A stretch of DNA of 64,000 bases from positions 1 to 64,000 of the forward strand of contig NZ_JADEVV010000014.1 in NCBI RefSeq assembly GCF_015207985.1, in the 5' to 3' direction. The notes beneath the pieces are model-generated. The model saw only the letters and a program-made list of their open reading frames with translations, did not search any database and had not been told where the DNA came from. Positions 1 to 64,000 of the stretch are shown piece by piece. A program made the translations under genes and the position numbers. This stretch comes from Synechocystis salina LEGE 00031 (lineage in GTDB: Bacteria; Cyanobacteriota; Cyanobacteriia; Cyanobacteriales; Microcystaceae). The first letter of the stretch is position 1. Each line of letters starts with the position of its first letter.

Positions 1-1
1 C

Positions 2-1678
2 CCCCAATCCGAACTCGATAATATTCGTCGCTACGACGTTAAGGCGATCGCCAACTATTACCGTCGTCGTCCCTGGAAAGTACTTAGCCGTGCCCTGGAG
101 GTGCTCTGGTCCTTTGGTTTTTTCCTCACCTGTTTGCTCTGGGATCAATGGACCCATCAGGTGGAATATTACAAACGGCAACGGGCGGAGGATTTACGGG
201 AATTACTAACCAAATTGGGGCCGACTTTTATAAAAGTGGGTCAGGCCCTCTCCACCCGACCCGATCTGGTACGGCGAGACTTTTTAGAAGAATTAATCAA
301 ACTTCAGGATCAACTACCGCCCTTCGACAATGACCTTGCCTTTCGGCTCATGGAAGAGCAATTGGGCATGAAAGTAGACGAAGCATACCGGGAAATTTCC
401 GCCCACCCTGTGGCCGCCGCTAGTTTAGGGCAAGTGTACCGTGCCATGCTTTTCAGTGGCGAAGAAGTAGCAGTGAAAGTACAGCGCCCCAATCTGCGCC
501 CTCGGCTTAGCTTAGATCTATATCTGATGCGTTTGGGAGCGGAAAAATTTGGGCGATTTCTGCCCCTCAACCTCGGCCACGACTTAACTTTGATTGTGGA
601 TGAGTTTGGTATTAAGCTGTTTGAAGAAATTGATTATTTAAACGAGGGTCGCAACGCCGAAAAATTTGCCGAAAATTTCCATGGCGACGCCGATGTTAAA
701 GTGCCGTGTATTTATTGGCAATACAGCAATCAAAAAGTCCTCACCCTCGAATGGATTCAAGGCTTTAAATTAACCGACATAGATAAAATTCGAGCGGCGG
801 GCCTCGACCCCAGCAACATCATCAAAATTGGTGTTACTTCCGGGCTCCGGCAACTGCTGGAACATGGTTTTTTCCATGCCGATCCCCACCCCGGTAACCT
901 ATTTGCCACCTTAGACGGTCGCATGGCCTACATTGATTTTGGCATGATGGACCAGTTAGAACCGGGTACCAAGGAAACCATTGCCAGCTCCATTGTCCAG
1001 TTAATTAATAAGGATTACCTAGCCCTCACAGAAGACTTTATTGCCCTCGGTTTTCTTGCTCCCAACACCGACATTACCCCCATTATTCCTGCCCTAGAGA
1101 ATGTTTTTGGTAGTGCCATTGGCCAGAGCGTCCAAGACTTTAACTTTAAAACCATCACCGACGATTTTTCCGAGTTGATGTATGACTATCCTTTCCGAGT
1201 ACCGGCCAAATTTGCTCTGATTATTCGTTCCTTGGTGACCCAAGAAGGTTTAGCCCTGAGTTTAGACCCCAATTTCAAAATTGTCGAAGTGGCTTATCCC
1301 TACGTAGCCCGTCGCTTATTAACCGGGGAATCTCCCCAACTACGCCGCCAACTGATTGATGTGCTGTTTAAAAATGGCAAATTCCAATGGCAACGGTTGG
1401 AAAATATGCTCAGCATTGCCCGTTCTGATACCAAGTTTGACCTTTTGCCCACAGCCCAATTGGGTTTACAGTTCCTCTTTTCCGAGGAAGGTCTATATCT
1501 ACGGCGGCAAATTCTCCTGGCTTTAACGGAGGATGATCGCCTGCATACGGATGAAGTGCAAAGAATTTGGGGTCTGGTGAAGGATGACTTTAAGCCCCAG
1601 GAACTAGTAAGCGTCGCTTGGAACGCAGTGCGGGAATTTTCCCTCGCCGGGGTGAGCACCATTCTGCCCCAACGGTAA
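2..1678 (+). CDS. ABC1/UbiB-family atypical kinase (5' end outside window)
   Basis: The reading frame is open from the window edge, so the gene is truncated at its 5' end; the internal GTG at 101 is unlikely to be the start because the upstream in-frame residues (YYRRRPWKVL) fit the family. Family hallmarks seen: the KxGQ motif (KVGQALSTRPD), the Ala-rich nucleotide loop (AAASLGQVYRA), the VAVKVQRP lysine motif, the catalytic HADPHPGNLF and the metal-binding DFG (YIDFGMMD). ABC1/ADCK/UbiB proteins are membrane-associated atypical kinases/ATPases linked to quinone and prenyl-lipid metabolism; in cyanobacteria and plastids they associate with thylakoids or plastoglobules. The exact substrate cannot be read from sequence. 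Monocistronic as far as visible. Confidence 0.9.
   Translation, partial: PQSELDNIRRYDVKAIANYYRRRPWKVLSRALEVLWSFGFFLTCLLWDQWTHQVEYYKRQRAEDLRELLTKLGPTFIKVGQALSTRPDLVRRDFLEELIKLQDQLPPFDNDLAFRLMEEQLGMKVDEAYREISAHPVAAASLGQVYRAMLFSGEEVAVKVQRPNLRPRLSLDLYLMRLGAEKFGRFLPLNLGHDLTLIVDEFGIKLFEEIDYLNEGRNAEKFAENFHGDADVKVPCIYWQYSNQKVLTLEWIQGFKLTDIDKIRAAGLDPSNIIKIGVTSGLRQLLEHGFFHADPHPGNLFATLDGRMAYIDFGMMDQLEPGTKETIASSIVQLINKDYLALTEDFIALGFLAPNTDITPIIPALENVFGSAIGQSVQDFNFKTITDDFSELMYDYPFRVPAKFALIIRSLVTQEGLALSLDPNFKIVEVAYPYVARRLLTGESPQLRRQLIDVLFKNGKFQWQRLENMLSIARSDTKFDLLPTAQLGLQFLFSEEGLYLRRQILLALTEDDRLHTDEVQRIWGLVKDDFKPQELVSVAWNAVREFSLAGVSTILPQR
43..52. repeat. HIP1 palindrome (representative)
   Basis: GGCGATCGCC at 43-52 is one of very many copies of the HIP1 octamer GCGATCGC in this window, often extended with GGC or GCC. 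HIP1 is a genome-wide repeat of cyanobacteria such as Synechocystis and occurs inside genes in all frames. It supports the organism assignment. Confidence 0.9.
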
Positions 1679-1802
1679 ACGTTTCTGTCCATTGCCCGGC
1701 AATTGCCGTTTAAGTAAAGATATTTTGACCTCACAACAGCTTGGGTTCCCCTTTGAGCTATCATAGTGCCTTCACTTTCATCTATCCTGGGGAAGAGTTG
1801 AT

Positions 1803-2909
1803 ATGTTTCTTAAGATCTTTCAAAAGAAGAACAAAGTCGATGTCAACTTAGAGCCTCCACCCCCCGCAGAAGAGAATGCAAAATCCACCCTTTCTGGTAT
1901 ACCAAGGGTGCCCATTGAAGAACAAAAACTTCTCCGTCGTCAGCGTAAACAGTTTGTCATTGATGAATTTGGTAAGTCTGTTATCAATCTTCGTCTACAA
2001 AAGGGCATCCTAACTCCTTTACACATTGTTGACCTACATAAAGTATTAGTTACCCGGGAGTACTATCAAAATCCCCAGCGTTTAATTGAACAAAGAGTAG
2101 AGGAGTGTTTGGAAATTCATCGCCAAAATTTGCGGCAAAAACTTTACCGGGAATCGTTTAATCTTCAACCGGGGCACTTGTTAGTTACCATTAAAGACAT
2201 TCGTAAAAAATCAATTGTGTCTTTCAAGGATTATGCGGATGACCTCGACAAATTTTTACAGGTCTTTAATCCTACTATCCATCAATTATTACTAATTCGC
2301 TACTTCATTCCTCCCATTCCCGACGATATGCATCAGTTCGATCACATTGAACTGCCGACCCAGTTTGAGAAAATTTTGACTGATTTCATTAACTTTTGTG
2401 ACCTTAATTATAGTTTGGATAATTTAACCTACGACAAATGGCAGGCTTTAGTTCGTGCCTTGGATGAAACCGGAGTTATTCTTAATATAGTGAATAAACA
2501 ACAAGAGCATCCTTTTCGGGAAATGTTTACCTTTGACTACAGCGAAATTGGTTATCGTAAAGTTCTAGCTAAACTACTACTCAAGGAAAAAGTAGAGAAA
2601 CGGACAATGGTAATTCCGCTATTTGTAATCATGTTGGCTTTCTTTTGCTCTGAACCCAATGCCAGGGTTAGTTTTCCCTATCATTTTCTCTTTACTGCTA
2701 CAGGAGATGCCAAGAAGCGCTCCCTGGAAAAGGGTAAAATTTCCTTCTTTAAGCTGTTTAATCAGTTGTTAGATGAATCCCTAACCCAGGATCAGTTAAG
2801 CAAGTGTTTGGCAGTTATTCATAATGAAGCTTTCAAAATTCACCAAATGGAAATTGACGATTTACTGCTCAGTTATCGAGAAAAATATAGAGTAATGGGT
2901 GGAGTCTAG
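1803..2909 (+). CDS. Conserved hypothetical protein, 368 residues
   Basis: I do not recognise this protein. It starts at ATG with GGGGAAGAG about 6 bases upstream as ribosome binding site. The N-terminal 55 residues are charged and Pro-rich (a PPPP run near residue 19), followed by a mostly helical, soluble-looking body rich in Leu, Lys and Asp. One hydrophobic stretch near residues 268-280 (MVIPLFVIMLAFF) could be buried or a single membrane segment. No nucleotide-binding or catalytic motif is visible. It lies 125 bp after the ABC1 gene on the same strand and is convergent with rbcR. Codon use resembles its neighbours, so it is probably a native gene. Confidence 0.75.
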   Translation: MFLKIFQKKNKVDVNLEPPPPAEENAKSTLSGIPRVPIEEQKLLRRQRKQFVIDEFGKSVINLRLQKGILTPLHIVDLHKVLVTREYYQNPQRLIEQRVEECLEIHRQNLRQKLYRESFNLQPGHLLVTIKDIRKKSIVSFKDYADDLDKFLQVFNPTIHQLLLIRYFIPPIPDDMHQFDHIELPTQFEKILTDFINFCDLNYSLDNLTYDKWQALVRALDETGVILNIVNKQQEHPFREMFTFDYSEIGYRKVLAKLLLKEKVEKRTMVIPLFVIMLAFFCSEPNARVSFPYHFLFTATGDAKKRSLEKGKISFFKLFNQLLDESLTQDQLSKCLAVIHNEAFKIHQMEIDDLLLSYREKYRVMGGV

Positions 2910-2998
2910 GCTAGTTGCATCGGCTCAATTAGATTTTAGAATCGAGTAATTAAGTTCGAGCTATTCTCGACTATTTAATTGGCCCTGAGTTTTCCTAT

Positions 2999-4036
2999 CT
3001 ACGTTACTGAATCGATTTCAATTCCCCCTTTGCCGTCCTTGCCATCCCCTTGGCGATCGCCGTTATTGTTGCTGTAGGGATTAGCGAATAACCTTTCGGG
3101 GTCGAGGGCATCGGGATGGGTGGAAAATTGGGGCAATACTTCTCGAATGAAAGCGGCAGAAGCCTTGGAACGGTAACGGTTGGGGTTAATGATCACCGAA
3201 AGAACCCGGCGAATTTCCACATTTTTAATCGGGGCGATATGGAGCACATTCATCTCCAATTCCTTTTCGATCGCCGTGGTGGAGACGAAGGCCGCTCCCA
3301 AACCGGACTGCACCGCATTTTTAATCGCTTCGATGGAATTGAGCTCCATTTCAACTTTAAGGCGCTTGGGGTCAATTTCTCCCTGGCTCAACACCTTATC
3401 AATCACTTTGCGGATAGTAGATTGGGAATCAAGACTAATAAATTTAAGCTTGTATAGATCTTCCTTTTGGATTGTCTCTGCCTGGGCCAAGGGATGGAAC
3501 ACTGGCAAAATCAGGGCCAATTCGTCCTCCGCGTAGGGCAATACTGTCAAAGTTTCCTGCAACTCCGCCGGTACCTCGCCGCCGATAATGGCCAAATCCA
3601 CCTGACCGTTGGCCACGCCCCAGGCCGTCCTGCGGGTTGAATGGACTTGCAATTGCACCGTTACATCGGGATATTTCTGCCGGAACATACCGATCATCCG
3701 GGGCAGGAGGTAGGTACCTGTGGTTTGAGAAGCCCCCACAATTAGGGTTCCCCCCTGCAAATTCTGTAAATCCTCGATCGCCCGACAGGTTTCTTGGCAG
3801 AGGGTAATAATTTTTTCGCCGTAATTGAGCAGTAAATGCCCCGCCTCCGTCAATTGAGCCTTGCGCCCTCCCCGGTCAAATAAAGGCACGCTCAACTGCT
3901 TTTCCAGGTTTTGCACCTGCAAACTAACTGCCGGTTGGGAAACGTACAATGTGTCTGCCGCCCGTTTAAAACTGCCTTCCGAGGCGATCGCCTTGAGGAT
4001 GCGAAGTTGATCCAACGTGAACGGGATATCCGACAT
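2999..4036 (-). CDS. rbcR: LysR-type transcriptional regulator RbcR (Ycf30-like)
   Basis: 345 residues from the ATG at 4036; a longer in-frame TTG start (4048) exists but the [14 protein letters not shown] start matches the cyanobacterial and red-algal plastid RbcR/Ycf30 family. The N-terminal winged helix-turn-helix (about residues 5-65, with [16 protein letters not shown] as recognition region) is followed by a periplasmic-binding-protein-like effector domain (about 95-305). RbcR-type proteins control RuBisCO and other carbon-fixation genes; paralogues NdhR and CmpR regulate carbon uptake, so some ambiguity within this subgroup remains. The C-terminal tail (last 35 residues) is Asn/Gly/Asp-rich and looks disordered. 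It is convergent with the upstream hypothetical gene. Confidence 0.85.
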
Positions 4037-4350
4037 AGATCCAGCCAAACGATGAACAAGACAGGGAGAAAGACAGGGACAGCCCTATTGCACTGACAGT
4101 ACCACAATTAGAGCCTTTACAACGGTATAGCCCAGGGTCTAATTCCCCGATGGGAGCCTAGTTACCATCAAGACTAATCTCGCTCAAAAAAGTTAATTTA
4201 CTCTGACCGACGCAAAAAAGAGGGCAGTTAATTTACTCCCTCCCTTTGCAAAATCCACAAAATGGTGGTTATTGGCTTATTTTTACTACTCCGCTGAACT
4301 CTAACCCCGTGCTAAAGCATTCAGCGTTGAATACCCTAGCTACAGTCAAA
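4037..4350. other. Intergenic region upstream of rbcR
   Basis: 314 bases separate rbcR from the small minus-strand gene that precedes it. It should contain the rbcR promoter, but I see no convincing -10/-35 pair or operator; it holds only short A/T-rich stretches and shadow reading frames. Confidence 0.4.
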
Positions 4351-4548
4351 CTAACTGAGGGAAGCATTACTACGGTCATAGGTCGTACGGAAACTGGATT
4401 GGGGTTTGCCCTGTACAGTGGTCCAAAAATCTTTTTCGGCTTCCACGCCAATCTCAGCGGCAGCCCGGGACAACATAGACTGTTGACGGTTTTTAATAAA
4501 TTGGTGGTGGCGCATCATGAGAGCGCGGGCTTGTTGTTGAGTAGACAT
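4351..4548 (-). CDS. Small conserved cyanobacterial protein, 65 residues
   Basis: Starts at ATG with AAGAGG about 8 bases upstream, a good ribosome binding site. The sequence (MSTQQQARALMMRHHQ...) is basic and amphipathic in its first half, with the second half carrying a DFWTTVQGK segment. I recall short cyanobacterial proteins of this form annotated as hypothetical, but have no function to assign. There is no membrane segment or signal peptide. It is transcribed toward rbcR but 314 bases away, so co-transcription is not assured. Confidence 0.65.
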   Translation of the reverse strand: MSTQQQARALMMRHHQFIKNRQQSMLSRAAAEIGVEAEKDFWTTVQGKPQSSFRTTYDRSNASLS

Positions 4549-4692
4549 AGTGAATACCTCTTGGCGATTGCTGAAAAAAGTTTTGGTTAATTACCCTCTT
4601 TAATATTTATAACACACAATTCTGTAACATTTTATACAGAAACAAAAATTTACATCCCTTTTTTTCTGATTCTCAATTCTCCAGTTAGTCCT

Positions 4693-5613
4693 ATGCGCTA
4701 TCGCTTTTACACCCTTGACGTGTTCACCGACCAACTTTTTGGTGGCAATCCCCTGGCGGTTTTTCCCGACGCCCAGGGTTTGACCGATGGGCAAATGCAG
4801 AACATTGCCGCAGAAATCAATTATTCCGAAACCGTGTTTGTGTTGCCTCCAGAGACGGCAGTGGGGAATTTCCGCCTAAGAATTTTTACCCCCAAAACAG
4901 AATTAGATTTTGCGGGGCACCCCACCATTGGGGCCGCCTATCTGTTGGGTTTACTCCAGCCCCCCAGCCCTTTAGTCACCACTACTTGGCAGTTGGAAGA
5001 GCCAGTGGGCCTAGTGCCTGTCACTCTCCACTACGATCAAGGACAGTTGATACAAACGGAATTAACCGTGGCTCAACTTCCTCAAACCCAGGGGTCCGCC
5101 CCATCCGGCCAGGATTTGACCCTGCTTTTAGGGCTATCCATTGATCAACTACAGCAAGGGGAGTATGAAGCAAAAGCCTATTCCTGTGGGTTGCCCTTTT
5201 TATTTATTCCCTTAGTGGATGAGGAGGCGTTAAACGGAATTAGTTTTAACTTGGCGGTTTGGCAAGACCTATTGGCGGATCAATGGGCCCATTGCGTTTA
5301 TTGTCTGGCCCCAGCGGATCCTGCCCTAGGTTTATTAGATAACAAGTTGATCCATGGGCGGATGTTTGCCCCTGGTTTGGGCATTGCCGAAGATCCTGCC
5401 ACTGGCTCCGGGGTAGCGGCGTTAGGTGGTTACTTCGGAGATCGCCTGGAGGCTCCAGGGCAATATCACTGGCAGATTGAACAGGGCCAAGCCTTGGGAA
5501 GGCCCAGCCAATTACAATTAACTGTGGTGAAGGAAAATCAAGCGATTACGGCAGTGAAAGTGGCCGGGCGATCGGTTTTAGTATCAGAGGGTTTTATGAA
5601 CCTGGGAAATTAG
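4693..5613 (+). CDS. PhzF-family isomerase-like protein
   Basis: 306 residues, the usual PhzF length. PhzF-fold motifs seen: GGNPLAVF near the N-terminus, the catalytic-type glutamate in NYSETVFV (Glu46), [11 protein letters not shown] in the first lobe and [12 protein letters not shown] in the second. The fold is a duplicated diaminopimelate-epimerase-like barrel that catalyses proton shifts; in phenazine producers it isomerises trans-2,3-dihydro-3-hydroxyanthranilate. No phenazine genes are nearby, so the substrate here is unknown and the phenazine label should not be taken literally. It is followed by tRNA-Leu. Confidence 0.85.
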
Positions 5614-5759
5614 CAGGGAATTTAGACAGATGGAAACCCTGGAGGGAGAAATTTTTCTTTTTCCCTTACCCCAACCCCACTGAAAAAGGGATTTACCCAT
5701 AGGTTGCTTGGACAACTGGGAAAAAACCGGGAGGATTGTGATAGGATGATTGGTCGGAC

Positions 5760-5840
5760 GCGGACGTGGCGGAATTGGTAGACGCGCTAGATTTAGGTTC
5801 TAGTGTCTTTGGCGTGGGAGTTCGAGTCTCCCCGTCCGCA
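5760..5840 (+). tRNA. tRNA-Leu (anticodon UAG)
   Basis: Cloverleaf read by eye: acceptor stem GCGGACG pairs with CGTCCGC (5833-5839), anticodon stem CTAGA/TCTAG encloses the loop TTTAGGT with anticodon TAG at 5794-5796, and the T arm is GGGAG-TTCGAGT-CTCCC. The long variable arm is typical of class II tRNA-Leu. The discriminator base is A (5840) and CCA is not encoded. It reads codon CUA and, by wobble, other CUN codons. Confidence 0.95.
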
Positions 5841-5879
5841 TTAAAAAACGAAGTTAATGTTCCACCCTAGGGGTAAACA

Positions 5880-7409
5880 TTAGGTAAACCTGTCCAGGGT
5901 GCGGTATTGGATTGCTTCCGCCAGATGGGATGCTTGGATATGATCCGATTGGCTTAGATCAGCAATGGTGCGGGATACCTTTAAAATTCGGTCCATGGCC
6001 CGGGCGGAGAGCCCCAGTTTTTTAATTGCTCCTTCCAGCAGTTGACGGCAGTTTTCATCCAACTGACAAAATTGACGTAATTGTCCCGCCTGCATTTCGG
6101 CATTACAACTAATTTTTGAGTCTTTGCTAAATCTGGCGATCGCCATGGCCCTGGCCTTAGCTACCCGTTGTCGTACTGGTTCTGAACTTTCTCCCTGGCC
6201 TTGGCTGGTCATTTCCTCTGGCTTAAGACGGTTAACTGCCACCTGTAAATCGATACGGTCCATCAGGGGGCCAGAAAGCTTGGACCAATACATTTCTCTC
6301 TGGCGGGGAGAACAGGAACAGGCTTGAATTGGATCGCCAAAATAACCACAGGGACAGGGATTGGTGCTGGCAATAAGGGTAAATTGGGCAGGAAACATGA
6401 TGGTTTGCTTGGTGCGGGAAATGGTAACTTGCCCGTCCTCCAAGGGTTGACGCAAAAATTCCAACACATTGCGTTTAAATTCTGTCAATTCATCTAAAAA
6501 CAGAACCCCTCGATGGGCCAAGGAGATTTCCCCCGGCCGGGGAAAGCTACCGCCTCCCACTAGGGAAGGGCCGGAAGCCGAATGGTGGGGACTGCGAAAA
6601 GGGCGCTGACGAATTAACTGCCCCCGTTCCTTCAGCAATCCTGCTACGGAATGGATTTGGGACACTTCCAGTGCTTCTTCAAAATGGAGCGGCGGCAGAA
6701 TACCCGGTAAACGCCTAGCCAACATGGTTTTACCACTGCCCGGTGGCCCGACAAAAATCAAGTTATGGCCCCCCGCGGCGGCAATTTCTAATGCTCTCCG
6801 GCCATGGGATTGCCCTTTCACGTCTTTTAAATCCAGGCAAGGTAGGGGCATGCTCCACTGTTGCTTGGCATCCTGGGCATTAACTGGGGTGAATTTTTCC
6901 GGTGCTCCAAGAAATTCCACCACGTCTTTAATATGGTCGAAGCCGTAGACTTTTAAGCCCTGCACCACGGAGGCTTCCAAGGCATTACCGGACGGTACGA
7001 CTATGCCCGCTAGGCCCATTTTTTGTGCTGTGGCCGCAATGGGAAGAACTCCGGCGATCGCCCTTAAACTGCCATCTAGGGACATTTCCCCTAAAAACAA
7101 ATAATCACCCAACAGTTGGGCATCCACCTGTTCCGATGCTGCGAGGACGCCAATGCTAATGGGCAGATCGAAACTGGGGCCTTCCTTTCGTAAATCCGCC
7201 GGGGTGAGGTTAATGACAATGCGTCGTACTGGAAAAGCAAAGCCTGCATTTTTTAACGCCGCCTTGACCCGTTCCCTCGATTCCTGCACTGCCGTATCTG
7301 GTAGTCCCACCACGGCGATCGCCGGTAACCCAGCAGAAACGTCCACTTCCACTCCGACCTTGATGGCATCAATGCCCAACAGGGAAGCACTCCAAACCCT
7401 TGCTAACAT
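5880..7409 (-). CDS. comM: ComM/YifB-type Mg-chelatase-like AAA+ ATPase
   Basis: 509 residues, normal family length. The N-terminal part (about 1-170) is the Lon-like ChlI domain. The AAA+ core carries Walker A GPPGSGKT (221-228) and Walker B LFLDE (Asp306-Glu307). A Cys cluster, NPCPCG...CSC (352-366), and the C-terminal helical Mg-chelatase domain complete it. ComM of transformable bacteria is a hexameric helicase driving branch migration during integration of incoming DNA; Synechocystis is naturally transformable, so this role is plausible here. Start is ATG. It is on the same strand as the moa block but about 150 bp upstream of the next gene. Confidence 0.9.
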   Translation of the reverse strand: MLARVWSASLLGIDAIKVGVEVDVSAGLPAIAVVGLPDTAVQESRERVKAALKNAGFAFPVRRIVINLTPADLRKEGPSFDLPISIGVLAASEQVDAQLLGDYLFLGEMSLDGSLRAIAGVLPIAATAQKMGLAGIVVPSGNALEASVVQGLKVYGFDHIKDVVEFLGAPEKFTPVNAQDAKQQWSMPLPCLDLKDVKGQSHGRRALEIAAAGGHNLIFVGPPGSGKTMLARRLPGILPPLHFEEALEVSQIHSVAGLLKERGQLIRQRPFRSPHHSASGPSLVGGGSFPRPGEISLAHRGVLFLDELTEFKRNVLEFLRQPLEDGQVTISRTKQTIMFPAQFTLIASTNPCPCGYFGDPIQACSCSPRQREMYWSKLSGPLMDRIDLQVAVNRLKPEEMTSQGQGESSEPVRQRVAKARAMAIARFSKDSKISCNAEMQAGQLRQFCQLDENCRQLLEGAIKKLGLSARAMDRILKVSRTIADLSQSDHIQASHLAEAIQYRTLDRFT

Positions 7410-7563
7410 AATCGATCCACAAACTCAGTTCACTTAGCCTGATTTTATCTATCAAGATAGCATGGGAAAATTTTCACTAAAGCTCCCCCACCCTGGAGGT
7501 CGACAATGGGTTCTAAGTCTAGCCAGCCAGGGAGATAACTACTCTGCTTAAAGGCAACCTAAA

Positions 7564-7848
7564 TTACTTAGCGCCATAGAAAAAAGCAATTTCTTTATCC
7601 TTGAGGGGGGCAAAGCCAGCGTCAATCAATTTTTGGTCTAATTCTGCCTGGGCAATATGCTTGGCTCCAATGCGGACAATGCGGGAGCGCATGGTATTAC
7701 TAACCCCACTGCGTTGCCGCCCTGCTTCCAAACCCATCACTTGATGATAGAGTTCCAGTTTGGCTGGGGGAATAGCACTGCCATCAAAATCAATGCCAGC
7801 GGCGATCGCCTGGTCAATGGCATCGGCTCCTTTGGTTGTATTAGCCAT
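7564..7848 (-). CDS. Small conserved cyanobacterial protein (DUF4090-like)
   Basis: 94 residues from the ATG at 7848 (MANTTKGADAIDQAIAAG); a TTG start six bases further upstream is less likely. GAGGG lies about 11 bases before the ATG. The protein is soluble, with a basic middle (RQRSGVSNTMRSRIVRIG) and a C-terminus ending in FFYGAK. I associate this form with an uncharacterised cyanobacterial family, possibly DUF4090, from memory only. The role is unknown. It sits between comM and the molybdopterin genes on the same strand. Confidence 0.7.
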   Translation of the reverse strand: MANTTKGADAIDQAIAAGIDFDGSAIPPAKLELYHQVMGLEAGRQRSGVSNTMRSRIVRIGAKHIAQAELDQKLIDAGFAPLKDKEIAFFYGAK

Positions 7849-8002
7849 AATCAATATTACCCTCGAGTTATTTTGCTTTAATTATCCTAGCGAAAAAAGG
7901 TCACTAAAATCACCAATATCCGCCAGATAATTGCGACGATTAAATCAAATCAGTGCCATCAATAAATATTATTAATCTCCACCTGGCTAGATGATTAATA
8001 AT

Positions 8003-8440
8003 CTAGTGACTGTGGTGATGGGAGCAATAAACCCATGCGGCCGGATGATTGAGATAATGCTCCTTTTTCCAAATCGGTAATCTCAATTTAATTTGGTCAA
8101 TAACATACTGAGTGCCTTGAAAAGCGGCTTGGCGATGGCTAGCCACTGTCCCCACCCACACCGCGGTTTCCCCTATTTTTAAATGGCCACTCCGATGGAT
8201 GGCGATCGCCTGGTGAAGATCATATTTTTCCTTAGCTTCAGTAATAATTTTAAAGCCCTCGTTAATGGCTAACTCCTGATAAACCTGGTATTCCAAAGAG
8301 TTAACTTGTTTGCCATCATTGTGATTTCTGACCCAACCGGCAAAAGTTACCAAGGCTCCAGCCTGGTCATACTCTAAAGCCGCAATTAAAGGTTGGGTAT
8401 TAATCGGTTGGTCACTAATGTCAAATAAAGCTAAAGCCAT
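8003..8440 (-). CDS. moaE: Molybdopterin synthase large subunit MoaE
   Basis: 145 residues. MoaE with MoaD converts precursor Z (cPMP) to molybdopterin by inserting two sulfurs. Family features seen: the [12 protein letters not shown] segment near residues 33-44, the [10 protein letters not shown] segment, the VASHRQAAF motif, and the catalytic lysine region PIWKKEHY near the C-terminus. The tail ends in HHHSH, which is unusual but short. It is the last gene of the molybdopterin cluster and begins 5 bases after the moaD stop, so the pair is surely co-translated. Confidence 0.93.
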
Positions 8441-8445
8441 GGAAA

Positions 8446-8691
8446 TTAGCCCCCAGCAACGGGGGGGATAAAAACGATAGTGGACTGGTCTAAAATTATA
8501 TTTTCCATGGTGGTAAATTCATCATTGACTGCAACTTTTACTTGAGTAGAAGACAAATTAAATCTATAACGCTCCGACAATAAATCATAAAGTTCTCGGT
8601 AGGTATTTAGATCGGTGATTAAATTTTCCTCCGCAACTTTGGCCTGTTCCTGGAGAGAAGCAAAATACCTTAACTTAATTGATTTGGACAT
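8446..8691 (-). CDS. moaD: Molybdopterin synthase sulfur carrier MoaD
   Basis: 81 residues from the ATG at 8691; a longer in-frame start (8724) lies inside the preceding gene and adds residues atypical of the family. Ubiquitin-like fold proteins of this type end in Gly-Gly, as here (VAGG), the site of thiocarboxylation by the MoeB/MoaD-activating enzyme. The start overlaps the 3' end of moaC-mobA by 17 bases, implying translational coupling. It donates sulfur to MoaE. Confidence 0.9.
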
Positions 8692-9718
8692 AATCTTCTG
8701 GGCTATTAACGTTGGCAATGTCAAGTAAATTGTCAGGCTTGATCAATTGGTAATCCGCCATTTGTAAAATTTTAACTGGACAATGTAAACCAATATGTTT
8801 CGCTTTAGTAAATAACTTTAGGGCAAGGGGAGTGTAAATGCCACACAACGCTTCGGGAAAACCTTGATCAGCATTTTCGTAGCAAGTTGCCACCAAATCT
8901 TGGCGGGCATGGGCAATTAGCTTTTCCACCATTGTACTATTGATATAGACCAAATCACAGGCAATAATTAGCCAATTAACCTGGGGATAACTCTGCAACG
9001 CCGTTAAAATTCCCGACATCGGCCCCACACTTTCTCCTTCGTCAACTAAGGTAGGTAAATTTTCTAACGCAGTGCCTTGCCACTGGCCGGGGCGGGCGGA
9101 GAGGAAAACTTGTTCACAATATTTTGATAATAAATCGTAGATATATTGCCCATGGGGTTGCCCTTGATAATTAATTAACGCCTTGTCCTTACCCATGCGT
9201 TTGCTTTTTCCGCCGGTCAACACTAAACCGTAGAGAGGAGTTTGCTTAATATCGGCTTTGCCACCGGTCTTTTCTATTAATTGAGTGTTTTTGATAATAA
9301 TTTCAGAGCTGATGGATTTACACATATCGTAAATGGCTAATGCCGCCACGGAGACTCCACAAAGGGCTTCCATTTCTACCCCAGTTTTGTAATTAGTGTT
9401 AACAGCACATTGCAAAATTATCTCCAAATAATCTTGTCCTTGATCAACAATCTTGACATCAAATTTACAGCCATGGATTGGTAAGGTATGGCAAAAGGGA
9501 ATCAGATCCGCTGTTTTTTTCACTGCCATGGTGCCAGCAATAATCGCTGTTTGAATCACTGGCCCCTTCTTCAGAACAATTTCCTGCCCTGTTAAATAAT
9601 CTTTGATGGCCTTAGGTAACTGCACTATGCACTGGGCCACTGCCCGGCGATCGCCAGCTACTTTTTGACTAATATCCACCATGCGGGGCTGTTGATTTTC
9701 GTCGAGATGGGTAAACAT
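8675..9718 (-). CDS. moaC-mobA: MoaC-MobA fusion protein (cPMP synthase + Mo cofactor guanylyltransferase-like)
   Basis: 347 residues combining two normally separate enzymes. Residues 1 to about 157 are MoaC: Lys51, the FCHTLP His77 motif and YDMCK (Asp131, Lys134) match the active site that completes cyclic pyranopterin monophosphate with MoaA. Residues about 163-347 are a MobA-type nucleotidyltransferase with the signature LTGGKSKRMGKDKA and a metal-binding ACD motif. MobA attaches GMP to Mo-molybdopterin. The junction is short (KQTPLYG), so the domains are tightly joined. The gene abuts moaA and overlaps moaD by 17 bases. Confidence 0.92.
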   Translation of the reverse strand: MFTHLDENQQPRMVDISQKVAGDRRAVAQCIVQLPKAIKDYLTGQEIVLKKGPVIQTAIIAGTMAVKKTADLIPFCHTLPIHGCKFDVKIVDQGQDYLEIILQCAVNTNYKTGVEMEALCGVSVAALAIYDMCKSISSEIIIKNTQLIEKTGGKADIKQTPLYGLVLTGGKSKRMGKDKALINYQGQPHGQYIYDLLSKYCEQVFLSARPGQWQGTALENLPTLVDEGESVGPMSGILTALQSYPQVNWLIIACDLVYINSTMVEKLIAHARQDLVATCYENADQGFPEALCGIYTPLALKLFTKAKHIGLHCPVKILQMADYQLIKPDNLLDIANVNSPEDYVQIN

Positions 9719-10663
9719 TTATCCTCCAATTTGATGCATGGCATGGCTAACTTCGGGGGGTCGCAAATAGGGCTTCATTCCCAGTAATTGCCAGTAAACT
9801 TGCTGACGTTCCAATGGCGAAAAGTTGCGAATGTTAACCCCTTCATTTTTAAGCAAACAGGCCCGCAGAGTCCCATCTACCGATAGCCGCCAACGGGAAC
9901 AATGACCGCAAAATGGCTGGGATTCGGACGCAATAAAACCGATTACGCCCCCACAGCTAGTGCTATAGCGAAAAGCCGTAGCGTCCAAGGCCGATTGGAT
10001 CGGTTTCAAATTATATTTTTGTTGAATTTTGGTCAGCAACTCTTGGGCAGAAATGAATGTTCTTTCCTGCTGTTGACAGGCATATCCAATGCGCATAATT
10101 TCCAAAAATCTAATCTCCATATCCCATTGTTTAGCATATTCAATCAAATCAAAAATTTCCTGATCATTAATCCCCCTCATTACCACCGTATTGAGTTTGA
10201 TCTTAAATCCTTGATGATGGGCTAATTCGAGATTACGAAGGATTATTTTCAGATAATTGCCATGGGTGATTTCCCGAAAAGTTTTAACATTTAAACTATC
10301 GAGACTAACGTTTAAATCCAGAATATTATTTTCCCTAAGGGTATCCAAATGTCGATCTAGAACAATACCATTGGTGGTCAAACCAATTTTTTTAAGTTTT
10401 AATTGACCAATGGCTCGGGCAATTTCGGCGAAGTTACTTCTCAGCAAAGGTTCTCCCCCGGTTAGGCGGACTTCTTCCAAGCCAAATTCAATTAATTCTC
10501 CAACAATTTCCCCATATTCTTGACAAGATAAATAAGTCGATTGATTAAGAAATGTTGCGTCCACTGGCATACAATAATGGCAACGCAAATTACACTGATC
10601 CGTGAGGGAAACCCTCAATTTACGAATGCGGCGGCCATAACTATCAACTAAGGTCTGGGACAT
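9719..10663 (-). CDS. moaA: GTP 3',8-cyclase MoaA (radical SAM)
   Basis: 314 residues from ATG 10663, which falls 14 bases after the moeA stop; an upstream ATG at 10702 would add 13 residues and overlap moeA, and neither start has a strong ribosome site. The radical SAM motif CNLRCHYC gives Cys24, Cys28 and Cys31. The C-terminal second cluster motif CGHCSRWRL...C and the terminal Gly-Gly (HQIGG), important for radical chemistry, are all present. MoaA with MoaC makes cPMP from GTP. The stop codon directly abuts the moaC-mobA start. Confidence 0.93.
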   Translation of the reverse strand: MSQTLVDSYGRRIRKLRVSLTDQCNLRCHYCMPVDATFLNQSTYLSCQEYGEIVGELIEFGLEEVRLTGGEPLLRSNFAEIARAIGQLKLKKIGLTTNGIVLDRHLDTLRENNILDLNVSLDSLNVKTFREITHGNYLKIILRNLELAHHQGFKIKLNTVVMRGINDQEIFDLIEYAKQWDMEIRFLEIMRIGYACQQQERTFISAQELLTKIQQKYNLKPIQSALDATAFRYSTSCGGVIGFIASESQPFCGHCSRWRLSVDGTLRACLLKNEGVNIRNFSPLERQQVYWQLLGMKPYLRPPEVSHAMHQIGG

Positions 10664-10677
10664 GGGCAATGCTAATT

Positions 10678-11850
10678 CTACCAGGCATAAAAAGGAAAAC
10701 ATTCTCCAGCCTGAAAATATGCTTGGTGCTGAGGTAGTTCCAAAAAGCCATCACTGTTAGCTAGGGCAATAAATTCCCCGGAGTTTTTGACGGGCAGCGG
10801 CTCAGCTGTAATCACCGCCTGGGGAGTATAACTTCGCTTAACAGGTAAAAAATAGGTCAAATCTTTTTTAAAAGTAAAATCCCTAGTTAACTGGGCGTAG
10901 ATTGGAGGATTATCCAAAAAGTAGCGATGTAAACAAACAAGACTAGAAATAGGGTTTCCCGGCAGACCAATAATAACAGTTTTAGCCTGATGATCAACAC
11001 CAAAATACATCGGCTTACCGGGCTTTTGGGCCACGCCATGGATATATTTAGTTACGCCTAGCTCAGACCAGACCTTTGGTAAATAGTCAAATTTACCTTT
11101 AGAAATGCCACCGGAATAAATCAAAATGTCATACTCCAGTTTAGCCCGTTGATAATGGCTAATAATTACCTCTTGATCATCAGCTAAGTGATTCAAGTTT
11201 AGATTCTGAAACCCTCGACTTTGTAGGGATACTTGGAGTCCATAAAGATTAGAACGACGTAGCTGATGAGATTCTGGTTTTTGAGTAACTTCCACCAATT
11301 CATCCCCGGTGGAAATAATTTGGATGCGGGGCGTTTGCTTAATTTTGACTTTAGTTTTTCCAAAGGAAGTAATGATGCTCCAAGCGGGGCCGTTTAACTT
11401 TGAAGCAGATTCTAAAATAACTGTTCCTGATCGGCAATCACTAGCTTTTGAGTGAATAAATTCCCCTGGATTTCTTGACCGGAGATCAACAATTTTCACC
11501 TGATGATCGGCGATCGCCACCTCTTCGTAGGGAATAACCAAATCACAATTCTGGGGTAGTAGGGCCCCCGTCATCACCTCTAAGCAACCGGCCTGGTCCG
11601 GTAAACTACATCGGCGATCGCCTGCCGCCACCGTCCCCAAAAGGTTGAACTGACGACGGCCCTGGTTATATTCTGACCAAGCCAAGGCAATGCCATCCAT
11701 CATTACCCGATCGCCAGGGGGATAATCCCGGTCGGCCTCAATGGATTCCGCCAGAACTGCCCCATAGCTACCATCAAAATCAATGGTGGTATCACCAAAA
11801 TCCGGCCAATGGGTTTGGATAATTTCAACAGCGGCGGCAACGGAAATCAT
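10678..11850 (-). CDS. moeA: Molybdopterin molybdenumtransferase MoeA
   Basis: 390 residues, the family norm. Motifs seen: the MDGIALAWSEY region near residue 50, STGDELVEV at about residue 186, SGGISKGKFDYL and GLPGNPIS in the MoCF-biosynthesis domain. MoeA inserts molybdate into adenylylated molybdopterin. It begins 15 bases after the cynS stop, so the nitrogen-assimilation genes and cofactor genes may share a transcript. The C-terminal domain IV is somewhat short but intact. Confidence 0.93.
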   Translation of the reverse strand: MISVAAAVEIIQTHWPDFGDTTIDFDGSYGAVLAESIEADRDYPPGDRVMMDGIALAWSEYNQGRRQFNLLGTVAAGDRRCSLPDQAGCLEVMTGALLPQNCDLVIPYEEVAIADHQVKIVDLRSRNPGEFIHSKASDCRSGTVILESASKLNGPAWSIITSFGKTKVKIKQTPRIQIISTGDELVEVTQKPESHQLRRSNLYGLQVSLQSRGFQNLNLNHLADDQEVIISHYQRAKLEYDILIYSGGISKGKFDYLPKVWSELGVTKYIHGVAQKPGKPMYFGVDHQAKTVIIGLPGNPISSLVCLHRYFLDNPPIYAQLTRDFTFKKDLTYFLPVKRSYTPQAVITAEPLPVKNSGEFIALANSDGFLELPQHQAYFQAGECFPFYAW

Positions 11851-11865
11851 TTCGGACGCTCCCCA

Positions 11866-12315
11866 TTACCATTTCTTGTAGGGTAGGAATTTACCATTCA
11901 TCGTCACTTTAACCCGATCTCCCTTGGGATCTGCTTCTTTTTCCACATCGAGGGTAAAGTCGATGGCACTCATGATACCATCCCCGAATTTTTCATGGAT
12001 CACTTCCTTCATGGGCATGCCATAGACCTGCATAATCTCATAAAAGCGATAAATGAGGGGATCCGTGGGAACCACTGGTCCCAAACCCTTAACCGAAGGA
12101 GCAGTAAGTTCGGGCACAAGATCACCGCTCAAGCCGAGGCATTGAAGAAGTTTTTCCGCCTCATCAACGGAAGCACTGGCCTGTCGATAAATCACAGCGG
12201 CAATCCAGACTTCATCCCGTTCGAGCAATTGCTCCAAATCGGCGAAGGTGACTCCCTTGGCTTTTTTCGCTTCCAGAAGTTTTGTCGTAATGGCAGAAAT
12301 TTCAGTACTCGACAT
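11866..12315 (-). CDS. cynS: Cyanase (cyanate hydratase)
   Basis: 149 residues. Cyanase converts cyanate plus bicarbonate to ammonia and CO2. The C-terminal catalytic domain is highly conserved ([17 protein letters not shown], then [13 protein letters not shown]), including the Arg and Glu of YRFYE and the Ser of MSAIDF that form the active site between subunits of the decamer. The N-terminal half is a helix-turn-helix-like domain. GGGAGAA lies 5 bases before the ATG. It lies between nirA and moeA on one strand, a nitrogen-regulated setting. Confidence 0.95.
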
Positions 12316-12518
12316 GGAGTTCTCCCTATTAATTAAATAGTTTCAATTCAACGGAATTAATTTTCAGACTACAGATTGACCCGCCTATGCAAGGACCATG
12401 GGCACCCAGAAAAATCTACCGCCATGGGATTCTGACGGGAAAAGCCCAGAGAGTACTACTGCCGATAAATCTGGAGATGTTATCGATGGCAGAATTAACC
12501 AGAACTTGGGTGCTAAAA

Positions 12519-14027
12519 TCAACGCCGCACTGCACCAAATTGTTCAATTAAAATCTGAGCCAGCAAAGGCTGGAGTTCATCACAGGGAATGCTCTTATGG
12601 ACACAGGTTCCTAAATGGGCATCTTTACCCACTTTCCCCCCTAGGTAAACGTCTGCCCCGTCCACCGTTTTGCCATCTTTGCGCACCTTTGTGCCCATCA
12701 AGCCAATGTCCGCCACCTGGGGTTGGCCACAGGAGTTGGGACATCCAGTCCAATGGATCCGCACTGGACTTGGCACAGTAAGTTCCTTTTCCAACGCCTC
12801 CACCATGGCCAAGGCTCGATTTTTCGTTTCGATCAGAGCGAATTTACAAAATTGCGCCCCCGTACAGGACACCACCGATCTTTTTAGGTTGTCAGGATTA
12901 ACCTTAAATTTATCCAGTAAAGGTTCCGCTAAAAGTGCTTCAAGTTTTTCGTCGGGGACATTGACCAAAATTAAATTTTGTTCCACCGTCAGCCGCACTT
13001 CCCCACTGCCGTAGCTTGCCGCCAAACGGGAGAATTCAAAAAAGTCATTGGCATAGAGACGGCCCACCGGCACATGGAGTCCCACATAATTTAACCCCGC
13101 CTGTTTCTGGGGGTGAACTCCCAAATGATCCCGCTTATCCCAGTCCAACTCATCCTTGGGAGCCGCTGTTAACAGGGGAAAGGACAACTTGGCGGCCACT
13201 TCCTCCCGAAATTTGGTGACTCCCCATTCATCAATTAGCCACATTAAGCGGGACTTTTGACGGTTAGCCCGCAAACCATGGTCACGATAGACTTCCAAAA
13301 TAGCTCGGCACAGATCCACCACCTGTTGATCCGGTTGCACCCAAGCATCCAGGGGAATGGCCGCCTCACAACGACGGGAGGAGAAAAAGCCCCCTACCAC
13401 CACGTTGAATCCTAAAATTCCTTCCCGATAGGCCGGCACAAAGGCCACATCGTTAATTTCTGCGTGGACAGAATTATCCCGACTTCCTTCAATGGCAATG
13501 TTAAATTTCCTGGGCAAGTTGGTAAATTCGGGATTACCCTGACCGCCATTGGTGATCATGTCCTGTACCCGTTGCACCAGGTCTCTGGTATCAATCAATT
13601 CATCCTTTTCCAACCCTGCCACCGGGGAGCCAGTAATGTTACGCACATTATCCATACCGGACTGGACAGAGGTCAGGCCACAGCTTTCCAGCTTGCTAAA
13701 AATATCGGGAATATCTTCAATTTTGATGCCCCGAATCTGCAAATTTTGCCTGGTGGTGATGTCCCCATTGCCCCGATCGCCGTAGCGGTCAATAATGTCG
13801 CCAATGACCTGCAACTGCTGACTGGTGAGCAAGCCGTGGGGAATGCGAAAACGGAGCATGAACTCCCCGGGGGTAACAGGGCGAAAAAAAATGCCCAACC
13901 ACTTCAAGCGTAGATCCCTGTCCTCTTCGGGGATGTTTTCCCAACCAATCTGGGCAAAATGCTCCAACTCAGCCCGGACAGCCAAACCATCTTTGGTTGC
14001 CTTAACGGTCTCAAATTTATTAGCCAC
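12519..14027 (-). CDS. nirA: Ferredoxin-nitrite reductase
   Basis: 502 residues. Catalyses six-electron reduction of nitrite to ammonium with reduced ferredoxin. The siroheme/4Fe-4S ligands are visible as CTGAQFC (Cys398, Cys404) and CPNSC (Cys439, Cys443); duplicated ferrodoxin-like half domains surround NGDITTRQNLQIRG at about 87-110. The start is GTG at 14027 with a very short leader after the predicted transcription start. An NtcA site and -10 box precede it (see regulatory feature). The reductase is followed by cynS with about 200 bases between them. Confidence 0.96.
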   Translation of the reverse strand: MANKFETVKATKDGLAVRAELEHFAQIGWENIPEEDRDLRLKWLGIFFRPVTPGEFMLRFRIPHGLLTSQQLQVIGDIIDRYGDRGNGDITTRQNLQIRGIKIEDIPDIFSKLESCGLTSVQSGMDNVRNITGSPVAGLEKDELIDTRDLVQRVQDMITNGGQGNPEFTNLPRKFNIAIEGSRDNSVHAEINDVAFVPAYREGILGFNVVVGGFFSSRRCEAAIPLDAWVQPDQQVVDLCRAILEVYRDHGLRANRQKSRLMWLIDEWGVTKFREEVAAKLSFPLLTAAPKDELDWDKRDHLGVHPQKQAGLNYVGLHVPVGRLYANDFFEFSRLAASYGSGEVRLTVEQNLILVNVPDEKLEALLAEPLLDKFKVNPDNLKRSVVSCTGAQFCKFALIETKNRALAMVEALEKELTVPSPVRIHWTGCPNSCGQPQVADIGLMGTKVRKDGKTVDGADVYLGGKVGKDAHLGTCVHKSIPCDELQPLLAQILIEQFGAVRR

Positions 14028-14057
14028 AACGCTTCAAGCCAGATAACAGTAGAAATC

Positions 14058-14100
14058 ACTATAGGGTTCCCATTTCGTTAAATTTTGTAACGTAAATTAC
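14058..14100 (-). promoter_or_regulatory. NtcA-activated promoter of nirA
   Basis: The palindromic NtcA consensus GTA-N8-TAC is exact at 14087-14100 (GTAACGTAAATTAC). Reading toward nirA, 23 bases separate it from TATAGT (14058-14063), matching the canonical class II layout of an NtcA box about 22 bases before the -10 element. Transcription would begin near 14050. This predicts nitrogen-starvation induction of nirA. Confidence 0.85.
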
Positions 14101-14259
14101 ACTCAGCCTACCTATATGCGGTTTGTGCATTTAGACTATGCGTTAACTTTTGTTGGAATATCGGGCCGATAATTTGGTATTCCAGCCCATGGAATGGACG
14201 ATAATTGGGGATGTCAATGTAGTATCGAAAGACTTACCCCAGGTTTTTGTTAGTGATTC

Positions 14260-14428
14260 ATGGTTCAATTTCAACCCAGTGATAAAGGCGAACTGATTTG
14301 GTCGGTGGCGGATCTCCTGCGGGGAGACTATAAGCAGTCGGATTATGGCAAAGTTATTCTGCCGATGACGGTCCTACGGCGGTTGGATTGTGTGTTGCAA
14401 CCCACCAAGGAAAAGGTATTGGGTCACT
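14260..14428 (+). pseudogene. 5' remnant of type I restriction methylase hsdM
   Basis: The frame begins at ATG and encodes about 54 residues strongly resembling the N-terminus of HsdM ([19 protein letters not shown], then [15 protein letters not shown]). The similarity ends near PTKEKVL, after which the sequence switches to something resembling HsdR. The open frame continues to 14499 but those residues are out-of-frame noise. The catalytic NPPF-type motif of the methylase is absent, so this is a deletion scar, not a gene. Confidence 0.75.
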
Positions 14429-14435
14429 CTCTGCT

Positions 14436-14935
14436 CCAAACCTTGAAGAAACTGCCCAGGAGGAACAGGAAAATGAAAACACGCAGAAGATGGCATTAAC
14501 GAAGCCGTAGAAAAATCTGCCGCCGCCCGTGGTCAGCAAAGTAATCTCTCATTTTTCGCCTTTACCGCCACCCCCAAACCCAAAACCCCAGCCATTTTTG
14601 GACAGCAAGACCAAACAGGTAAACCAGAACCCTTTCATCTTTACTCCATGCGCCAAGCCATTGAGGAAGGTTTTATTCTCAATGTCCTCCAAAATTACAT
14701 CACCTACCAGCGATTTTTCCGCCTCTCCAAAGCCATTGAAGATGACCCCGAATTCAATAAGAAAAAAGCAGCCAAGGCGATCGCCCGATTTGTGAGCCTA
14801 CATCCCCATGACCTTTGCAAAAAAACTGAGATTATCATTGAGCATTTCCGCCAATTCGTCATCCACAAAATCGGTGGTAAAGCCAAAGCGATGGTGGTGA
14901 CTTCCTCCCGACTCCATGCCAAAGCGAGTCCTTGA
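14436..14935 (+). pseudogene. Internal fragment of type I restriction endonuclease hsdR, frameshifted
   Basis: From about 14436 the sequence encodes an acidic stretch ([16 protein letters not shown]), then shifts frame near 14480-14500 into [27 protein letters not shown] and FHLYSMRQAIEEGFIL, and ends in HKIGGKAKAMVVTSSRLHA. These segments match the helicase region of HsdR as I recall it (SFFAFTATPK and VVTSSR motifs). The fragment has no start, no nuclease domain and terminates after LHAKASP. It is fused directly to the hsdM remnant, consistent with a large internal deletion of an hsd operon. Confidence 0.75.
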
Positions 14936-15139
14936 AGACCCATCCTTTGGTGATTTGGTCAAAGAATTAATGATGAAAAATGTCTATACTCGTCTCAATC
15001 AAGATGAAGCTGCCTAGTTAATTGCATCGGCGATCGCCGTAGGATCCACCAGTGCGACTTCCCATTCACTAATCGCCATCGGGAAGTTGGGAGTGGTGGG
15101 GAGTTGCCGTTCTCCCCTTGGCATTCTGAGCTTGTTTTC

Positions 15140-18100
15140 CTACATCCCCTGGGGCACTGAAATACCTGGTAAAGCATTCAATTGAGCCGCCGTGAGAGGA
15201 TTGCCACCAAACTGTTCTACGGACCAAGCCAAGGCTCCAGTCAGGCCGGCATTGTAGTCAATGGCCACTTCATTGCTGATGTAGTCATCCCGGGAATCGT
15301 TATAGCTAAAATCATTGGCCGCAGTGGGGCCTCCCACCAAAGCACCGAATAAAACATGTTCATTGGGTAAACCGTTGCGGAAACCGTCCCAGCCGACTCC
15401 CGAAGCGGCCCGGTGGTGGGGTTGTTGGGGGAAATCGTTGCCGTAACCCACCATATAACTAGCATTACGGGGATTACTGCCCAAAATATAATCCACCGTA
15501 TCCTGGGCCAACTGGGCATATTTACCCGTGGGATCGGTTAGACCATCTGAGTACACCGCCGCTAACATTGCCGTATTCGCCGCATACCGCAGAGAACCCC
15601 ATTGACTGATGAATCGTAATCCACCGTCAGTGATTTGGACTCCATCGGTGCCATTGACCCAGGCATCTAACCAGCGGGTAACATCTTGTTTGATAGCTTG
15701 ATTGCCGCTGTCTTGGGCTAGGATCACCGCCGTGCCATAGGAAGCATCGTCCCAATTGTGGGTCCAACCTCGGCTTAGACCGCCAATGTCGCTGTTGTAA
15801 ATATTTAAGGCTTTTTGCAGATAAGCAGAACCATCTCCCCCCGCACTATTAACTGCCCGGGATAACCACGCGGCCCCATAGGCCAGTTCATCTTCATAAC
15901 CACTCCAGGAATTGTAATAGTTCCGCACTTCGGGAATGGAGTCGGAATATTTACCCCGGTACGTATCGGCAAATCGGTACAAAGATTGGGCATTAACTAA
16001 CAATTCATCGGCATAGGCAACATCCCCCGCTTCTCGGAACAGAATGGAAGCTGCCGCTAGGGCCGCCGCCGATCCCGCCGCTACATCGGAACCAGGTTTA
16101 TCTGGGGTGACTGCCATGGCTGGTCGAGCAATGGTCTGACTTTCCGGAGCACTCCAGAGGGAATGATCCGCCGACACATTCCCCACTTGGGCGACAAAAA
16201 ATGCGGTTTCCCCATTGGCATTGGTGACGTGGGCTTTGAGCATATAATCTGTCCCCCACCGTATGGTTGCGAGGAGGTCATCCATTTGGCCGCTAGTTTG
16301 ATAACCGGCTGTAAATTCCACACCGCCCCAGGCTAGGGTGGTCAAAGTAGAAGCGAGGGGTAAACCAAATTTGCCGTGGTCTCCCGCATCGTGGTAGCCA
16401 CCAGTTAGGTCTAGGCTCAAACCCGCTTGCAAATTACCATTACTTTGTCCACCAAAATAAATACCATCTCGACCATCCCTCAGACCGGAATCTCCCCGCC
16501 AGTCAATCCGTTTCGTGGCTTCATCCAAGTCTCCAGAACGATTCGCTTCGTAAAACAGGAACGATTTTTGTAAAGCTTCGCCGTAATTATGGTCCCCATT
16601 GGCGATCGCCGGCGGATCAACGGGATTGGGGTCAGGGCTAATCGGGTCAGTGGGGGGATTGGGATTCGTGGGAGTTGCCCCGGTATTACCGCCAGAACCA
16701 GCACTAGGTTGGCCGACAATACCACCACCGAGGAAAAGCAGATCGGCGTTTAAACTGCCATCATTACCGATCGCCGTTCCTTGGGTACCATTAAAACCAA
16801 CTTTGACTGAAGCGCCAGGGGCCATGGCCGCCGCCCACTCACTGCCGGTGACCACATAACGGGTAATACCTCCGCCTAAATCCGTCCCCTGTACAGTGGC
16901 GCCCCAGGGACTACCGGAGATTTTATGCACCGTATCGAAGCTAAAGCTCCAACTATTAAGCCGTGTATTAGAGGTATTGGTTATGGTCAATTCCGCCGTA
17001 AAACCATTCCACCAACGATTGCCTGCCACCGTGACAGTAAAAGGACTACCCGGAGAAATGGGATCAGTGGGTGGGGGAGTAACTGGATCAGGGTCTGTTG
17101 CAGGAGGATTGGTAGTGCCTCCTCCCATGCCATCACCGGGGTCAGAACCATGGTCCATACCGCCGCCGTGGTCATGATCATGGTGACTGTGGTCATCGCC
17201 ACTGCCATGGCCCCCAGCCCCACCGCTAAATTCTCCCCCGCCAATGGGGGTTAAGCCATTGCCCGGCCGACTCTGATGGCCGTCGGTAATTTGCCCTGCA
17301 GGGCCCTGGGGCGTAGCTAAACCAGTGCGGCTGACAATGGTAACTTGAGCGACAGTAACCCCAAAAGCATCTTCCAACCGGTCTTCCACTACCTGGTCAT
17401 GGTGAAATTCTAAATTGGCAGGAATCAATTGACCGCGGGTAATCCCCACCAGCAATAGAGTCTGCCCCGTGGGTTGGGTGGCAATTAATAAACCCTCCGC
17501 CGTATCTGTAACGGTTAATCTTTCCCTGGTGCCGTAGTAGAGAAAGCTCAGCTTCATGGTGGCAGGGTCAAAATTTTCAATCCGTTCCTGCACCCCATAC
17601 TCATGGGAACGAACATAAACTGTGTTGCTATTCCTAGCCCCCAAACCCAATTCCCAACTGAGGACTCCGCCAATGTCCTGGCGTAAATGCTCGTTTTGTA
17701 CAATGCCAAAATTTACTGCCGTCAGATCGGTAAAACTAACCCCCCGAATAATTTGGAACTCAGGCGTCCAGGCCCAGGGATTGATAATAGCCACTTCCCC
17801 AGTGCTGGTCTTACCAACGATCAGGTTGTGCACCGACACATCGCCAAAATCTAATCTATCTAGAGCCGGATTAAAACCAACAATATCGGCCGCCGCAGGA
17901 TTAATCGCAAACACTCTGCCGGTGCCAGGATTCGGATTAGAGTCCACCACGGGATCGGTAGGTGTTACAGGATCGGGATCCACAACCGGATCAGGGATAG
18001 GATCTGGGTCGTGATGATGATGATCTCCCCCCGTGCCCCCCGTATTGCCCCCAGCGTTAGTGAACAATAGGGCGGAGGTTAAAGAGCCGCTGTTACCGAT

Positions 18101-18397
18101 CGCCTTGCCCTGAGTACCGTTAAAGCCAATGGTGACAGAACCACCAGGGGGAATACTTGATGCCCAACCGGCCCCCGTTAGGGTGTAGCGGGTGATGCCA
18201 TTGCCCAAATCTACGCTAGTGAACGTCGCCCCCCAGGGATTACCGGAAATTTTGTGGACAGTGTCGAAGGTGTAAGTCCAGTTAGTAAGGGGGGTGCTGG
18301 AGGTGTTGGTGATGGTGAAATCAGCGGTAAAACCGTTCCACCAGAGGGAGCCACCCACGGCTACGGTGAGGGGGGATAGGGTACTGGTACTGTTCAT
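15140..18397 (-). CDS. Multidomain endo-1,4-beta-glucanase: CBM2 - unknown domain - CBM2 - GH9
   Basis: 1085 residues. Two carbohydrate-binding module family 2-like domains (about 7-112 and 452-566) each carry the WWNGF motif and an NGTQG segment. Between them, about residues 165-345, is a beta-rich domain I cannot name. Low-complexity linkers are Pro/Asp-rich or His/Asp/Gly-rich (for example DDHSHHDHDHGG near 402). The C-terminal glycoside hydrolase family 9 domain (about 600-1085) has the DAGD pair (Asp670, Asp673), the HHR motif (His994, His995) and the acid Glu1043 in SNEVAIDYN. Family GH9 cleaves cellulose. No obvious N-terminal signal peptide is present, although family members are usually secreted. 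It corresponds to the cellulase-like gene known in Synechocystis. Confidence 0.9.
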   Translation of the reverse strand: MNSTSTLSPLTVAVGGSLWWNGFTADFTITNTSSTPLTNWTYTFDTVHKISGNPWGATFTSVDLGNGITRYTLTGAGWASSIPPGGSVTIGFNGTQGKAIGNSGSLTSALLFTNAGGNTGGTGGDHHHHDPDPIPDPVVDPDPVTPTDPVVDSNPNPGTGRVFAINPAAADIVGFNPALDRLDFGDVSVHNLIVGKTSTGEVAIINPWAWTPEFQIIRGVSFTDLTAVNFGIVQNEHLRQDIGGVLSWELGLGARNSNTVYVRSHEYGVQERIENFDPATMKLSFLYYGTRERLTVTDTAEGLLIATQPTGQTLLLVGITRGQLIPANLEFHHDQVVEDRLEDAFGVTVAQVTIVSRTGLATPQGPAGQITDGHQSRPGNGLTPIGGGEFSGGAGGHGSGDDHSHHDHDHGGGMDHGSDPGDGMGGGTTNPPATDPDPVTPPPTDPISPGSPFTVTVAGNRWWNGFTAELTITNTSNTRLNSWSFSFDTVHKISGSPWGATVQGTDLGGGITRYVVTGSEWAAAMAPGASVKVGFNGTQGTAIGNDGSLNADLLFLGGGIVGQPSAGSGGNTGATPTNPNPPTDPISPDPNPVDPPAIANGDHNYGEALQKSFLFYEANRSGDLDEATKRIDWRGDSGLRDGRDGIYFGGQSNGNLQAGLSLDLTGGYHDAGDHGKFGLPLASTLTTLAWGGVEFTAGYQTSGQMDDLLATIRWGTDYMLKAHVTNANGETAFFVAQVGNVSADHSLWSAPESQTIARPAMAVTPDKPGSDVAAGSAAALAAASILFREAGDVAYADELLVNAQSLYRFADTYRGKYSDSIPEVRNYYNSWSGYEDELAYGAAWLSRAVNSAGGDGSAYLQKALNIYNSDIGGLSRGWTHNWDDASYGTAVILAQDSGNQAIKQDVTRWLDAWVNGTDGVQITDGGLRFISQWGSLRYAANTAMLAAVYSDGLTDPTGKYAQLAQDTVDYILGSNPRNASYMVGYGNDFPQQPHHRAASGVGWDGFRNGLPNEHVLFGALVGGPTAANDFSYNDSRDDYISNEVAIDYNAGLTGALAWSVEQFGGNPLTAAQLNALPGISVPQGM

Positions 18398-18564
18398 GGC
18401 GAGGAGCTTTAAAGGGGATGGGGATACTTTTTACAACTTAAGCAACAATCCCTGGAAACCTAAACCCTTCAGGTGGAGGGTTTTTAACTGGCTTTGGCTT
18501 ATATTGACCCAAATATTCCATCTACGCCTAAGGATAAATACACTAAATTTGACAGATTTTTCGG

Positions 18565-18834
18565 TCAGTAAACCTCATCTAAAACTATTTCTTCTTCTAA
18601 ATTTTCTTGATTTTTCTCAAAATTAAATATGATGCGACAATCATACTCAACACTGCAAGCCCAGGCACCAGATAATTTACCCTTTAGTTTGTGGCTTCTG
18701 AGGACAGGATTATAAGGATCTGCGGCTAACAGTCTTAATTTTGCTTCAATCTTTCTCTTCAGATCTGGATTTCTCTTAACAACCACTTTAAACACCCGTT
18801 TAAAAGAGGCAGTTAAAACTAACTCATCATCATT
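18565..18834 (-). pseudogene. Decayed RelE/YafQ-type toxin
   Basis: The sequence encodes a RelE-superfamily mRNA interferase: after NDDELVLTASFKRVFK come basic helices (RNPDLKRKIEAKLRLLAADP) and the core HKLKGKLSGAWACSVEYDCR. The first available start is an internal GTG at 18795, which would remove the leading strand. The expected ATG at the antitoxin/toxin junction is missing (the codon there is CTA) and the C-terminus (EEEIVLDEVY) is about seven residues shorter than I expect for this family. It is therefore most likely a non-functional toxin, though a truncated product from 18795 is possible. Confidence 0.65.
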
Positions 18835-19041
18835 TAGTTCGTCAATAATCTCGTCAATACTTCCTCGAAATTGTTCTCCTTGCTGATAATCTCGACAAGT
18901 TTTTTGGATATTTTGAACAATTTCTTCTCTTCTTTATTCTGTTTGACGACGCCGAACAAGATCAATTAATTCATGTTGTTCATTGATAGAAAGACCGTCT
19001 ATAATTTCTAGGATTTGATAAAATTGCATTGCTTGTGGCAT
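18835..19041 (-). pseudogene. Antitoxin of the RelE-type pair, interrupted by an in-frame stop
   Basis: From ATG 19041 the frame reads MPQAMQFYQILEIIDGLS, NEQHELIDLVRRRQTE and then a TAA at 18934-18936 (codon 36). Beyond the stop the same frame continues sensibly as RREEIVQNIQKTCRDYQQGE and FRGSIDEIIDEL into the toxin remnant. The coil-rich composition fits antitoxins paired with this toxin type. A single base change (AAA to TAA) would explain the stop. AGAGGA lies about 12 bases upstream of the ATG. Confidence 0.6.
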
Positions 19042-19279
19042 TATTCATTTTCCTCTTTGGAATAATCAGATAATAAGTAAATTCCTTTAAATTCCTTGAG
19101 TTTGTTGTGACGGTATAATACTAACGGTCTACGCTAAAGGTTTTGTGCTACCAGATGCTTCGCTGAATAACTTTAGGTACAATAACCAGAGACTGGGCAA
19201 GGAAAATACACCTAAAATTCGCTCTCCTTCTGGGTTGAACACCATCATCACTCGACTTAACATACCAAAAAAATTTTCA

Positions 19280-20119
19280 ATGATTCCCTTTGCAAAAAAA
19301 AGTTTGGCTTTGCTGACTCCCTATCTATGGGGAATTTTACTGGTCGGTTTACTAATTCTTTGCCCTGCCCCAGTCTGGGCCACAGAAAATGTCAGTCCTG
19401 TCACCAATGAGGAGTTACAGGTAGGGGATAACCTCGCCGATCAAGCCTTTGCCGCCACGGAAATGGGGGATTTTGTCACCGCTGAAAAATATTGGACGGA
19501 ATTGATTGAGAAGTTCCCCCAGAATCCCGCCGTGTGGAGTAATCGGGGCAATTCTCGGGTGAGCCAAAACAAATTGGACGAGGCGATCGCCGATTTCAAC
19601 CGAGCTATTGAGTTGGCACCGGGGCAGGCGGATCCCTACCTCAACCGGGGTACTGCCTTGGAAGCGAAAGGGGAATTTAAAGCCGCCATTGCCGACTATA
19701 ACAAGGTTTTAGCCGTTAACCCCGAAGATGCTTTTGCCTACAATAATCGGGGTAATGCGGAAGGGGGTTTGGGCCATTGGACCGTCGCCCTAGAGGATTT
19801 TCAGCGAGCCACGGCGATCGCCCCCAATTTTGCCTTTGCCCAGGCCAACACTGCCCTAGCCCTTTATGAATTGGGGCAAAAAGAAGAGGCCATTCAAACC
19901 ATGCGCCGTTTAGTAAAAAAATATCCCATGTTTGCTGATATGCGGGCCGCCCTCACCGCCGTACTGTGGGTAGATGGACAACAGGGGGAAGCAGAAAGCA
20001 ATTGGGTGGCCGCTGTGGGGGTAGATAGCCGTTACCAAAATCTGGACTGGGTCAAACAAGTCCGCCGTTGGCCTCCCAGCGTGATCAGTGCGTTGGATAA
20101 ATTTTTGAGTCTCAGTTAA
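19280..20119 (+). CDS. Exported TPR-repeat protein
   Basis: 279 residues from ATG 19280; an earlier GTG (19145) would add 45 residues without family character. Residues 1-34 form a signal sequence (MIPFAKK... hydrophobic core ... VWA) with a likely cleavage after VWA. Tandem tetratricopeptide repeats occupy about residues 70-210 (AVWSNRGNSRVSQNKLDEA, PYLNRGTALEAKGEF, AYNNRGNAEGGLGHW, AFAQANTALALYELGQ). TPR proteins mediate protein-protein contacts; the location would be thylakoid lumen or periplasm. The partner is unknown. It is followed at 90 bp by the TldE-like gene on the same strand. Confidence 0.8.
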   Translation: MIPFAKKSLALLTPYLWGILLVGLLILCPAPVWATENVSPVTNEELQVGDNLADQAFAATEMGDFVTAEKYWTELIEKFPQNPAVWSNRGNSRVSQNKLDEAIADFNRAIELAPGQADPYLNRGTALEAKGEFKAAIADYNKVLAVNPEDAFAYNNRGNAEGGLGHWTVALEDFQRATAIAPNFAFAQANTALALYELGQKEEAIQTMRRLVKKYPMFADMRAALTAVLWVDGQQGEAESNWVAAVGVDSRYQNLDWVKQVRRWPPSVISALDKFLSLS

Positions 20120-20206
20120 GGCATCCCCACCCACGGGGGAATTGATAGCTCTCGGCCCCGTCCATTCGTTAAATTGGAATTATTCAGTCCTAATAATCAC
20201 AAGACT

Positions 20207-21547
20207 ATGCTCGATATTCAGGCGATCGCCGACCATGCCCACCAAGGAGCCGCCGCCCTGGGAATTAAACAATACGATATTTATGGTTCTTCCGTGGATG
20301 ACAGCGGAGTCGAAGTGGATTCCGGTGAACCCAAACAGGTAGAAGCTTCCAACCGGGCCAGCGTGATTGTACGGGTTTGGAATGACAAAGGTTTAGTGGG
20401 GGTCACTAGCACCACAGATTTGGATGCGGCTGGGATTAGTTTAGCCCTGGAAACCGCCGCCGAAGCCAGTGCTTTTGGCATCACTGATAATATTCCCGAC
20501 TTCAGTCCCGAAGCCCAAGTGCCCATCGGTGGCGCTGAAAATGACGTGGCGGAACCGGCCCCCATGGGGGATTTAATTGCCACATTGGTCAAAGCAGAAC
20601 AGGACTTGTTGAGCAGCCATCCCGCCATTACCGGAGTGCCCTATAACGGTTTATCGGAACAGACCACGGAGCGGTTTTATCTCAACAGTGCTGGGGCTAA
20701 ACGTTATGAATGCCGTTCCTATGCTTCCATTTATCTCTACAGTCGAGCAGAACAGGAAGGCAAAAAGCCCCGTAGTGCCGGAGAAATGAAGATCAGCCGG
20801 GATTTAGCCAGCCTGGACATTGATGATTGTTTGCAAACGGTGAAGGAGAAAACCCTCAGCCATCTTGATTACCGCCCCATCCCCACCGGCAAATATACTG
20901 TCGTTTTTTCCCCCCGGGCTTTTTTAAGTTTGCTCAGTGCTTTTTCTAATCTTTACAATGCCCAAAGCATCCTCGATAAACAGTCCTTGGCCACCAAGGA
21001 AACCCTCGGCACGGCGATCGCCAGTGAATTACTTTCGGTCAGCGATGATGCTCTGCACCCAGGCAACATTTCCGCCGAACGTTTTGACGGGGAAGGCACC
21101 CCCACCAGAAGGGTGAACATCATTGAGAACGGAGTTTTAACCGGCTTACTCCACAGTGCCGGCACTGCCAAGCGTTTTAATACCCAACCCACCGGCCACG
21201 CCAACATTGGAGCCAAAATTACTGTTGGAGCTCACTTCTACCATGTGTACAGCGAGAAAACTCCAGAAAAAAGCTATAGCTTGGACGAAGCGGAAAATGT
21301 AGTTTATATAGATAAGCTTCAAGCTCTCCATGCCGGGGTCAATTCCCTCCAGGGTTCTTTTTCCCTGCCCTTTGATGGTTGGTTAGTGAACAAGGGTGAA
21401 AAGCAAAGCATTGATGCGGCCACGGTGGCAGGGGACTTCTTAGAAGTTTTAAAAACTATTGTTTACTTAGAACCAGAAGCGGAAGTTACCCCAGGGGGTG
21501 TTTGTCCCCGGGTTTGGGTGGAAGGATTGGCCATTACAGGGGAGTAG
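20207..21547 (+). CDS. TldE/PmbA-family metalloprotease-like protein
   Basis: 446 residues from ATG 20207; a TTG 33 bases upstream is also in frame. The family is built of a TldD/PmbA fold; TldD-TldE heterodimers degrade unfolded peptides or process modified peptides, with the zinc-binding HExxxH on TldD and none on PmbA/TldE. No HExxxH is visible here, fitting the TldE/PmbA partner. Typical segments seen: VGVTSTTDLD, YRPIPTGKYTVVFSP, GVLTGLLHSAGTAKRFN and a C-terminal GSFSLPFDGWLV. The tldD partner is not in the window. Confidence 0.88.
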   Translation: MLDIQAIADHAHQGAAALGIKQYDIYGSSVDDSGVEVDSGEPKQVEASNRASVIVRVWNDKGLVGVTSTTDLDAAGISLALETAAEASAFGITDNIPDFSPEAQVPIGGAENDVAEPAPMGDLIATLVKAEQDLLSSHPAITGVPYNGLSEQTTERFYLNSAGAKRYECRSYASIYLYSRAEQEGKKPRSAGEMKISRDLASLDIDDCLQTVKEKTLSHLDYRPIPTGKYTVVFSPRAFLSLLSAFSNLYNAQSILDKQSLATKETLGTAIASELLSVSDDALHPGNISAERFDGEGTPTRRVNIIENGVLTGLLHSAGTAKRFNTQPTGHANIGAKITVGAHFYHVYSEKTPEKSYSLDEAENVVYIDKLQALHAGVNSLQGSFSLPFDGWLVNKGEKQSIDAATVAGDFLEVLKTIVYLEPEAEVTPGGVCPRVWVEGLAITGE

Positions 21548-21548
21548 A

Positions 21549-21783
21549 TTAGGCACTGAAATATTTGGCGGTGGGATGATAAGCCATGATCGCCCTGGTC
21601 GGATTATTTTGGGTAGAGACAATCGGTGTAATTATCGTCAGTAAGTCGTTCTCTCCCATATTCCGCTGCTATTTCCCCCACCGTCACAGCTTACAAAGGA
21701 AAAATATCGGTAATCCCCAATTCTTTAGAGGCAAAAAAGTCCGTAATACAAAGCCGTCGCCCTGACTTTTGCCGGGGAAACTC
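21549..21783 (-). pseudogene. Degraded 3' fragment of metH (copy 1)
   Basis: Reading leftward, the DNA encodes [28 protein letters not shown], then a stop, then AVTVGEIAAEYGRE, and after a deletion/frameshift [14 protein letters not shown] followed by TAA. These segments match the C-terminal AdoMet-binding (reactivation) domain of cobalamin-dependent methionine synthase as in copy 2. A stop and a shift in frame make it non-coding. It lies immediately upstream of the first Uma2 gene. Confidence 0.75.
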
Positions 21784-21855
21784 GTATTTGGCGATCGCCA
21801 TAAAATCGCTAAATCGCTAGAATAAAAGCCTAATTATTTCTGGAAACGGTGGCAT

Positions 21856-22428
21856 ATGTTAGTGCTCCAACCCCGCTTTAAAAGCTTTGACGAGTATCTT
21901 GCGTACGAAGACGATACCGATCAACTCTATGAATTATTCAATGGGGAATTAATAGCTGTGCCGACGGAATCGGGTTTAAACTTTGAAATTGCCACATTTT
22001 TGCTACTGAAGTTGGCTGAAATCGTTGGCTATCGACGGGTGCGGGGACACGGTTTAGAATTAGAAGTTCATGGTGAGCCCAAAAACCGTTTTCCTGATTT
22101 AACGATTATTCGAGAAGAGCATATTGCCCAATTAGCTAAACGCAATACGATTCGGTTATTGATGTTACCGCCCTTATTGGTGGTGGAAGTTGTCAGTCCG
22201 GGGGAATTGCAACGGGAGCGGGACTACATTGCCAAGCGTCAACAATATCAAGCCTGTAGCATTCCTGAATATTGGATTGTTAATCCCCAAACGCAATCAA
22301 TTTTGGTTTTAGAATTGGTTTCAGAGAATTATCAGGAAGTCGGTAATTTTGAAGGCTCTATGGCAATTCAGTCCCCTACGTTTCCCCAGTTATCGTTAAC
22401 CGTTAATGAGATTTTTAAGGATCTTTGA
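21856..22428 (+). CDS. Uma2-family (DUF820) putative endonuclease, copy A
   Basis: 190 residues. Uma2/DUF820 proteins share the PD-(D/E)XK nuclease fold and are multiplied in cyanobacterial genomes; function is unproven. The core is visible: Glu in YELFNGELIAVP, FPDLTII for the metal-binding Asp and PPLLVVEVVSPGE for the ExK-like strand, then PEYWIVNPQ. It is nearly identical to the gene at 23951 except for a patch at about residues 45-60. Start ATG; a GG-rich stretch (GGAAACGGTGGC) precedes it. Confidence 0.85.
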   Translation: MLVLQPRFKSFDEYLAYEDDTDQLYELFNGELIAVPTESGLNFEIATFLLLKLAEIVGYRRVRGHGLELEVHGEPKNRFPDLTIIREEHIAQLAKRNTIRLLMLPPLLVVEVVSPGELQRERDYIAKRQQYQACSIPEYWIVNPQTQSILVLELVSENYQEVGNFEGSMAIQSPTFPQLSLTVNEIFKDL

Positions 22429-22610
22429 GATAACGGCGATCGCCGAGATATTTCCTACGGGGGGCGCTATTTTCCTCAGCCGTTTTTATAAAAAAGTGAT
22501 AATAGGGTTTTTAACATCCCCAATGCTCCCTTATACCCTCATTTTCCTAAGGTTGCGGATGATCTCAACAAACCCAATGAGGCGATCGCCTGTTATAAAT
22601 AAACTTTGGT
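22429..22610 (+). other. Intergenic with a possible TPR-gene remnant
   Basis: Near 22530-22605 one frame reads KVADDLNKPNEAIACYK followed by TAA, which resembles the last helices of a tetratricopeptide repeat. There is no start or longer frame, so this would be only a gene end. The match is short and may be chance. Confidence 0.3.
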
Positions 22611-23120
22611 ATGACAAAACAAACAATGCCACCGTGGCAATATGGGCTAGGAGTTGGTTTCGCCGGACTTTTAACAGTCGGTGGAGCGGCAATGATTATC
22701 TTCGGTGTCAATTTTGTACAGGAGGCCCTAGCTGCCAAACAATGGCCAGTTGTAGCGGGCGAGATTAAATCTGTGCAAATTATCAGAGAAGTTGATCGTA
22801 ATGGCAGCACCAGGGTGGAAACTCATCATTTGAAGATTACCTATGACTACCAAATGGATGGCAATGCCTACACCGGCGATCGCTATTCCCTTGGTGACGG
22901 TTCGACCGCCAGTAAACGCTTTAATGAAAGAAGTAAGGCGATCGCCGAAAAAAATAAATATCCAATTGGCAGTGCCATTGATGTATTTTACAAACCAACA
23001 GAACCCAGTTTAGCTATCTTAAAACCGGGCGTTAATTTTGGAACTGCTGTTCCCATTATTTTGGGGTTTATTTTCTTATCAACTGGACTATCTCTGCTGA
23101 TTTTAGTAATACGTAACTAA
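22611..23120 (+). CDS. DUF3592-type membrane protein
   Basis: 169 residues with one N-terminal transmembrane helix (about 14-36), a beta-rich soluble domain (about 40-135) and a second helix at the C-terminus (about 143-166). The soluble part contains WPVVAGEIKSVQI and ITYDYQMDGNAYTGDRY, features of DUF3592, whose function is unknown. The gene lies between the two metH-remnant/Uma2 modules, so it was carried along or trapped by the duplication. Start is ATG; no strong Shine-Dalgarno is seen. Confidence 0.8.
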   Translation: MTKQTMPPWQYGLGVGFAGLLTVGGAAMIIFGVNFVQEALAAKQWPVVAGEIKSVQIIREVDRNGSTRVETHHLKITYDYQMDGNAYTGDRYSLGDGSTASKRFNERSKAIAEKNKYPIGSAIDVFYKPTEPSLAILKPGVNFGTAVPIILGFIFLSTGLSLLILVIRN

Positions 23121-23145
23121 GAGCCTGTTTGGAAGGTTTTAGTTC

Positions 23146-23216
23146 GCCTCCTAAATCCCCTAACTAAAGCTCTGGCAATACTGGGAGTCCCCAAACTTGG
23201 GAGGTAAGGGGGCTGT
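23146..23216. repeat. Dispersed palindromic repeat copy
   Basis: Carries CTAAAGCTCTGGCAATAC followed by CCCCAAACTTGGGA, a short palindrome. Related sequence occurs at 52529-52620 (CTAAAGCTCCGGCAATAC and CCCAAACTTGGGGA), and a similar C/G palindrome (CCCCAATGTTTGGGG) at 25593-25607. Such small C/G palindromes are frequent between genes in cyanobacteria. No coding or transposition function is visible. Confidence 0.45.
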
Positions 23217-23336
23217 TAAAACACCCTCTGAACCAGATAGCATAATCGTCAAACAAAGGGTTGCCTATAACAAATGTCGGAATCAAGGGAAACTCTTTGA
23301 AGTTGGTAAACTTCTGACATCTTGAGTGCCTTAAGT

Positions 23337-23822
23337 CTAAATACTAAAATATTTGGCAGTGGGGTGGTAGGCAATAATCGCCGTTGTCGATTGTTCTGGA
23401 TAAACCTGTTCACTTTCATCCATAAACAGGCCAATCCGGTCGGTTTGGAGTAAATCTAACTGGGTGTATTGATCCTGCATATTGGGGCAAGCGGGATAAC
23501 CAAAACTATAACGGGAGCCTTGGTAACGTTGTTGCAGAATATCGCGGATATTGTCGGGATCTAAATCACCAAATCTCAATTCCCGCCGTACTCGTTGGTG
23601 GGTCCACTCGGCTAAACCTTCCGCCATTTGCACTGCCATGCCATGGAAGTAGAAGTAATCGGTGTAATTATCTCCGGCAAATAGTTTCCTGGCATATTCC
23701 GTCGCTATTTGTCCCACCGTCGTCGCTTGCAAAGGAAAAACATCGATAATCCTTGATTCTTTTGAGGCAAAAAAGTCCGCAATACAAAGCCGTCGCCCTG
23801 ACTTTTGCCGGGGAAATTCAAA
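23337..23822 (-). pseudogene. 3' fragment of cobalamin-dependent methionine synthase metH (copy 2)
   Basis: About 160 codons read from [18 protein letters not shown] through [15 protein letters not shown] and [18 protein letters not shown] to HPTAKYFSI and a stop. This is the C-terminal AdoMet-binding reactivation domain of MetH. The upstream in-frame codon at 23823-23825 is TAG, so no full-length protein can be made. An ATG at 23732 could in principle express a 131-residue piece, but it lacks the rest of the enzyme. It is paired with the second Uma2 gene downstream, in opposite orientation. Confidence 0.8.
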
Positions 23823-23950
23823 CTATGGTTTGTATGAGAATGTTCTTCCCATTGGTTGCGCGGGGAATATGCTTGATGGGACTGGCGATCGCCATAAAAT
23901 CGCTAAATCGTTAGAATAAAAGCCTAATTATTTCTGAAAACGGTCAGCCT

Positions 23951-24523
23951 ATGTTAGCGCTCCAACCCCGCTTTAAAAGCTTTGACGAGTATCTTGCGTA
24001 CGAAGACGATACCGATCAACTCTATGAATTATTCAATGGGGAATTAATTGCTGTGCCGACGGAATCGGGTTTGAATTTTCAAATTGCCAATCGTTTATTT
24101 CTTGTTTTTGCCTTAATGTTGGGCACGGATCGGGTGCGGGGACACGGTTTAGAACTAGAAGTTCATGGTGAGCCCAAAAACCGCTTTCCTGATTTAACTA
24201 TTATTCGAGAAGAGCATATTGCTCAATTAGCTAAACGCAATACGGTTCGGTTATCGATGTTACCGCCTTTATTGGTGGTGGAAGTTGTCAGTCCGGGGGA
24301 ATTGCAACGGGAGCGGGACTACATTGCCAAGCGTCAACAATATCAAGCCTGTAGCATTCCTGAATATTGGATTGTTGATCCCCAAACGCAATCAGTTTTG
24401 GTTTTAGAATTGGCTTCGGGTTGCTATCAAGAAGTGGGTGATTTTAAAGAATCAATGGCAATTCAGTCCCCCACGTTTCCCCAGTTAGCGTTAACCGTTA
24501 ATGAAATTTTTAAGGATCTTTGA
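23951..24523 (+). CDS. Uma2-family (DUF820) putative endonuclease, copy B
   Basis: 190 residues, near-duplicate of the gene at 21856, with the same catalytic-type segments (FPDLTII, VVEVVSPGE, PEYWIVDPQ). The two proteins differ mainly at residues about 45-60 (copy B NFQIANRLFLVFALMLG) and in a few C-terminal positions. The upstream 60 bases are also duplicated. Role unknown; the PD-(D/E)XK fold is inferred from the family. Confidence 0.85.
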   Translation: MLALQPRFKSFDEYLAYEDDTDQLYELFNGELIAVPTESGLNFQIANRLFLVFALMLGTDRVRGHGLELEVHGEPKNRFPDLTIIREEHIAQLAKRNTVRLSMLPPLLVVEVVSPGELQRERDYIAKRQQYQACSIPEYWIVDPQTQSVLVLELASGCYQEVGDFKESMAIQSPTFPQLALTVNEIFKDL

Positions 24524-24606
24524 TATGAGGGCAACCAGCACTTTCTTTGATATTTTTGTCAAACCCGCAGGATTGGATTGAATAAATACATTCAAAAACT
24601 GATTCG

Positions 24607-25535
24607 TAAGAGGTCATTTCTAAAGAAAATATAAAAAAGAGGGGAGAGAAGAAATTTAGTTTTTGTGGTGGAGTGGTAAAAATTGAGTGTTGTGGATGAG
24701 CAGTTTACCCAATGTAGCCAATGTGAAACGTAAGCCATATGTGAGTGGAATGAGTGATGCAGAGTGGAAGATAATCGAGCCCAAGCTACCGGCACATAAG
24801 GGATTTGGGTGTCCCAGAGAGGTAGACCTGCGAGAAATTATCAATGCTATCTTCTATGTACAGCGCACAGGATGCCAGTGGGAGATGCTCCCCCATGATT
24901 TTCCGCTCCATCAGACAGTGTATAAATATTTTCACAAGTGGCAAAGGAAGGGTATCTGGCAAAGAATTTATGATGAATTACGTAAAGAAGCGAGAGAAAA
25001 GACGGGAAGAGTTCCCGACTCCAGTGTGGCAATGGCTGACTCCCAATCCGTTAAAACAACGGAAAAAAGGGGGAAGTCTATGGTTTTGACGGTGGCAAGA
25101 AAGTTAAAGGACGTAAACGGCACATCGTAGTGGATTCCCAGGGCTTTATTTTAGGATTATTAGTAACGGAAGCTAATGCTTCAGAGCGCTTAGGAGCGGT
25201 AGTGATTTTTGATGAGTTGCGTCAGCATTTATCCTCACTGGAAGTGATTTACCTAGACCAGGGCTATTGCGGGGAAAATTTTGCTCGGGCAATAAGGCAA
25301 GTGTGTGGAGAATCAGTACGGCTCGAGGTCGTCAAGCGTTCCTCCAAAGAATTTGAAGTTTTAGCCAAGTGTTGGGTGGTAGAGCGTATTATTGGTTGCT
25401 TAAATTACTATCGAAGATTGAGCAAGGATTATGAACTTTATACCGAAATCAGTGAAGCCATGATTTACGGCGCCCTCATTCGTATTATGCTTTCCCGTAT
25501 TACTTCTTAATTTTTACTTTAGAAATTAGCTCTTA
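24607..25535 (+). mobile_element. IS5-family insertion sequence, about 929 bp
   Basis: Imperfect terminal inverted repeats are visible: TAAGAGGTCATTTCTAAAG at 24607-24625 and, at the right end, the reverse complement of TAAGAGCTAATTTCTAAAG at 25517-25535 (17 of 19 match). They flank a two-frame transposase. No clear target duplication is visible next to the repeats. It lies between the second Uma2 gene and pixD and interrupts no recognisable gene. Confidence 0.8.
24687..25510 (+). CDS. IS5-type DDE transposase split over two frames
   Basis: The first frame (24687-25130) holds the N-terminal IS5 domain (GMSDAEWKIIEPKLP, INAIFYVQRTGCQWEMLPHD) and the first catalytic Asp in MADSQSVKTTEKRG. The second (to 25510) continues as EVYGFDGGKKVKGRKRHIV, with VIYLDQGYCGE for the second Asp and WVVER for the Glu. 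Continuity needs a -1 shift at the run A6G5 (25063-25073). This could be programmed frameshifting, known in some IS5 subgroups, or a one-base deletion. Residues after WVVER (IIGCLNYYRRL) look drifted from the usual TFGWLNRYRRL. Confidence 0.8.
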
Positions 25536-25666
25536 GGGGGGAACTGCAAAGCCACCCTGCCTCCTCAATTCTGAGGCAAATAGGATTCAAAGTCCCCCAA
25601 TGTTTGGGGATTGAGGTGAAAAATTAACGCTTTTAACTCTGGAACGGAGGATTCCGCCTATTGTCA

Positions 25667-25755
25667 GAATGTAAGGCTCGCTACTCCTTGGGGTAGAGAG
25701 CTTTTCTTTGGATAGGAAGCTCCAACTTCAGCGCAAGGGAGTCGGGGTAGTTCAC
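25667..25755 (+). mobile_element. Right-end remnant of a TnpB-type (IS200/IS605-like) element
   Basis: Two features resemble the transcribed right ends of cyanobacterial tnpB elements: a strong hairpin GCTC-G-CTACTCC-TT-GGGGTAG-A-GAGC followed by T-rich sequence, then GGATAGGAAGCTCCAACTTC and a terminal GGGGTAGTTCAC at 25744-25755. In intact elements this end forms the guide (omega/re) RNA. No tnpB or tnpA gene adjoins. Assignment is from recalled sequence form; the first hairpin could alternatively be a simple terminator. Confidence 0.55.
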
Positions 25756-25764
25756 AACAGCCTC

Positions 25765-26217
25765 CTAAAGGTCGAGGAAAAAGTTATCGGATAATTCATA
25801 AATTTTGGCAATGTCTAACAAAAAATTAAGACATTGTTCCGGATCCATGGCGTTAGGGCGTAAGGTGGTAAAGCCGGAATACTTTAACACCAACGTCTTG
25901 ACTTGCTCTGTCGACAAATCATTCACCGTGATGGCTTGCATAGACCAAACTTCAAAATTTCTGCTTTTAATCGGTACACACTCAATGATTTGGGGGGTAT
26001 GGTGACGCTCGTCCTGGACGATGCGGTGATAGGTTTCATTGATTTGTTCACACTCCCCCTCCAACACTTGTAGAAAAGCAGGCTTGCTGTAGCAGAGCAG
26101 CCCGGTAATGCCATTGGCCGGATTATTTCTTTGGGAAGATTCTAAAATATCTTTTAAATCCTGGGGCTGTAGGTTGGGAATGCCCTGACTGCTGTAAATC
26201 AAACGATACAAACTCAT
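25765..26217 (-). CDS. pixD: BLUF blue-light photoreceptor PixD
   Basis: 150 residues. The BLUF domain (about 1-95) binds FAD; the photocycle residues are all present: Tyr8, Asn32, Gln50, Trp91 and Met93. The C-terminal two-helix cap (about 100-150) mediates oligomerisation. PixD forms a dark complex with PixE that dissociates in blue light and controls the direction of pilus-based phototaxis. The downstream pixE gene lies on the same strand 140 bases away (reading order pixE is upstream here by position; the two are neighbours in one orientation). Confidence 0.96.
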   Translation of the reverse strand: MSLYRLIYSSQGIPNLQPQDLKDILESSQRNNPANGITGLLCYSKPAFLQVLEGECEQINETYHRIVQDERHHTPQIIECVPIKSRNFEVWSMQAITVNDLSTEQVKTLVLKYSGFTTLRPNAMDPEQCLNFLLDIAKIYELSDNFFLDL

Positions 26218-26359
26218 TTTTGTGCTTAGCTTTTAGCTACTTTATAATTTTAGGATTAGTAATATTTTGGATTGCTGTCTGGATTAGGATTGAGAAGAAC
26301 AGTGGCTGAAAAGTGAAATCAATCCCCTCAAACTGTCTGCCCATAACCCAGAAAAGCTG

Positions 26360-27502
26360 TCAGGAGTTGGTTTTATTAGTGGGAATAAATTCTGCCAACC
26401 GACCAAGTAATTCCTCAGGTACAAAAGGCTCGCTCAAGTACCCAGACGCTTGACAAAGTTTGGTACGGATACCGCTGATTAAATTGTCTCCTTTACCCAA
26501 TAGTAGGATTGGCACATCTTTAAGTTGATTTGACTTACGACAAAACGAACAGAGCTGATAGCCGTTCATATCGGGCAGGTCAGTATTTATAATAATCAGA
26601 TCGGGAGGAGAATTCAACAAAACTGTCAAGGCTCGGAAGGGATCCTCTAACACTGAAGTTCGATAGCCCTCTTTTCCTAAAGAATAGGCCATCATGCGTT
26701 GGTGAGCTTCCCTATGGTCAACATAAGCCACCAAATAGCGATCGTCCGTTTGAATTTCTTGATAGGGGAGCATTTTAATCTCACCAGTCTTGACCATGGG
26801 CTGTAACATCAGTGCCAGCTCCAAAGTACTGATTTCTAAATGTCCAGCAATTTCGTACAAGCAATTTAAATTTTCCAAGCAAGTGTGAAAGCGCCTTAAC
26901 CAATGTTGGCCATGGAGGTTATTTTTTACCAGATTTTGGCGCAAACTAAGCCAATTTTCCACTAGAGGTCGCTGGAAGGGCGAATTAATATAGGATCTTA
27001 GTTCCCACCAGTAGCGAATTTTATGCTTAATGGGAGTAATGGTTTTTTCTAACTCTAAATTTAAAAACAGTTCGCTCAGTTCTTTTTCCTGGTTAAAACG
27101 ATAGGATGTTTTGGGTAAAGAAAGCACCTGAACTAAGGCTTCTTGGCTGGCTTGGGTCAAAATCGAACGGGTTTGCTGAAAGGAAAAAACATCCTTTTTC
27201 CATAATCCGGAAAGAAAAAGATAATCGTCAGCAATTCTCGACGGCAGTTCGATACCCCTCTGACGGAGGGTGCTACCAATCAAATAGTTGAGTCTTTCTG
27301 AACAACCGTTGGCACTGTTAGCCAGGTGAATACGACCATCCCCTAAATACACTTGCCAATAAACAAACTCGTCAAAGGGGTTTTGCACCACTAGTTTGCC
27401 GCTGGTTTTTTGGTTAACAAGGGCATAGAGGAGCTTGGCGGGGATTGCCTGCTGAATTTGGACATTACCTGGGGAAGAGGCGGACAAAACTGAATTGCTC
27501 AT
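26360..27502 (-). CDS. pixE: PatA-like response regulator PixE
   Basis: 380 residues: an N-terminal PATAN-type domain (about 10-150), a linker/helical region, and a C-terminal receiver (about 255-375). It is the partner of PixD in blue-light phototaxis. The phospho-acceptor position Asp308 (INTDLP) is kept, but the conserved Lys of the receiver is replaced by Glu358 (YLSEPF) and the switch Thr/Ser position reads Gly346. The usual acidic pair is reduced to a single Asp262 (VDH). The receiver therefore looks unable to follow the normal phosphorylation scheme, consistent with regulation by PixD binding. Confidence 0.93.
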   Translation of the reverse strand: MSNSVLSASSPGNVQIQQAIPAKLLYALVNQKTSGKLVVQNPFDEFVYWQVYLGDGRIHLANSANGCSERLNYLIGSTLRQRGIELPSRIADDYLFLSGLWKKDVFSFQQTRSILTQASQEALVQVLSLPKTSYRFNQEKELSELFLNLELEKTITPIKHKIRYWWELRSYINSPFQRPLVENWLSLRQNLVKNNLHGQHWLRRFHTCLENLNCLYEIAGHLEISTLELALMLQPMVKTGEIKMLPYQEIQTDDRYLVAYVDHREAHQRMMAYSLGKEGYRTSVLEDPFRALTVLLNSPPDLIIINTDLPDMNGYQLCSFCRKSNQLKDVPILLLGKGDNLISGIRTKLCQASGYLSEPFVPEELLGRLAEFIPTNKTNS

Positions 27503-27719
27503 TATAGTGGTCGGACGGTGGATAGAAATTGACGATGTTGAAATTAGTTAATTAGCGGAGCAATTGGCTGATTGTTTAATGGTATTGTGCCTTATTTGAT
27601 TTCTAAGACTTCGACTGTTTGGGCTAATTTAGCCAGATTGAGGGGCGAATTTAGTCTAAAGTTACCGATAAAATCCATGGGATATTGAAGCATTAATAAA
27701 AATATTAAAGATAAATTAT

Positions 27720-28736
27720 TTAAACTGTGGCCAGGGGGCGGGAATCCAAAAAGGATGATGTTCTGAAAAGGGCAGTAGCATCTTGGTCCGTTAAAGGGCG
27801 ACTGAATAGGTAACCTTGACCATAGTCACAATCCATGGATTTGAGCACAGCTAGCTGTTCTGAACTTTCTACTCCTTCGGCAATAATTTTCAAGCCTAGG
27901 CGGTGCCCCAGTTCGATAATGGTTTGGAGAATTACTTGGTTTTTTTCCCTGGTCAAAAGGTCATCTAAGAAGGATTTATCAATTTTTAACGTCTGGAGAG
28001 GTAAATCCTTCAGGTAGGAGAGGGAGGAATAGCCGACACCAAAATCATCAATGGCAATTTGTATGCCCATATCATTTAGTTGATTGAGATGGTGAATTGT
28101 TTCCCCTGGTTCGCAGAGCATAAGACTTTCTGTTACTTCTAGGGTGATTTGTTGGCAATTTATTTTAGTTTGGCTAACAATATTTTTTATTTCGGTTACT
28201 AGGTTTGTTTCTTGTAATTGACGCAGGGATAAATTGACCGATAACTTGAAAGGAGGAATGCCCTGGGAAAGCCAGCGTTGGTATTGAAGACAACTTTGCT
28301 GTAACACCCAGTAACCCATGGGGACAATTAAGCCAGTTTGTTCAGCAATGGGAATAAACTCGGCGGGGGAAATCAAGCCCAGGCGGGGATGATGCCAACG
28401 AATGAGGGTTTCGACTCCCAATAAAGCTCCAGTTTTGATGTCAACTTGCGGTTGGTAATGGAGATGAAATTTGTTCTGCTCTAGGGAATGGGCCATTTCC
28501 CAGGCTAGGTTTTGAATTGGGTGGTTAGATTGCGCAGAGTTGACAACCTTATTAACCCCATGTACGGTCAGGGATTTGTTACTAAAATTTGGGATAAGAA
28601 AGTTACGAAACCATTGTGACAAATTGTCCAACATTGCTTGCGGTGAGAAAACAAAATTTAGTGAGGAGGTAAGGAACCAATGGTAGATTTTATCACCACG
28701 GTAAAGCGAGGAATTCATAACATTTATTTGTTCCAA
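27720..28736 (-). CDS. EAL-domain protein (c-di-GMP phosphodiesterase-like)
   Basis: 338 residues. After about 85 N-terminal residues without recognised domain, an EAL domain runs from about 86 to 330. The signature appears as ETL rather than EAL, but key metal ligands remain visible: Glu of VETLIRW, Asn of KLSVNLS, Glu of EVTES, the Asp pair of IDDFGVGYSS, Lys of LKIDKSF and Glu of AEGVES. Activity toward c-di-GMP is likely. It lies beside pixD/pixE on the same strand, and c-di-GMP regulates motility, so a link is plausible but not shown. Confidence 0.88.
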   Translation of the reverse strand: MEQINVMNSSLYRGDKIYHWFLTSSLNFVFSPQAMLDNLSQWFRNFLIPNFSNKSLTVHGVNKVVNSAQSNHPIQNLAWEMAHSLEQNKFHLHYQPQVDIKTGALLGVETLIRWHHPRLGLISPAEFIPIAEQTGLIVPMGYWVLQQSCLQYQRWLSQGIPPFKLSVNLSLRQLQETNLVTEIKNIVSQTKINCQQITLEVTESLMLCEPGETIHHLNQLNDMGIQIAIDDFGVGYSSLSYLKDLPLQTLKIDKSFLDDLLTREKNQVILQTIIELGHRLGLKIIAEGVESSEQLAVLKSMDCDYGQGYLFSRPLTDQDATALFRTSSFLDSRPLATV

Positions 28737-28936
28737 AAAGAGTAAAGTTATCGATTTTTAAATAAATGCAATTAAGTTATCCTAGACAAACACCAAGCTT
28801 AGATGCCAAGTTTGGAAGCAATTGGACTACGCTTAATATTTTCTTTACATTCATTAAATGCTAACGTAGTCCAGGGAGAAAATTCAATGATCATTACAGA
28901 CTAATTCCTCCTTGGAGTGCGGCTTTGCTGCTGCAA

Positions 28937-30613
28937 TTAACAGTTTTGGGAATGGAACGCTTGGGCAATGGGCATGCGCCAACCACTGCCAAAGGCCCGA
29001 TCCGTGACTTTCAGACCCGGGGCGGCCTGGCGACGTTTGAATTCAGATCTTTGCACTAATTGGAAAATTTTTAGTACAGTTTCCCGTTCAAAGCCAGCGT
29101 TGATAATTTCCTGGGGGGACTGGTGTTTTTCAATTAATCTGCCGAGGATGCCATCCAAAATATCGTAGGGGGGAAGGGAGTCGGCGTCTACCTGCCCTGG
29201 TTTGAGTTCGGCGCTGGGGGGCTTGGTGAGGACGTTGGGGGGGATGATGGTTTGTTCCCGGTTGAGCCAACGGCACAGTTCAAATACTTGGGTTTTGGGC
29301 ACGTCGGCGATCGCCGCTAGGCCACCATTCATATCCCCATAGAGGGTGCAGTAACCCACCGCCATTTCTGACTTATTGCCCGTGCTGAGGAGTAGATGAC
29401 CAAATTTGTTGGCGATCGCCATGAGGAGATTGCCCCGGATGCGGGACTGGAGATTTTCTTCCGCAATGCCAAAGGGAGTGCCCTGGAAGAGGGGTTCTAG
29501 GGCTTGGTCATAGGTAGCCATAATTGGGCCAATGGCAATGGTCTGGGTAGCAATGCCCAAATTGTCCGCTAAGGCTAAAGCATCCTGAACAGAATGGTCG
29601 GAACTGTAGGGAGAAGGCATCAGAATTCCCAGGACATTTTCTTTTCCTAAGGCTTCGACGGCAATGGCCGCCACCAGAGATGAATCAATGCCGCCACTGA
29701 GGCCTAAAATCGCTTTACTAAAACCGCATTTATGGAGGTAATCCCCCACCCCCAACACCAGAGCTTGCCATAACTCTTCGGGGCCAGCCATGGGTAAACT
29801 AGCTAATTTTTGTCCAATTAATTCCCCTTTATTGAGGTCATAATTTAACAGGGCTAAATCCTCTTGAAATAATGGCGATCTCCCGATAATTTTACCTTGA
29901 TTATTGACGGCAAAACTACCACCATCAAAAATTAAATCGTCGTTGCCTCCCACTTGATTAACATAAATCAAAGGAACATTAAATCTTTTGGCACTGTGGC
30001 TAATTAAAGATTCTCGCAGGCGATGCTTGCCACAACTGTAGGGAGAAGCGGACAGATTAACAACTAAATTTACCCCCTGGTCGATCAAATCCGTGAGGGG
30101 ATTAACTTGGTAAAACTTTTGCCCCCAAAAGGCTTCATCGTTCCATAAATCTTCACAAATAGTTACACCAATTTTGACATTTTTGTAAGTAAAATATTCA
30201 CTCTTGGGGGCCGAGGCAAAATAACGGTCTTCGTCGAATACATCGTAGGTGGGCAAGAGACATTTATGAAACCGCTGTTTTACCTGCCCTTGCTCAATTA
30301 ATACGGCACTATTCCAAAGTTTTTTTTGCCCCTGATGTTCTGCCTCGTGGTGAGGCGTAACAGTGCCCACCAAAACTGCCATAGAAGGGGGTATTTTTTC
30401 CGCCAACCGTTGTAATTCCCCCTCCAATTGCTGAACAAAACTTGGATTAAGTAACAAATCCTTAGGGGGATAACCACATAGGGCTAATTCCGGCGTTAAT
30501 AGTAAATCAGTTCCCCTTGCCTGGGCTTGCAGGGCCGCAGTGACGATTTTTTCGGCATTCTCGGCGATCGCCCCAATGGTGGGATTAAGTTGGGCAAGGG
30601 CAATGGTAAACAT
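28937..30613 (-). CDS. nadE: Glutamine-dependent NAD+ synthetase
   Basis: 558 residues with an N-terminal nitrilase-type glutaminase domain (about 1-260; ICEDLWND contains its nucleophilic Cys near residue 150) and a C-terminal NAD synthase domain with the ATP pyrophosphatase P-loop GLSGGIDSS (about 302-310). The enzyme amidates deamido-NAD+ using ammonia channelled from glutamine. It lies just downstream of the NrtR-type regulator on the same strand (about 50 bases), consistent with control of NAD synthesis by that regulator. Start ATG. Confidence 0.95.
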   Translation of the reverse strand: MFTIALAQLNPTIGAIAENAEKIVTAALQAQARGTDLLLTPELALCGYPPKDLLLNPSFVQQLEGELQRLAEKIPPSMAVLVGTVTPHHEAEHQGQKKLWNSAVLIEQGQVKQRFHKCLLPTYDVFDEDRYFASAPKSEYFTYKNVKIGVTICEDLWNDEAFWGQKFYQVNPLTDLIDQGVNLVVNLSASPYSCGKHRLRESLISHSAKRFNVPLIYVNQVGGNDDLIFDGGSFAVNNQGKIIGRSPLFQEDLALLNYDLNKGELIGQKLASLPMAGPEELWQALVLGVGDYLHKCGFSKAILGLSGGIDSSLVAAIAVEALGKENVLGILMPSPYSSDHSVQDALALADNLGIATQTIAIGPIMATYDQALEPLFQGTPFGIAEENLQSRIRGNLLMAIANKFGHLLLSTGNKSEMAVGYCTLYGDMNGGLAAIADVPKTQVFELCRWLNREQTIIPPNVLTKPPSAELKPGQVDADSLPPYDILDGILGRLIEKHQSPQEIINAGFERETVLKIFQLVQRSEFKRRQAAPGLKVTDRAFGSGWRMPIAQAFHSQNC

Positions 30614-30662
30614 AGTCAGAGGGGTATTATGGTAATTATCACTTTAATCCACCGACGTCAAT

Positions 30663-31382
30663 TCAGACAAATATGAGGGCCTTATCTTTAAAAGGGGCAA
30701 AGGCCTGGGCATCAAAACGAAAAAGACTGGCGGGACGACCCACCCCTTTACTGATTTTTTGGCCAGTATCTTTGAGAAAACCCAACTTTAGTAAGCGGGA
30801 GCGGAAATTAGAATAATCGGAAAAATCTTCCCCTAAAACCGTGGTGTATAGTTGAAATAAATCGTTTAAGGTGAACAATTCTGGCAGCACTTCAAAGGCA
30901 ATGGGACTGTATTCCAACTTATTGCGGAGCCGTTGATAGCCATAGTCAAGGATTTGGTTATGGTCAAAAGCCAAGGGGGGAATGGCCGCCACATTATGCC
31001 AACTGACTTGACTCAGGTTTTTGCTCATTAGTTGGGCATCTTCGTAGCGGATTAAGGCAAAATAGCTGACGGATAGATACCTGACTCCATACTGATCCGG
31101 GGCTTCCCTGGGGTCTCGACCAGGGTTGCCAAATGTGTATAGTTGTTCTAGGTAAAGATTTTTGACGGCAATTTTTTCCGATAAAACCCGGTGGGCCGCC
31201 CCTTCTAGGGTTTCCCCCATCCTTACTAAAGTACCGGGAAAGCTCCAGTAGCTTTGATAGGGGTCATCTTCTCGTTTAACTAATAAGACCAATAAACGAT
31301 GCAGGTGGGTATCTACGGAAAAAATTACATTATCTACACCCACTTTGAAGTCAGCTAAATAGTTTGATCGAGACTGGCCCAT
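30663..31382 (-). CDS. nrtR: NrtR-type Nudix-related transcriptional regulator of NAD metabolism
   Basis: 239 residues from ATG 31382; a longer frame to 31457 overlaps mutM and is less likely. An N-terminal Nudix-like domain (about 10-140) carries a degenerate Nudix box: GTLVRMGETLEGAAHRVLSE has RVLSEK where active hydrolases have REXXEE. A C-terminal winged helix (about 160-235, ending RPASLFRF) is the DNA-binding part. NrtR proteins sense ADP-ribose-type metabolites and repress NAD genes. Its neighbour nadE is the expected target. Confidence 0.85.
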   Translation of the reverse strand: MGQSRSNYLADFKVGVDNVIFSVDTHLHRLLVLLVKREDDPYQSYWSFPGTLVRMGETLEGAAHRVLSEKIAVKNLYLEQLYTFGNPGRDPREAPDQYGVRYLSVSYFALIRYEDAQLMSKNLSQVSWHNVAAIPPLAFDHNQILDYGYQRLRNKLEYSPIAFEVLPELFTLNDLFQLYTTVLGEDFSDYSNFRSRLLKLGFLKDTGQKISKGVGRPASLFRFDAQAFAPFKDKALIFV

Positions 31383-31423
31383 AGGATTTATCAATAATTT
31401 GTTTGACCTATATTTGTCGGCGT

Positions 31424-32287
31424 TTACCGGTCCAATTTTGGTTGACACTGGGGGCAAAAGTGGGCCGAACGGCCAGCTAATTTAAGTTTGGCGATCGCCG
31501 TACCACAATGGCGACAGGGTTCCCCTTCCCGACCATATACCTGGGCTATACCACCGTAATTACCATTGATACCCGTCACCTGACGATAGTCACTGAAGCT
31601 AGTGCCTCCCGCGGCGATGGCCGCCGTCAACGTGGCTTTGATTTGTTGATGTATCCTTTCACAATCCTGCCGACTAACCTGATTACTGCCCATGGTAGGG
31701 TTCAAGCCACAAAAAAATAGCACCTCATCGGCGTAAATATTACCCAACCCCGCCACCAAGCGTTGATCCAACAGGGCATTTTTTAAAGGACGGCGACTAG
31801 ATTTCAGCTTTTCGTAGAGATATTCCGCCGTAAAATCTGCTCCAAATGGTTCTGGCCCCATCTGCCCCAGCCCCGTAATTACTTCGGCCCAAGGGCGATC
31901 GCCTGGTAGGAGCCAAATTTTACCAAAGGTGCGGGTATCGACAAAGCGTAACTCCCGGCCACCTTCGAACTGGAGCACCACCCTAGTGTGCTTTGGCCTC
32001 TGCTGACTCCGCTCCGCCCAGAGTAACTGTCCTGTCATGCGTAAATGGCATCCCAACCACCCTGTTGGGGCTTTGGTCTGACTTTTTCTGAGTTCCCCCA
32101 GCAAATACTTACCCCGCCGTTGCCAGCCCACCAAGCGACAACCGGTAATTTGACTTTGAAAATCCTCAACAGAAACGGGGTAGGCAAGACTGCGATCAAG
32201 CAACACTTCCCCTCCCCCGATGGTCTGCTCCAGGGTCAAACGATTGAGCCCCCGGCATACTGTTTCCACTTCTGGTAGTTCTGGCAC
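31424..32287 (-). CDS. mutM: Formamidopyrimidine-DNA glycosylase MutM/Fpg
   Basis: 287 residues. It excises 8-oxoguanine and Fapy lesions. The catalytic N-terminal proline follows the initiator (PELPEVETVCRGL), with the helix-two-turn-helix in the middle and a C-terminal zinc finger with four Cys (CRHCG... CPQC). Start is GTG at 32287. It is on the same strand as nrtR and 41 bases before the nrtR start, so co-transcription is likely. Confidence 0.95.
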   Translation of the reverse strand: MPELPEVETVCRGLNRLTLEQTIGGGEVLLDRSLAYPVSVEDFQSQITGCRLVGWQRRGKYLLGELRKSQTKAPTGWLGCHLRMTGQLLWAERSQQRPKHTRVVLQFEGGRELRFVDTRTFGKIWLLPGDRPWAEVITGLGQMGPEPFGADFTAEYLYEKLKSSRRPLKNALLDQRLVAGLGNIYADEVLFFCGLNPTMGSNQVSRQDCERIHQQIKATLTAAIAAGGTSFSDYRQVTGINGNYGGIAQVYGREGEPCRHCGTAIAKLKLAGRSAHFCPQCQPKLDR

Positions 32288-32321
32288 AGTTCAACGATGC
32301 AAATTTAGTCCATGGTCAAGA

Positions 32322-32546
32322 CTATTTTGCCGCTGCTTGCACCAATTCCAATTCATTCTCGGCAAAGTTGTTGGTGTTTACCCCGGAAGCACTACCGCTG
32401 AAACCGTTGTAGTTCACCCGCTCGAAGCGCACAATCACCGGATAGAGAATGCCGCTTTTTTCCACACTAGCAACCGTGCCAACATCACCGTACCAGTAGG
32501 ACTCAGTGCGTTTGATTCTAACTTTGTCACCACGATTTAAGGCCAT
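32322..32546 (-). CDS. psaE: Photosystem I reaction-centre subunit IV (PsaE)
   Basis: 74 residues, full length. PsaE is a stromal/cytoplasmic SH3-like subunit of photosystem I that helps dock ferredoxin and flavodoxin and cyclic electron flow. The sequence is conserved throughout ([18 protein letters not shown], then [11 protein letters not shown]). TAAGGA lies about 8 bases before ATG. It differs by a single residue from the 6803 protein as I remember it (Glu where Asp stands in VRFDRVN). It is followed on the same strand by mutM after 35 bases. Confidence 0.96.
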
Positions 32547-32644
32547 GATTTAATTCCTTAGATAATTGCGATTTGTAAAAAACTATCCCGTTTGCTGGTG
32601 TCCCAAGGAAGCCCCAGGCAACAACCCAGCCCACTTAACGCCAA

Positions 32645-32709
32645 ATTCTACCAGCTTTATTCTGCGTCCTCCCCCTTCCCCCGACTTTCCTAAAACAATT
32701 CTTTACATA
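32645..32709 (-). promoter_or_regulatory. Likely psaE promoter with HLR1-like element
   Basis: Reading toward psaE, TAGAAT (reverse complement of 32645-32650) is a plausible -10 box with a 95-base leader. About 45 bases further upstream, 32692-32709 reads AAAACAAT-TC-TTTACATA on the plus strand. The second half matches the RpaB/HLR1 repeat (K)TTACA(W)(W) exactly; the first half is degenerate. RpaB sites at this distance activate photosystem I genes. Inference only. Confidence 0.4.
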
Positions 32710-33045
32710 TCAATGCCCTGGGGACCAGTTCCAGAGATAAGATCTCGACCAAATGTCCCTTTCTGGAACAATGGATGGATAATGGAAGGACAATCGGTAG
32801 TGATAAATAATTTTAAATTTTCTTTAAACTCGCCCCTCCATTTACCAAAACCAAATAAAATTCTTTTGTACCGCAGTCCGGTATAGGGTTTGATTCCCAG
32901 ACCGCCCGATGGTCTGAAGGTTTTCCTAGCAAGAAAACCATGGTGTAAGGGGAGTATGGGGTTGAAGACTGTGCCCCCAATCCCCAAGTCGAGAAATCAT
33001 CAAAAAAGTCAAAATGACCTACAATCACTTTTTTAAATGTGACCG
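32710..33045. other. Long intergenic region between psaE and a response-regulator gene
   Basis: About 500 bases separate psaE from the regulator. Beyond the psaE promoter it holds two adjacent perfect hairpins: CAGACC-7 nt-GGTCTG at 32898-32916 and GGTTTTC-CTAGCAA-GAAAACC at 32919-32939. They might be part of an RNA or a terminator. No coding gene is supported here. Confidence 0.45.
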
Positions 33046-34152
33046 ATGGCTAAGATTTTAGTAATTGAAGACCAGCTAGAGGTCAGGCAGAACATAGAAG
33101 ATATCCTCACCTTGGAAGACTATGAAGTTATCTCTGCCCCCGATGGTGAAACCGGTCTGGCTTTGGCGAAGCAACATCTACCGGACTTAATTCTCTGTGA
33201 TGTGATGATGCCCAGGGTAACGGGATTTGAGGTGTTGATGACCCTGCGTCAGGATCAGGAGTTGGCAGTTATTCCCTTTATCCTGTTGACAGCGAAGGCG
33301 GATCACCATGCATTTCGCCAGGGGATGGAATTGGGGGCGGATGATTATTTAACCAAACCCTTTACCATTGATGAATTACTCCATGCCATTACCAGCCGTT
33401 TAGACCGCCATTATCAGCGCCAGGCCATGGTGGAAAGTCGTCTGGATAATTTGCGCCAGCACGTCACCCGTTCCCTGCCCCATGAATTGTTGACCCCCCT
33501 GAACGGTATTTTGGGCACGTCCCAGTTGATGATCAATTTCTACGATTCCCTGTCCCACAATGAAGTGATGGAATCGTTGCATGACATCAAAACCTCTGGG
33601 GAGAGACTCTACCGTTTGGTGGAGAATTTTTTGTTAATGGCGGATTTAGACTTGCTGTTGGCCAGTCCCGCTCGTCTACAGGTGTGGCAATCCCGTTTGA
33701 GTCAATACACTGAATTACCATCGAGTTTGGTCCCGATGTTGGAAGATTTGGGACAGAATCAACCCCGCCGTCAGGACGTGGAAATGATGGTTGTGCCCCA
33801 GCGCATCCAAGTGGCCGAGCCGGATTTTCAGAAAATTATTCGAGAGTTGATCGACAATGCTTTTAAGTTTTCCCTGCCTGGCACCCCAGTGCAACTGGAA
33901 GCAGTGGTTAAAAATGGCCTCTGTGAACTGACTATCCAAGATCACGGTAGGGGCATGACCAAAGAGGAATTAGGTTCCATCGGCGCCCATGTCCAATTTC
34001 AGCGCTCTGAATTTGAGCAACAGGGTTCCGGCCTGGGGTTGACCTTAGCCCAACGGCTAACGGAACTCTACGGTGGCCAATTGGCGATCGCCAGTGTCCC
34101 CGGGGAAGGCACCACCATTACCATCCAGGGCTGGGAATCGGCCCCCATTTAA
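33046..34152 (+). CDS. Hybrid response regulator/histidine kinase
   Basis: 368 residues: a receiver domain first (about 1-120; phospho-Asp in ILCDVMMPR, Lys in LTKPF), then a HisKA dimerisation region (His in RSLPHELLTPLNG near residue 146), then a HATPase (about 240-365; LIDNAFKF N box, DHGRGM and GSGLGLTLAQ). The order REC-HisKA-HATPase is typical of atypical cyanobacterial sensors without their own input domain; signals must come through the receiver from another kinase. No membrane segment. Its partner cannot be read from the window. Confidence 0.88.
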   Translation: MAKILVIEDQLEVRQNIEDILTLEDYEVISAPDGETGLALAKQHLPDLILCDVMMPRVTGFEVLMTLRQDQELAVIPFILLTAKADHHAFRQGMELGADDYLTKPFTIDELLHAITSRLDRHYQRQAMVESRLDNLRQHVTRSLPHELLTPLNGILGTSQLMINFYDSLSHNEVMESLHDIKTSGERLYRLVENFLLMADLDLLLASPARLQVWQSRLSQYTELPSSLVPMLEDLGQNQPRRQDVEMMVVPQRIQVAEPDFQKIIRELIDNAFKFSLPGTPVQLEAVVKNGLCELTIQDHGRGMTKEELGSIGAHVQFQRSEFEQQGSGLGLTLAQRLTELYGGQLAIASVPGEGTTITIQGWESAPI

Positions 34153-34324
34153 GCCACTGATGAACTGATGAATAGTATTGAAAGTGATATTTTCTAACAT
34201 CTCCTGGCAGCGCCACAATCTGCCCCGCTTTAAATCCTAGGTAAGTTATTTTTAAAATATTGTCCCATTCTCCCTAGTTGATGGGAGCGTTGCCTGTTTG
34301 CCGATAGTTGTAATGTAATTCCCC

Positions 34325-35374
34325 ATGGATAGCACCCCCCACCGTAAGTCCGACCATATCCGCATTGTCCTAGAAGAAGATGTCCTAGGCAAAGGGGTTT
34401 CCACCGGCTTTGAAAGATTGATGCTAGAACACTGTGCTCTGCCTGAAGTGGACTTGGACGGGGTGGATCTGGGGCTGAACCTCTGGGGGAAATCCCTCGC
34501 CTACCCCTGGTTGATTAGCAGTATGACCGGGGGCACTCCAGAGGCCAAGCAAATTAATTTGTTTTTGGCGGAGGTAGCCCAAACCTTGGGCATTGCCATG
34601 GGTTTAGGTTCCCAACGGGCCGCCATTGAAAATCCTGATTTAGCCGCCACCTATCAAGTCCGGTCCGTGGCGCCGGACATTTTACTTTTTGCCAATCTCG
34701 GATTAGTGCAGTTAAATTATGGCTACGGTTTGGCAGAAGCCCAGCGGGCCGTGGCCATGATCGAAGCGGACGCTTTGATTTTGCATCTCAACCCCCTCCA
34801 GGAAGCAGTGCAACCCGATGGCGATCGCCGTTGGTCGGGGCTCTGGCCCAAGCTGGAAACATTGGTACAGGGTTTGGAAGTGCCGGTCATTGTCAAAGAA
34901 GTGGGCAATGGTATTAGTGGCCCGGTGGCCAAAAGATTGCAGGAATGTGGCGTCAAGGCGATCGATGTGGCCGGAGCCGGGGGCACCAGTTGGAGTGAAG
35001 TAGAAGCCCATCGACAAACCGATCGCCAAGCGAAGGAAGTGGCCCATAATTTTGCCGATTGGGGATTGCCCACAGCGCTGAGTTTGCAACAGGTGGTGCA
35101 AAACACTGAACAGATCCCAATTTTCGCCAGCGGCGGTATTCGTTCCGGCATTGATGGGGCCAAGGCGATCGCCCTAGGGGCTACCTTAGTTGGTAGTGCG
35201 GCACCGGTATTAGCGGAAGCCACAGTCAACGCCCAAAGGGTTTATGACCATTACCAGGCCCGCTTGAGGGAACTGAAAATCGCCGCCTTTTGTTGTGATG
35301 CGGCCAATCTGACCCAACTAGCCCAGGTTCCCCTCTGGGACAGACAATCAGGACAAAGGTTAACTAAACCTTAA
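34325..35374 (+). CDS. fni: Type 2 isopentenyl-diphosphate delta-isomerase
   Basis: 349 residues. The FMN-dependent type 2 enzyme interconverts IPP and DMAPP, supplying carotenoids, quinones and phytol. FMN/substrate motifs: SSMTGGTPEAKQIN near 70, GLGSQRAAIENP near 96, and the SGGIRSGIDGAKAIALGA and VGSA region for phosphate binding. Start ATG with no strong Shine-Dalgarno visible in the 12 bases before it. Stands alone, followed by the SucD-like gene about 105 bases later. Confidence 0.93.
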   Translation: MDSTPHRKSDHIRIVLEEDVLGKGVSTGFERLMLEHCALPEVDLDGVDLGLNLWGKSLAYPWLISSMTGGTPEAKQINLFLAEVAQTLGIAMGLGSQRAAIENPDLAATYQVRSVAPDILLFANLGLVQLNYGYGLAEAQRAVAMIEADALILHLNPLQEAVQPDGDRRWSGLWPKLETLVQGLEVPVIVKEVGNGISGPVAKRLQECGVKAIDVAGAGGTSWSEVEAHRQTDRQAKEVAHNFADWGLPTALSLQQVVQNTEQIPIFASGGIRSGIDGAKAIALGATLVGSAAPVLAEATVNAQRVYDHYQARLRELKIAAFCCDAANLTQLAQVPLWDRQSGQRLTKP

Positions 35375-35480
35375 GGGACATTTTGCTCTGGTTGACGATA
35401 CAGTGAAGGCTGGACTGCTTGATCTCGATATAGCTGCGGAGTAGGGCATCAAGCCATAGTTTTCCTTCAATAATCCCCCC

Positions 35481-36389
35481 ATGAAATGGCATAAAGAAAG
35501 CAAAGTATTATTACAAGGAGTACATCATCCCCTCGGTTTAACCTATCTAGAGCAGATGCGGAGTTGTGGTACCAAACTGGTGGCGGGGGTGAGTCCGGGC
35601 CATGGGGGGGAACTGATTGGCGATTTGCCGGTATTTGACTTGGTAGATTTGGCCGTTAAAACCTTAGGCTCCGTGGACATTAGTTTAATTCTCAATCCCC
35701 CCTACCGAGTTTTAGATGCGGCCCTAGAGGCGATCGCCGCTGGCATTCGTCAACTGGTAATTGTGTCCGCCGGAGTCCCACCCCTGGATATGATCACCCT
35801 CCTGCGGGAAGCCCAAGCGACCCACACCCTGATCCTTGGTTCCGGCAGCCAAGGCATTATGGTGCCCCAACAGTTTTCCGTCGGTACCCTGGACCCCAGT
35901 TGTTACCTGCCTGGGCCCATCGGCATTATTAGCCACTGCGATCGCCTCACCGACGACATTGCCCAAACCTTAAGCGCAGCCGGCCTGGGGCAATCCATGG
36001 TGATTAGCCTGGGCACCGATGGCCTCAATGGTTCCAACTTTGAGCAATGGCTCCAGGTGCTGGAAGAAGACGAACAAACGGAAACTATTTTATTGCTGGG
36101 GCAACCCAACAGTAACGGGGAAATGAGGGCGGCGGATTATGTGGCCTCCGCCATTGAAAAACCAGTGGTGGCCTATCTGGCGGGGCGGGGCGCAAAAATC
36201 AAACGGCACTTTGGCGACTCCCTAACCATTGTGGCCAACCAACTGTCCCATAAACGTCCCCTCTTAACCAGCGTCGAGCAAACGGTACAAGCCTTTGAGA
36301 AAGCTAACATTCCGGTGGCGGAAGCCCCCTGGGAACTGCCCATTTTTTTACCCCTGGCCATGGAAAGTCGCCATTTGGGCGGTGATTAG
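35481..36389 (+). CDS. sucD: SucD-like protein (succinyl-CoA synthetase alpha family), divergent
   Basis: 302 residues, in family register over its length: VAGVSPGHGG near residue 35, LNPPYRVLDAALEAIAAGI, and IGIISHCDRLTDDIAQTL near 147. However, the segment that normally reads as the catalytic-His GHAGA reads KRHFGDS with Asp246 at the His position, and the usual Glu208 of the phosphohistidine pocket is Gln208. The CoA-binding Gly-rich loop (normally GFTGSQG) is GVHHPLG. The Synechocystis gene is usually annotated sucD and a SucC partner is elsewhere. Catalysis by the classic mechanism is in doubt; the alignment is by eye. Confidence 0.75.
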   Translation: MKWHKESKVLLQGVHHPLGLTYLEQMRSCGTKLVAGVSPGHGGELIGDLPVFDLVDLAVKTLGSVDISLILNPPYRVLDAALEAIAAGIRQLVIVSAGVPPLDMITLLREAQATHTLILGSGSQGIMVPQQFSVGTLDPSCYLPGPIGIISHCDRLTDDIAQTLSAAGLGQSMVISLGTDGLNGSNFEQWLQVLEEDEQTETILLLGQPNSNGEMRAADYVASAIEKPVVAYLAGRGAKIKRHFGDSLTIVANQLSHKRPLLTSVEQTVQAFEKANIPVAEAPWELPIFLPLAMESRHLGGD

Positions 36390-36553
36390 GGCAAAGATGA
36401 TGGAGACAGCTTCTTCTTTTTTCCTGGCGGTCACCAGGGGGTTGGTTACCAACCCAAGCTTTCAGCTATGCTTATTGGAGTAGCGGGAAGAATCTTGATA
36501 GACTGGCTGGGAGCTATGCCAATTTGTGTGATTGAGTTTGAGGAAAATTGTTG

Positions 36554-37720
36554 ATGAAAGCCATGATTTTGGCCGCCGGCAAGGGCACTCGGGTCAGACC
36601 AATCACCCACACCATTCCCAAGCCGATGATCCCCATTCTGCAAAAGCCAGTGATGGAATTTTTGCTGGAGTTATTGCGGCAACACGGTTTTGATCAAATC
36701 ATGGTCAATGTGAGTCATCTGGCGGAGGAGATAGAGAGTTATTTTCGGGATGGGCAGAGGTTCGGCGTACAAATAGCCTATTCTTTTGAAGGCAATATTG
36801 TCGATGGCGACTTGGTAGGCAAGGCCCTCGGATCGGCGGGGGGATTAAAAAAAATTCAGGAGTTCAATCCTTTTTTTGACGATACTTTTGTGGTGCTTTG
36901 TGGTGATGCACTAATTGATTTGGACCTCACCACTGCGGTCAAGCTCCACCGGGAAAAGGGGGCGATCGCCACCATTATCACCAAAACGGTGCCCAGGGAA
37001 TTGGTCTCTAGCTATGGCGTAGTAGTTACCGATGACAATGGCAAAATTTTAACCTTCCAGGAAAAGCCAGCGGTGGAAGAGGCCCTGAGCACAGAAATTA
37101 ACACGGGCATTTATATTTTTGAGCCGGAAGTGATTGACTACATTCCCTCCGGCCAGGAATACGACCTGGGGGGGGATCTATTTCCCAAGCTGGTGGACAG
37201 CGGCCTACCCTTTTATGCGGTCAATATGGACTTTGAGTGGGTGGATATTGGTAAAGTGCCGGACTATTGGCAGGCCATCCGGGGGGTACTTTCCCGGGAA
37301 ATAAAAAATGTACAAATTCCCGGCATTGAAGTTAGACCGGGAGTCTATACCGGCATTAACGTGGCCGCTAACTGGGACAATATCGAAATTGAGGGCCCAG
37401 TGTATATCGGTGGTATGACCCGCATCGAAGATGGGGTAAAAATCATTGGCCCCTCCATGATTGGCCCCAGTTGCCTAATCTGTCAGGGGGCGGTGGTGGA
37501 CAACAGCGTAATTTTTGAGTATTCCCGTTTAGGCCCCGGGGCCCGTTTGGTGGATAAATTAGTGTTTGGTCGTTACTGTGTGGATAAAACCGGAGCGGCG
37601 ATCGATGTGCAGGCAGCGGCTTTGGATTGGTTAATCACCGATGCCCGCCATGCGGCCGTGCAATATCGCCAGGAGTATCCGCCCCAAAGGGAAATTTCCA
37701 AACTTCTCCAGCCGGAATAG
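36554..37720 (+). CDS. Sugar nucleotidyltransferase with left-handed beta-helix (GDP-mannose/glucose-1-P type)
   Basis: 388 residues from ATG 36554 with GAGG about 9 bases upstream. The nucleotidyltransferase signature MILAAGKGTRVRPITHT is N-terminal, with KPMIP and the metal Asp of LCGDALIDLDL. The C-terminal quarter (about 250-350) has hexapeptide-like repeats (IEIEGPVYIGGMTRI, VKIIGPSMIGPSCLI). Annotated in related genomes as mannose-1-phosphate guanylyltransferase; glucose-1-phosphate thymidylyl/uridylyl activities are equally possible. Likely supplies sugar nucleotides for surface polysaccharide. Confidence 0.85.
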   Translation: MKAMILAAGKGTRVRPITHTIPKPMIPILQKPVMEFLLELLRQHGFDQIMVNVSHLAEEIESYFRDGQRFGVQIAYSFEGNIVDGDLVGKALGSAGGLKKIQEFNPFFDDTFVVLCGDALIDLDLTTAVKLHREKGAIATIITKTVPRELVSSYGVVVTDDNGKILTFQEKPAVEEALSTEINTGIYIFEPEVIDYIPSGQEYDLGGDLFPKLVDSGLPFYAVNMDFEWVDIGKVPDYWQAIRGVLSREIKNVQIPGIEVRPGVYTGINVAANWDNIEIEGPVYIGGMTRIEDGVKIIGPSMIGPSCLICQGAVVDNSVIFEYSRLGPGARLVDKLVFGRYCVDKTGAAIDVQAAALDWLITDARHAAVQYRQEYPPQREISKLLQPE

Positions 37721-37804
37721 TGGGAGAAATGGACTGGTGAGGAATTGTTTTCTTTTCCCCTGGTTACAACCTTTGATTGAATGGGGGGAAATTGAACAGA
37801 TAAC

Positions 37805-38506
37805 CTAGCTAGGCAATTCTAATTTTTGCAGGGATAGCTGGGCTGCCTGGGACACTTGGGGATGTTCGTCCCTAACCATGAAAGTCAGAGCGGAACGACT
37901 CTGGTCACAGGGTAAATTACCCAGGGCCTCCGCTAATCTTTGGCGAATTAACCAATCTTCGTGGGAAGCAAACGCCAAAATCGCCTCCACCGCATCCACC
38001 GCGCCAATTTCCCCTAGAGCCGCGATCGCCGCTTGTTGCACCACTGCTTCATCACTTTTCAGCGCTTCTAGCAAGACAGTTTGGGCCCGAATATCTTTTA
38101 AATTGCCTAGGGCCACCGCCGCACTGAACCGCACCAGCCATTCCGTATCTTCGTAAAAAGCTCGGCAGAGGGGATGGAAAGCCCGTTCGTCTTCTAGATA
38201 ACCCAGGGCCCCCGCCGCATCGGCCCGGATGCCATAATCTTCATCGGTTTCCAACAGCTTAACCAGAATGGGATAGCATTCCTCCGTTTGCTTAATGCCC
38301 AGGGCAAACACCGCCATGGAACGCACCTGCAAAGTATCGTCATCCAGAACTTTTTTAATCAGAGGCACCGCTTCCTCACTGGAATAGGGTCTAAGGGAAG
38401 CTAGGGCAATGAGGCGATCGCGGGAATTGGGGCTGTCGAGTTGGCTGGCAATTTGTTCGAGGGTCAGGGCTGTCATGGCTAGGTTTCTGAGAATTTCTTC
38501 TGCCAT
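37805..38506 (-). CDS. HEAT-repeat protein, NblB-like
   Basis: 233 residues (a second in-frame ATG ten residues in is also possible). At least five HEAT-like repeats are visible: DSPNSRDRLIALASLRPYS, DDDTLQVRSMAVFALG, TDEDYGIRADAAGALGYL, TEWLVRFSAAVALGNL and SHEDWLIRQRLAEALGNL. The family includes phycobilin lyases and NblB, which promotes phycobilisome degradation. I infer the NblB-like role from overall resemblance and the known Synechocystis homologue; the ligand is unproven. It is on the opposite strand to its neighbours. Confidence 0.8.
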   Translation of the reverse strand: MAEEILRNLAMTALTLEQIASQLDSPNSRDRLIALASLRPYSSEEAVPLIKKVLDDDTLQVRSMAVFALGIKQTEECYPILVKLLETDEDYGIRADAAGALGYLEDERAFHPLCRAFYEDTEWLVRFSAAVALGNLKDIRAQTVLLEALKSDEAVVQQAAIAALGEIGAVDAVEAILAFASHEDWLIRQRLAEALGNLPCDQSRSALTFMVRDEHPQVSQAAQLSLQKLELPS

Positions 38507-38650
38507 TGTAACAAAACTTTATAAAACCATCTTGGTGTTCTCCCCCGGCGATCGGTCGGTAAACCCCCCACCGACAAATTTTCCCCAGGCAACATAATCC
38601 CGTAAACTTTCTTAATATAGTTCGTCCCCTGAGGACAGGAGGAAATTGCG

Positions 38651-38950
38651 GTGACCATTACCTTTGTCAAAGAGCAGAAAGATATTATTGTGGCCCAGGG
38701 TGCCAACCTAAGGGAAAAAGCCCTGCAGAATGGCGTTGATATTTACACCTTGAAGGGAAAGTTGATGAACTGTGGCGGCTACGGCCAATGTGGCACTTGC
38801 ATAGTGGAAATCACAGCGGGCATGGAAAACCTTTCCCCGAAAACCGATTTTGAAAATAGGGTGTTACGCAAAAAGCCCGACAACTTTCGCCTCGCTTGCC
38901 AAACCTTGGTCAATGGGCCAGTGAGTGTGAATACCAAACCCAAAGGCTAG
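38651..38950 (+). CDS. 2Fe-2S ferredoxin-like protein
   Basis: 99 residues starting at GTG 38651, with AGGAGGAAATT (about 10 bases) before it as Shine-Dalgarno. Cluster ligands: Cys41, Cys47 and Cys50 in [10 protein letters not shown] and Cys83 in RLACQT. The spacing resembles adrenodoxin/chloroplast-type 2Fe-2S proteins of the low-potential kind, one of several minor ferredoxins in Synechocystis. The partner is unknown. Confidence 0.9.
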
Positions 38951-39036
38951 GGCGATCGCCGAGGATTGAGGATTTGCTCAAGCCTTGTCGAGGGTAGGCA
39001 TCCCCCTTATATTAAGTTCCAAAATTACCCTCAAAT

Positions 39037-39462
39037 CTAATTAATAACCGTCTCTTTCGAATCCCCAGGGTGGAGGCCGGGAGATTTCTGTTCTTCCCCT
39101 GGTCCGGCTGGAGCGGCATTCTGTTTGGCTAGTTCCCGTTCCAGGGTGCTGAGTTCAGACTGGAAGCGAATTTGTATTTTGGGTCCCGAACTGGCTAGAC
39201 GCAGAACCATGCCATCCTTTAGGACGAGTTCTTCCACGGTTTCCGCTTCCATATAGGTGCCATTGGCCCCCAAGTTAACGGCAACCCAACCATCCCCTTC
39301 TGGTCGGAGCTCTAGATGGTGGCGGGATACTACAGCACTGTAGAGTACAACATCGTTATCCGCCGCCCTACCCACACGGATGCTTCGTTCCGATTCAAAG
39401 GTCCAGCTCTGGACAGCAACGCTTTTACCCGGCAGGAGGAGGGTGAGTGTGATGGCGGACAT
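39037..39462 (-). CDS. FHA-domain protein
   Basis: 141 residues. A forkhead-associated fold occupies about residues 25-90: SIRVGRAADNDVVLYS then VVSRHHLELR then NLGANGTYM, all typical phosphothreonine-binding positions (Arg, Ser, His, Asn). The C-terminal 45 residues are Pro/Glu-rich and probably disordered. FHA proteins read Ser/Thr-phosphorylated partners; the partner kinase is not seen nearby. Confidence 0.88.
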   Translation of the reverse strand: MSAITLTLLLPGKSVAVQSWTFESERSIRVGRAADNDVVLYSAVVSRHHLELRPEGDGWVAVNLGANGTYMEAETVEELVLKDGMVLRLASSGPKIQIRFQSELSTLERELAKQNAAPAGPGEEQKSPGLHPGDSKETVIN

Positions 39463-39756
39463 TCAAGTTATGCGTGCATTTGATTAACTGTTTCCCATTG
39501 TACGGTCTGTCCTGCTTTTGCACCCAGACAATCTTGACGGGGCTGATCGCCGGAGAGTCAGTCGTATTAAGGCGTCCTTAATGTCAACGAAGGAAATCAA
39601 GCCGAGGCCACAAGGCAGATTTTGCCAGCGCCATGTTTTGATAATATGGGAAGCCTAACTATCATGCCCGATTACCTCGGCATTGATAACAATTACCGAC
39701 AAATTAACCCTAGAAAATTACCTGACTGCGTTTAGCGAAGGGGAGGATTGACCGCG

Positions 39757-40911
39757 ATGGACAATAAGCAAATGTTGATGATTCCGGGGCCAACTCCCGT
39801 ACCAGAAAAAGTTTTGTTGGCCATGGCAAAGCATCCCATTGGCCACCGCAGTGGTGATTTTAGCAAAATCATCGCTGAACTGACGGCAAACCTCAAATGG
39901 TTACACCAAACCCAAAATGATGTGTTGATGCTGACCACCAGCGGCACGGGGGCGATGGAGGCGGGCATAATTAACTTCCTCAGCCCTGGCGATCGGGTGT
40001 TGGTGGGTAATAACGGTAAATTTGGCGATCGTTGGGTTAAGGTGGCCAAAACCTTCGGTTTAGCAGTGGAAGAAGTTAAGGCCGAATGGGGCAAACCTTT
40101 GGATCCCAATGCTTTTAAAACGCTGTTGGAAGCGAATACTGCCAAGACCATCAAAGCTTTGATCATTACCCATTCCGAAACCTCAACGGGGGTACTGAAT
40201 GACTTGGCCGCCATCAATACCGCTGCCAAAGCCCACAGTGGAGCGTTAATGATTGTGGATGCGGTGACCAGTTTAGGAGCCACTCCAGTGGCGATCGATG
40301 AGCTGGGTCTAGACGTGGTGGCATCCGGTTCCCAAAAGGGCTACATGATTCCCCCTGGGCTGGGATTTGTCTCCGTCAGTCGCAAAGCTTGGCAGGCTTA
40401 TGAAACTGCCACCATTCCCCGCTTCTATCTGGATTTGAAAAAATACAAAAAATCCACCGATGAAGATAGCTCCCCCTTCACTCCCCCCATCAACCTAATG
40501 TATGGGTTGCAAGCATCCCTTCAAATGATGAAAGCGGAGGGCTTAGAGGCTATTTTTGCCCGCCATCAACGGCACACCAATGCGACGCGGGCGGCCATGA
40601 AAGCTTTGAACCTACCTCTATTTGCCCCTGACAATGCGGCCAGTAATGCCATCACCGCCGTTGCGCCTCTGGGAGTGGAAGCGGAGAAAATTCGCAGTAC
40701 CATGCGCAAAAAATTCGACATTGCCATGGCCGGTGGGCAGGATCACCTCAAAGGTAAAATCTTCCGGATTGGGCACCTGGGCTTTGTCTGTGACCGGGAT
40801 ATCCTCAGTTGCATCGGGGCTTTGGAAGCCACTTTGATTGAACTTGGTTATGAGGGTGTGAACCCTGGAGCTGGGGTGGCTGCTGCCGCTGGAGTTTTGG
40901 CCCAGGGTTAA
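39757..40911 (+). CDS. Class V aminotransferase (serine/alanine-glyoxylate aminotransferase; 'soluble hydrogenase' subunit)
   Basis: 384 residues from ATG 39757 with GGGAGG about 11 bases upstream; a TTG nine bases earlier is also in frame. The PLP lysine is in SGSQKGYMIPPG, preceded by the Asp of DAVTSLGATP that pairs with the cofactor nitrogen, and the N-terminus MLMIPGPTPVPE is typical of SGAT/AGT. These enzymes move amino groups to glyoxylate in photorespiration. The 'soluble hydrogenase 42 kDa subunit' name is historical and not supported by any metal site here. Confidence 0.9.
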   Translation: MDNKQMLMIPGPTPVPEKVLLAMAKHPIGHRSGDFSKIIAELTANLKWLHQTQNDVLMLTTSGTGAMEAGIINFLSPGDRVLVGNNGKFGDRWVKVAKTFGLAVEEVKAEWGKPLDPNAFKTLLEANTAKTIKALIITHSETSTGVLNDLAAINTAAKAHSGALMIVDAVTSLGATPVAIDELGLDVVASGSQKGYMIPPGLGFVSVSRKAWQAYETATIPRFYLDLKKYKKSTDEDSSPFTPPINLMYGLQASLQMMKAEGLEAIFARHQRHTNATRAAMKALNLPLFAPDNAASNAITAVAPLGVEAEKIRSTMRKKFDIAMAGGQDHLKGKIFRIGHLGFVCDRDILSCIGALEATLIELGYEGVNPGAGVAAAAGVLAQG

Positions 40912-41128
40912 AAAAGCCCTAGCAATCTCAAAATATCAACAATGGCGATCGCCAAATATCCCCACAGAGGGGAGGTAAACCAGGGAATGAAAATTCCGAC
41001 CTTGGATTTATCTCCTCTTTTTCGGTGTCTGTATTTGGCTAGTGAGACTAACTAGAGTCACTGTCACCGAGCCGGCTTTTAAAAGAACTGATAGGGTGAA
41101 AGGAGTTGGACGCAGGGCTTAAATTTTT

Positions 41129-41713
41129 ATGCAGTTATCCATTTGTTTGCCGGAAACCCCCCTCACCGTAACCCCGGAGCAATTTCTGGCGATCGCCGTT
41201 GCCAACCCAGACCTACGCTTAGAGAGAACTGCCAACGGAGAGTTAATTGTGAACCCGCCAACGGGGAGTGAGTCCAGCCGCCGTAATCTGAGTATTACTG
41301 CACAGCTCTGGAATTGGGCTGAAAACCATTCTGAGTTGGGAGTAGCATTTGAGTCTTCCTGTGGTTTTCGTTTACCCAATGGTTCTACCCGTGCCCCCGA
41401 CGCGTCTTGGGTCAGTCGTGAACGTTGGGAGGCCTTGAGTCCAGCGGAGAAAGAGGGATTTGCGCCCCTTTGTCCCGATTTTGTGGTCGAATTGCGCTCA
41501 AAAACCGATAGCCTATCTACCCTGCAAGAAAAAATGCGGGAATATATGGAGAACGGTGCCCGTTTAGGCTGGTTAATCGATCCCCAGAACTGTCAAGTGG
41601 AGATTTATCGTTACACAGGTAAAACAGTAGAAATCTTGCAACAGCCGGACACTTTGTCGGGAGAAGATGTACTGCCGGATTTTGTGCTTTCCTTAACTCG
41701 CATCTGGCCTTAA
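41129..41713 (+). CDS. Uma2-family (DUF820) putative endonuclease
   Basis: 194 residues, only distantly related to the duplicated pair at 21856/23951. It has the family core: LRLERTANGELIVNPPTG, RAPDASWVSRE (metal Asp) and CPDFVVELRSKTDS (Glu-x-K), then LGWLIDPQN. This is the Uma2 fold proposed to be PD-(D/E)XK. No defined function. It begins without a strong ribosome binding site. Confidence 0.85.
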   Translation: MQLSICLPETPLTVTPEQFLAIAVANPDLRLERTANGELIVNPPTGSESSRRNLSITAQLWNWAENHSELGVAFESSCGFRLPNGSTRAPDASWVSRERWEALSPAEKEGFAPLCPDFVVELRSKTDSLSTLQEKMREYMENGARLGWLIDPQNCQVEIYRYTGKTVEILQQPDTLSGEDVLPDFVLSLTRIWP

Positions 41714-41784
41714 CTGCATTTCAGACCACTATTTCTGCCTTAACCATTGCTTAATGGGGAAAACCGTGCTAAGCTTCCAACCCT

Positions 41785-42111
41785 ATGCACTACGCCATCC
41801 CAAAAACCTACGCCGAACTAGATGCCCTACGCCGTTTCCCCGCTAACGAGGAATTGGTGGCAGTGGCGATCGCCGGGGTCATTAACTGGGCCCGGGCCAA
41901 CGAGCAATCTTTGGATGACGTGGTTCAGGAAATTTTGGCGGAGGATGGTTTATTGGATTACGTCCAAAGGGACCGCCTCAGTGAGATGATTGTGCAGGCT
42001 TGGCAGGCGTTACCGCATTTGCCCAATCCTTTGCCCAGTGGAGCACCGTCTGTACCCGGGAACTGGTGGGAGCCTCGCAGTAAAGCCGTAGTAAAGGTTC
42101 CGTCCCACTAA
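41785..42111 (+). CDS. Small conserved protein, convergent with phosphoglucomutase
   Basis: 108 residues. The first 78 residues (MHYAIPKTYAELDALRRFP, then VAVAIAGVINWARANEQ and DDVVQEILAEDG) form a coherent helical protein; the last 30 are Pro-rich and lie in DNA also read as the C-terminus of the phosphohexomutase on the other strand (overlap 41978-42111). Function unrecognised. A Pro/Trp-rich tail is suspicious, so the protein may really end earlier in other strains. Confidence 0.6.
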   Translation: MHYAIPKTYAELDALRRFPANEELVAVAIAGVINWARANEQSLDDVVQEILAEDGLLDYVQRDRLSEMIVQAWQALPHLPNPLPSGAPSVPGNWWEPRSKAVVKVPSH

Positions 42112-43450
42112 AACGAATTAATAGCCAACCGCCACCGGCCATGCGGAATTTGTAGCCGTCGGTGGTCAATAGATCTGTCACCTTTTCCCCAGCGATTTCC
42201 GTTAGGGGGTTTTCATTTAGGGTTTGTACCAAGGCAGTGCGGACAGCCATGCTGGCCAAAGGTAAATCAATGCGGTCATATTCACTAACAAAGCCGACTT
42301 TTTCCTGGAGCCGACCATATTGCTTACTAATATCTTGCCGGGACTGCACCACCGTTTCCAACACATACAGGGCCGATAACAGGGCATCCCGTTCGGGAAT
42401 GTGACTCCCATAGCCAATGCCACCGGACTCTTCCCCACCAATCAACACTGGGCTAGTTAACATCCTGTCGGCTATGTACTTATAACCGATCGCCGTTTCT
42501 GTGAGGGGAATGCCGTAAAGCTCTGCCAATTTTGGGATTAGGTCGGAGCCGCTAACGGTTTTAACGATTTCCCCCTGGAGGCCCTTTTGGGTAGCCAGAT
42601 GGTAAATCAAAATGGGAATTAAACCCTGGGAACTGAGAAAATTGCCCTGGCCGTCCACTGCGGCAATGCGGTCCGCATCCCCATCAAAAATCAAACCCAC
42701 CCGCAACTCTGGCCCACCAGCTTCGGCCACCGTTTTCAGCGTTGCTAATAATTTGGGGACATATTTGGGCAAAGGTTCCGGGGATCCACCACCAAACAAG
42801 GGATCCCGATCGCCGTTAATTTCATCGATGGGGCAACCAAGCAACCGTTCCAAGCCACTGGCGGCTGCCCCGTGCATCACATCGGCAAACACCCGCAATT
42901 TTTCTTGTTGAATCGCAGTTCTGATCGGCGTCACATCCACTTTGGCCTGTAAACCCTGGCAGTAACTAGGCCAGGGATCAAAATACCGCAAACTGCCTCC
43001 TGGTGAGGGCGGGAGCAAGGGATTTTGTAATTGGGCTTCGATTTTTGCGGTAATGTCTCCCCCCACAGAACCCCCAAAGGCCCCTTTTACCTTGAGCCCT
43101 AAATAGTTGGCCGGGTTATGGCTAGCAGTTAAAACCAAGGCGCCTAGGGCATTTTCCTGGTGGGCAGCCCAACTAAAGGCTGGCGTGGGAGCATAACATT
43201 CGCTCAACCAAACTTCAAAGCCCAACTCCTGCACCGTCTGGGCCACCAACAGTGCAAATTGTTCCGCCATAAAACGGCGATCGTATCCCACAATTAAGCG
43301 ATGTTCCCGACCATTACCGCCAAATTCTTCTGCCAACACCTGGGCCGCCGCCGCCGCTACTAATGCCACCCGCTCAAAGGTAAATTCTGCGGCAATTACC
43401 CCCCGCCAACCATCAGTACCAAATTTAATCGGAGCAGGAGTGTAAACCAT
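41978..43450 (-). CDS. Phosphoglucomutase/phosphomannomutase family protein
   Basis: 490 residues. All four phosphohexomutase motifs are visible: phosphoserine loop TASHNPANY, metal loop DGDADR, sugar loop GEESGG and phosphate loop RFSGTEP. The final 25 residues (SRVQTVLHWAKDWANAV and an Ala/Pro/Ser tail) extend beyond the usual end and overlap the convergent small gene. Substrate (glucose versus mannose or glucosamine phosphate) is not decided by sequence alone. ATG start. Confidence 0.9.
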   Translation of the reverse strand: MVYTPAPIKFGTDGWRGVIAAEFTFERVALVAAAAAQVLAEEFGGNGREHRLIVGYDRRFMAEQFALLVAQTVQELGFEVWLSECYAPTPAFSWAAHQENALGALVLTASHNPANYLGLKVKGAFGGSVGGDITAKIEAQLQNPLLPPSPGGSLRYFDPWPSYCQGLQAKVDVTPIRTAIQQEKLRVFADVMHGAAASGLERLLGCPIDEINGDRDPLFGGGSPEPLPKYVPKLLATLKTVAEAGGPELRVGLIFDGDADRIAAVDGQGNFLSSQGLIPILIYHLATQKGLQGEIVKTVSGSDLIPKLAELYGIPLTETAIGYKYIADRMLTSPVLIGGEESGGIGYGSHIPERDALLSALYVLETVVQSRQDISKQYGRLQEKVGFVSEYDRIDLPLASMAVRTALVQTLNENPLTEIAGEKVTDLLTTDGYKFRMAGGGWLLIRFSGTEPLLRLYCEAPTSSRVQTVLHWAKDWANAVTPAKPAQSSH

Positions 43451-43576
43451 GACAAACCCATTATTGTTGGAGGAATTACCCGTGGCTATTTTACCCCAAG
43501 CCTTGGCTTTCCCTTTCCCCTGGGGCGGGATTTTCTAAAATGGGAGAGTCCCCCACCATCGCCCCCCTGAACGCCA

Positions 43577-44392
43577 TTGAGCCGCACTTACCAAACCCTA
43601 GGCATTGTCGTTAAAGGTATGGCCTTTGGGGAATCCGATCGCCTGGTGACCATTTTTTCGCCGGAATATGGACTGATTCGAGCCATTGCCCCCGGGGCCA
43701 GAAAACCAAAATCTAGCCTCAGGGGCCGCACTGAACTATTTGTGGTGAATCAGTTTCTGCTATTTGCAGGCAAAAGTTTGGATCGTATTAACCAGGCGGA
43801 AACCCAATACTCCTATCCCGGCCTGGGGCAAAATGTTTGTAATTTGGCGGCGGGGCAATATTTAATCGAACTAATCCTGGCCCTGGGGACGGAAGCCAGC
43901 GCCCAGGCATCTCTGTATGAACTGTTCACTGAACATTTACGCCGGTTGGAAACAGAAGCAACGGCGGAGGATATTTATGGCCATTTGGCCCAAGCGTTGT
44001 TCCATTGCCTGGGAGCGGAGGGCTTTGCACCCCAATTTCATCACTGTGCCATCACGACCCAAACCATTCGCCCTAATTTTTACGATCACCAATGGCGGGT
44101 GGGCTTTAGCCCGGAGTTGGGCGGTATTGTCGACCTGGGAAATAAGGAGGGTATCGGCCCCATTCCCCAAATGCGCCGCTTAACCGCCATGGAACTCAGT
44201 TTGTTACAACAACTCAACCAGGCTGCCCTGCCCAACCCCCAGCAATACCTACCGGCGATCGCCCGGAAAAATTTTCGCCTCTGGGACTGGGTGAAAGCGG
44301 AAAACCTCATGCGCCACTACGCCCAACGTCAACTGGGAAAAAGCTTCCGGGCCGCTGTTTTGCTGGATAGTATGTGGGAAGTCGATTTCTAG
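43577..44392 (+). CDS. recO: DNA repair protein RecO
   Basis: 271 residues with TTG as start (43577). The N-terminal OB-fold part has TYQTLGIVVKGMAFGESDRL and GLIRAIAPGARKPKSSLRGR, followed by a helical C-terminal domain. The Cys motif that binds zinc in some RecO proteins is not evident in full here (only scattered Cys). RecO loads RecA on SSB-coated DNA with RecR. Divergent from the phosphohexomutase (126 bases). Confidence 0.88.
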   Translation: MSRTYQTLGIVVKGMAFGESDRLVTIFSPEYGLIRAIAPGARKPKSSLRGRTELFVVNQFLLFAGKSLDRINQAETQYSYPGLGQNVCNLAAGQYLIELILALGTEASAQASLYELFTEHLRRLETEATAEDIYGHLAQALFHCLGAEGFAPQFHHCAITTQTIRPNFYDHQWRVGFSPELGGIVDLGNKEGIGPIPQMRRLTAMELSLLQQLNQAALPNPQQYLPAIARKNFRLWDWVKAENLMRHYAQRQLGKSFRAAVLLDSMWEVDF

Positions 44393-44421
44393 ACTAGCTT
44401 CCCCTCCCCGTTCATGCCCAA

Positions 44422-44634
44422 TTAATCAATATCAATGCTTTGGGGGCGATTATCCTGGGTCGTTTGATTAATGTCTGCCCCAGAAAAGTCCGTTACCCCT
44501 TGCTTTTGTAGCCATTTTTTCAAGGGATCATCGGTCAGTTTTAGCCGCAGTACACCAGATACAAACCCCCCAGCGAAGGCGATCGGTTGTTGGCAAAGTT
44601 CACGGGCCACTGGTTTAAGTTCTTCAAGAAACAT
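44422..44634 (-). CDS. Small conserved cyanobacterial protein
   Basis: 70 residues from ATG 44634; the open frame extends further to 44682 but residues before MFLEELKPV are unlike the family. A short hydrophobic segment (PIAFAGGFVSGVLRL) follows the acidic start and a LTDDPLKKWLQKQGV helix. I recognise the form from cyanobacterial genomes but not a function. Only one membrane-like stretch, possibly a tail anchor. Confidence 0.65.
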   Translation of the reverse strand: MFLEELKPVARELCQQPIAFAGGFVSGVLRLKLTDDPLKKWLQKQGVTDFSGADINQTTQDNRPQSIDID

Positions 44635-45225
44635 GGGCATTAGCAATGAAGTTCGAATGGCGAAAAATTGCGAGACAGGCAATACCCGTCATTATACTCA
44701 ATTAACCTCTGGCTGAGTTTGGACAAGTACAACTAAAATCCTTGACAGATGAGGATTTCACCATGTAATGTCTTGTCTTTTCAGTCGAATATCAACGCTA
44801 AAACGATTCTCAGGCTGGCCAAAACAGCAATAGCCCTAGGCGAGCAAACTTGGTTGTGCATTCTTGCGTCTCCATTGCCCTCCCCAGTCTAGGAGTTAGT
44901 TGATTATCATGATTTATTAAGACGCCGCAACAAATGATCTAATTTTACGTTAGCATTCCGTCAAGAATGATAATTTGTGCTGTGGCTTCACCCCTATATT
45001 TGATACATGTACGTAATTTACGTAATTATCGCACTTTGCCCAGTAGTCTTCAGTAGAATATCGAACACCGGAGGTTGATGTTTGCCAAAAAATTTTAAAA
45101 GATCAAGTAATTTATGATATTTTAAAGCGGTTATCTTCTTCTCAGGCTTTTGAATTAAGAGATGTTAAAATTTGAAAAATAAATATCTAATTTGACAATA
45201 AAATACCCAGGAAAAACAGAAGCTT
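44635..45225. other. Long intergenic region with a short gene-end remnant
   Basis: About 590 bases. At 45047-45175 (+) one frame reads 42 residues (VEYRTPEVDVCQ then DQVIYDILKRLSSS) and stops at TGA, which looks like the end of a lost gene but matches nothing I know. At 45010-45027 the 9-mer TACGTAATT is tandemly duplicated. A GTA-N7-TAC near 45009 is one base short of an NtcA site. Confidence 0.4.
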
Positions 45226-45693
45226 ATGACTGATAATGACTCGCTTAATCTTCGTCCCACCCAGGTGGATGATTTGACCAAAGTCTTACCCTTGGTTGAA
45301 GCATTTTATCAACATTTTAGTTATCCTTTCAGTCAAACGGAAAAAGCTCAAACTCTACGAGAACTTTGGAACAATCCCGACAAAGGTTGTTTTTGGTTAA
45401 TTGAGCAAGACCAAGGCATTGTCGGTTATGTGTATGTTTCCTTTTATTTCAGCCTCGAATTTGGTGGCAGAACTGCTTTTATTGATGAATTATTTATTTC
45501 ATCCGATCGCCGTGGTCAGGGAATTGGTTCACGCATCATTGAACTAGTGGAAGGGGAGTGCCGAAAGCTCAATCTCAAAGCACTACATTTAGAGTCGGAA
45601 CGCAGTAATGAAAGGGCCACAGCTTTGTACAAAAGAATGGGTTTTGTCGACTATGATCGTCGTTTATTAACCAAACATTTGAATGATTGTTAA
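45226..45693 (+). CDS. GNAT-family N-acetyltransferase
   Basis: 155 residues. Motif A is DELFISSDRRGQGIGSRI (acetyl-CoA pyrophosphate loop, RxxGxG/A) near 92-108, preceded by GYVYVSFYFSLEFGG and followed by LHLESERSNERATALYKRMG. GNAT enzymes acetylate amines or protein N-termini; substrate unknown. It is on the opposite strand to the pst operon and ends 15 bases from the pstB stop. Confidence 0.9.
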   Translation: MTDNDSLNLRPTQVDDLTKVLPLVEAFYQHFSYPFSQTEKAQTLRELWNNPDKGCFWLIEQDQGIVGYVYVSFYFSLEFGGRTAFIDELFISSDRRGQGIGSRIIELVEGECRKLNLKALHLESERSNERATALYKRMGFVDYDRRLLTKHLNDC

Positions 45694-45707
45694 AAGGTAG
45701 GGATCGA

Positions 45708-46511
45708 TTAGCCGAATCTGCCGGCCACGTAATCCCTGGTTTGGGTTTCCTGGGGACTAGAGAAAATACTCTGGGTGCTATCAAATTCCACCAACTGACC
45801 AATGCGACTTTCGTCAGTATTAAAAAAAGCCGTGTAATCCGATACCCTCAGGGCCTGTTGCATATTGTGGGTAACAATGGTGATGGTCACCTTTTCCCGC
45901 AGACTTTTAATCAACTCCTCAATTTTGAGAGTGGAAATGGGATCGAGGGCGGAACAGGGCTCGTCCATTAGTAGCACCTTGGGATTAACCGCTAGAGCTC
46001 TGGCAATGCATAATCTTTGCTGTTGTCCCCCCGATAGACCCAAAGCGGACTTTTTCAAACTATCTTTGACCTCATCCCATAACACAGCCCTGGTGAGGGA
46101 GCGTTCCACAATTTCATCCAGTTCTCCCCGGCTAGCCCGGCCACTAAGCTTAACCCCATAGACAATGTTGTCGTAGATACTAGTGGGAAAAGGATTAGGC
46201 CTTTGAAAAACCATACCAATTTCCCGACGCAGACTGTTGATATTGACTTTAGGGTCGTAAATGTTTTGCCCCAAAAACTCCACTGTTCCCGTCACCTTGA
46301 CCCGGCCTTCCAGTTCGGCAATGCGGTTAAAAGCTTTGAGCAAAGTTGATTTACCACAGCCAGAGGGGCCAATCATAGCAGTGACCCGACCAACGGGGAT
46401 TGCCATGGTTACCCCCTCCAACACTTTTTTGGTGCCGTAATAAAATCCCAAACCTTCAACCCTAAGGGCAGGTTGTAAACCCACTGTCATTGAACCGGAC
46501 AAATTAGTCAT
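45708..46511 (-). CDS. pstB: Phosphate ABC transporter ATP-binding protein PstB
   Basis: 267 residues. Walker [10 protein letters not shown] at 48-56, signature LSGGQQQR at 159-166, Walker B ending in MDEP with Asp183-Glu184, and the switch His in IVTHNMQQ. PstB powers high-affinity phosphate import with PstA and PstC. It is last in the pstS-C-A-B order, 46 bases after pstA. Confidence 0.95.
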
Positions 46512-46557
46512 AGATGGTAAACGGGGAAAACTGAAAAATTAACTATTGATGGCAGAT

Positions 46558-47430
46558 TTAAAAACGCCGACGGATCAGCAAACGAGAAAATAGGTTAATG
46601 CTTAAAACCAGCATTAACAGTACAAGGGAAGCGGTCCAGGCAATGGCATTCTGTTCCTCAAAAGGAGAACTGGCATAGTTGTAAATCAGTACAGGAAGGG
46701 AAGGAGTGGGGGCCATTAACCCCTCCTGCCAGAATTGACTGAATAGGGCAGTGAACATTAAGGGAGCGGTTTCCCCGGCGGCCCTCGCTACGGCCAGCAG
46801 TACCCCCGTAGTAATGGCAGGAATGGCACAAGGAATCACCGTTTTGACTGTGGTTTCCCATTTGCTGGCCCCCAGGGCGGCGGAGCCTAGGCGATAGTGT
46901 ATGGGGACTAACTTGATGGCTTCCTCCGTGGTTAAGGCAATAATGGGAGTCATAATTACCCCCAAAGCCAGGCCTCCGGCATAGGCCGAAAATTGTTTGG
47001 TGGTAATAACCAATACTCCGTAGGCGAACACCCCCACAATTACCGAGGGCACACTACTCAGGATCACGGTGACAAACCGTACCCCATTGGCGATCGCCGA
47101 GCCGGCCGCAAACTCCGCTAAAAATACCCCGGTCATTACCCCCAGAGGAACACTAAAAAGAGCGCCCAAACCCACCATGGTCAGGGTCCCCACAATGGCA
47201 TTGGCAAAACCGTTGGGTTCCCCCTCCACCCCCACCGGGGCCGGTAGATGGATAAACACTTCCCAGGAAAGGGTGGGCAAACCCCGTTGAATAATGGCGG
47301 CTAAGATGGCCAATAGGGGGAGCAGGGCCAGAAGGGTTAGGGTAAAGGACAACCCTCCGATTACCCAGGCAAAACCATTACGAAATAAAGGTAAGGGGTC
47401 AAGCAGACTACCAGGGGCCATATTTTTCAT
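46558..47430 (-). CDS. pstA: Phosphate ABC transporter permease PstA
   Basis: 290 residues with about six transmembrane helices. The permease coupling motif is visible as SAALGASKWETTVKTVIPCAI (EAA loop, near residues 195-213). Forms the membrane channel with PstC. The gene starts 4 bases after the pstC stop, which implies co-translation. ATG start. Confidence 0.95.
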   Translation of the reverse strand: MKNMAPGSLLDPLPLFRNGFAWVIGGLSFTLTLLALLPLLAILAAIIQRGLPTLSWEVFIHLPAPVGVEGEPNGFANAIVGTLTMVGLGALFSVPLGVMTGVFLAEFAAGSAIANGVRFVTVILSSVPSVIVGVFAYGVLVITTKQFSAYAGGLALGVIMTPIIALTTEEAIKLVPIHYRLGSAALGASKWETTVKTVIPCAIPAITTGVLLAVARAAGETAPLMFTALFSQFWQEGLMAPTPSLPVLIYNYASSPFEEQNAIAWTASLVLLMLVLSINLFSRLLIRRRF

Positions 47431-47434
47431 GGCT

Positions 47435-48421
47435 TTAATGTCCCTCCCCTTGGCGACGAATCGTTGCCACCATCAACACCGCCAGACTATTAATGCCCAG
47501 GGTGATAACAAAGAGAATTAAAGCTAAGTACATCAAAGCGCCGATGTGTAGCTCATCCACTGCTTCGGCAAACTGATTAGCCAGCACAGAGGGAATGGTG
47601 TACCCCGGTGCCAACAAGGAAGCAGAGATAATATTCGAGTTACCGATCACCATTGTTACTGCCATGGTTTCTCCCAGGGCCCTACCCAGGGCCAAAATAG
47701 TGGCACCGACAATTCCCGAACTAGCGGAAGGCAAAATTACCAGGCAAATAGTTTCCCACCGAGTTGCCCCCAAGGCCATGGACGCACTGCGGAGGCTGGG
47801 GGAAAGAGAAAGTAAAATATCCCGGCTAATGGAGGCGATCGTGGGAATAATCATCACCGCCAGCACCAGTCCCGCCACCAGCATGCTGGGGCCAAAGGGT
47901 TCTGTGCCAAAGATTGGCAACCAACCTAGATATTCAAACAATGCCACCTGCAATGGCATCAGCACGGGGATAAAGACAAAAATTCCCCACAGGCCAATGA
48001 TTACACTGGGAATAGAAGCAATCAGTTCCACCAGAAAGGCAATGGGAACCCGCACTGGGGAAGGCAGAAGATTTTCGCTGGTCATCACGGCTACCGCCAG
48101 CCCCAAGGGCAAAGCAAACACCAAGGCGATAAGGGAACTTACCACTGACCCAAAAATGTAGGGCAAGCCCCCAAACAGTTGCTCGCCGCTGTCCCACTGT
48201 TGACTGAGGATAAATTCCCAACCAAACTTGGCGATCGCCGGTTGGGCATCGGCAAAGACCACCCAGGCAATCCAACCGAGAATCACTACCACTCCGAGGG
48301 AACAGAGACGGGTCAACTGTTTAAAGCCCCAGTCCAAAGCACTGCCCAGGGCATTTCCTTGGGTAATATCTGCCCCCGGGACCGGGGGAATTTCCGGACG
48401 AGGCGAAAAACCTTCCACCAT
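47435..48421 (-). CDS. pstC: Phosphate ABC transporter permease PstC
   Basis: 328 residues with six predicted helices, the first near residues 40-62 (LCSLGVVVILGWIAWVVF). EAA-type loop: SMALGATRWETICLVILP. The cytoplasmic N-terminus of about 35 residues is polar. Partner of PstA; the gene is between pstS and pstA, with a 33-base gap to pstS. Confidence 0.95.
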   Translation of the reverse strand: MVEGFSPRPEIPPVPGADITQGNALGSALDWGFKQLTRLCSLGVVVILGWIAWVVFADAQPAIAKFGWEFILSQQWDSGEQLFGGLPYIFGSVVSSLIALVFALPLGLAVAVMTSENLLPSPVRVPIAFLVELIASIPSVIIGLWGIFVFIPVLMPLQVALFEYLGWLPIFGTEPFGPSMLVAGLVLAVMIIPTIASISRDILLSLSPSLRSASMALGATRWETICLVILPSASSGIVGATILALGRALGETMAVTMVIGNSNIISASLLAPGYTIPSVLANQFAEAVDELHIGALMYLALILFVITLGINSLAVLMVATIRRQGEGH

Positions 48422-48454
48422 AGCTATTGCTCTAATCTTCAGTAAGTTTGCTGA

Positions 48455-49456
48455 CTATTTGATTTTGTCCACCGCCGCAATTACCCGTTGGGCCACCGCC
48501 GGGGGAACTTTGGTGTATTCCAATTGGGTGTTGTAATTTTGACCAGTGGTTAAAATCCAGCGCACCAGAGCTTTGATGTCCTTAGCAGTGGCAGCATTTT
48601 TGTTGTTTTGGTACACCAACAACCAAGTCAAGCCCACAATGGGATAACCGGAGGCTGGATCATTTATTTCTGCCACAAAGTTAGCGTCAAACTTAGCTCC
48701 ACTGATGGCCTTATTAGCCTCCGCCAAGCTCGGTTCCACATACTGGCCAGCTTTGTTTTGCACCTTCGCAGTTTGTAAATTTGGTCCCTCATTGCGACGG
48801 GCAAAGGTGTCCTGGACATAGCCGATCGCCCCGGGGGTTTGTTTAACCGTGGCGGCTACCCCATCATTTTTGGGCCCCTTGAGCACCTGGAAACCCCAGT
48901 TGGGATCCTGACTGGCCCCAATCTTGCTCCTAAAGGTACTATTTATGGCACTGAGATGACTGGTAAAAATATCGGTGGTGCCACTACCATCAGCCCTTAC
49001 CACCACACGAATTGGCATATTGGGCAGCTTGGAATCGATCTGGTTCCAAGTTTTTAATTCCCCAGTAAAAATTTTACCCAGGGCTATCCTGGAAAGTTGG
49101 ACTTTTTTGCCCGGTAAATTGTAAACCACTGCCACAGCTCCACCGGCGGTGGGAACCATTACCACCCCCCGTTTCATTTGTTGACGTTGGGCGGAAGTAG
49201 GCACTGCATCGGTAGCACCAAAGTCCACGGTTTCACCAATGAATTGACGGATACCAGCGCCACTACCAACGGAGTTGTAATTGACAGTGTTGCCGGTGGC
49301 TTTTTTATACTCGGCAAAATAGCGTTGATAGAGTGGTGCAGGAAAACTTGCCCCCGCCCCATTTAAGGTACCGGCGATGGCCTGACCAATACTACCAAAA
49401 CCGACTATGACGCTAACTACTGAAAAGGTAGCAACTTTTTGGAATGAACTAAGCAT
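48455..49456 (-). CDS. pstS: Phosphate-binding periplasmic protein PstS
   Basis: 333 residues from ATG 49456 (a TTG 12 bases upstream is also in frame). Signal peptide about residues 1-28 (FSVVSVIVGFGSIGQAIA), then the mature N-terminus LNGAGASFPAPLYQRYF, and the ligand region SVGSGAGIRQF and RADGSGTTDIF typical of PstS. It binds phosphate in the periplasm for the PstCAB permease. First gene of the operon; tandem Pho boxes lie 240-330 bases upstream. Confidence 0.95.
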   Translation of the reverse strand: MLSSFQKVATFSVVSVIVGFGSIGQAIAGTLNGAGASFPAPLYQRYFAEYKKATGNTVNYNSVGSGAGIRQFIGETVDFGATDAVPTSAQRQQMKRGVVMVPTAGGAVAVVYNLPGKKVQLSRIALGKIFTGELKTWNQIDSKLPNMPIRVVVRADGSGTTDIFTSHLSAINSTFRSKIGASQDPNWGFQVLKGPKNDGVAATVKQTPGAIGYVQDTFARRNEGPNLQTAKVQNKAGQYVEPSLAEANKAISGAKFDANFVAEINDPASGYPIVGLTWLLVYQNNKNAATAKDIKALVRWILTTGQNYNTQLEYTKVPPAVAQRVIAAVDKIK

Positions 49457-49698
49457 AGGAACTTGCAATGGGAATATGGTGCAGTTGAAAAAGTCAGCCC
49501 TTCTTTGCTGATGGGGCTTCCATTGGCATCGCTATCGACCGAAAAACGGCAAAAACCTCTGGTTAGACCGGCCGTTTACTGTCAATAAACCCAGAAACTT
49601 GCCTGGGGATTTCTAGTTAACAATATTAGTGGCATTTTGTTCATTTACAACCGCAAAAATATTTTTATTTTTAATGCATAAACTCCCCAGAAAGTCGA

Positions 49699-49787
49699 TT
49701 AACTTCCGGTTAAATCTTGCTTGTTTTATCCGTGGTTGTCATTTCATTAAGCCTAGATTAACGCCATATTAAGACCAGGTTAAAACG
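49699..49787 (-). promoter_or_regulatory. Tandem Pho boxes (SphR sites) upstream of pstS
   Basis: TTAA cores occur at 49747, 49758, 49769 and 49780, exactly 11 bases apart, and again at 49699 and 49710. Read toward pstS they are TTTAACCT, CTTAATAT, GTTAATCT and CTTAATGA, close to the Synechocystis Pho box (YTTAAYYW repeats with 3-base spacers). SphR-activated phosphate-starvation induction of pstSCAB is strongly suggested. No -10 box was confidently placed. Confidence 0.75.
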
Positions 49788-50059
49788 AGCAAAATTATTG
49801 TCTAAATACGACGACTATTTTTCCCGTTATCCTCGGGCAAATTTTTCCTGCCCTTGCCACATTTGATGTGTAAATTTGAGCCTTGGCAATGGACTTTAAA
49901 TCCATCGGCAAAACGATTACTCCCCCAGCCTAGAATACAATTTGCGTATTCATGCACTAGCCCACGGTCAGAAGTAATTTAGGTTTATGATGGGGGGACA
50001 ACTGTAAAGAAACTTTAAGCAGTTGCAACGTCTTTCCTTTCCCCCCAGCAAATTATTCC

Positions 50060-51316
50060 GTGAGTTCTTTCCAGGCCCTGCGCCAACTATCCCCCTCCAC
50101 CCAAAAAACCTTTGCCCTGTTGTTTGCTTCAGTGCTGATGTTTTGGCTCAGCCTCACTTCCCTCCTGCCTACCCTGCCCATGTACGCCCAGGATGTGGGG
50201 GCGACGAAACAACAGGTGGGCTGGATTATGGGGAGTTTTGCCCTCGGCCTGTTGGGCTCCCGCGTTTGGATTGGTCAGTTGGTCGATCGCCGGGGGAGAA
50301 AAATCGCCATTGTCATTGGGGCATTGGTAGTGGCCCTGGCCCCCTTGGGCTACCTACTCACTGCCACGGTGGGGGCTTTAATGGCAATTAGAGCTTTCCA
50401 TGGCATTTGCTTGGCCGCCTATACCACCGGCTATAACGCCCTAGTGGTGGATTTATCCCCGCCCCAGCAACGGGGGGAAATTATTGGCTATATGAGTTTG
50501 GCAGTGCCTATTGGCATGGGATTTGGACCGGCCATGGGAGCTTACATTTCCCAAGCCATCGGCTACGAAGTCCTATTCATCATTTCTTCCCTGTTGGGCT
50601 TTATTTCCCTGGGCTTGGCCCTGCAGGTACGGGAAAACCGTACCCCAGACCAGTCGTCAGCAGAGAATGTTTTTGGCGATCGCCCCCGACCCCGTTCCAT
50701 TGGCAAACTAATCACCAGTCGATCCATGGCCGTACCCACCCTTGTGTTACTGCTGATTGGGCTTCTGTTTGGTAACTTAGCCACCTTTTTGCCCCTATTT
50801 GTGCGGGAAATTAACCTAGCCGCCTATGCCGGAGTTTTTTACAGTGTGGCGGCGATCGCCAGCTTTGTGCCCCGCCTCTTCCTTGGCCCCTTGGCAGACA
50901 CCTATGGCCGGGGGCTATTCATTGCCGGTAGCTTGATTTGCTACTTGCTATCCATGGTGTGCCTGGCCCAGGCTGATAACTCTTGGGAATTATTGACTGC
51001 CGCCGCCCTGGAGGGAGCTGGCAGTGGCATTTTATTGCCCACCACCATTGCCTTAATTTCCGATCGTTCTTCCCTGGAGGAAAGGGGTCGGGTTTTCTCT
51101 GTTTGTATGAGTGGCTTTGATGGGGGCATTGCCATTGCCGCACCAATTATGGGGGTGCTGAACGAAATGTTTGGTTACCGCCATGTATTTTGGCTCAGCG
51201 GTGGATTGGCCCTGGCCGCCATCATGGTTTTTGGCATCTTTTCTAACCCCACCATCGGCCGTTCCCTCAAGTTTTGCATTGGTCGCAGTCGAGACCTCTA
51301 CGCCACTCCTCAATAG
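50060..51316 (+). CDS. MFS efflux transporter
   Basis: 418 residues beginning at GTG 50060; twelve transmembrane helices are predicted by hydrophobicity. The MFS signature loop is GQLVDRRGRKIA after helix 2, and a second related loop GPLADTYGRG is after helix 8. The protein resembles antibiotic/arabinose-type efflux carriers; the substrate is not defined. It begins about 270 bases beyond the Pho boxes on the opposite strand. Confidence 0.9.
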   Translation: MSSFQALRQLSPSTQKTFALLFASVLMFWLSLTSLLPTLPMYAQDVGATKQQVGWIMGSFALGLLGSRVWIGQLVDRRGRKIAIVIGALVVALAPLGYLLTATVGALMAIRAFHGICLAAYTTGYNALVVDLSPPQQRGEIIGYMSLAVPIGMGFGPAMGAYISQAIGYEVLFIISSLLGFISLGLALQVRENRTPDQSSAENVFGDRPRPRSIGKLITSRSMAVPTLVLLLIGLLFGNLATFLPLFVREINLAAYAGVFYSVAAIASFVPRLFLGPLADTYGRGLFIAGSLICYLLSMVCLAQADNSWELLTAAALEGAGSGILLPTTIALISDRSSLEERGRVFSVCMSGFDGGIAIAAPIMGVLNEMFGYRHVFWLSGGLALAAIMVFGIFSNPTIGRSLKFCIGRSRDLYATPQ

Positions 51317-51481
51317 ACCCAATGGGCTTGGTTAATTCCTGTCAACGGTGGAAAATCTTGTTAAGCTAGAAGAACACTTAGGCGATCGTTCCTAGATTTT
51401 TCCTGCCCAGTTCCATGCTGAAAAAATTTTTCTACCATGGCGCTCAGCAGGGTCGCCATCGAACAATTGGGGAAAATTTCA

Positions 51482-51778
51482 GTGCTGCATCTTATCTATA
51501 TTTTGGCCTTCACAGTGATTGCCTTCCTTGCGGTTAGCAACCTGATTCGGAGCTTAATTTCCGTCAGCATGGGTAGCCAGCGCACCCCGCCCAACAGTTT
51601 TTCCCGTCGCTTTGGCCAGAGCAGTCATCCAGAATTATTTGACGACCAGGGTGTGCCCATTAGCGAACCCTTATTGGTGATGCGCTCCGTTAATGTGGAC
51701 GATGCCAGGGAAAAGTTGAATGCTATTTTTGATGCTTCCCCCAGCGTTACCCTCCAGGAAGGGGAAGACGAAAAATAA
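51482..51778 (+). CDS. Small membrane protein (DUF2973-like)
   Basis: 98 residues from GTG 51482, chosen because GGGGA lies about 9 bases before it and the N-terminus then begins with the family-like LHLIYILAFTVIAFLAVSNL; the ATG at 51437 lacks a ribosome site. One N-terminal transmembrane helix, then a soluble region containing HPELFDDQGVPISEPLLVMR. I believe it belongs to the uncharacterised cyanobacterial DUF2973 family. Confidence 0.7.
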   Translation: MLHLIYILAFTVIAFLAVSNLIRSLISVSMGSQRTPPNSFSRRFGQSSHPELFDDQGVPISEPLLVMRSVNVDDAREKLNAIFDASPSVTLQEGEDEK

Positions 51779-51954
51779 TCCTATTAAGCGTCAGTAGAAA
51801 TTAGTTTTTCCCTAGGCATAATGGCCATAATAGTCGGCTAGGTAGTGTCTCCCCGGCAACGCTAAAATGGGATTTATTTCGTATGCAATAACAATGGTTA
51901 AAGGTACACTGTAGCCTGAACCCTGTTGCCGTGACGGCCTGAAACCATCGCATT

Positions 51955-52473
51955 ATGGATTTAAAAGCTTTAATTCGGGATATACCGGACTTCCCCAAGC
52001 CAGGCATTATGTTCCGGGATATTACCACCCTGCTCAACAGTCCAGAGGGACTGCGCTACACCATCGACTCCCTCGTGGAACAGTGTCAAGCAAAGGAACT
52101 GATGCCGGATCATGTGGTGGGCATGGAATCCCGGGGTTTTTTATTTGGTATGCCCCTTGCCTATCAAATGAATGCTGGTTTTATCCCTGTAAGGAAACCA
52201 GGTAAATTACCCGCCCCAGTCCACCGAGTAGAGTATGATTTAGAGTACGGCAAAGATTCTTTGGAAATCCACCAAGATGCTGTGGCTCCCCACCACCGGG
52301 TCTTAATTGTGGACGACTTAATTGCCACGGGGGGAACCGCCAAGGCCACCGCTGAATTGCTGAGTCAGCTTGGTTGTGAGGTGTTGGGTTTTGCTTTTAT
52401 CATCGAGCTTGTGGCCCTGAATGGTCGTCAGTGTTTACCAGATTTACCAATTATTTCTTTGGTGGAATATTAA
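51955..52473 (+). CDS. apt: Adenine phosphoribosyltransferase
   Basis: 172 residues. Salvages adenine with PRPP to AMP. The PRPP motif [17 protein letters not shown] is near residue 122, and the adenine-binding N-terminal residues ([15 protein letters not shown]) and the flexible-loop region [17 protein letters not shown] are as expected. Family length 170-180. Monocistronic. Confidence 0.95.
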
Positions 52474-52528
52474 GGGTTGGAATGGCATTCAGTTAGCTCC
52501 AAGAACCCGTTGGCAAGATTTTAATTTG

Positions 52529-52620
52529 CCCCCAAATCGACCGACTAAAGCTCCGGCAATACCAGAGCATTTTGGTCTGTCTAGCTCTTTCCCAAACTTG
52601 GGGATCCAAGGGCACTTTAG
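52529..52620. repeat. Dispersed palindromic repeat copy
   Basis: Contains CTAAAGCTCCGGCAATAC and a short palindrome CCCAAACTTGGGGA, both related to 23146-23216. The arrangement with an insert between the two parts differs. No coding potential. Confidence 0.45.
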
Positions 52621-52639
52621 AAATCCACTCTAATTACCC

Positions 52640-54439
52640 TTACCTTTGTCGCCACCAGGTAAACACCGCCAATCCTAGGCCGATTAGAGGAACAATTACC
52701 CAGGTTAACCAGCCCAAAACCGTAGCTCTTCGTACCCCCAAATTAATACGGCGATCGGTGGGATCTTTGGCCCGCAAACCAAGGGGTTGGTCGATGTTTT
52801 CCGCCAACCATTGCACACTGTTGAGAAAAATATCACCGTTCACAGCTTCGTTAAACCAAGCATTGGTGGCAAAGGCCGCACTGCCCACCACCACCATCTT
52901 GGCCGGGGGAAGTTCTGGGTTAGGCTTGCGATCTTGCTCTTCTGTTTGGGCTTGATCATTACCACTATCTCCGTTTTCTCTGGCCGGTGATTCTTCTTGA
53001 TCTGCGGCTTGATCGCCATCATTTTCCTGCACCGCCTCTGGCTGATTGGTGCCATTGCTGGTGGGACTAGGGCTCGGAGTAGGAGAAACTGTGGGATTAG
53101 GAGAGGGGTTAATTGCTTCGGAGTCACTATCATTACTTGTCTCCGTTTCCTTGACTGAACTAGCTTCTTTTCCTTCCCTGGTCAAAGCTACAGCCACATC
53201 GAAGGGGCCTAACAAGTCCGTTTCTGGGTTTGGTTGTAGATCTTCACTAATTAGTTGGGTGGCATACATTAAGTCCGATGCTTCCACTAGGGTGGTGGCT
53301 TGGATACCAGGTTCTTCCTTGGTGGCTACGGGGCGTACCAGGGGAAAAATGGCGATCGCCCCTTGGAGTTTTTCGGTGATGGGATGGTTGCCGTAGCGAT
53401 TAAAAATGGGCACGGTGGGGTCAAGGCCAAACACACTGCCAGCCCCCGAAAGGTCAATTACCAATCTGGGATCAAAACTAACTCCCCAGGACTCAAGGAC
53501 GTCTTCTAGACCGGCATCGGCTTCCGGAGAGATCATCACTAATAAGTTACCCCCCTGATCGGTGTACTGCTTTAGAGCAGCAATTTCCGGCGCTAAAAAC
53601 TTGCGGGTCGGCCCAGCAATGACTACGGCATCGGCGTCGGCCGGAATGCCCCCGTCGGTGACTACATTGAGGGACTGGACGGCCAAACCAAGGTTTTCCA
53701 AGGCGGTCACTGCGGCGGAAACGCCCCCTGGTTCGTTATTGAGGGGCAGTTCCCCATGGCCCTGGACGAAGTAAATTTGTGGTGTTTCTTGCCGCTGGGC
53801 TTTAGCAATGGCATTGGTGAGTTGAATTTCTGAGAGGGCTTCCCGTTGTTGAAAGCTTAGTAGATTCTGTACTAGCTGCTTTTTGTCGCCGTACTCGACA
53901 AATACATCTCCCTTATTTTGCACATTGAAGTCCTGCACCAGCTTAGGACGGCGATCGGGGTGAACAAATTCAAAACTGAATTTATCGCTGAAACGTTGGT
54001 AATTTTGCAGGAGCTTACGATCCTGTTCACTGGGGGCATCGTCGAAAATCCAAACTTTCAGGGGTTGTTTCAGCTCTGCCACTAGGCTTTGGCTTTGGGG
54101 AGCGAGGGTAAAACGTTGATTTTCGGTTAAATCCCAGGTGACGGGATAGCGAAAAGCGATGTAGTTAATGAGGGTTAAAATCACCAGCACCGCTAGGGTG
54201 GAAGCAATGACGTTAGCGCTGGATTGGGTCGATCGCCGTCCGAGAAAACCTTGGGACCGTTGCCAGAGCCAGGTCCACCAGAGGAGAAAAAAAATCACCG
54301 CTATCCCCGTTAAACCCAGGTATAAACTGCTCATCACCCCCGTTACCCCCAGGGCAATGCCCCCCGCCAAACCAAAGGCGATCGCCGGTAAAAAGGCATA
54401 TTTCCCGTAAGTCCGAAATAGAGCAGTAAGCCGAGCCAT
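52640..54439 (-). CDS. GldG-like ABC-associated membrane protein
   Basis: 599 residues. Two transmembrane helices near the N-terminus (about 13-60) plus one around 85-105, a large soluble domain with GldG/IFT52-like segments (TPQIYFVQGHGELPL, GGNLLVMISPEAD), a long acidic Ser/Thr/Pro/Gln-rich linker (about 425-515), and a C-terminal membrane helix. GldG-type proteins partner ABC subunits in unknown export or surface processes. No ATPase subunit is adjacent, so the partner would be elsewhere. ATG start. Confidence 0.82.
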   Translation of the reverse strand: MARLTALFRTYGKYAFLPAIAFGLAGGIALGVTGVMSSLYLGLTGIAVIFFLLWWTWLWQRSQGFLGRRSTQSSANVIASTLAVLVILTLINYIAFRYPVTWDLTENQRFTLAPQSQSLVAELKQPLKVWIFDDAPSEQDRKLLQNYQRFSDKFSFEFVHPDRRPKLVQDFNVQNKGDVFVEYGDKKQLVQNLLSFQQREALSEIQLTNAIAKAQRQETPQIYFVQGHGELPLNNEPGGVSAAVTALENLGLAVQSLNVVTDGGIPADADAVVIAGPTRKFLAPEIAALKQYTDQGGNLLVMISPEADAGLEDVLESWGVSFDPRLVIDLSGAGSVFGLDPTVPIFNRYGNHPITEKLQGAIAIFPLVRPVATKEEPGIQATTLVEASDLMYATQLISEDLQPNPETDLLGPFDVAVALTREGKEASSVKETETSNDSDSEAINPSPNPTVSPTPSPSPTSNGTNQPEAVQENDGDQAADQEESPARENGDSGNDQAQTEEQDRKPNPELPPAKMVVVGSAAFATNAWFNEAVNGDIFLNSVQWLAENIDQPLGLRAKDPTDRRINLGVRRATVLGWLTWVIVPLIGLGLAVFTWWRQR

Positions 54440-54612
54440 AGTTTATGTGATGGGGAATCCTCCGTATCGTATCTTACCGAAATAGGCAACCCATACATGG
54501 GATCAGAGTTCCGGCCAGCTTAACCAAAACTTTTAAACTGGGTGACATTGGGCACGGATCAGCAAATAATTGGTGTTAGCCCTGCCGATGCTGATTACCT
54601 TTCGCCCACGCC

Positions 54613-55281
54613 ATGACTACTGCTCTCTTCCTCTGTTTGTGCCTATTCCTCATTACCTATTTCATGGGTTCTATCCCCACCGGCTACCTAGCGGGTAAAT
54701 TATTGTTAGGCATTGATATTCGGGAGCATGGTTCCAAATCCACCGGGGCCACCAATGTATTTCGCACCCTCGGGAAACCAGCGGCGATCGCCGTTTTAGC
54801 GATTGATATCAGTAAGGGGATCATGGCCGTGGCCTTGGTACGGGCCATTTACGGGGGCGACTGGTTACCAGCCTTACCAGCAGATTGGCAAAATTGGTTA
54901 ACGTTGGGGGTGGCCATTGCGGTGGTGCTAGGGCACAGCAAATCCATTTTTCTCCGGTTTTCCGGCGGTAAATCCGTTGCCACCAGTCTAGGGGTGCTAT
55001 TCATGCTCAATATTTGGTTGGCCCTGGGCACTTTGGCCACCTTTTTAGCTGTAATTTTCTTCACTCGCATTGTTTCCCTTAGTTCAATTGTGGCGGCGAT
55101 CGCCGTTAATGGTATTGCGCTAGCGCTCCAATTGCCTCTGCCTTATCTTGCCTTTACCCTGCTGGCGGGTATGTACGTGATTGTTCGTCACCGCAGCAAC
55201 ATTGAACGAATCTTCCAGGGCACAGAGCCAAAATTAGGGGAGAAGGTCTCTTCTGTACCGGAGAGAAAAGGGGTCGCCTAA
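54613..55281 (+). CDS. plsY: Glycerol-3-phosphate acyltransferase PlsY
   Basis: 222 residues, about five to six transmembrane helices. The PlsY motifs are GSIPTGYLAGKLLLGIDIR, GSKSTGATNVFR and FSGGKSVAT plus the C-terminal HRSNIERIFQGTEPK. PlsY acylates glycerol 3-phosphate with acyl-phosphate, the first step of phospholipid synthesis. The gene is convergent with the acyltransferase downstream (48 bases). Confidence 0.95.
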   Translation: MTTALFLCLCLFLITYFMGSIPTGYLAGKLLLGIDIREHGSKSTGATNVFRTLGKPAAIAVLAIDISKGIMAVALVRAIYGGDWLPALPADWQNWLTLGVAIAVVLGHSKSIFLRFSGGKSVATSLGVLFMLNIWLALGTLATFLAVIFFTRIVSLSSIVAAIAVNGIALALQLPLPYLAFTLLAGMYVIVRHRSNIERIFQGTEPKLGEKVSSVPERKGVA

Positions 55282-55328
55282 CCATAGTTAGATTCTCCCG
55301 CTTGGCGAAGAAGTCAGATTACTTTAAT

Positions 55329-56201
55329 TCACCAGGGAAAAATGTTGGCGGTTTCAGCCAGGCTATCCAACTCCCGTTGCATCTGAGTTTTTACCAGTTG
55401 ATAACACTGATCCACATAATCCTTATCTTTGGCAGCGTCGTTGCCGTAACGCTCAAAGTAGATTGGTGGACAGATGCGGGTGTGCATGGTTAACGGGAAG
55501 GGCACATGGGGAAGGGGCCCCAATGCTAGACCCCAGGGTAAACCCAAATAGATGGGAAAAACCACCGGATCAACGTCCAATAGCCAAGGCATACCAAGGT
55601 CATGGAGATATTTAACCTGGTCGTAGCAGTCCCCCATAACTAACAGAGTTTCGTGGGAACCAACGGCGATCGCCGGCACAATGGGCACCTGCTGTCTCAG
55701 CGCCAATTTGATAAAACCTTTACGACCGGCAAAATAAATTTGGTGGCGTTGGTTAAAGGGACGAAACACATCCTGGGCTCCACCGGGATAAACTAACACG
55801 CTGGCACCGGACTGCAGAGCGGCGATCGCCATTTTGGGGTGGGCTTGGACAGCCCCTACTTTAACCGCTAACTCCGCCATCGGACGGCTCATTTTCCAAA
55901 CGGTGGGATGCATCAAACCGTACACGGGACGGTGTAAACCCTGATGACGAAACCAGTCATAGATCATCATTACCATGTCTGGCGAAGAAAGGCCGCCATT
56001 ATGGGACCCCACCAGCAATACCTGTTCCGGCGGCAAATTTTCCCAGCCACTGGTCTGCACCCGGAAATAGTATTTGTAAAACCATTCCCAAAAAGGCATT
56101 AATTGTTTGATAGTTTCCGGATCCCGTCCCCCCAAAGACCAACCATCCAGGGCAGGATTGGATTCAAAAAACGGCGATCGATCATTGGTCGCTCTTAGCA
56201 C
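55329..56201 (-). CDS. Lysophospholipid/DGAT2-like acyltransferase
   Basis: 290 residues. The acyltransferase signature appears as GSHNGGLSSPD (His-x-spaced-Asp variant) and a second motif YPGGAQDVFRP. Related Synechocystis protein is reported to make neutral acyl lipids (triacylglycerol/acyl-plastoquinol-type), which I recall but cannot verify; it fits the DGAT2/PES-like form. Only 7 bases separate its start from the stop of ftsY on the same strand, so the two probably share a transcript. Confidence 0.85.
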   Translation of the reverse strand: MLRATNDRSPFFESNPALDGWSLGGRDPETIKQLMPFWEWFYKYYFRVQTSGWENLPPEQVLLVGSHNGGLSSPDMVMMIYDWFRHQGLHRPVYGLMHPTVWKMSRPMAELAVKVGAVQAHPKMAIAALQSGASVLVYPGGAQDVFRPFNQRHQIYFAGRKGFIKLALRQQVPIVPAIAVGSHETLLVMGDCYDQVKYLHDLGMPWLLDVDPVVFPIYLGLPWGLALGPLPHVPFPLTMHTRICPPIYFERYGNDAAKDKDYVDQCYQLVKTQMQRELDSLAETANIFPW

Positions 56202-56208
56202 AAAAGTA

Positions 56209-57732
56209 TTAACCGTTTAGTAGGGCTTCAACAAATTCATAGCTGGAAAAGGGGCGCAAATCCTCAATGCCTTCCCCTGCTCCAATAAAACGAATGGGCA
56301 GATTCAATTGCTGGGCCACCGCCAGGGCTACCCCTCCCTTAGCACTGCCATCTAACTTAGTCAGCACCACACCGCTCAATTTAGCGGCCTCGGCAAATAC
56401 TTCCGCCTGACGTAAACCGTTTTGCCCCAGGGTAGCATCCAGCACCAATAGGGATTCCACGGTGGCATTGGGGGCTTTTTTGTCGATAATGCGACGAATT
56501 TTGGCCAGCTCGTCCATCAAATTTTTCTTATTTTGCAACCTCCCTGCCGTATCTACCAACAGCAGATTAACGTTACGGGACTGGGCCGCACTAATGCCGT
56601 CATAGACCACTGCTGCCGGGTCAGTGTTTTGTCCGGGGTTAGCAATGACCGGCACGCCACTCCTTTCCCCCCACACTTTTACCTGTTCCACCGCCGCTGC
56701 GCGAAAAGTGTCAGCCGCAGCAATCACGCATTCATAGCCCGATTGTTTAGCCATAAAAGCTAACTTACCAATGGTGGTGGTTTTGCCGGCCCCATTGACC
56801 CCCGTTAATAACCAAACATTCAACCCTTCCGCTTCCGGGGCAAATTCGGGACTGGGCAGGGATAGCAGAGGGCGATCGAGGATGGAACGCAAAATTTCCT
56901 TGAGGAATTCAATGGCCTGTTCCGGCGGCAACGCTTCCTCCCGCAATTTGTCCTGGAGGGTGGTGATGATGTAGTCGGTGGCTTCAATGCCCACATCGGC
57001 CTGGAGCAGAATGGCTTCAATTTCTTCCACCGCCGCTTCGTTGAGGGGTCCCTGGCCAACAATGGATTTAAGCTGGTTGACCAAGTTAACCCTGGTTTTG
57101 CTCAGCCCCTGGCGCAGTTTTCTCAGCCAATCAATTTCTTCTGCTGACACATCGGCCGCCGATCGCCCCTGGGCCGCTAATACCTTAGCTGACCAGATGA
57201 AATCATCATCCATGGCCATGGATTCAGCGGTAAGGGTACCTGCCACTGTGGCCTCTTCCACCGCCGTTTCTTTTAGGGCTTCCAGGCGATCGGACTTTTG
57301 CAACCAAGCAGGGCCCGTTGCTTCTTCCACCGGAGCAGTGGGGCTATCTTCTACCGTCACCGTTGCCGATGGTTGGTCGGATGCCAAGGGCATAAGATCA
57401 GCTTCCGCTTCATCCGTTTCTGTTTTCTCCTCCACCGTTGTCTCTGTAGGGGAGTCCGGCGGGGTAACAGTTTCCGCTTTACGGGCCTGAATATTTTGGT
57501 ATGCCGTTTTAGCCCATTGGAGATAATCCTCTGGGTTGGCAGTGGTGGGGCTTGGTTCCTCCGGGGCGGGAGTAGCTAATTCCACCTTTGGAGAATCTTC
57601 CTCGCTGGGGGATTCAGTTTCTGCCTGCATTACCTCCGGTGCCAATTCAGGAGTAACCTCCGCCCCTTCTGGGGGAGCAGACTCGGGGGCGGTGTTATCT
57701 TTACCAAACTGACGACGGAACCAATTAAACAT
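56209..57732 (-). CDS. ftsY: Signal recognition particle receptor FtsY
   Basis: 507 residues. An acidic Glu/Thr/Pro-rich N-terminal region (about 1-190) precedes the N domain (about 195-290) and G domain. GTPase motifs: GVNGAGKTT (311-319), the DTAGR box (VDTAGRLQNKK) and TKLDGSAKG. FtsY docks ribosome-nascent chain complexes for membrane insertion; the long acidic region is typical of FtsY N-terminal extensions. ATG start; no close Shine-Dalgarno seen. Confidence 0.95.
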   Translation of the reverse strand: MFNWFRRQFGKDNTAPESAPPEGAEVTPELAPEVMQAETESPSEEDSPKVELATPAPEEPSPTTANPEDYLQWAKTAYQNIQARKAETVTPPDSPTETTVEEKTETDEAEADLMPLASDQPSATVTVEDSPTAPVEEATGPAWLQKSDRLEALKETAVEEATVAGTLTAESMAMDDDFIWSAKVLAAQGRSAADVSAEEIDWLRKLRQGLSKTRVNLVNQLKSIVGQGPLNEAAVEEIEAILLQADVGIEATDYIITTLQDKLREEALPPEQAIEFLKEILRSILDRPLLSLPSPEFAPEAEGLNVWLLTGVNGAGKTTTIGKLAFMAKQSGYECVIAAADTFRAAAVEQVKVWGERSGVPVIANPGQNTDPAAVVYDGISAAQSRNVNLLLVDTAGRLQNKKNLMDELAKIRRIIDKKAPNATVESLLVLDATLGQNGLRQAEVFAEAAKLSGVVLTKLDGSAKGGVALAVAQQLNLPIRFIGAGEGIEDLRPFSSYEFVEALLNG

Positions 57733-57837
57733 ACATTTGCGAAAAATACGAAGCCGGCCAAAATTCTAGGCGATCGCCCTGGGACGGAAACCCCATGCAT
57801 GCTAGATGACCACTGTGCCTAGTCTATCGAAAAAATG

Positions 57838-58185
57838 GGTTTAAAACCCCGTCCCTTAGCTTAGGACGTCTTTGTGTTAACCTGTGGATGCCCGCGCACC
57901 CAAGTGTGCCACGAGAGGCAAGATTGGTGGTTCTCGCCGACTAGAATGCATGACCAAAAGGAAATACCTGAACACAGGGGCGTCATAGTCTAGGAATGAG
58001 AAAATCGAAACTATAAATTAAAAGTTTGTTTTGTCTGCGGTGGGGCACATCGTGGACGTAGAAACAAATGCCTGTGGAGGGGAATCTGGACGGGGTCTTG
58101 CGGGGTCTTGGAACAGAGATGGCACAAGACTAGACAAACCCAGTGAAGCAGGAATCCCTCACCTAAAGGCGTGGGAGGTGTCAAC
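57838..58185 (+). mobile_element. Scar of a TnpB-type transposable element (internal part lost)
   Basis: The region begins with GGGTTTAAAACCCC and GTCCCTTAGCTTAGGAC palindromes and ends with CAGGAATCCCTCACCTAAAG... GGGAGGTGTCAA, both typical of ends of cyanobacterial tnpB elements. Near 58020-58100 one frame resembles a TnpB tail (VGHIVDVETNACGGES), but most of the transposase/nuclease gene is missing. The 74-residue frame at 58031-58255 is therefore not treated as a gene. It lies between ftsY and the cupin gene. Confidence 0.55.
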
Positions 58186-58278
58186 GGTTTTTCTTGCCCT
58201 GGGGAGGCGGAGGCCAAAAACCCGGGTAATTTTTCCACCGGCCCCTTGGGAATGAGCGCTTCAGTTTTCCTGGACAGT

Positions 58279-58710
58279 TTAATTGTTCTGTTCCCTCACA
58301 GTGATCGGTAAATCCGTTGCTCCCGCATAGAACACGAGAATCTTGACGGGGCTATCCCCGACGTTGCGGCCATTGTGTACTGTATTTACCACCTCAGCGA
58401 TGGCTTCCCCCGCTTTAATTAACTTTTTTTGACCATCCAGGAGGGTAACTTCCAATTCCCCTTCCATAAGCACACCAAAGGAGGGTACTGGATGGGAATG
58501 CCAACCCGTTTCAGCACCAGGGGCAAGTTCGATGATCATGCCGGTGATTTCCGCCTGCCCTTCCGGATAGGTCAGGGGTTGACCATCCCAACTAGTTTCG
58601 GTTTTGAGAATGGTGTTAACTTTGATCGTTTCCGCAGGCTCAAAGGCAAAAACCCGGGGCTGACAAACAATGACTGTGGCTAGGGCAAGTAAGCTAGGGA
58701 TAAACTTCAT
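58279..58710 (-). CDS. Exported cupin-fold protein
   Basis: 143 residues with a signal peptide (about 1-22, ending ...VFA) and a single cupin_2 domain. The metal-binding motif is ETGWHSHPVPSFGVLMEGELEV (shown in part: WHSHPVPSF) and the second motif contains NTVHNGRN. Function unknown; could bind a small ligand or be an enzyme in the periplasm. It follows the TnpB scar and is transcribed toward it. Confidence 0.8.
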   Translation of the reverse strand: MKFIPSLLALATVIVCQPRVFAFEPAETIKVNTILKTETSWDGQPLTYPEGQAEITGMIIELAPGAETGWHSHPVPSFGVLMEGELEVTLLDGQKKLIKAGEAIAEVVNTVHNGRNVGDSPVKILVFYAGATDLPITVREQNN

Positions 58711-58835
58711 GGCGAGAAAGGTCCGATTCTACTGGTCTTAACCAATTTTGCGCTATGGACCACAATTCAAGACCAAAATTCTCCATTGGCTAGGTTTTCT
58801 GCCAGAAAGTTTTGGCGATCGCCTTGCTAGGAAAA

Positions 58836-60035
58836 TTAATAAAGTTCATATTTCAGCAGGGTACAGGGCAAACCGCCATTGTTAATGGGGAAACGGGCGG
58901 AGGTTCTCAAGCCAATGCGTTTTGTCAAAGCCTTGTTACCACTCAAAATGAAGGCCGTCCAGCCCTTAAATCTTTGCTTGAGCACATCCCCTATTTGTTG
59001 ATAAAAATCTCCCAAAGCTTCTGCTTGGCCAATGCGCTTACCGTAGGGAGGATTGCAAATTAGCATACCCTGGGCTGCTGGTGGTTCAATGTCGGCAAAA
59101 TCGAGTTGTTGCCAATTGATCTTTCCTGCCAACTGACATTGCTGGGCATTGCTTTTAGCCTCCTGAATTACCCCCCGATCGCCGTCACTGCCCCACAGGG
59201 GAGCCTGGAGTGTATCCTTTTCCCCGGCCTTAGCTTCCTCAAGGAGGGATTGCCAGAGGTCTTGGTCAAAATCGGGCCATTGCTGGAAACAAAAACCAGG
59301 CTGGAATTTGCCAGGAGCAATGTTTAAACTTTGCAGCCCTGCTTCCAACAGAAATGTGCCAGAGCCACAGAGGGGATCATAGAGGGGTTGTTCCGGGGTC
59401 CATGCCGCTATGGTTAGCAAAGCAGAAGCCAGGGTTTCCTTCAGGGGAGCTTGGCCCATGGCTGGACGATAACCCCGACGGTGCAAACTGAAGCCGGTGC
59501 TGTCGAGGCTAAGTTGGCAATGGTTTTGGTGAATGTGGGCATTGATAACAATATCTGGCTGCTCAAGGTCAACACTAGAGCGGCGTTGATGGCGATCGCG
59601 CTGTTGATCGACAATGGCATTTTTCACCTGGAGGGCGGTGAAGTGGCTATGGTTAAGCTGGGGATTTTTGCCAGTGCAGTTAATTTGTATGGTCTGGTCG
59701 GGGCTGAGAAATTCATCCCAGTCCATTTTTTTAATACTGCGGTATAGGTCCTGGGCGTTAAAGGCTTTGACCGTGGCCATGGGCATCAGCACCCGGTAGA
59801 TTAACCGAGACCAGAGGTTAATGCGATACAGCAAGGCCCGATCGCCTATGAAGGCAACCCCAGCAAATTCCGGCTTTACCTGTTCTGCCCCCAATTGACT
59901 CAATTCCTGGGCGGCGATCGCCTCTAGTCCCCGGGCCACGGTGGCAAAATAGGGCCGAGTTGTTGCAAAAAGGGCACTGGGATCTGGCATAGCAAATGGT
60001 AAAGGATGGGAGGGACTGCTCATCTCCATGGTCAA
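58836..60035 (-). CDS. THUMP-domain class I methyltransferase (RlmL/RNA methylase-like)
   Basis: 399 residues. The N-terminal THUMP-like RNA-binding region (about 28-175, containing VARGLEAIAAQELSQLG) is followed by an AdoMet methyltransferase domain with DPLCGSGTFLLEA (motif I) and CNPPYGKR (catalytic NPPY). The family modifies guanine in 23S rRNA or related RNAs. The N-terminal 15 residues before ALFATTRPYF are low confidence, so the true start may be a later in-frame Met. pilB ends 37 bases away. Confidence 0.88.
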   Translation of the reverse strand: MTMEMSSPSHPLPFAMPDPSALFATTRPYFATVARGLEAIAAQELSQLGAEQVKPEFAGVAFIGDRALLYRINLWSRLIYRVLMPMATVKAFNAQDLYRSIKKMDWDEFLSPDQTIQINCTGKNPQLNHSHFTALQVKNAIVDQQRDRHQRRSSVDLEQPDIVINAHIHQNHCQLSLDSTGFSLHRRGYRPAMGQAPLKETLASALLTIAAWTPEQPLYDPLCGSGTFLLEAGLQSLNIAPGKFQPGFCFQQWPDFDQDLWQSLLEEAKAGEKDTLQAPLWGSDGDRGVIQEAKSNAQQCQLAGKINWQQLDFADIEPPAAQGMLICNPPYGKRIGQAEALGDFYQQIGDVLKQRFKGWTAFILSGNKALTKRIGLRTSARFPINNGGLPCTLLKYELY

Positions 60036-60072
60036 CGAACTAAACTAAGTCCCCGCTTCCCCGCACTGCCAT

Positions 60073-62091
60073 TTAGCTAAAACGGGGAGTCGTGCAATAG
60101 GGACAATCAAGCCATTCCTGTTGCAGTTCCGCTGCACAAACACGACAGGTTAAGGCACTCTTGCGCTTAGCCCGCATTTCCGACTCCAGTCCCGTATCGG
60201 TAAAGGTGACCCGTTCCACTTCTTCCAAGGTGGTGTAGCCTTCCTGCACCAAATTAAGACTATAGGCCAATAGGGTAATCATGCCCTCTTCCACGGCACA
60301 GTCCTTAATGCGGTCAGTGGTGGCTCCTTGGTTAATCAACTCAGCAATACGCTCAGAATTACGCATCACCTCATAGACCCCCACCCGGCCCTTATAACCA
60401 CTGCCACTACATTTTTGACATAAACTGCCCTGTTGCCGTGCCAAATGAATCTCATCAGGACTAAGGGTATTGGCTTTATAAAAAGTGACCACTTCATCCC
60501 CGGAGGCGGACAGCCCAAAGCGGGATAATTCCTCCTTGGTGGGATGGTAAGCAATCCGACATTCCGTACAAACCTTCCGCATTAGCCGTTGGGCCAACAC
60601 CCCCAGCAATGACCCAGAAACCATAAACGGTTCTACCCCCATTTCATCCAACCTGGCGATCGCCCCCGCCGCATCATTGGTGTGGAGAGTAGTTAGAACC
60701 AAGTGTCCAGTCAGAGCCGCCTCAATGGCCGTTTTGGCCGTCTCCTTATCTCTGGTTTCCCCCACCAGAATCACATCGGGGTCTTGGCGCATAAATGCCC
60801 GCAGAATATTAGAAAAATCCATGCCCTTTTCCCGAATCACCTGTACCTGGGTGATGCCCGGTAAAGCATACTCAATCGGATCTTCCGCCGTGTTGATATT
60901 CACCTCATGACTATTGCGTTCCGCCAGTACCGAGTACAGGGTGGTGGATTTCCCCGATCCGGTGGGTCCCGTCACCAACATCAAGCCATAGGGCCGGGCG
61001 GCCAGTTCCCGCACCGTTTGTAGGGTTTCAGGGTTAGTAATCAAGAAATCCAAACCCAGTTGGGTGGCGGAGTTGTCCAAAATCCGTAAACACACCTTTT
61101 CCCCATAGCGGCTTGGTAGGGTGTTAACCCGAAAATCCACTTTCCTACCCTGGTAAATACGGCGAATTTTGCCATCCTGGGGCGACCTCCTTTCAGCAAT
61201 GTCCATATCCGCCATAATTTTGAAACGGGCCACCACTGCGGGGGTAATCTTCCGGGGCAGAGGATCAAAAGCCTGATTTAAAACCCCATCCTTACGGAAA
61301 CGAATTCTCAGGGTTTCCTCCTGCGGCTCAACGTGAATATCAGAAGTACCCTCCTGTAAAGCCTTAGCCAAAATTTTATTAACTAGGTTAATGACCGGAG
61401 CTTGGTTGGCGTCGTTAGAATCCAGCGCATTATCAACGTCATCCTTATCCTCGGACAAATTCATGTCGATGGAGCCGACAATATCCGTCAAATCATTAAG
61501 TTTATCAAGGGCCCTTTCCTGATCTTTTTTATCCTGGGCCGCCTCCCACTCCTCCCGGATGGAATAATACTGGTCTAGGAGTTGGTTAAAATCATCCTGG
61601 GTAACCACCAAACGGCGTAATTCAAAACCTTTGACCCGCAAAATTCGGTTCAGTTCATCCTGGGCGGCTAAGTTATCGGGGTCTACCATGGCCACCAACA
61701 CACTGGGAGGATCTCCATCCTGTTGGGCTAGGGGAAGAAACTTGAAGCGCCGACAGGTATCCAAAGGGAAAAATCGGCCGATCAGTTCCGCCATCTGCTG
61801 GGTGGCAACTGGAGCAACCTCCGGATCGACACTGTCCACCCCGTAGAGTACTTTGAGCTCAAATAATTGATTTTTTTTGTACTGTCGCAGTAGTTCTGGA
61901 GACAATTCCCGACCGGTGAGCGCCTTAAGCTCCTCGGGCAAAGACCGTCCGGTTTTTTTAACCTGAACCAGGGCCTGTCGCAATTGTTCGGCATCCACAT
62001 GGCCCCCCGCCACCAATTTATTACCGAAGGGGGAAAAATAATTCCGTAGGGCAACGGCACGGCTTTTCTTGGAAGAGGAGGAAGATGTCAT
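60073..62091 (-). CDS. pilB: Type IV pilus assembly ATPase PilB
   Basis: 672 residues. Contains an N-terminal MshEN/GSPII_E-type region (about 20-200) and the secretion ATPase: Walker A GPTGSGKST at 375-383, Asp box ILVGETRDKETAKTA, and a zinc-type Cys set CTECRIAYHP/CQKCSGSGYKG. The C-terminal tail has a CRVC...CPYC zinc ribbon, unusual among PilB proteins in general but seen in Synechocystis PilB1. PilB drives pilus extension for twitching phototaxis, which links to pixD/pixE functionally. Confidence 0.96.
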   Translation of the reverse strand: MTSSSSSKKSRAVALRNYFSPFGNKLVAGGHVDAEQLRQALVQVKKTGRSLPEELKALTGRELSPELLRQYKKNQLFELKVLYGVDSVDPEVAPVATQQMAELIGRFFPLDTCRRFKFLPLAQQDGDPPSVLVAMVDPDNLAAQDELNRILRVKGFELRRLVVTQDDFNQLLDQYYSIREEWEAAQDKKDQERALDKLNDLTDIVGSIDMNLSEDKDDVDNALDSNDANQAPVINLVNKILAKALQEGTSDIHVEPQEETLRIRFRKDGVLNQAFDPLPRKITPAVVARFKIMADMDIAERRSPQDGKIRRIYQGRKVDFRVNTLPSRYGEKVCLRILDNSATQLGLDFLITNPETLQTVRELAARPYGLMLVTGPTGSGKSTTLYSVLAERNSHEVNINTAEDPIEYALPGITQVQVIREKGMDFSNILRAFMRQDPDVILVGETRDKETAKTAIEAALTGHLVLTTLHTNDAAGAIARLDEMGVEPFMVSGSLLGVLAQRLMRKVCTECRIAYHPTKEELSRFGLSASGDEVVTFYKANTLSPDEIHLARQQGSLCQKCSGSGYKGRVGVYEVMRNSERIAELINQGATTDRIKDCAVEEGMITLLAYSLNLVQEGYTTLEEVERVTFTDTGLESEMRAKRKSALTCRVCAAELQQEWLDCPYCTTPRFS

Positions 62092-62311
62092 AGCAAGACC
62101 TACCCAGATTCGTATAATGTAAACTATTCCCTAGCCAATGGTGACCATCGGTGATTATTACCAATCATAATCCCCTGGTCTAGTCAAATGGCTGCACTAA
62201 CTCACCTGAATTGAAATAACATCTTCACAACTCCACCAATTCATAATTCGGAGTTTTTTTCAGGTCGAGTTACGCTTAGATAAAGTGTACAACTAGGTTT
62301 CGCCTTATACG

Positions 62312-63052
62312 ATGAACGAAGATCAAGTTTCCCTCGAAAATCAAACCAACCCAGTTCCCCCAGAGGCTGGTAATATTCCCACCGCCACTCCGGAGGAAAG
62401 TCCCCAACCTACTGATGCCGTGTTAGAGGGACAGTCCGGAGAGCAGTCGGAGGGCCCAGAAATCGATGTGGAAGCTGGGCCAGCAGGGGATGATGTCGAG
62501 GAAAAAAGTAGTGAAGAAATAATCGCCATCCTGCAAAAGGATTTGGCTAGCCATCGTCAGGAATTGGCTGAGCAGTCGGAGCAACTAGACTCCGTCAAAA
62601 AACGCTATGTGGCCCTGGCTGCTGAGTTTGATAATTTTCGCAAGCGTACCCAAAGGGAAAAAGAGGAGCAGGCAAAAGTTATCAAGGGAAGAACAATCAC
62701 AGAACTTTTGCCAGTGGTGGACAATTTTGAGCGGGCTCGCACCCAGATTAAGCCGAACTCCGACGGAGAAAATCTGATCCACAAAAGTTATCAAGGGGTC
62801 TACAAAAATCTGGTGGACAGCCTTAAAAGTCTAGGAGTAGCTCCCATGCGTCCTGAGGGAAAACCCTTTGATCCCAAATACCATGAGGCGATGCTCCGGG
62901 AACCCACCGCTGAATATCCTGAGGATACGGTGATTGAAGAGTTGGTACGGGGTTATCTTTTAGACGACATCGTACTGCGTCACTCCATGGTTAAGGTGGC
63001 AGTGGCTCCGGAAGAGGGAGTAGAGTCCGGGGAAGAAGACACTAACCCCTAG
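62312..63052 (+). CDS. grpE: Nucleotide exchange factor GrpE
   Basis: 246 residues. An acidic, disordered N-terminal extension (about 1-75) precedes the coiled-coil (about 80-140: [35 protein letters not shown]) and the beta-domain ([15 protein letters not shown]). GrpE stimulates ADP release from DnaK. No HrcA CIRCE element is seen in the 220-base upstream region. dnaK follows after 250 bases on the same strand. Confidence 0.95.
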
Positions 63053-63303
63053 GGCTTATTGGTCTGGGGGCAGTGGTTTCCCATGGTCATTTTTCAGGGA
63101 TTTTGGTCTTTGGGAAAGGTCTGGGAGCCGGTCTCTTCCCCCCGATCGCCCCAGTATCAAAGAATTGGCAGAACGGAATGGGAACATAAAATTGGTTCTA
63201 AGGATGACCAAGTGGGGCGTAATGGTCTAAATTTGCATCAAAAGGCTTAAATTTTCCTAGAAAATACTTAGAAGTCAACAATTGTTTTTCGGGGTCAGCA
63301 GTT

Positions 63304-64000
63304 ATGGGCAAAGTCATTGGCATTGATTTGGGAACCACCAACAGTTGTGCTTCTGTGTTGGAAGGGGGTAAACCCATTGTGATTACCAATACGGAAGGGG
63401 GCCGTACCACGCCGAGCATTGTTGGTTTTAGCAAGGGTTCCCAAAGATTGGTGGGGCAATTGGCTAAGCGTCAATCGGTGACCAATGCGGAAAATACGGT
63501 GTATAGCATTAAGCGATTCATTGGGCGCCGTTGGGATGACACAGTAGAGGAACGTTCCCGGGTGCCCTATAACTGCGTCAAGGGGCGGGATGATACTGTC
63601 AGTGTGTCCATCCGGGGTCAGACCTATACTCCCCAGGAAATTTCCGCCATGATTTTGCAAAAACTGAAGGCGGACTCCGAAGCTTTTTTGGGGGAGCCGG
63701 TTACCCAAGCAGTCATTACGGTGCCGGCCTATTTCACCGATGCCCAGCGCCAAGCGACCAAGGATGCGGGGACGATCGCCGGCTTGGAGGTAATGCGGAT
63801 TATCAATGAGCCCACGGCGGCGGCTTTGGCCTATGGACTGGATAAACAGGAAACGGAAGAGTTAATTTTGGTGTTTGACTTGGGAGGGGGAACATTTGAT
63901 GTTTCCCTACTGCAGTTGGGCAATGGGGTATTTGAAGTGCTATCCACCTCCGGTAATAATCATTTGGGGGGGGACGATTTTGATAATTGTGTTGTCCAGT
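63304..64000 (+). CDS. dnaK: Chaperone DnaK (3' end outside window)
   Basis: Begins at ATG 63304 and runs open to the window edge (232 codons). The Hsp70 nucleotide-binding domain signatures are seen: [10 protein letters not shown], then [32 protein letters not shown] and [13 protein letters not shown]. No strong ribosome binding site is visible. It is the DnaK1-type gene paired with grpE. The substrate domain is beyond the window. Confidence 0.96.

Follow-up and report, generated by a model that had tools for sequence, protein, structure and literature searches.

The sucD-like gene described here raises the question of whether an alpha subunit that reads aspartate at the phosphohistidine position can still serve in a succinyl-CoA synthetase and, if it cannot, what such a gene is kept for. 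The gene lies in a stretch of 64,000 nucleotides from Synechocystis salina LEGE 00031, referred to below as the window. The relevant features are as follows.

35481..36389, + strand: sucD-like gene, ATG start, 302 aa, alpha subunit of a SucCD-derived pair
35517..35537, + strand: residues 13-19, GVHHPLG, at the position of the CoA loop (GFTGSQG in E. coli), from the alignments
35601..35603, + strand: His41 at the position of E. coli Lys42, from the alignments
35937..35945, + strand: Cys153-Asp154-Arg155 replacing the Ser-Gly-Thr of the phosphate site, from the alignments
36102..36104, + strand: Gln208 at the Glu208 position, from the alignments
36201..36221, + strand: residues 241-247, KRHFGDS, the former phosphohistidine loop, from the alignments (loop pLDDT below 50)
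36216-36218, + strand: Asp246 at the His246 position, from alignments to SucD structures

By homology, the protein belongs to the SucD family. Residues 4-286 align by phmmer with Thermus SucD 3ufx (E 1.4e-46, the best among solved structures) and residues 5-253 with E. coli SucD 2nu7, a C123S mutant. Pfam identifies CoA_binding (69.3 bits) and Succ_CoA_lig (36.6 bits), with Ligase_CoA at 23 bits, slightly below its cut-off of 24.5. The NCBIfam SucD models reach about half of their cut-offs (NF004230, 191.3 against 336 bits; TIGR01019, 186.3 against 353.2 bits), although the latter is a weak test, as no sampled genome of the class reached it, His-bearing ones included. The alpha subunit model of NDP-forming acetyl-CoA synthetase, TIGR02717, scored 47.2 bits on the window protein against a cut-off of 567.15. 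The predicted structure (mean pLDDT 87, 56 rows) superposes on E. coli SucD 1jkj over 278 residues with a Z-score of 37.1 and an rmsd of 2.0 Å. Judging from this model, the SucD fold is retained over nearly the whole length, and the family register given in a preliminary description of the gene is confirmed. The loop 241-247, which bears residue 246, has a pLDDT below 50; the structural comparison proposed in that description therefore leaves the position of the loop unfixed.

Both phmmer alignments put the GHAGA segment on GDSLT, making position 246 an Asp. Glu208, the partner of the phosphohistidine, reads Gln in the alignments with Thermus and E. coli SucD, and the CoA loop is altered. These three departures had already been pointed out, and so had their consequence, namely that with Asp at 246 the subunit should not carry phosphate there by the classic mechanism; all of this stands. 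Further departures are K42 to H, E97 to A, N122 to G, C123 to S and S153-G154-T155 to C-D-R (mature E. coli numbering), the Ser-Gly-Thr belonging to the phosphate site. A sequencing accident is unlikely, since none of the 30 aligned rows (the window's own and those of 29 other genomes) has His246. His243, put forward earlier as a shifted catalytic residue, had to be abandoned: it is a His in only 7 of the 66 rows of clade A, the large Synechocystis clade, and among the columns occupied in the window protein none reaches 30% His in these rows. Very probably, the pair to which this subunit belongs has ceased to carry out the succinyl-CoA synthetase reaction via a phosphohistidine at 246.

Whether the genome holds another SucD was also asked at the outset. 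None was found by PF00549, PF13607 or TIGR01019, the sole other PF13607 match having an E-value of 0.65. The genome yielded a single SucD and a single SucC, on separate contigs (C23 and C54 of genome G000), and this separation is unlike the arrangement in 74 of the 80 named relatives, where sucC lies at most 4 kb upstream of sucD. Besides sucC, conserved neighbours of sucD are lacking in the 80 named loci, the next cluster (ABC-transporter-like ATPases, judged by eye) being present in just 20. The neighbours of the window gene are, as we presume from their sequence, a type 2 isopentenyl-diphosphate isomerase and a sugar-phosphate nucleotidyltransferase. PADLOC gave no match to a defence family for either SucC or SucD. 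The qPCR primers for sll1557, as given in excerpts of PMC4295605, match the window without mismatches at 36188-36205 (+) and 36225-36244 (-), and those for sucC (sll1023) show two and one mismatches on the sucC of this genome. The window gene is a probable orthologue of Synechocystis PCC 6803 sll1557, and the primer matches indicate that its source is closely related to PCC 6803 but probably a different strain.

The preliminary description covered one gene; the trait spans large clades, and the ligase domain of SucC is altered too. In the genomes of the order and nearer, matches to the window SucD were found in 53 of 58 (in G007 and G045 solely via a long acyl-CoA synthetase) and to SucC in 52 of 58. 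When 194 genomes were drawn evenly over the phylum, 19 exceeded the SucD cut-off, all outside the class. Of 68 class genomes with an alpha-sized match in this sample, 62 were read, 16 with His246 and 46 without. All 11 matchless class genomes belong to one family (f36), and other class genomes match only the long acyl-CoA synthetase. The 80 named loci were taken as the top hits of an alignment headed by the window protein, which biases their split of 38 with His and 42 without.

After removal of SucD rows shorter than 270 aa, SucC rows shorter than 330 aa and identical copies, 153 distinct cyanobacterial SucD rows of the class were compared. His246 is absent in 97 of them, and Glu208 is also absent in 94 of these 97. 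Both residues are present in 50 rows, neither in 94, only His in 6 and only Glu in 3; Glu208 is thus kept in 50 of the 56 His-bearing rows. The rows that share the co-loss are related by descent and are not independent events, and an independent-pairs test yielded only three pairs, too few to reach significance. Two His-less groups are seen, clade A, with Asp at 246 in 52 and Asn in 9 of 66 rows, and the Nostocales, mostly with Gln. One row, L159, was left out of these clade counts, as its loop is possibly misaligned. The SucD copies of family f13 (L213, L214, L215 and L216) are very diverged, sit on long branches and carry odd residues in most positions of the active site. A contig titled Candidatus Gracilibacteria (L105) carries a SucD with a 52% match to that of the window and Asp246, and is perhaps a mis-binned cyanobacterial contig.

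The CoA site has a wider distribution of change. All 19 rows taken from elsewhere in the phylum, outside the class, retain both Gly18 of the CoA loop (numbered with Met) and Lys42. Within the class, Gly18 survives in one of the 56 His-bearing rows, in none of the 30 Nostocales and in one of the 66 clade A rows, and Lys42 in two, one and four rows of these groups, respectively. Since Lys42 and the loop Gly are gone in nearly all rows of the class, His-bearing ones included, the CoA site was probably changed before His246 was lost. Thr155 is kept in 54 of the 56 His-bearing rows.

On a SucD tree and on a tree of the SucC ATP-grasp domain plus SucD, both built without the trait columns, three changes of the His state are needed, the third being the single row L159 with its doubtful alignment. 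A constraint placing all His-less rows in one clade was rejected (p-AU 0.003; 38 rows, L159 left out), the two-clade pattern having already been seen on the SucD tree before this test. On these trees, His246 was lost at least twice, in the Nostocales and in clade A. His-bearing Chroococcidiopsidaceae are sister to the Nostocales with support of 99 and 98 on the two trees, and the His-bearing row L057 is sister to clade A with support of 92 and 99. As L057 keeps His246 and has His at position 208, Glu208 seems to have been lost before His246 in its lineage. There may have been more than two losses, because the support for clade A as a single loss is moderate (80 and 90 on the two trees).

Selection was estimated from median dN/dS values (NG86, related pairs, dS 0.1-1.5, medians only). 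In clade A without His, the two SucD domains gave 0.109 (69 pairs) and 0.094 (77 pairs), the SucC ATP-grasp domain 0.050 (45 pairs) and the SucC C-terminal domain 0.252 (52 pairs). The corresponding values are 0.090, 0.083, 0.073 and 0.231 for the Nostocales and 0.097, 0.059, 0.049 and 0.201 for the His-bearing rows. Both genes are under purifying selection, which is strong except in the C-terminal domain of the beta subunit; based on these medians, SucC and SucD are maintained, this domain least. The earlier suggestion of a different or regulatory role is upheld in outline, as purifying selection persists without the catalytic residues.

The reading that we prefer is that of a retained pseudo-synthetase. 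The alpha and beta subunits would still form a heterodimer, the beta subunit would still bind Mg-ATP/ADP, and the SucCD complex would act as an ATP-responsive regulator or scaffold instead of a TCA enzyme, its role becoming apparent at high CO2. Taken as a whole, including the non-catalytic role, this reading is judged slightly more probable than its negation. Several observations count against it, among them the following: Glu197 of the beta subunit is invariant in clade A, which would also suit a surviving phosphotransfer; position 245 holds a His in five of six rows of the genus of PCC 7002, so that a shifted His is conceivable there; and succinyl-CoA is measurable in Synechocystis, so SucCD could still work. 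The known role of Glu197 involves the phosphohistidine. A broader and more tentative proposition, which we consider possible yet somewhat doubtful, is that the single cyanobacterial SucCD was converted at least twice from a TCA enzyme to an ATP-binding complex without phosphohistidine chemistry, and that growth at high CO2 depends on this complex, be it a sensor or an ATP-grasp enzyme with a new task.

The partner subunit bears directly on these readings. The SucC of this genome has 401 aa and an ATP-grasp_2 domain at 126.8 bits. Ligase_CoA (PF00549) was found neither on this protein nor on a Snowella SucC (one protein each), reached 20.8 bits, below the cut-off of 24.5, on a SucC of Atlanticothrix (Nostocales; one protein) and scored 49 bits on a His-bearing Leptolyngbyaceae SucC (one protein). 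Clade A SucC has eroded glycine loops in its C-terminal domain, as has, in part, the SucC of His-bearing cyanobacteria. The ATP-grasp residues K46, R54, E99, E197, N199 and D213 are intact in all 51 distinct clade A SucC (L159 included) and in all 7 further SucC at loci without sucD, i.e. in 58 of 58. All 30 Nostocales SucC have Asn in place of the Mg ligand Asp213 (e.g. L150:2377-3609), and 6 of them have His in place of Asn199. As Asp213 is kept in clade A, the two clades differ in what they lost besides His, and ATP binding is not necessarily shared by both. The predicted structure of the Snowella orthologue fits the beta subunit of succinyl-CoA synthetase poorly as a whole (TM 0.51, rmsd 12, with poor domain placement), and its ATP-grasp part fits better.

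The linker of clade A SucC (e.g. L037 and L097) carries an insert that is long and variable and contains a conserved acidic-Arg..Arg.Thr motif. The motif is present in 33 of 51 clade A SucC and in 7 of the 7 further SucC, and in 0 of 89 from other groups, counted with a pattern composed after the motif had been seen. From its distribution, it could be a docking motif.

The intact ATP-grasp residues also fit an enzyme with a new task, in which the ATP-grasp domain of SucC would still be catalytic and would directly phosphorylate a new acceptor; bicarbonate, a small carboxylate and Asp246 of SucD are candidates. Many ATP-grasp ligases phosphorylate their acceptors directly, without a phosphohistidine. 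The six residues conserved in 58 of 58 SucC, the dN/dS of 0.05 in the ATP-grasp domain and the prevalence of Asp246 in clade A are all in its favour. However, the Asn246 rows of clade A would not be expected to be phosphorylated, the Nostocales lack the Mg ligand in all 30 SucC, and the C-terminal domain of the beta subunit is loosely constrained. We regard such an enzyme as unlikely. Asp246 as a general phosphate acceptor, considered separately, is weakened by the Asn found in 9 of 66 rows.

Returning to the retained pseudo-synthetase, loss of the SucCD step could be tolerated, because succinate is made via 2-oxoglutarate decarboxylase and succinic semialdehyde dehydrogenase, without 2-oxoglutarate dehydrogenase. 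This route is described as established in excerpts of PMC5160925 and PMC7133116. SucC and SucD are placed in the Synechocystis TCA cycle because of homology, as far as the excerpts of PMC7133116 and PMC9855186 show; according to the former the complex 'probably' catalyses the step, and the scheme of the latter includes it. In the excerpt of the review PMC11546870, succinyl-CoA synthetase is stated to be absent in cyanobacteria, which conflicts with PMC7133116. Within the open-licence papers searched, no article centred on assaying the Synechocystis SucCD pair was found, nor was a description of His246 loss in cyanobacterial SucD, the latter being weak evidence given this scope.

According to excerpts of PMC9175036, SucC and SucD have been reported in the Synechocystis proteome, and excerpts of PMC9855186 describe the measurement of succinyl-CoA in Synechocystis extracts by a coupled assay; some source of succinyl-CoA therefore probably exists. 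As stated in the excerpt of the review PMC7133116, succinyl-CoA is required for methionine and lysine synthesis. Among 43 genomes, the E1 component of 2-oxoglutarate dehydrogenase was over the cut-off in none (four weak matches) and MetA was found in none, the control list for MetA having matched Synechococcus elongatus, so the demand for succinyl-CoA looks small. Methylmalonyl-CoA mutase was found in 2 of 43 genomes, both partial. None of the makers and users of succinyl-CoA examined separates His-bearing from His-less genomes, and no gene among them explains the loss of His. A protein of 630 aa with an acetyl-CoA hydrolase/transferase C-terminal domain was observed in the window's genome (L265:925-2817, contig C4 of G000; family match 4686-5147, minus strand). 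Its tail resembles a GNAT acetyltransferase by eye, and the protein was found in three of the 43 genomes, which all belong to the same genus as the window. From its domain content, it is a possible source of Synechocystis succinyl-CoA.

Deletion of sucCD in PCC 7002 lowered succinate and malate to about 60% in the light and about 40% in the dark, which the authors read as support for SucCD activity (excerpts of PMC5160925). As reported in the same excerpts, growth of two strains lacking sucCD was not possible under sparging with 2% CO2, and slow bubbling with 1% was used instead; the different CO2 level during growth may contribute to the lower succinate and malate. His246 is absent in 6 of 6 genomes of this genus (PCC 7002 itself not among them). 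Five of the six rows (L247, L248, L250, L251 and L252) have His at 245 and Asp or Asn at 246, and the sixth, PCC 7117, has Tyr at 245. Since no other lineage shares it widely, this His245 is read from the alignment as chance, though it counts against the pseudo-synthetase.

These data are what a succinyl-CoA synthetase working by an unconventional route would have to build on, through a shifted His in some lineages or through direct formation of succinyl-phosphate in the ATP-grasp domain. The measurable succinyl-CoA, the lower succinate of the PCC 7002 deletion (as far as the excerpts cited above report it), the retained fold and sucC-sucD pairing and the His245 of that genus agree with it. 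Nevertheless, clade A has no His column, the CoA loop, Lys42, Asn122, the Ser-Gly-Thr loop and the ligase domain of the beta subunit are all altered, and the 43 genomes are without a known producer of succinyl-CoA (E1 over the cut-off in 0) and without a known consumer of it (MetA in 0). Such a route is judged quite improbable. That the sucCD genes are decaying relics without function would fit the lost active-site residues and the dispensability of SucD in some lineages (family f36 and the genomes that match only the long acyl-CoA synthetase), but is highly improbable in view of a dN/dS of about 0.05-0.11 in three of the four domains, the position of sucC no more than 4 kb upstream of sucD at 74 of the 80 named loci, the detected proteins and the PCC 7002 deletion phenotype, the last two as reported in the excerpts.

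If the SucCD step cannot run in the His-less clades, metabolic models that use it need mending there. In that case, the succinate left in the quadruple mutant of PCC 7002 would not be due to SucCD, which this mutant lacks anyway according to excerpts of PMC5160925, and the failure of the sucCD deletion at high CO2 would point to an unknown function of a conserved pair. Should the broader proposition of a conversion to an ATP-binding complex needed at high CO2 be true, the 'succinyl-CoA synthetase' on cyanobacterial metabolic maps would be a regulator of carbon or energy. The independent losses in two clades, together with their His-bearing sisters, also offer a ready comparison for the passage from a central enzyme to a pseudoenzyme.

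Compared to SucD of E. coli (1jkj) and Thermus (1oi7/3ufx), the window protein shares homology over nearly the whole length and, in the model, the fold (Z about 37), whereas it is without the phosphohistidine and Glu208 and has altered CoA and phosphate loops. Its nearest His-bearing orthologues are the cyanobacterial SucCD of Leptolyngbyaceae, Microcoleus, Chroococcidiopsidaceae and others, which show the same changes of the CoA-loop Gly and Lys42. In contrast to the window gene, which keeps none of the three, these SucD keep His246 (56/56, by definition), Glu208 (50/56) and Thr155 (54/56). Citryl-CoA synthetase and ATP-citrate lyase have the common superfamily fold (Z 33.9 and about 30-32) at a lower identity to the window SucD (25% and about 20%), and both use a phosphohistidine. 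With pseudoenzymes in general, the window protein has in common that catalytic residues are lost while the fold and purifying selection are kept; here, however, the change took place, as far as the trees indicate, at least twice, and in the only SucD of the genome, not in a spare copy.
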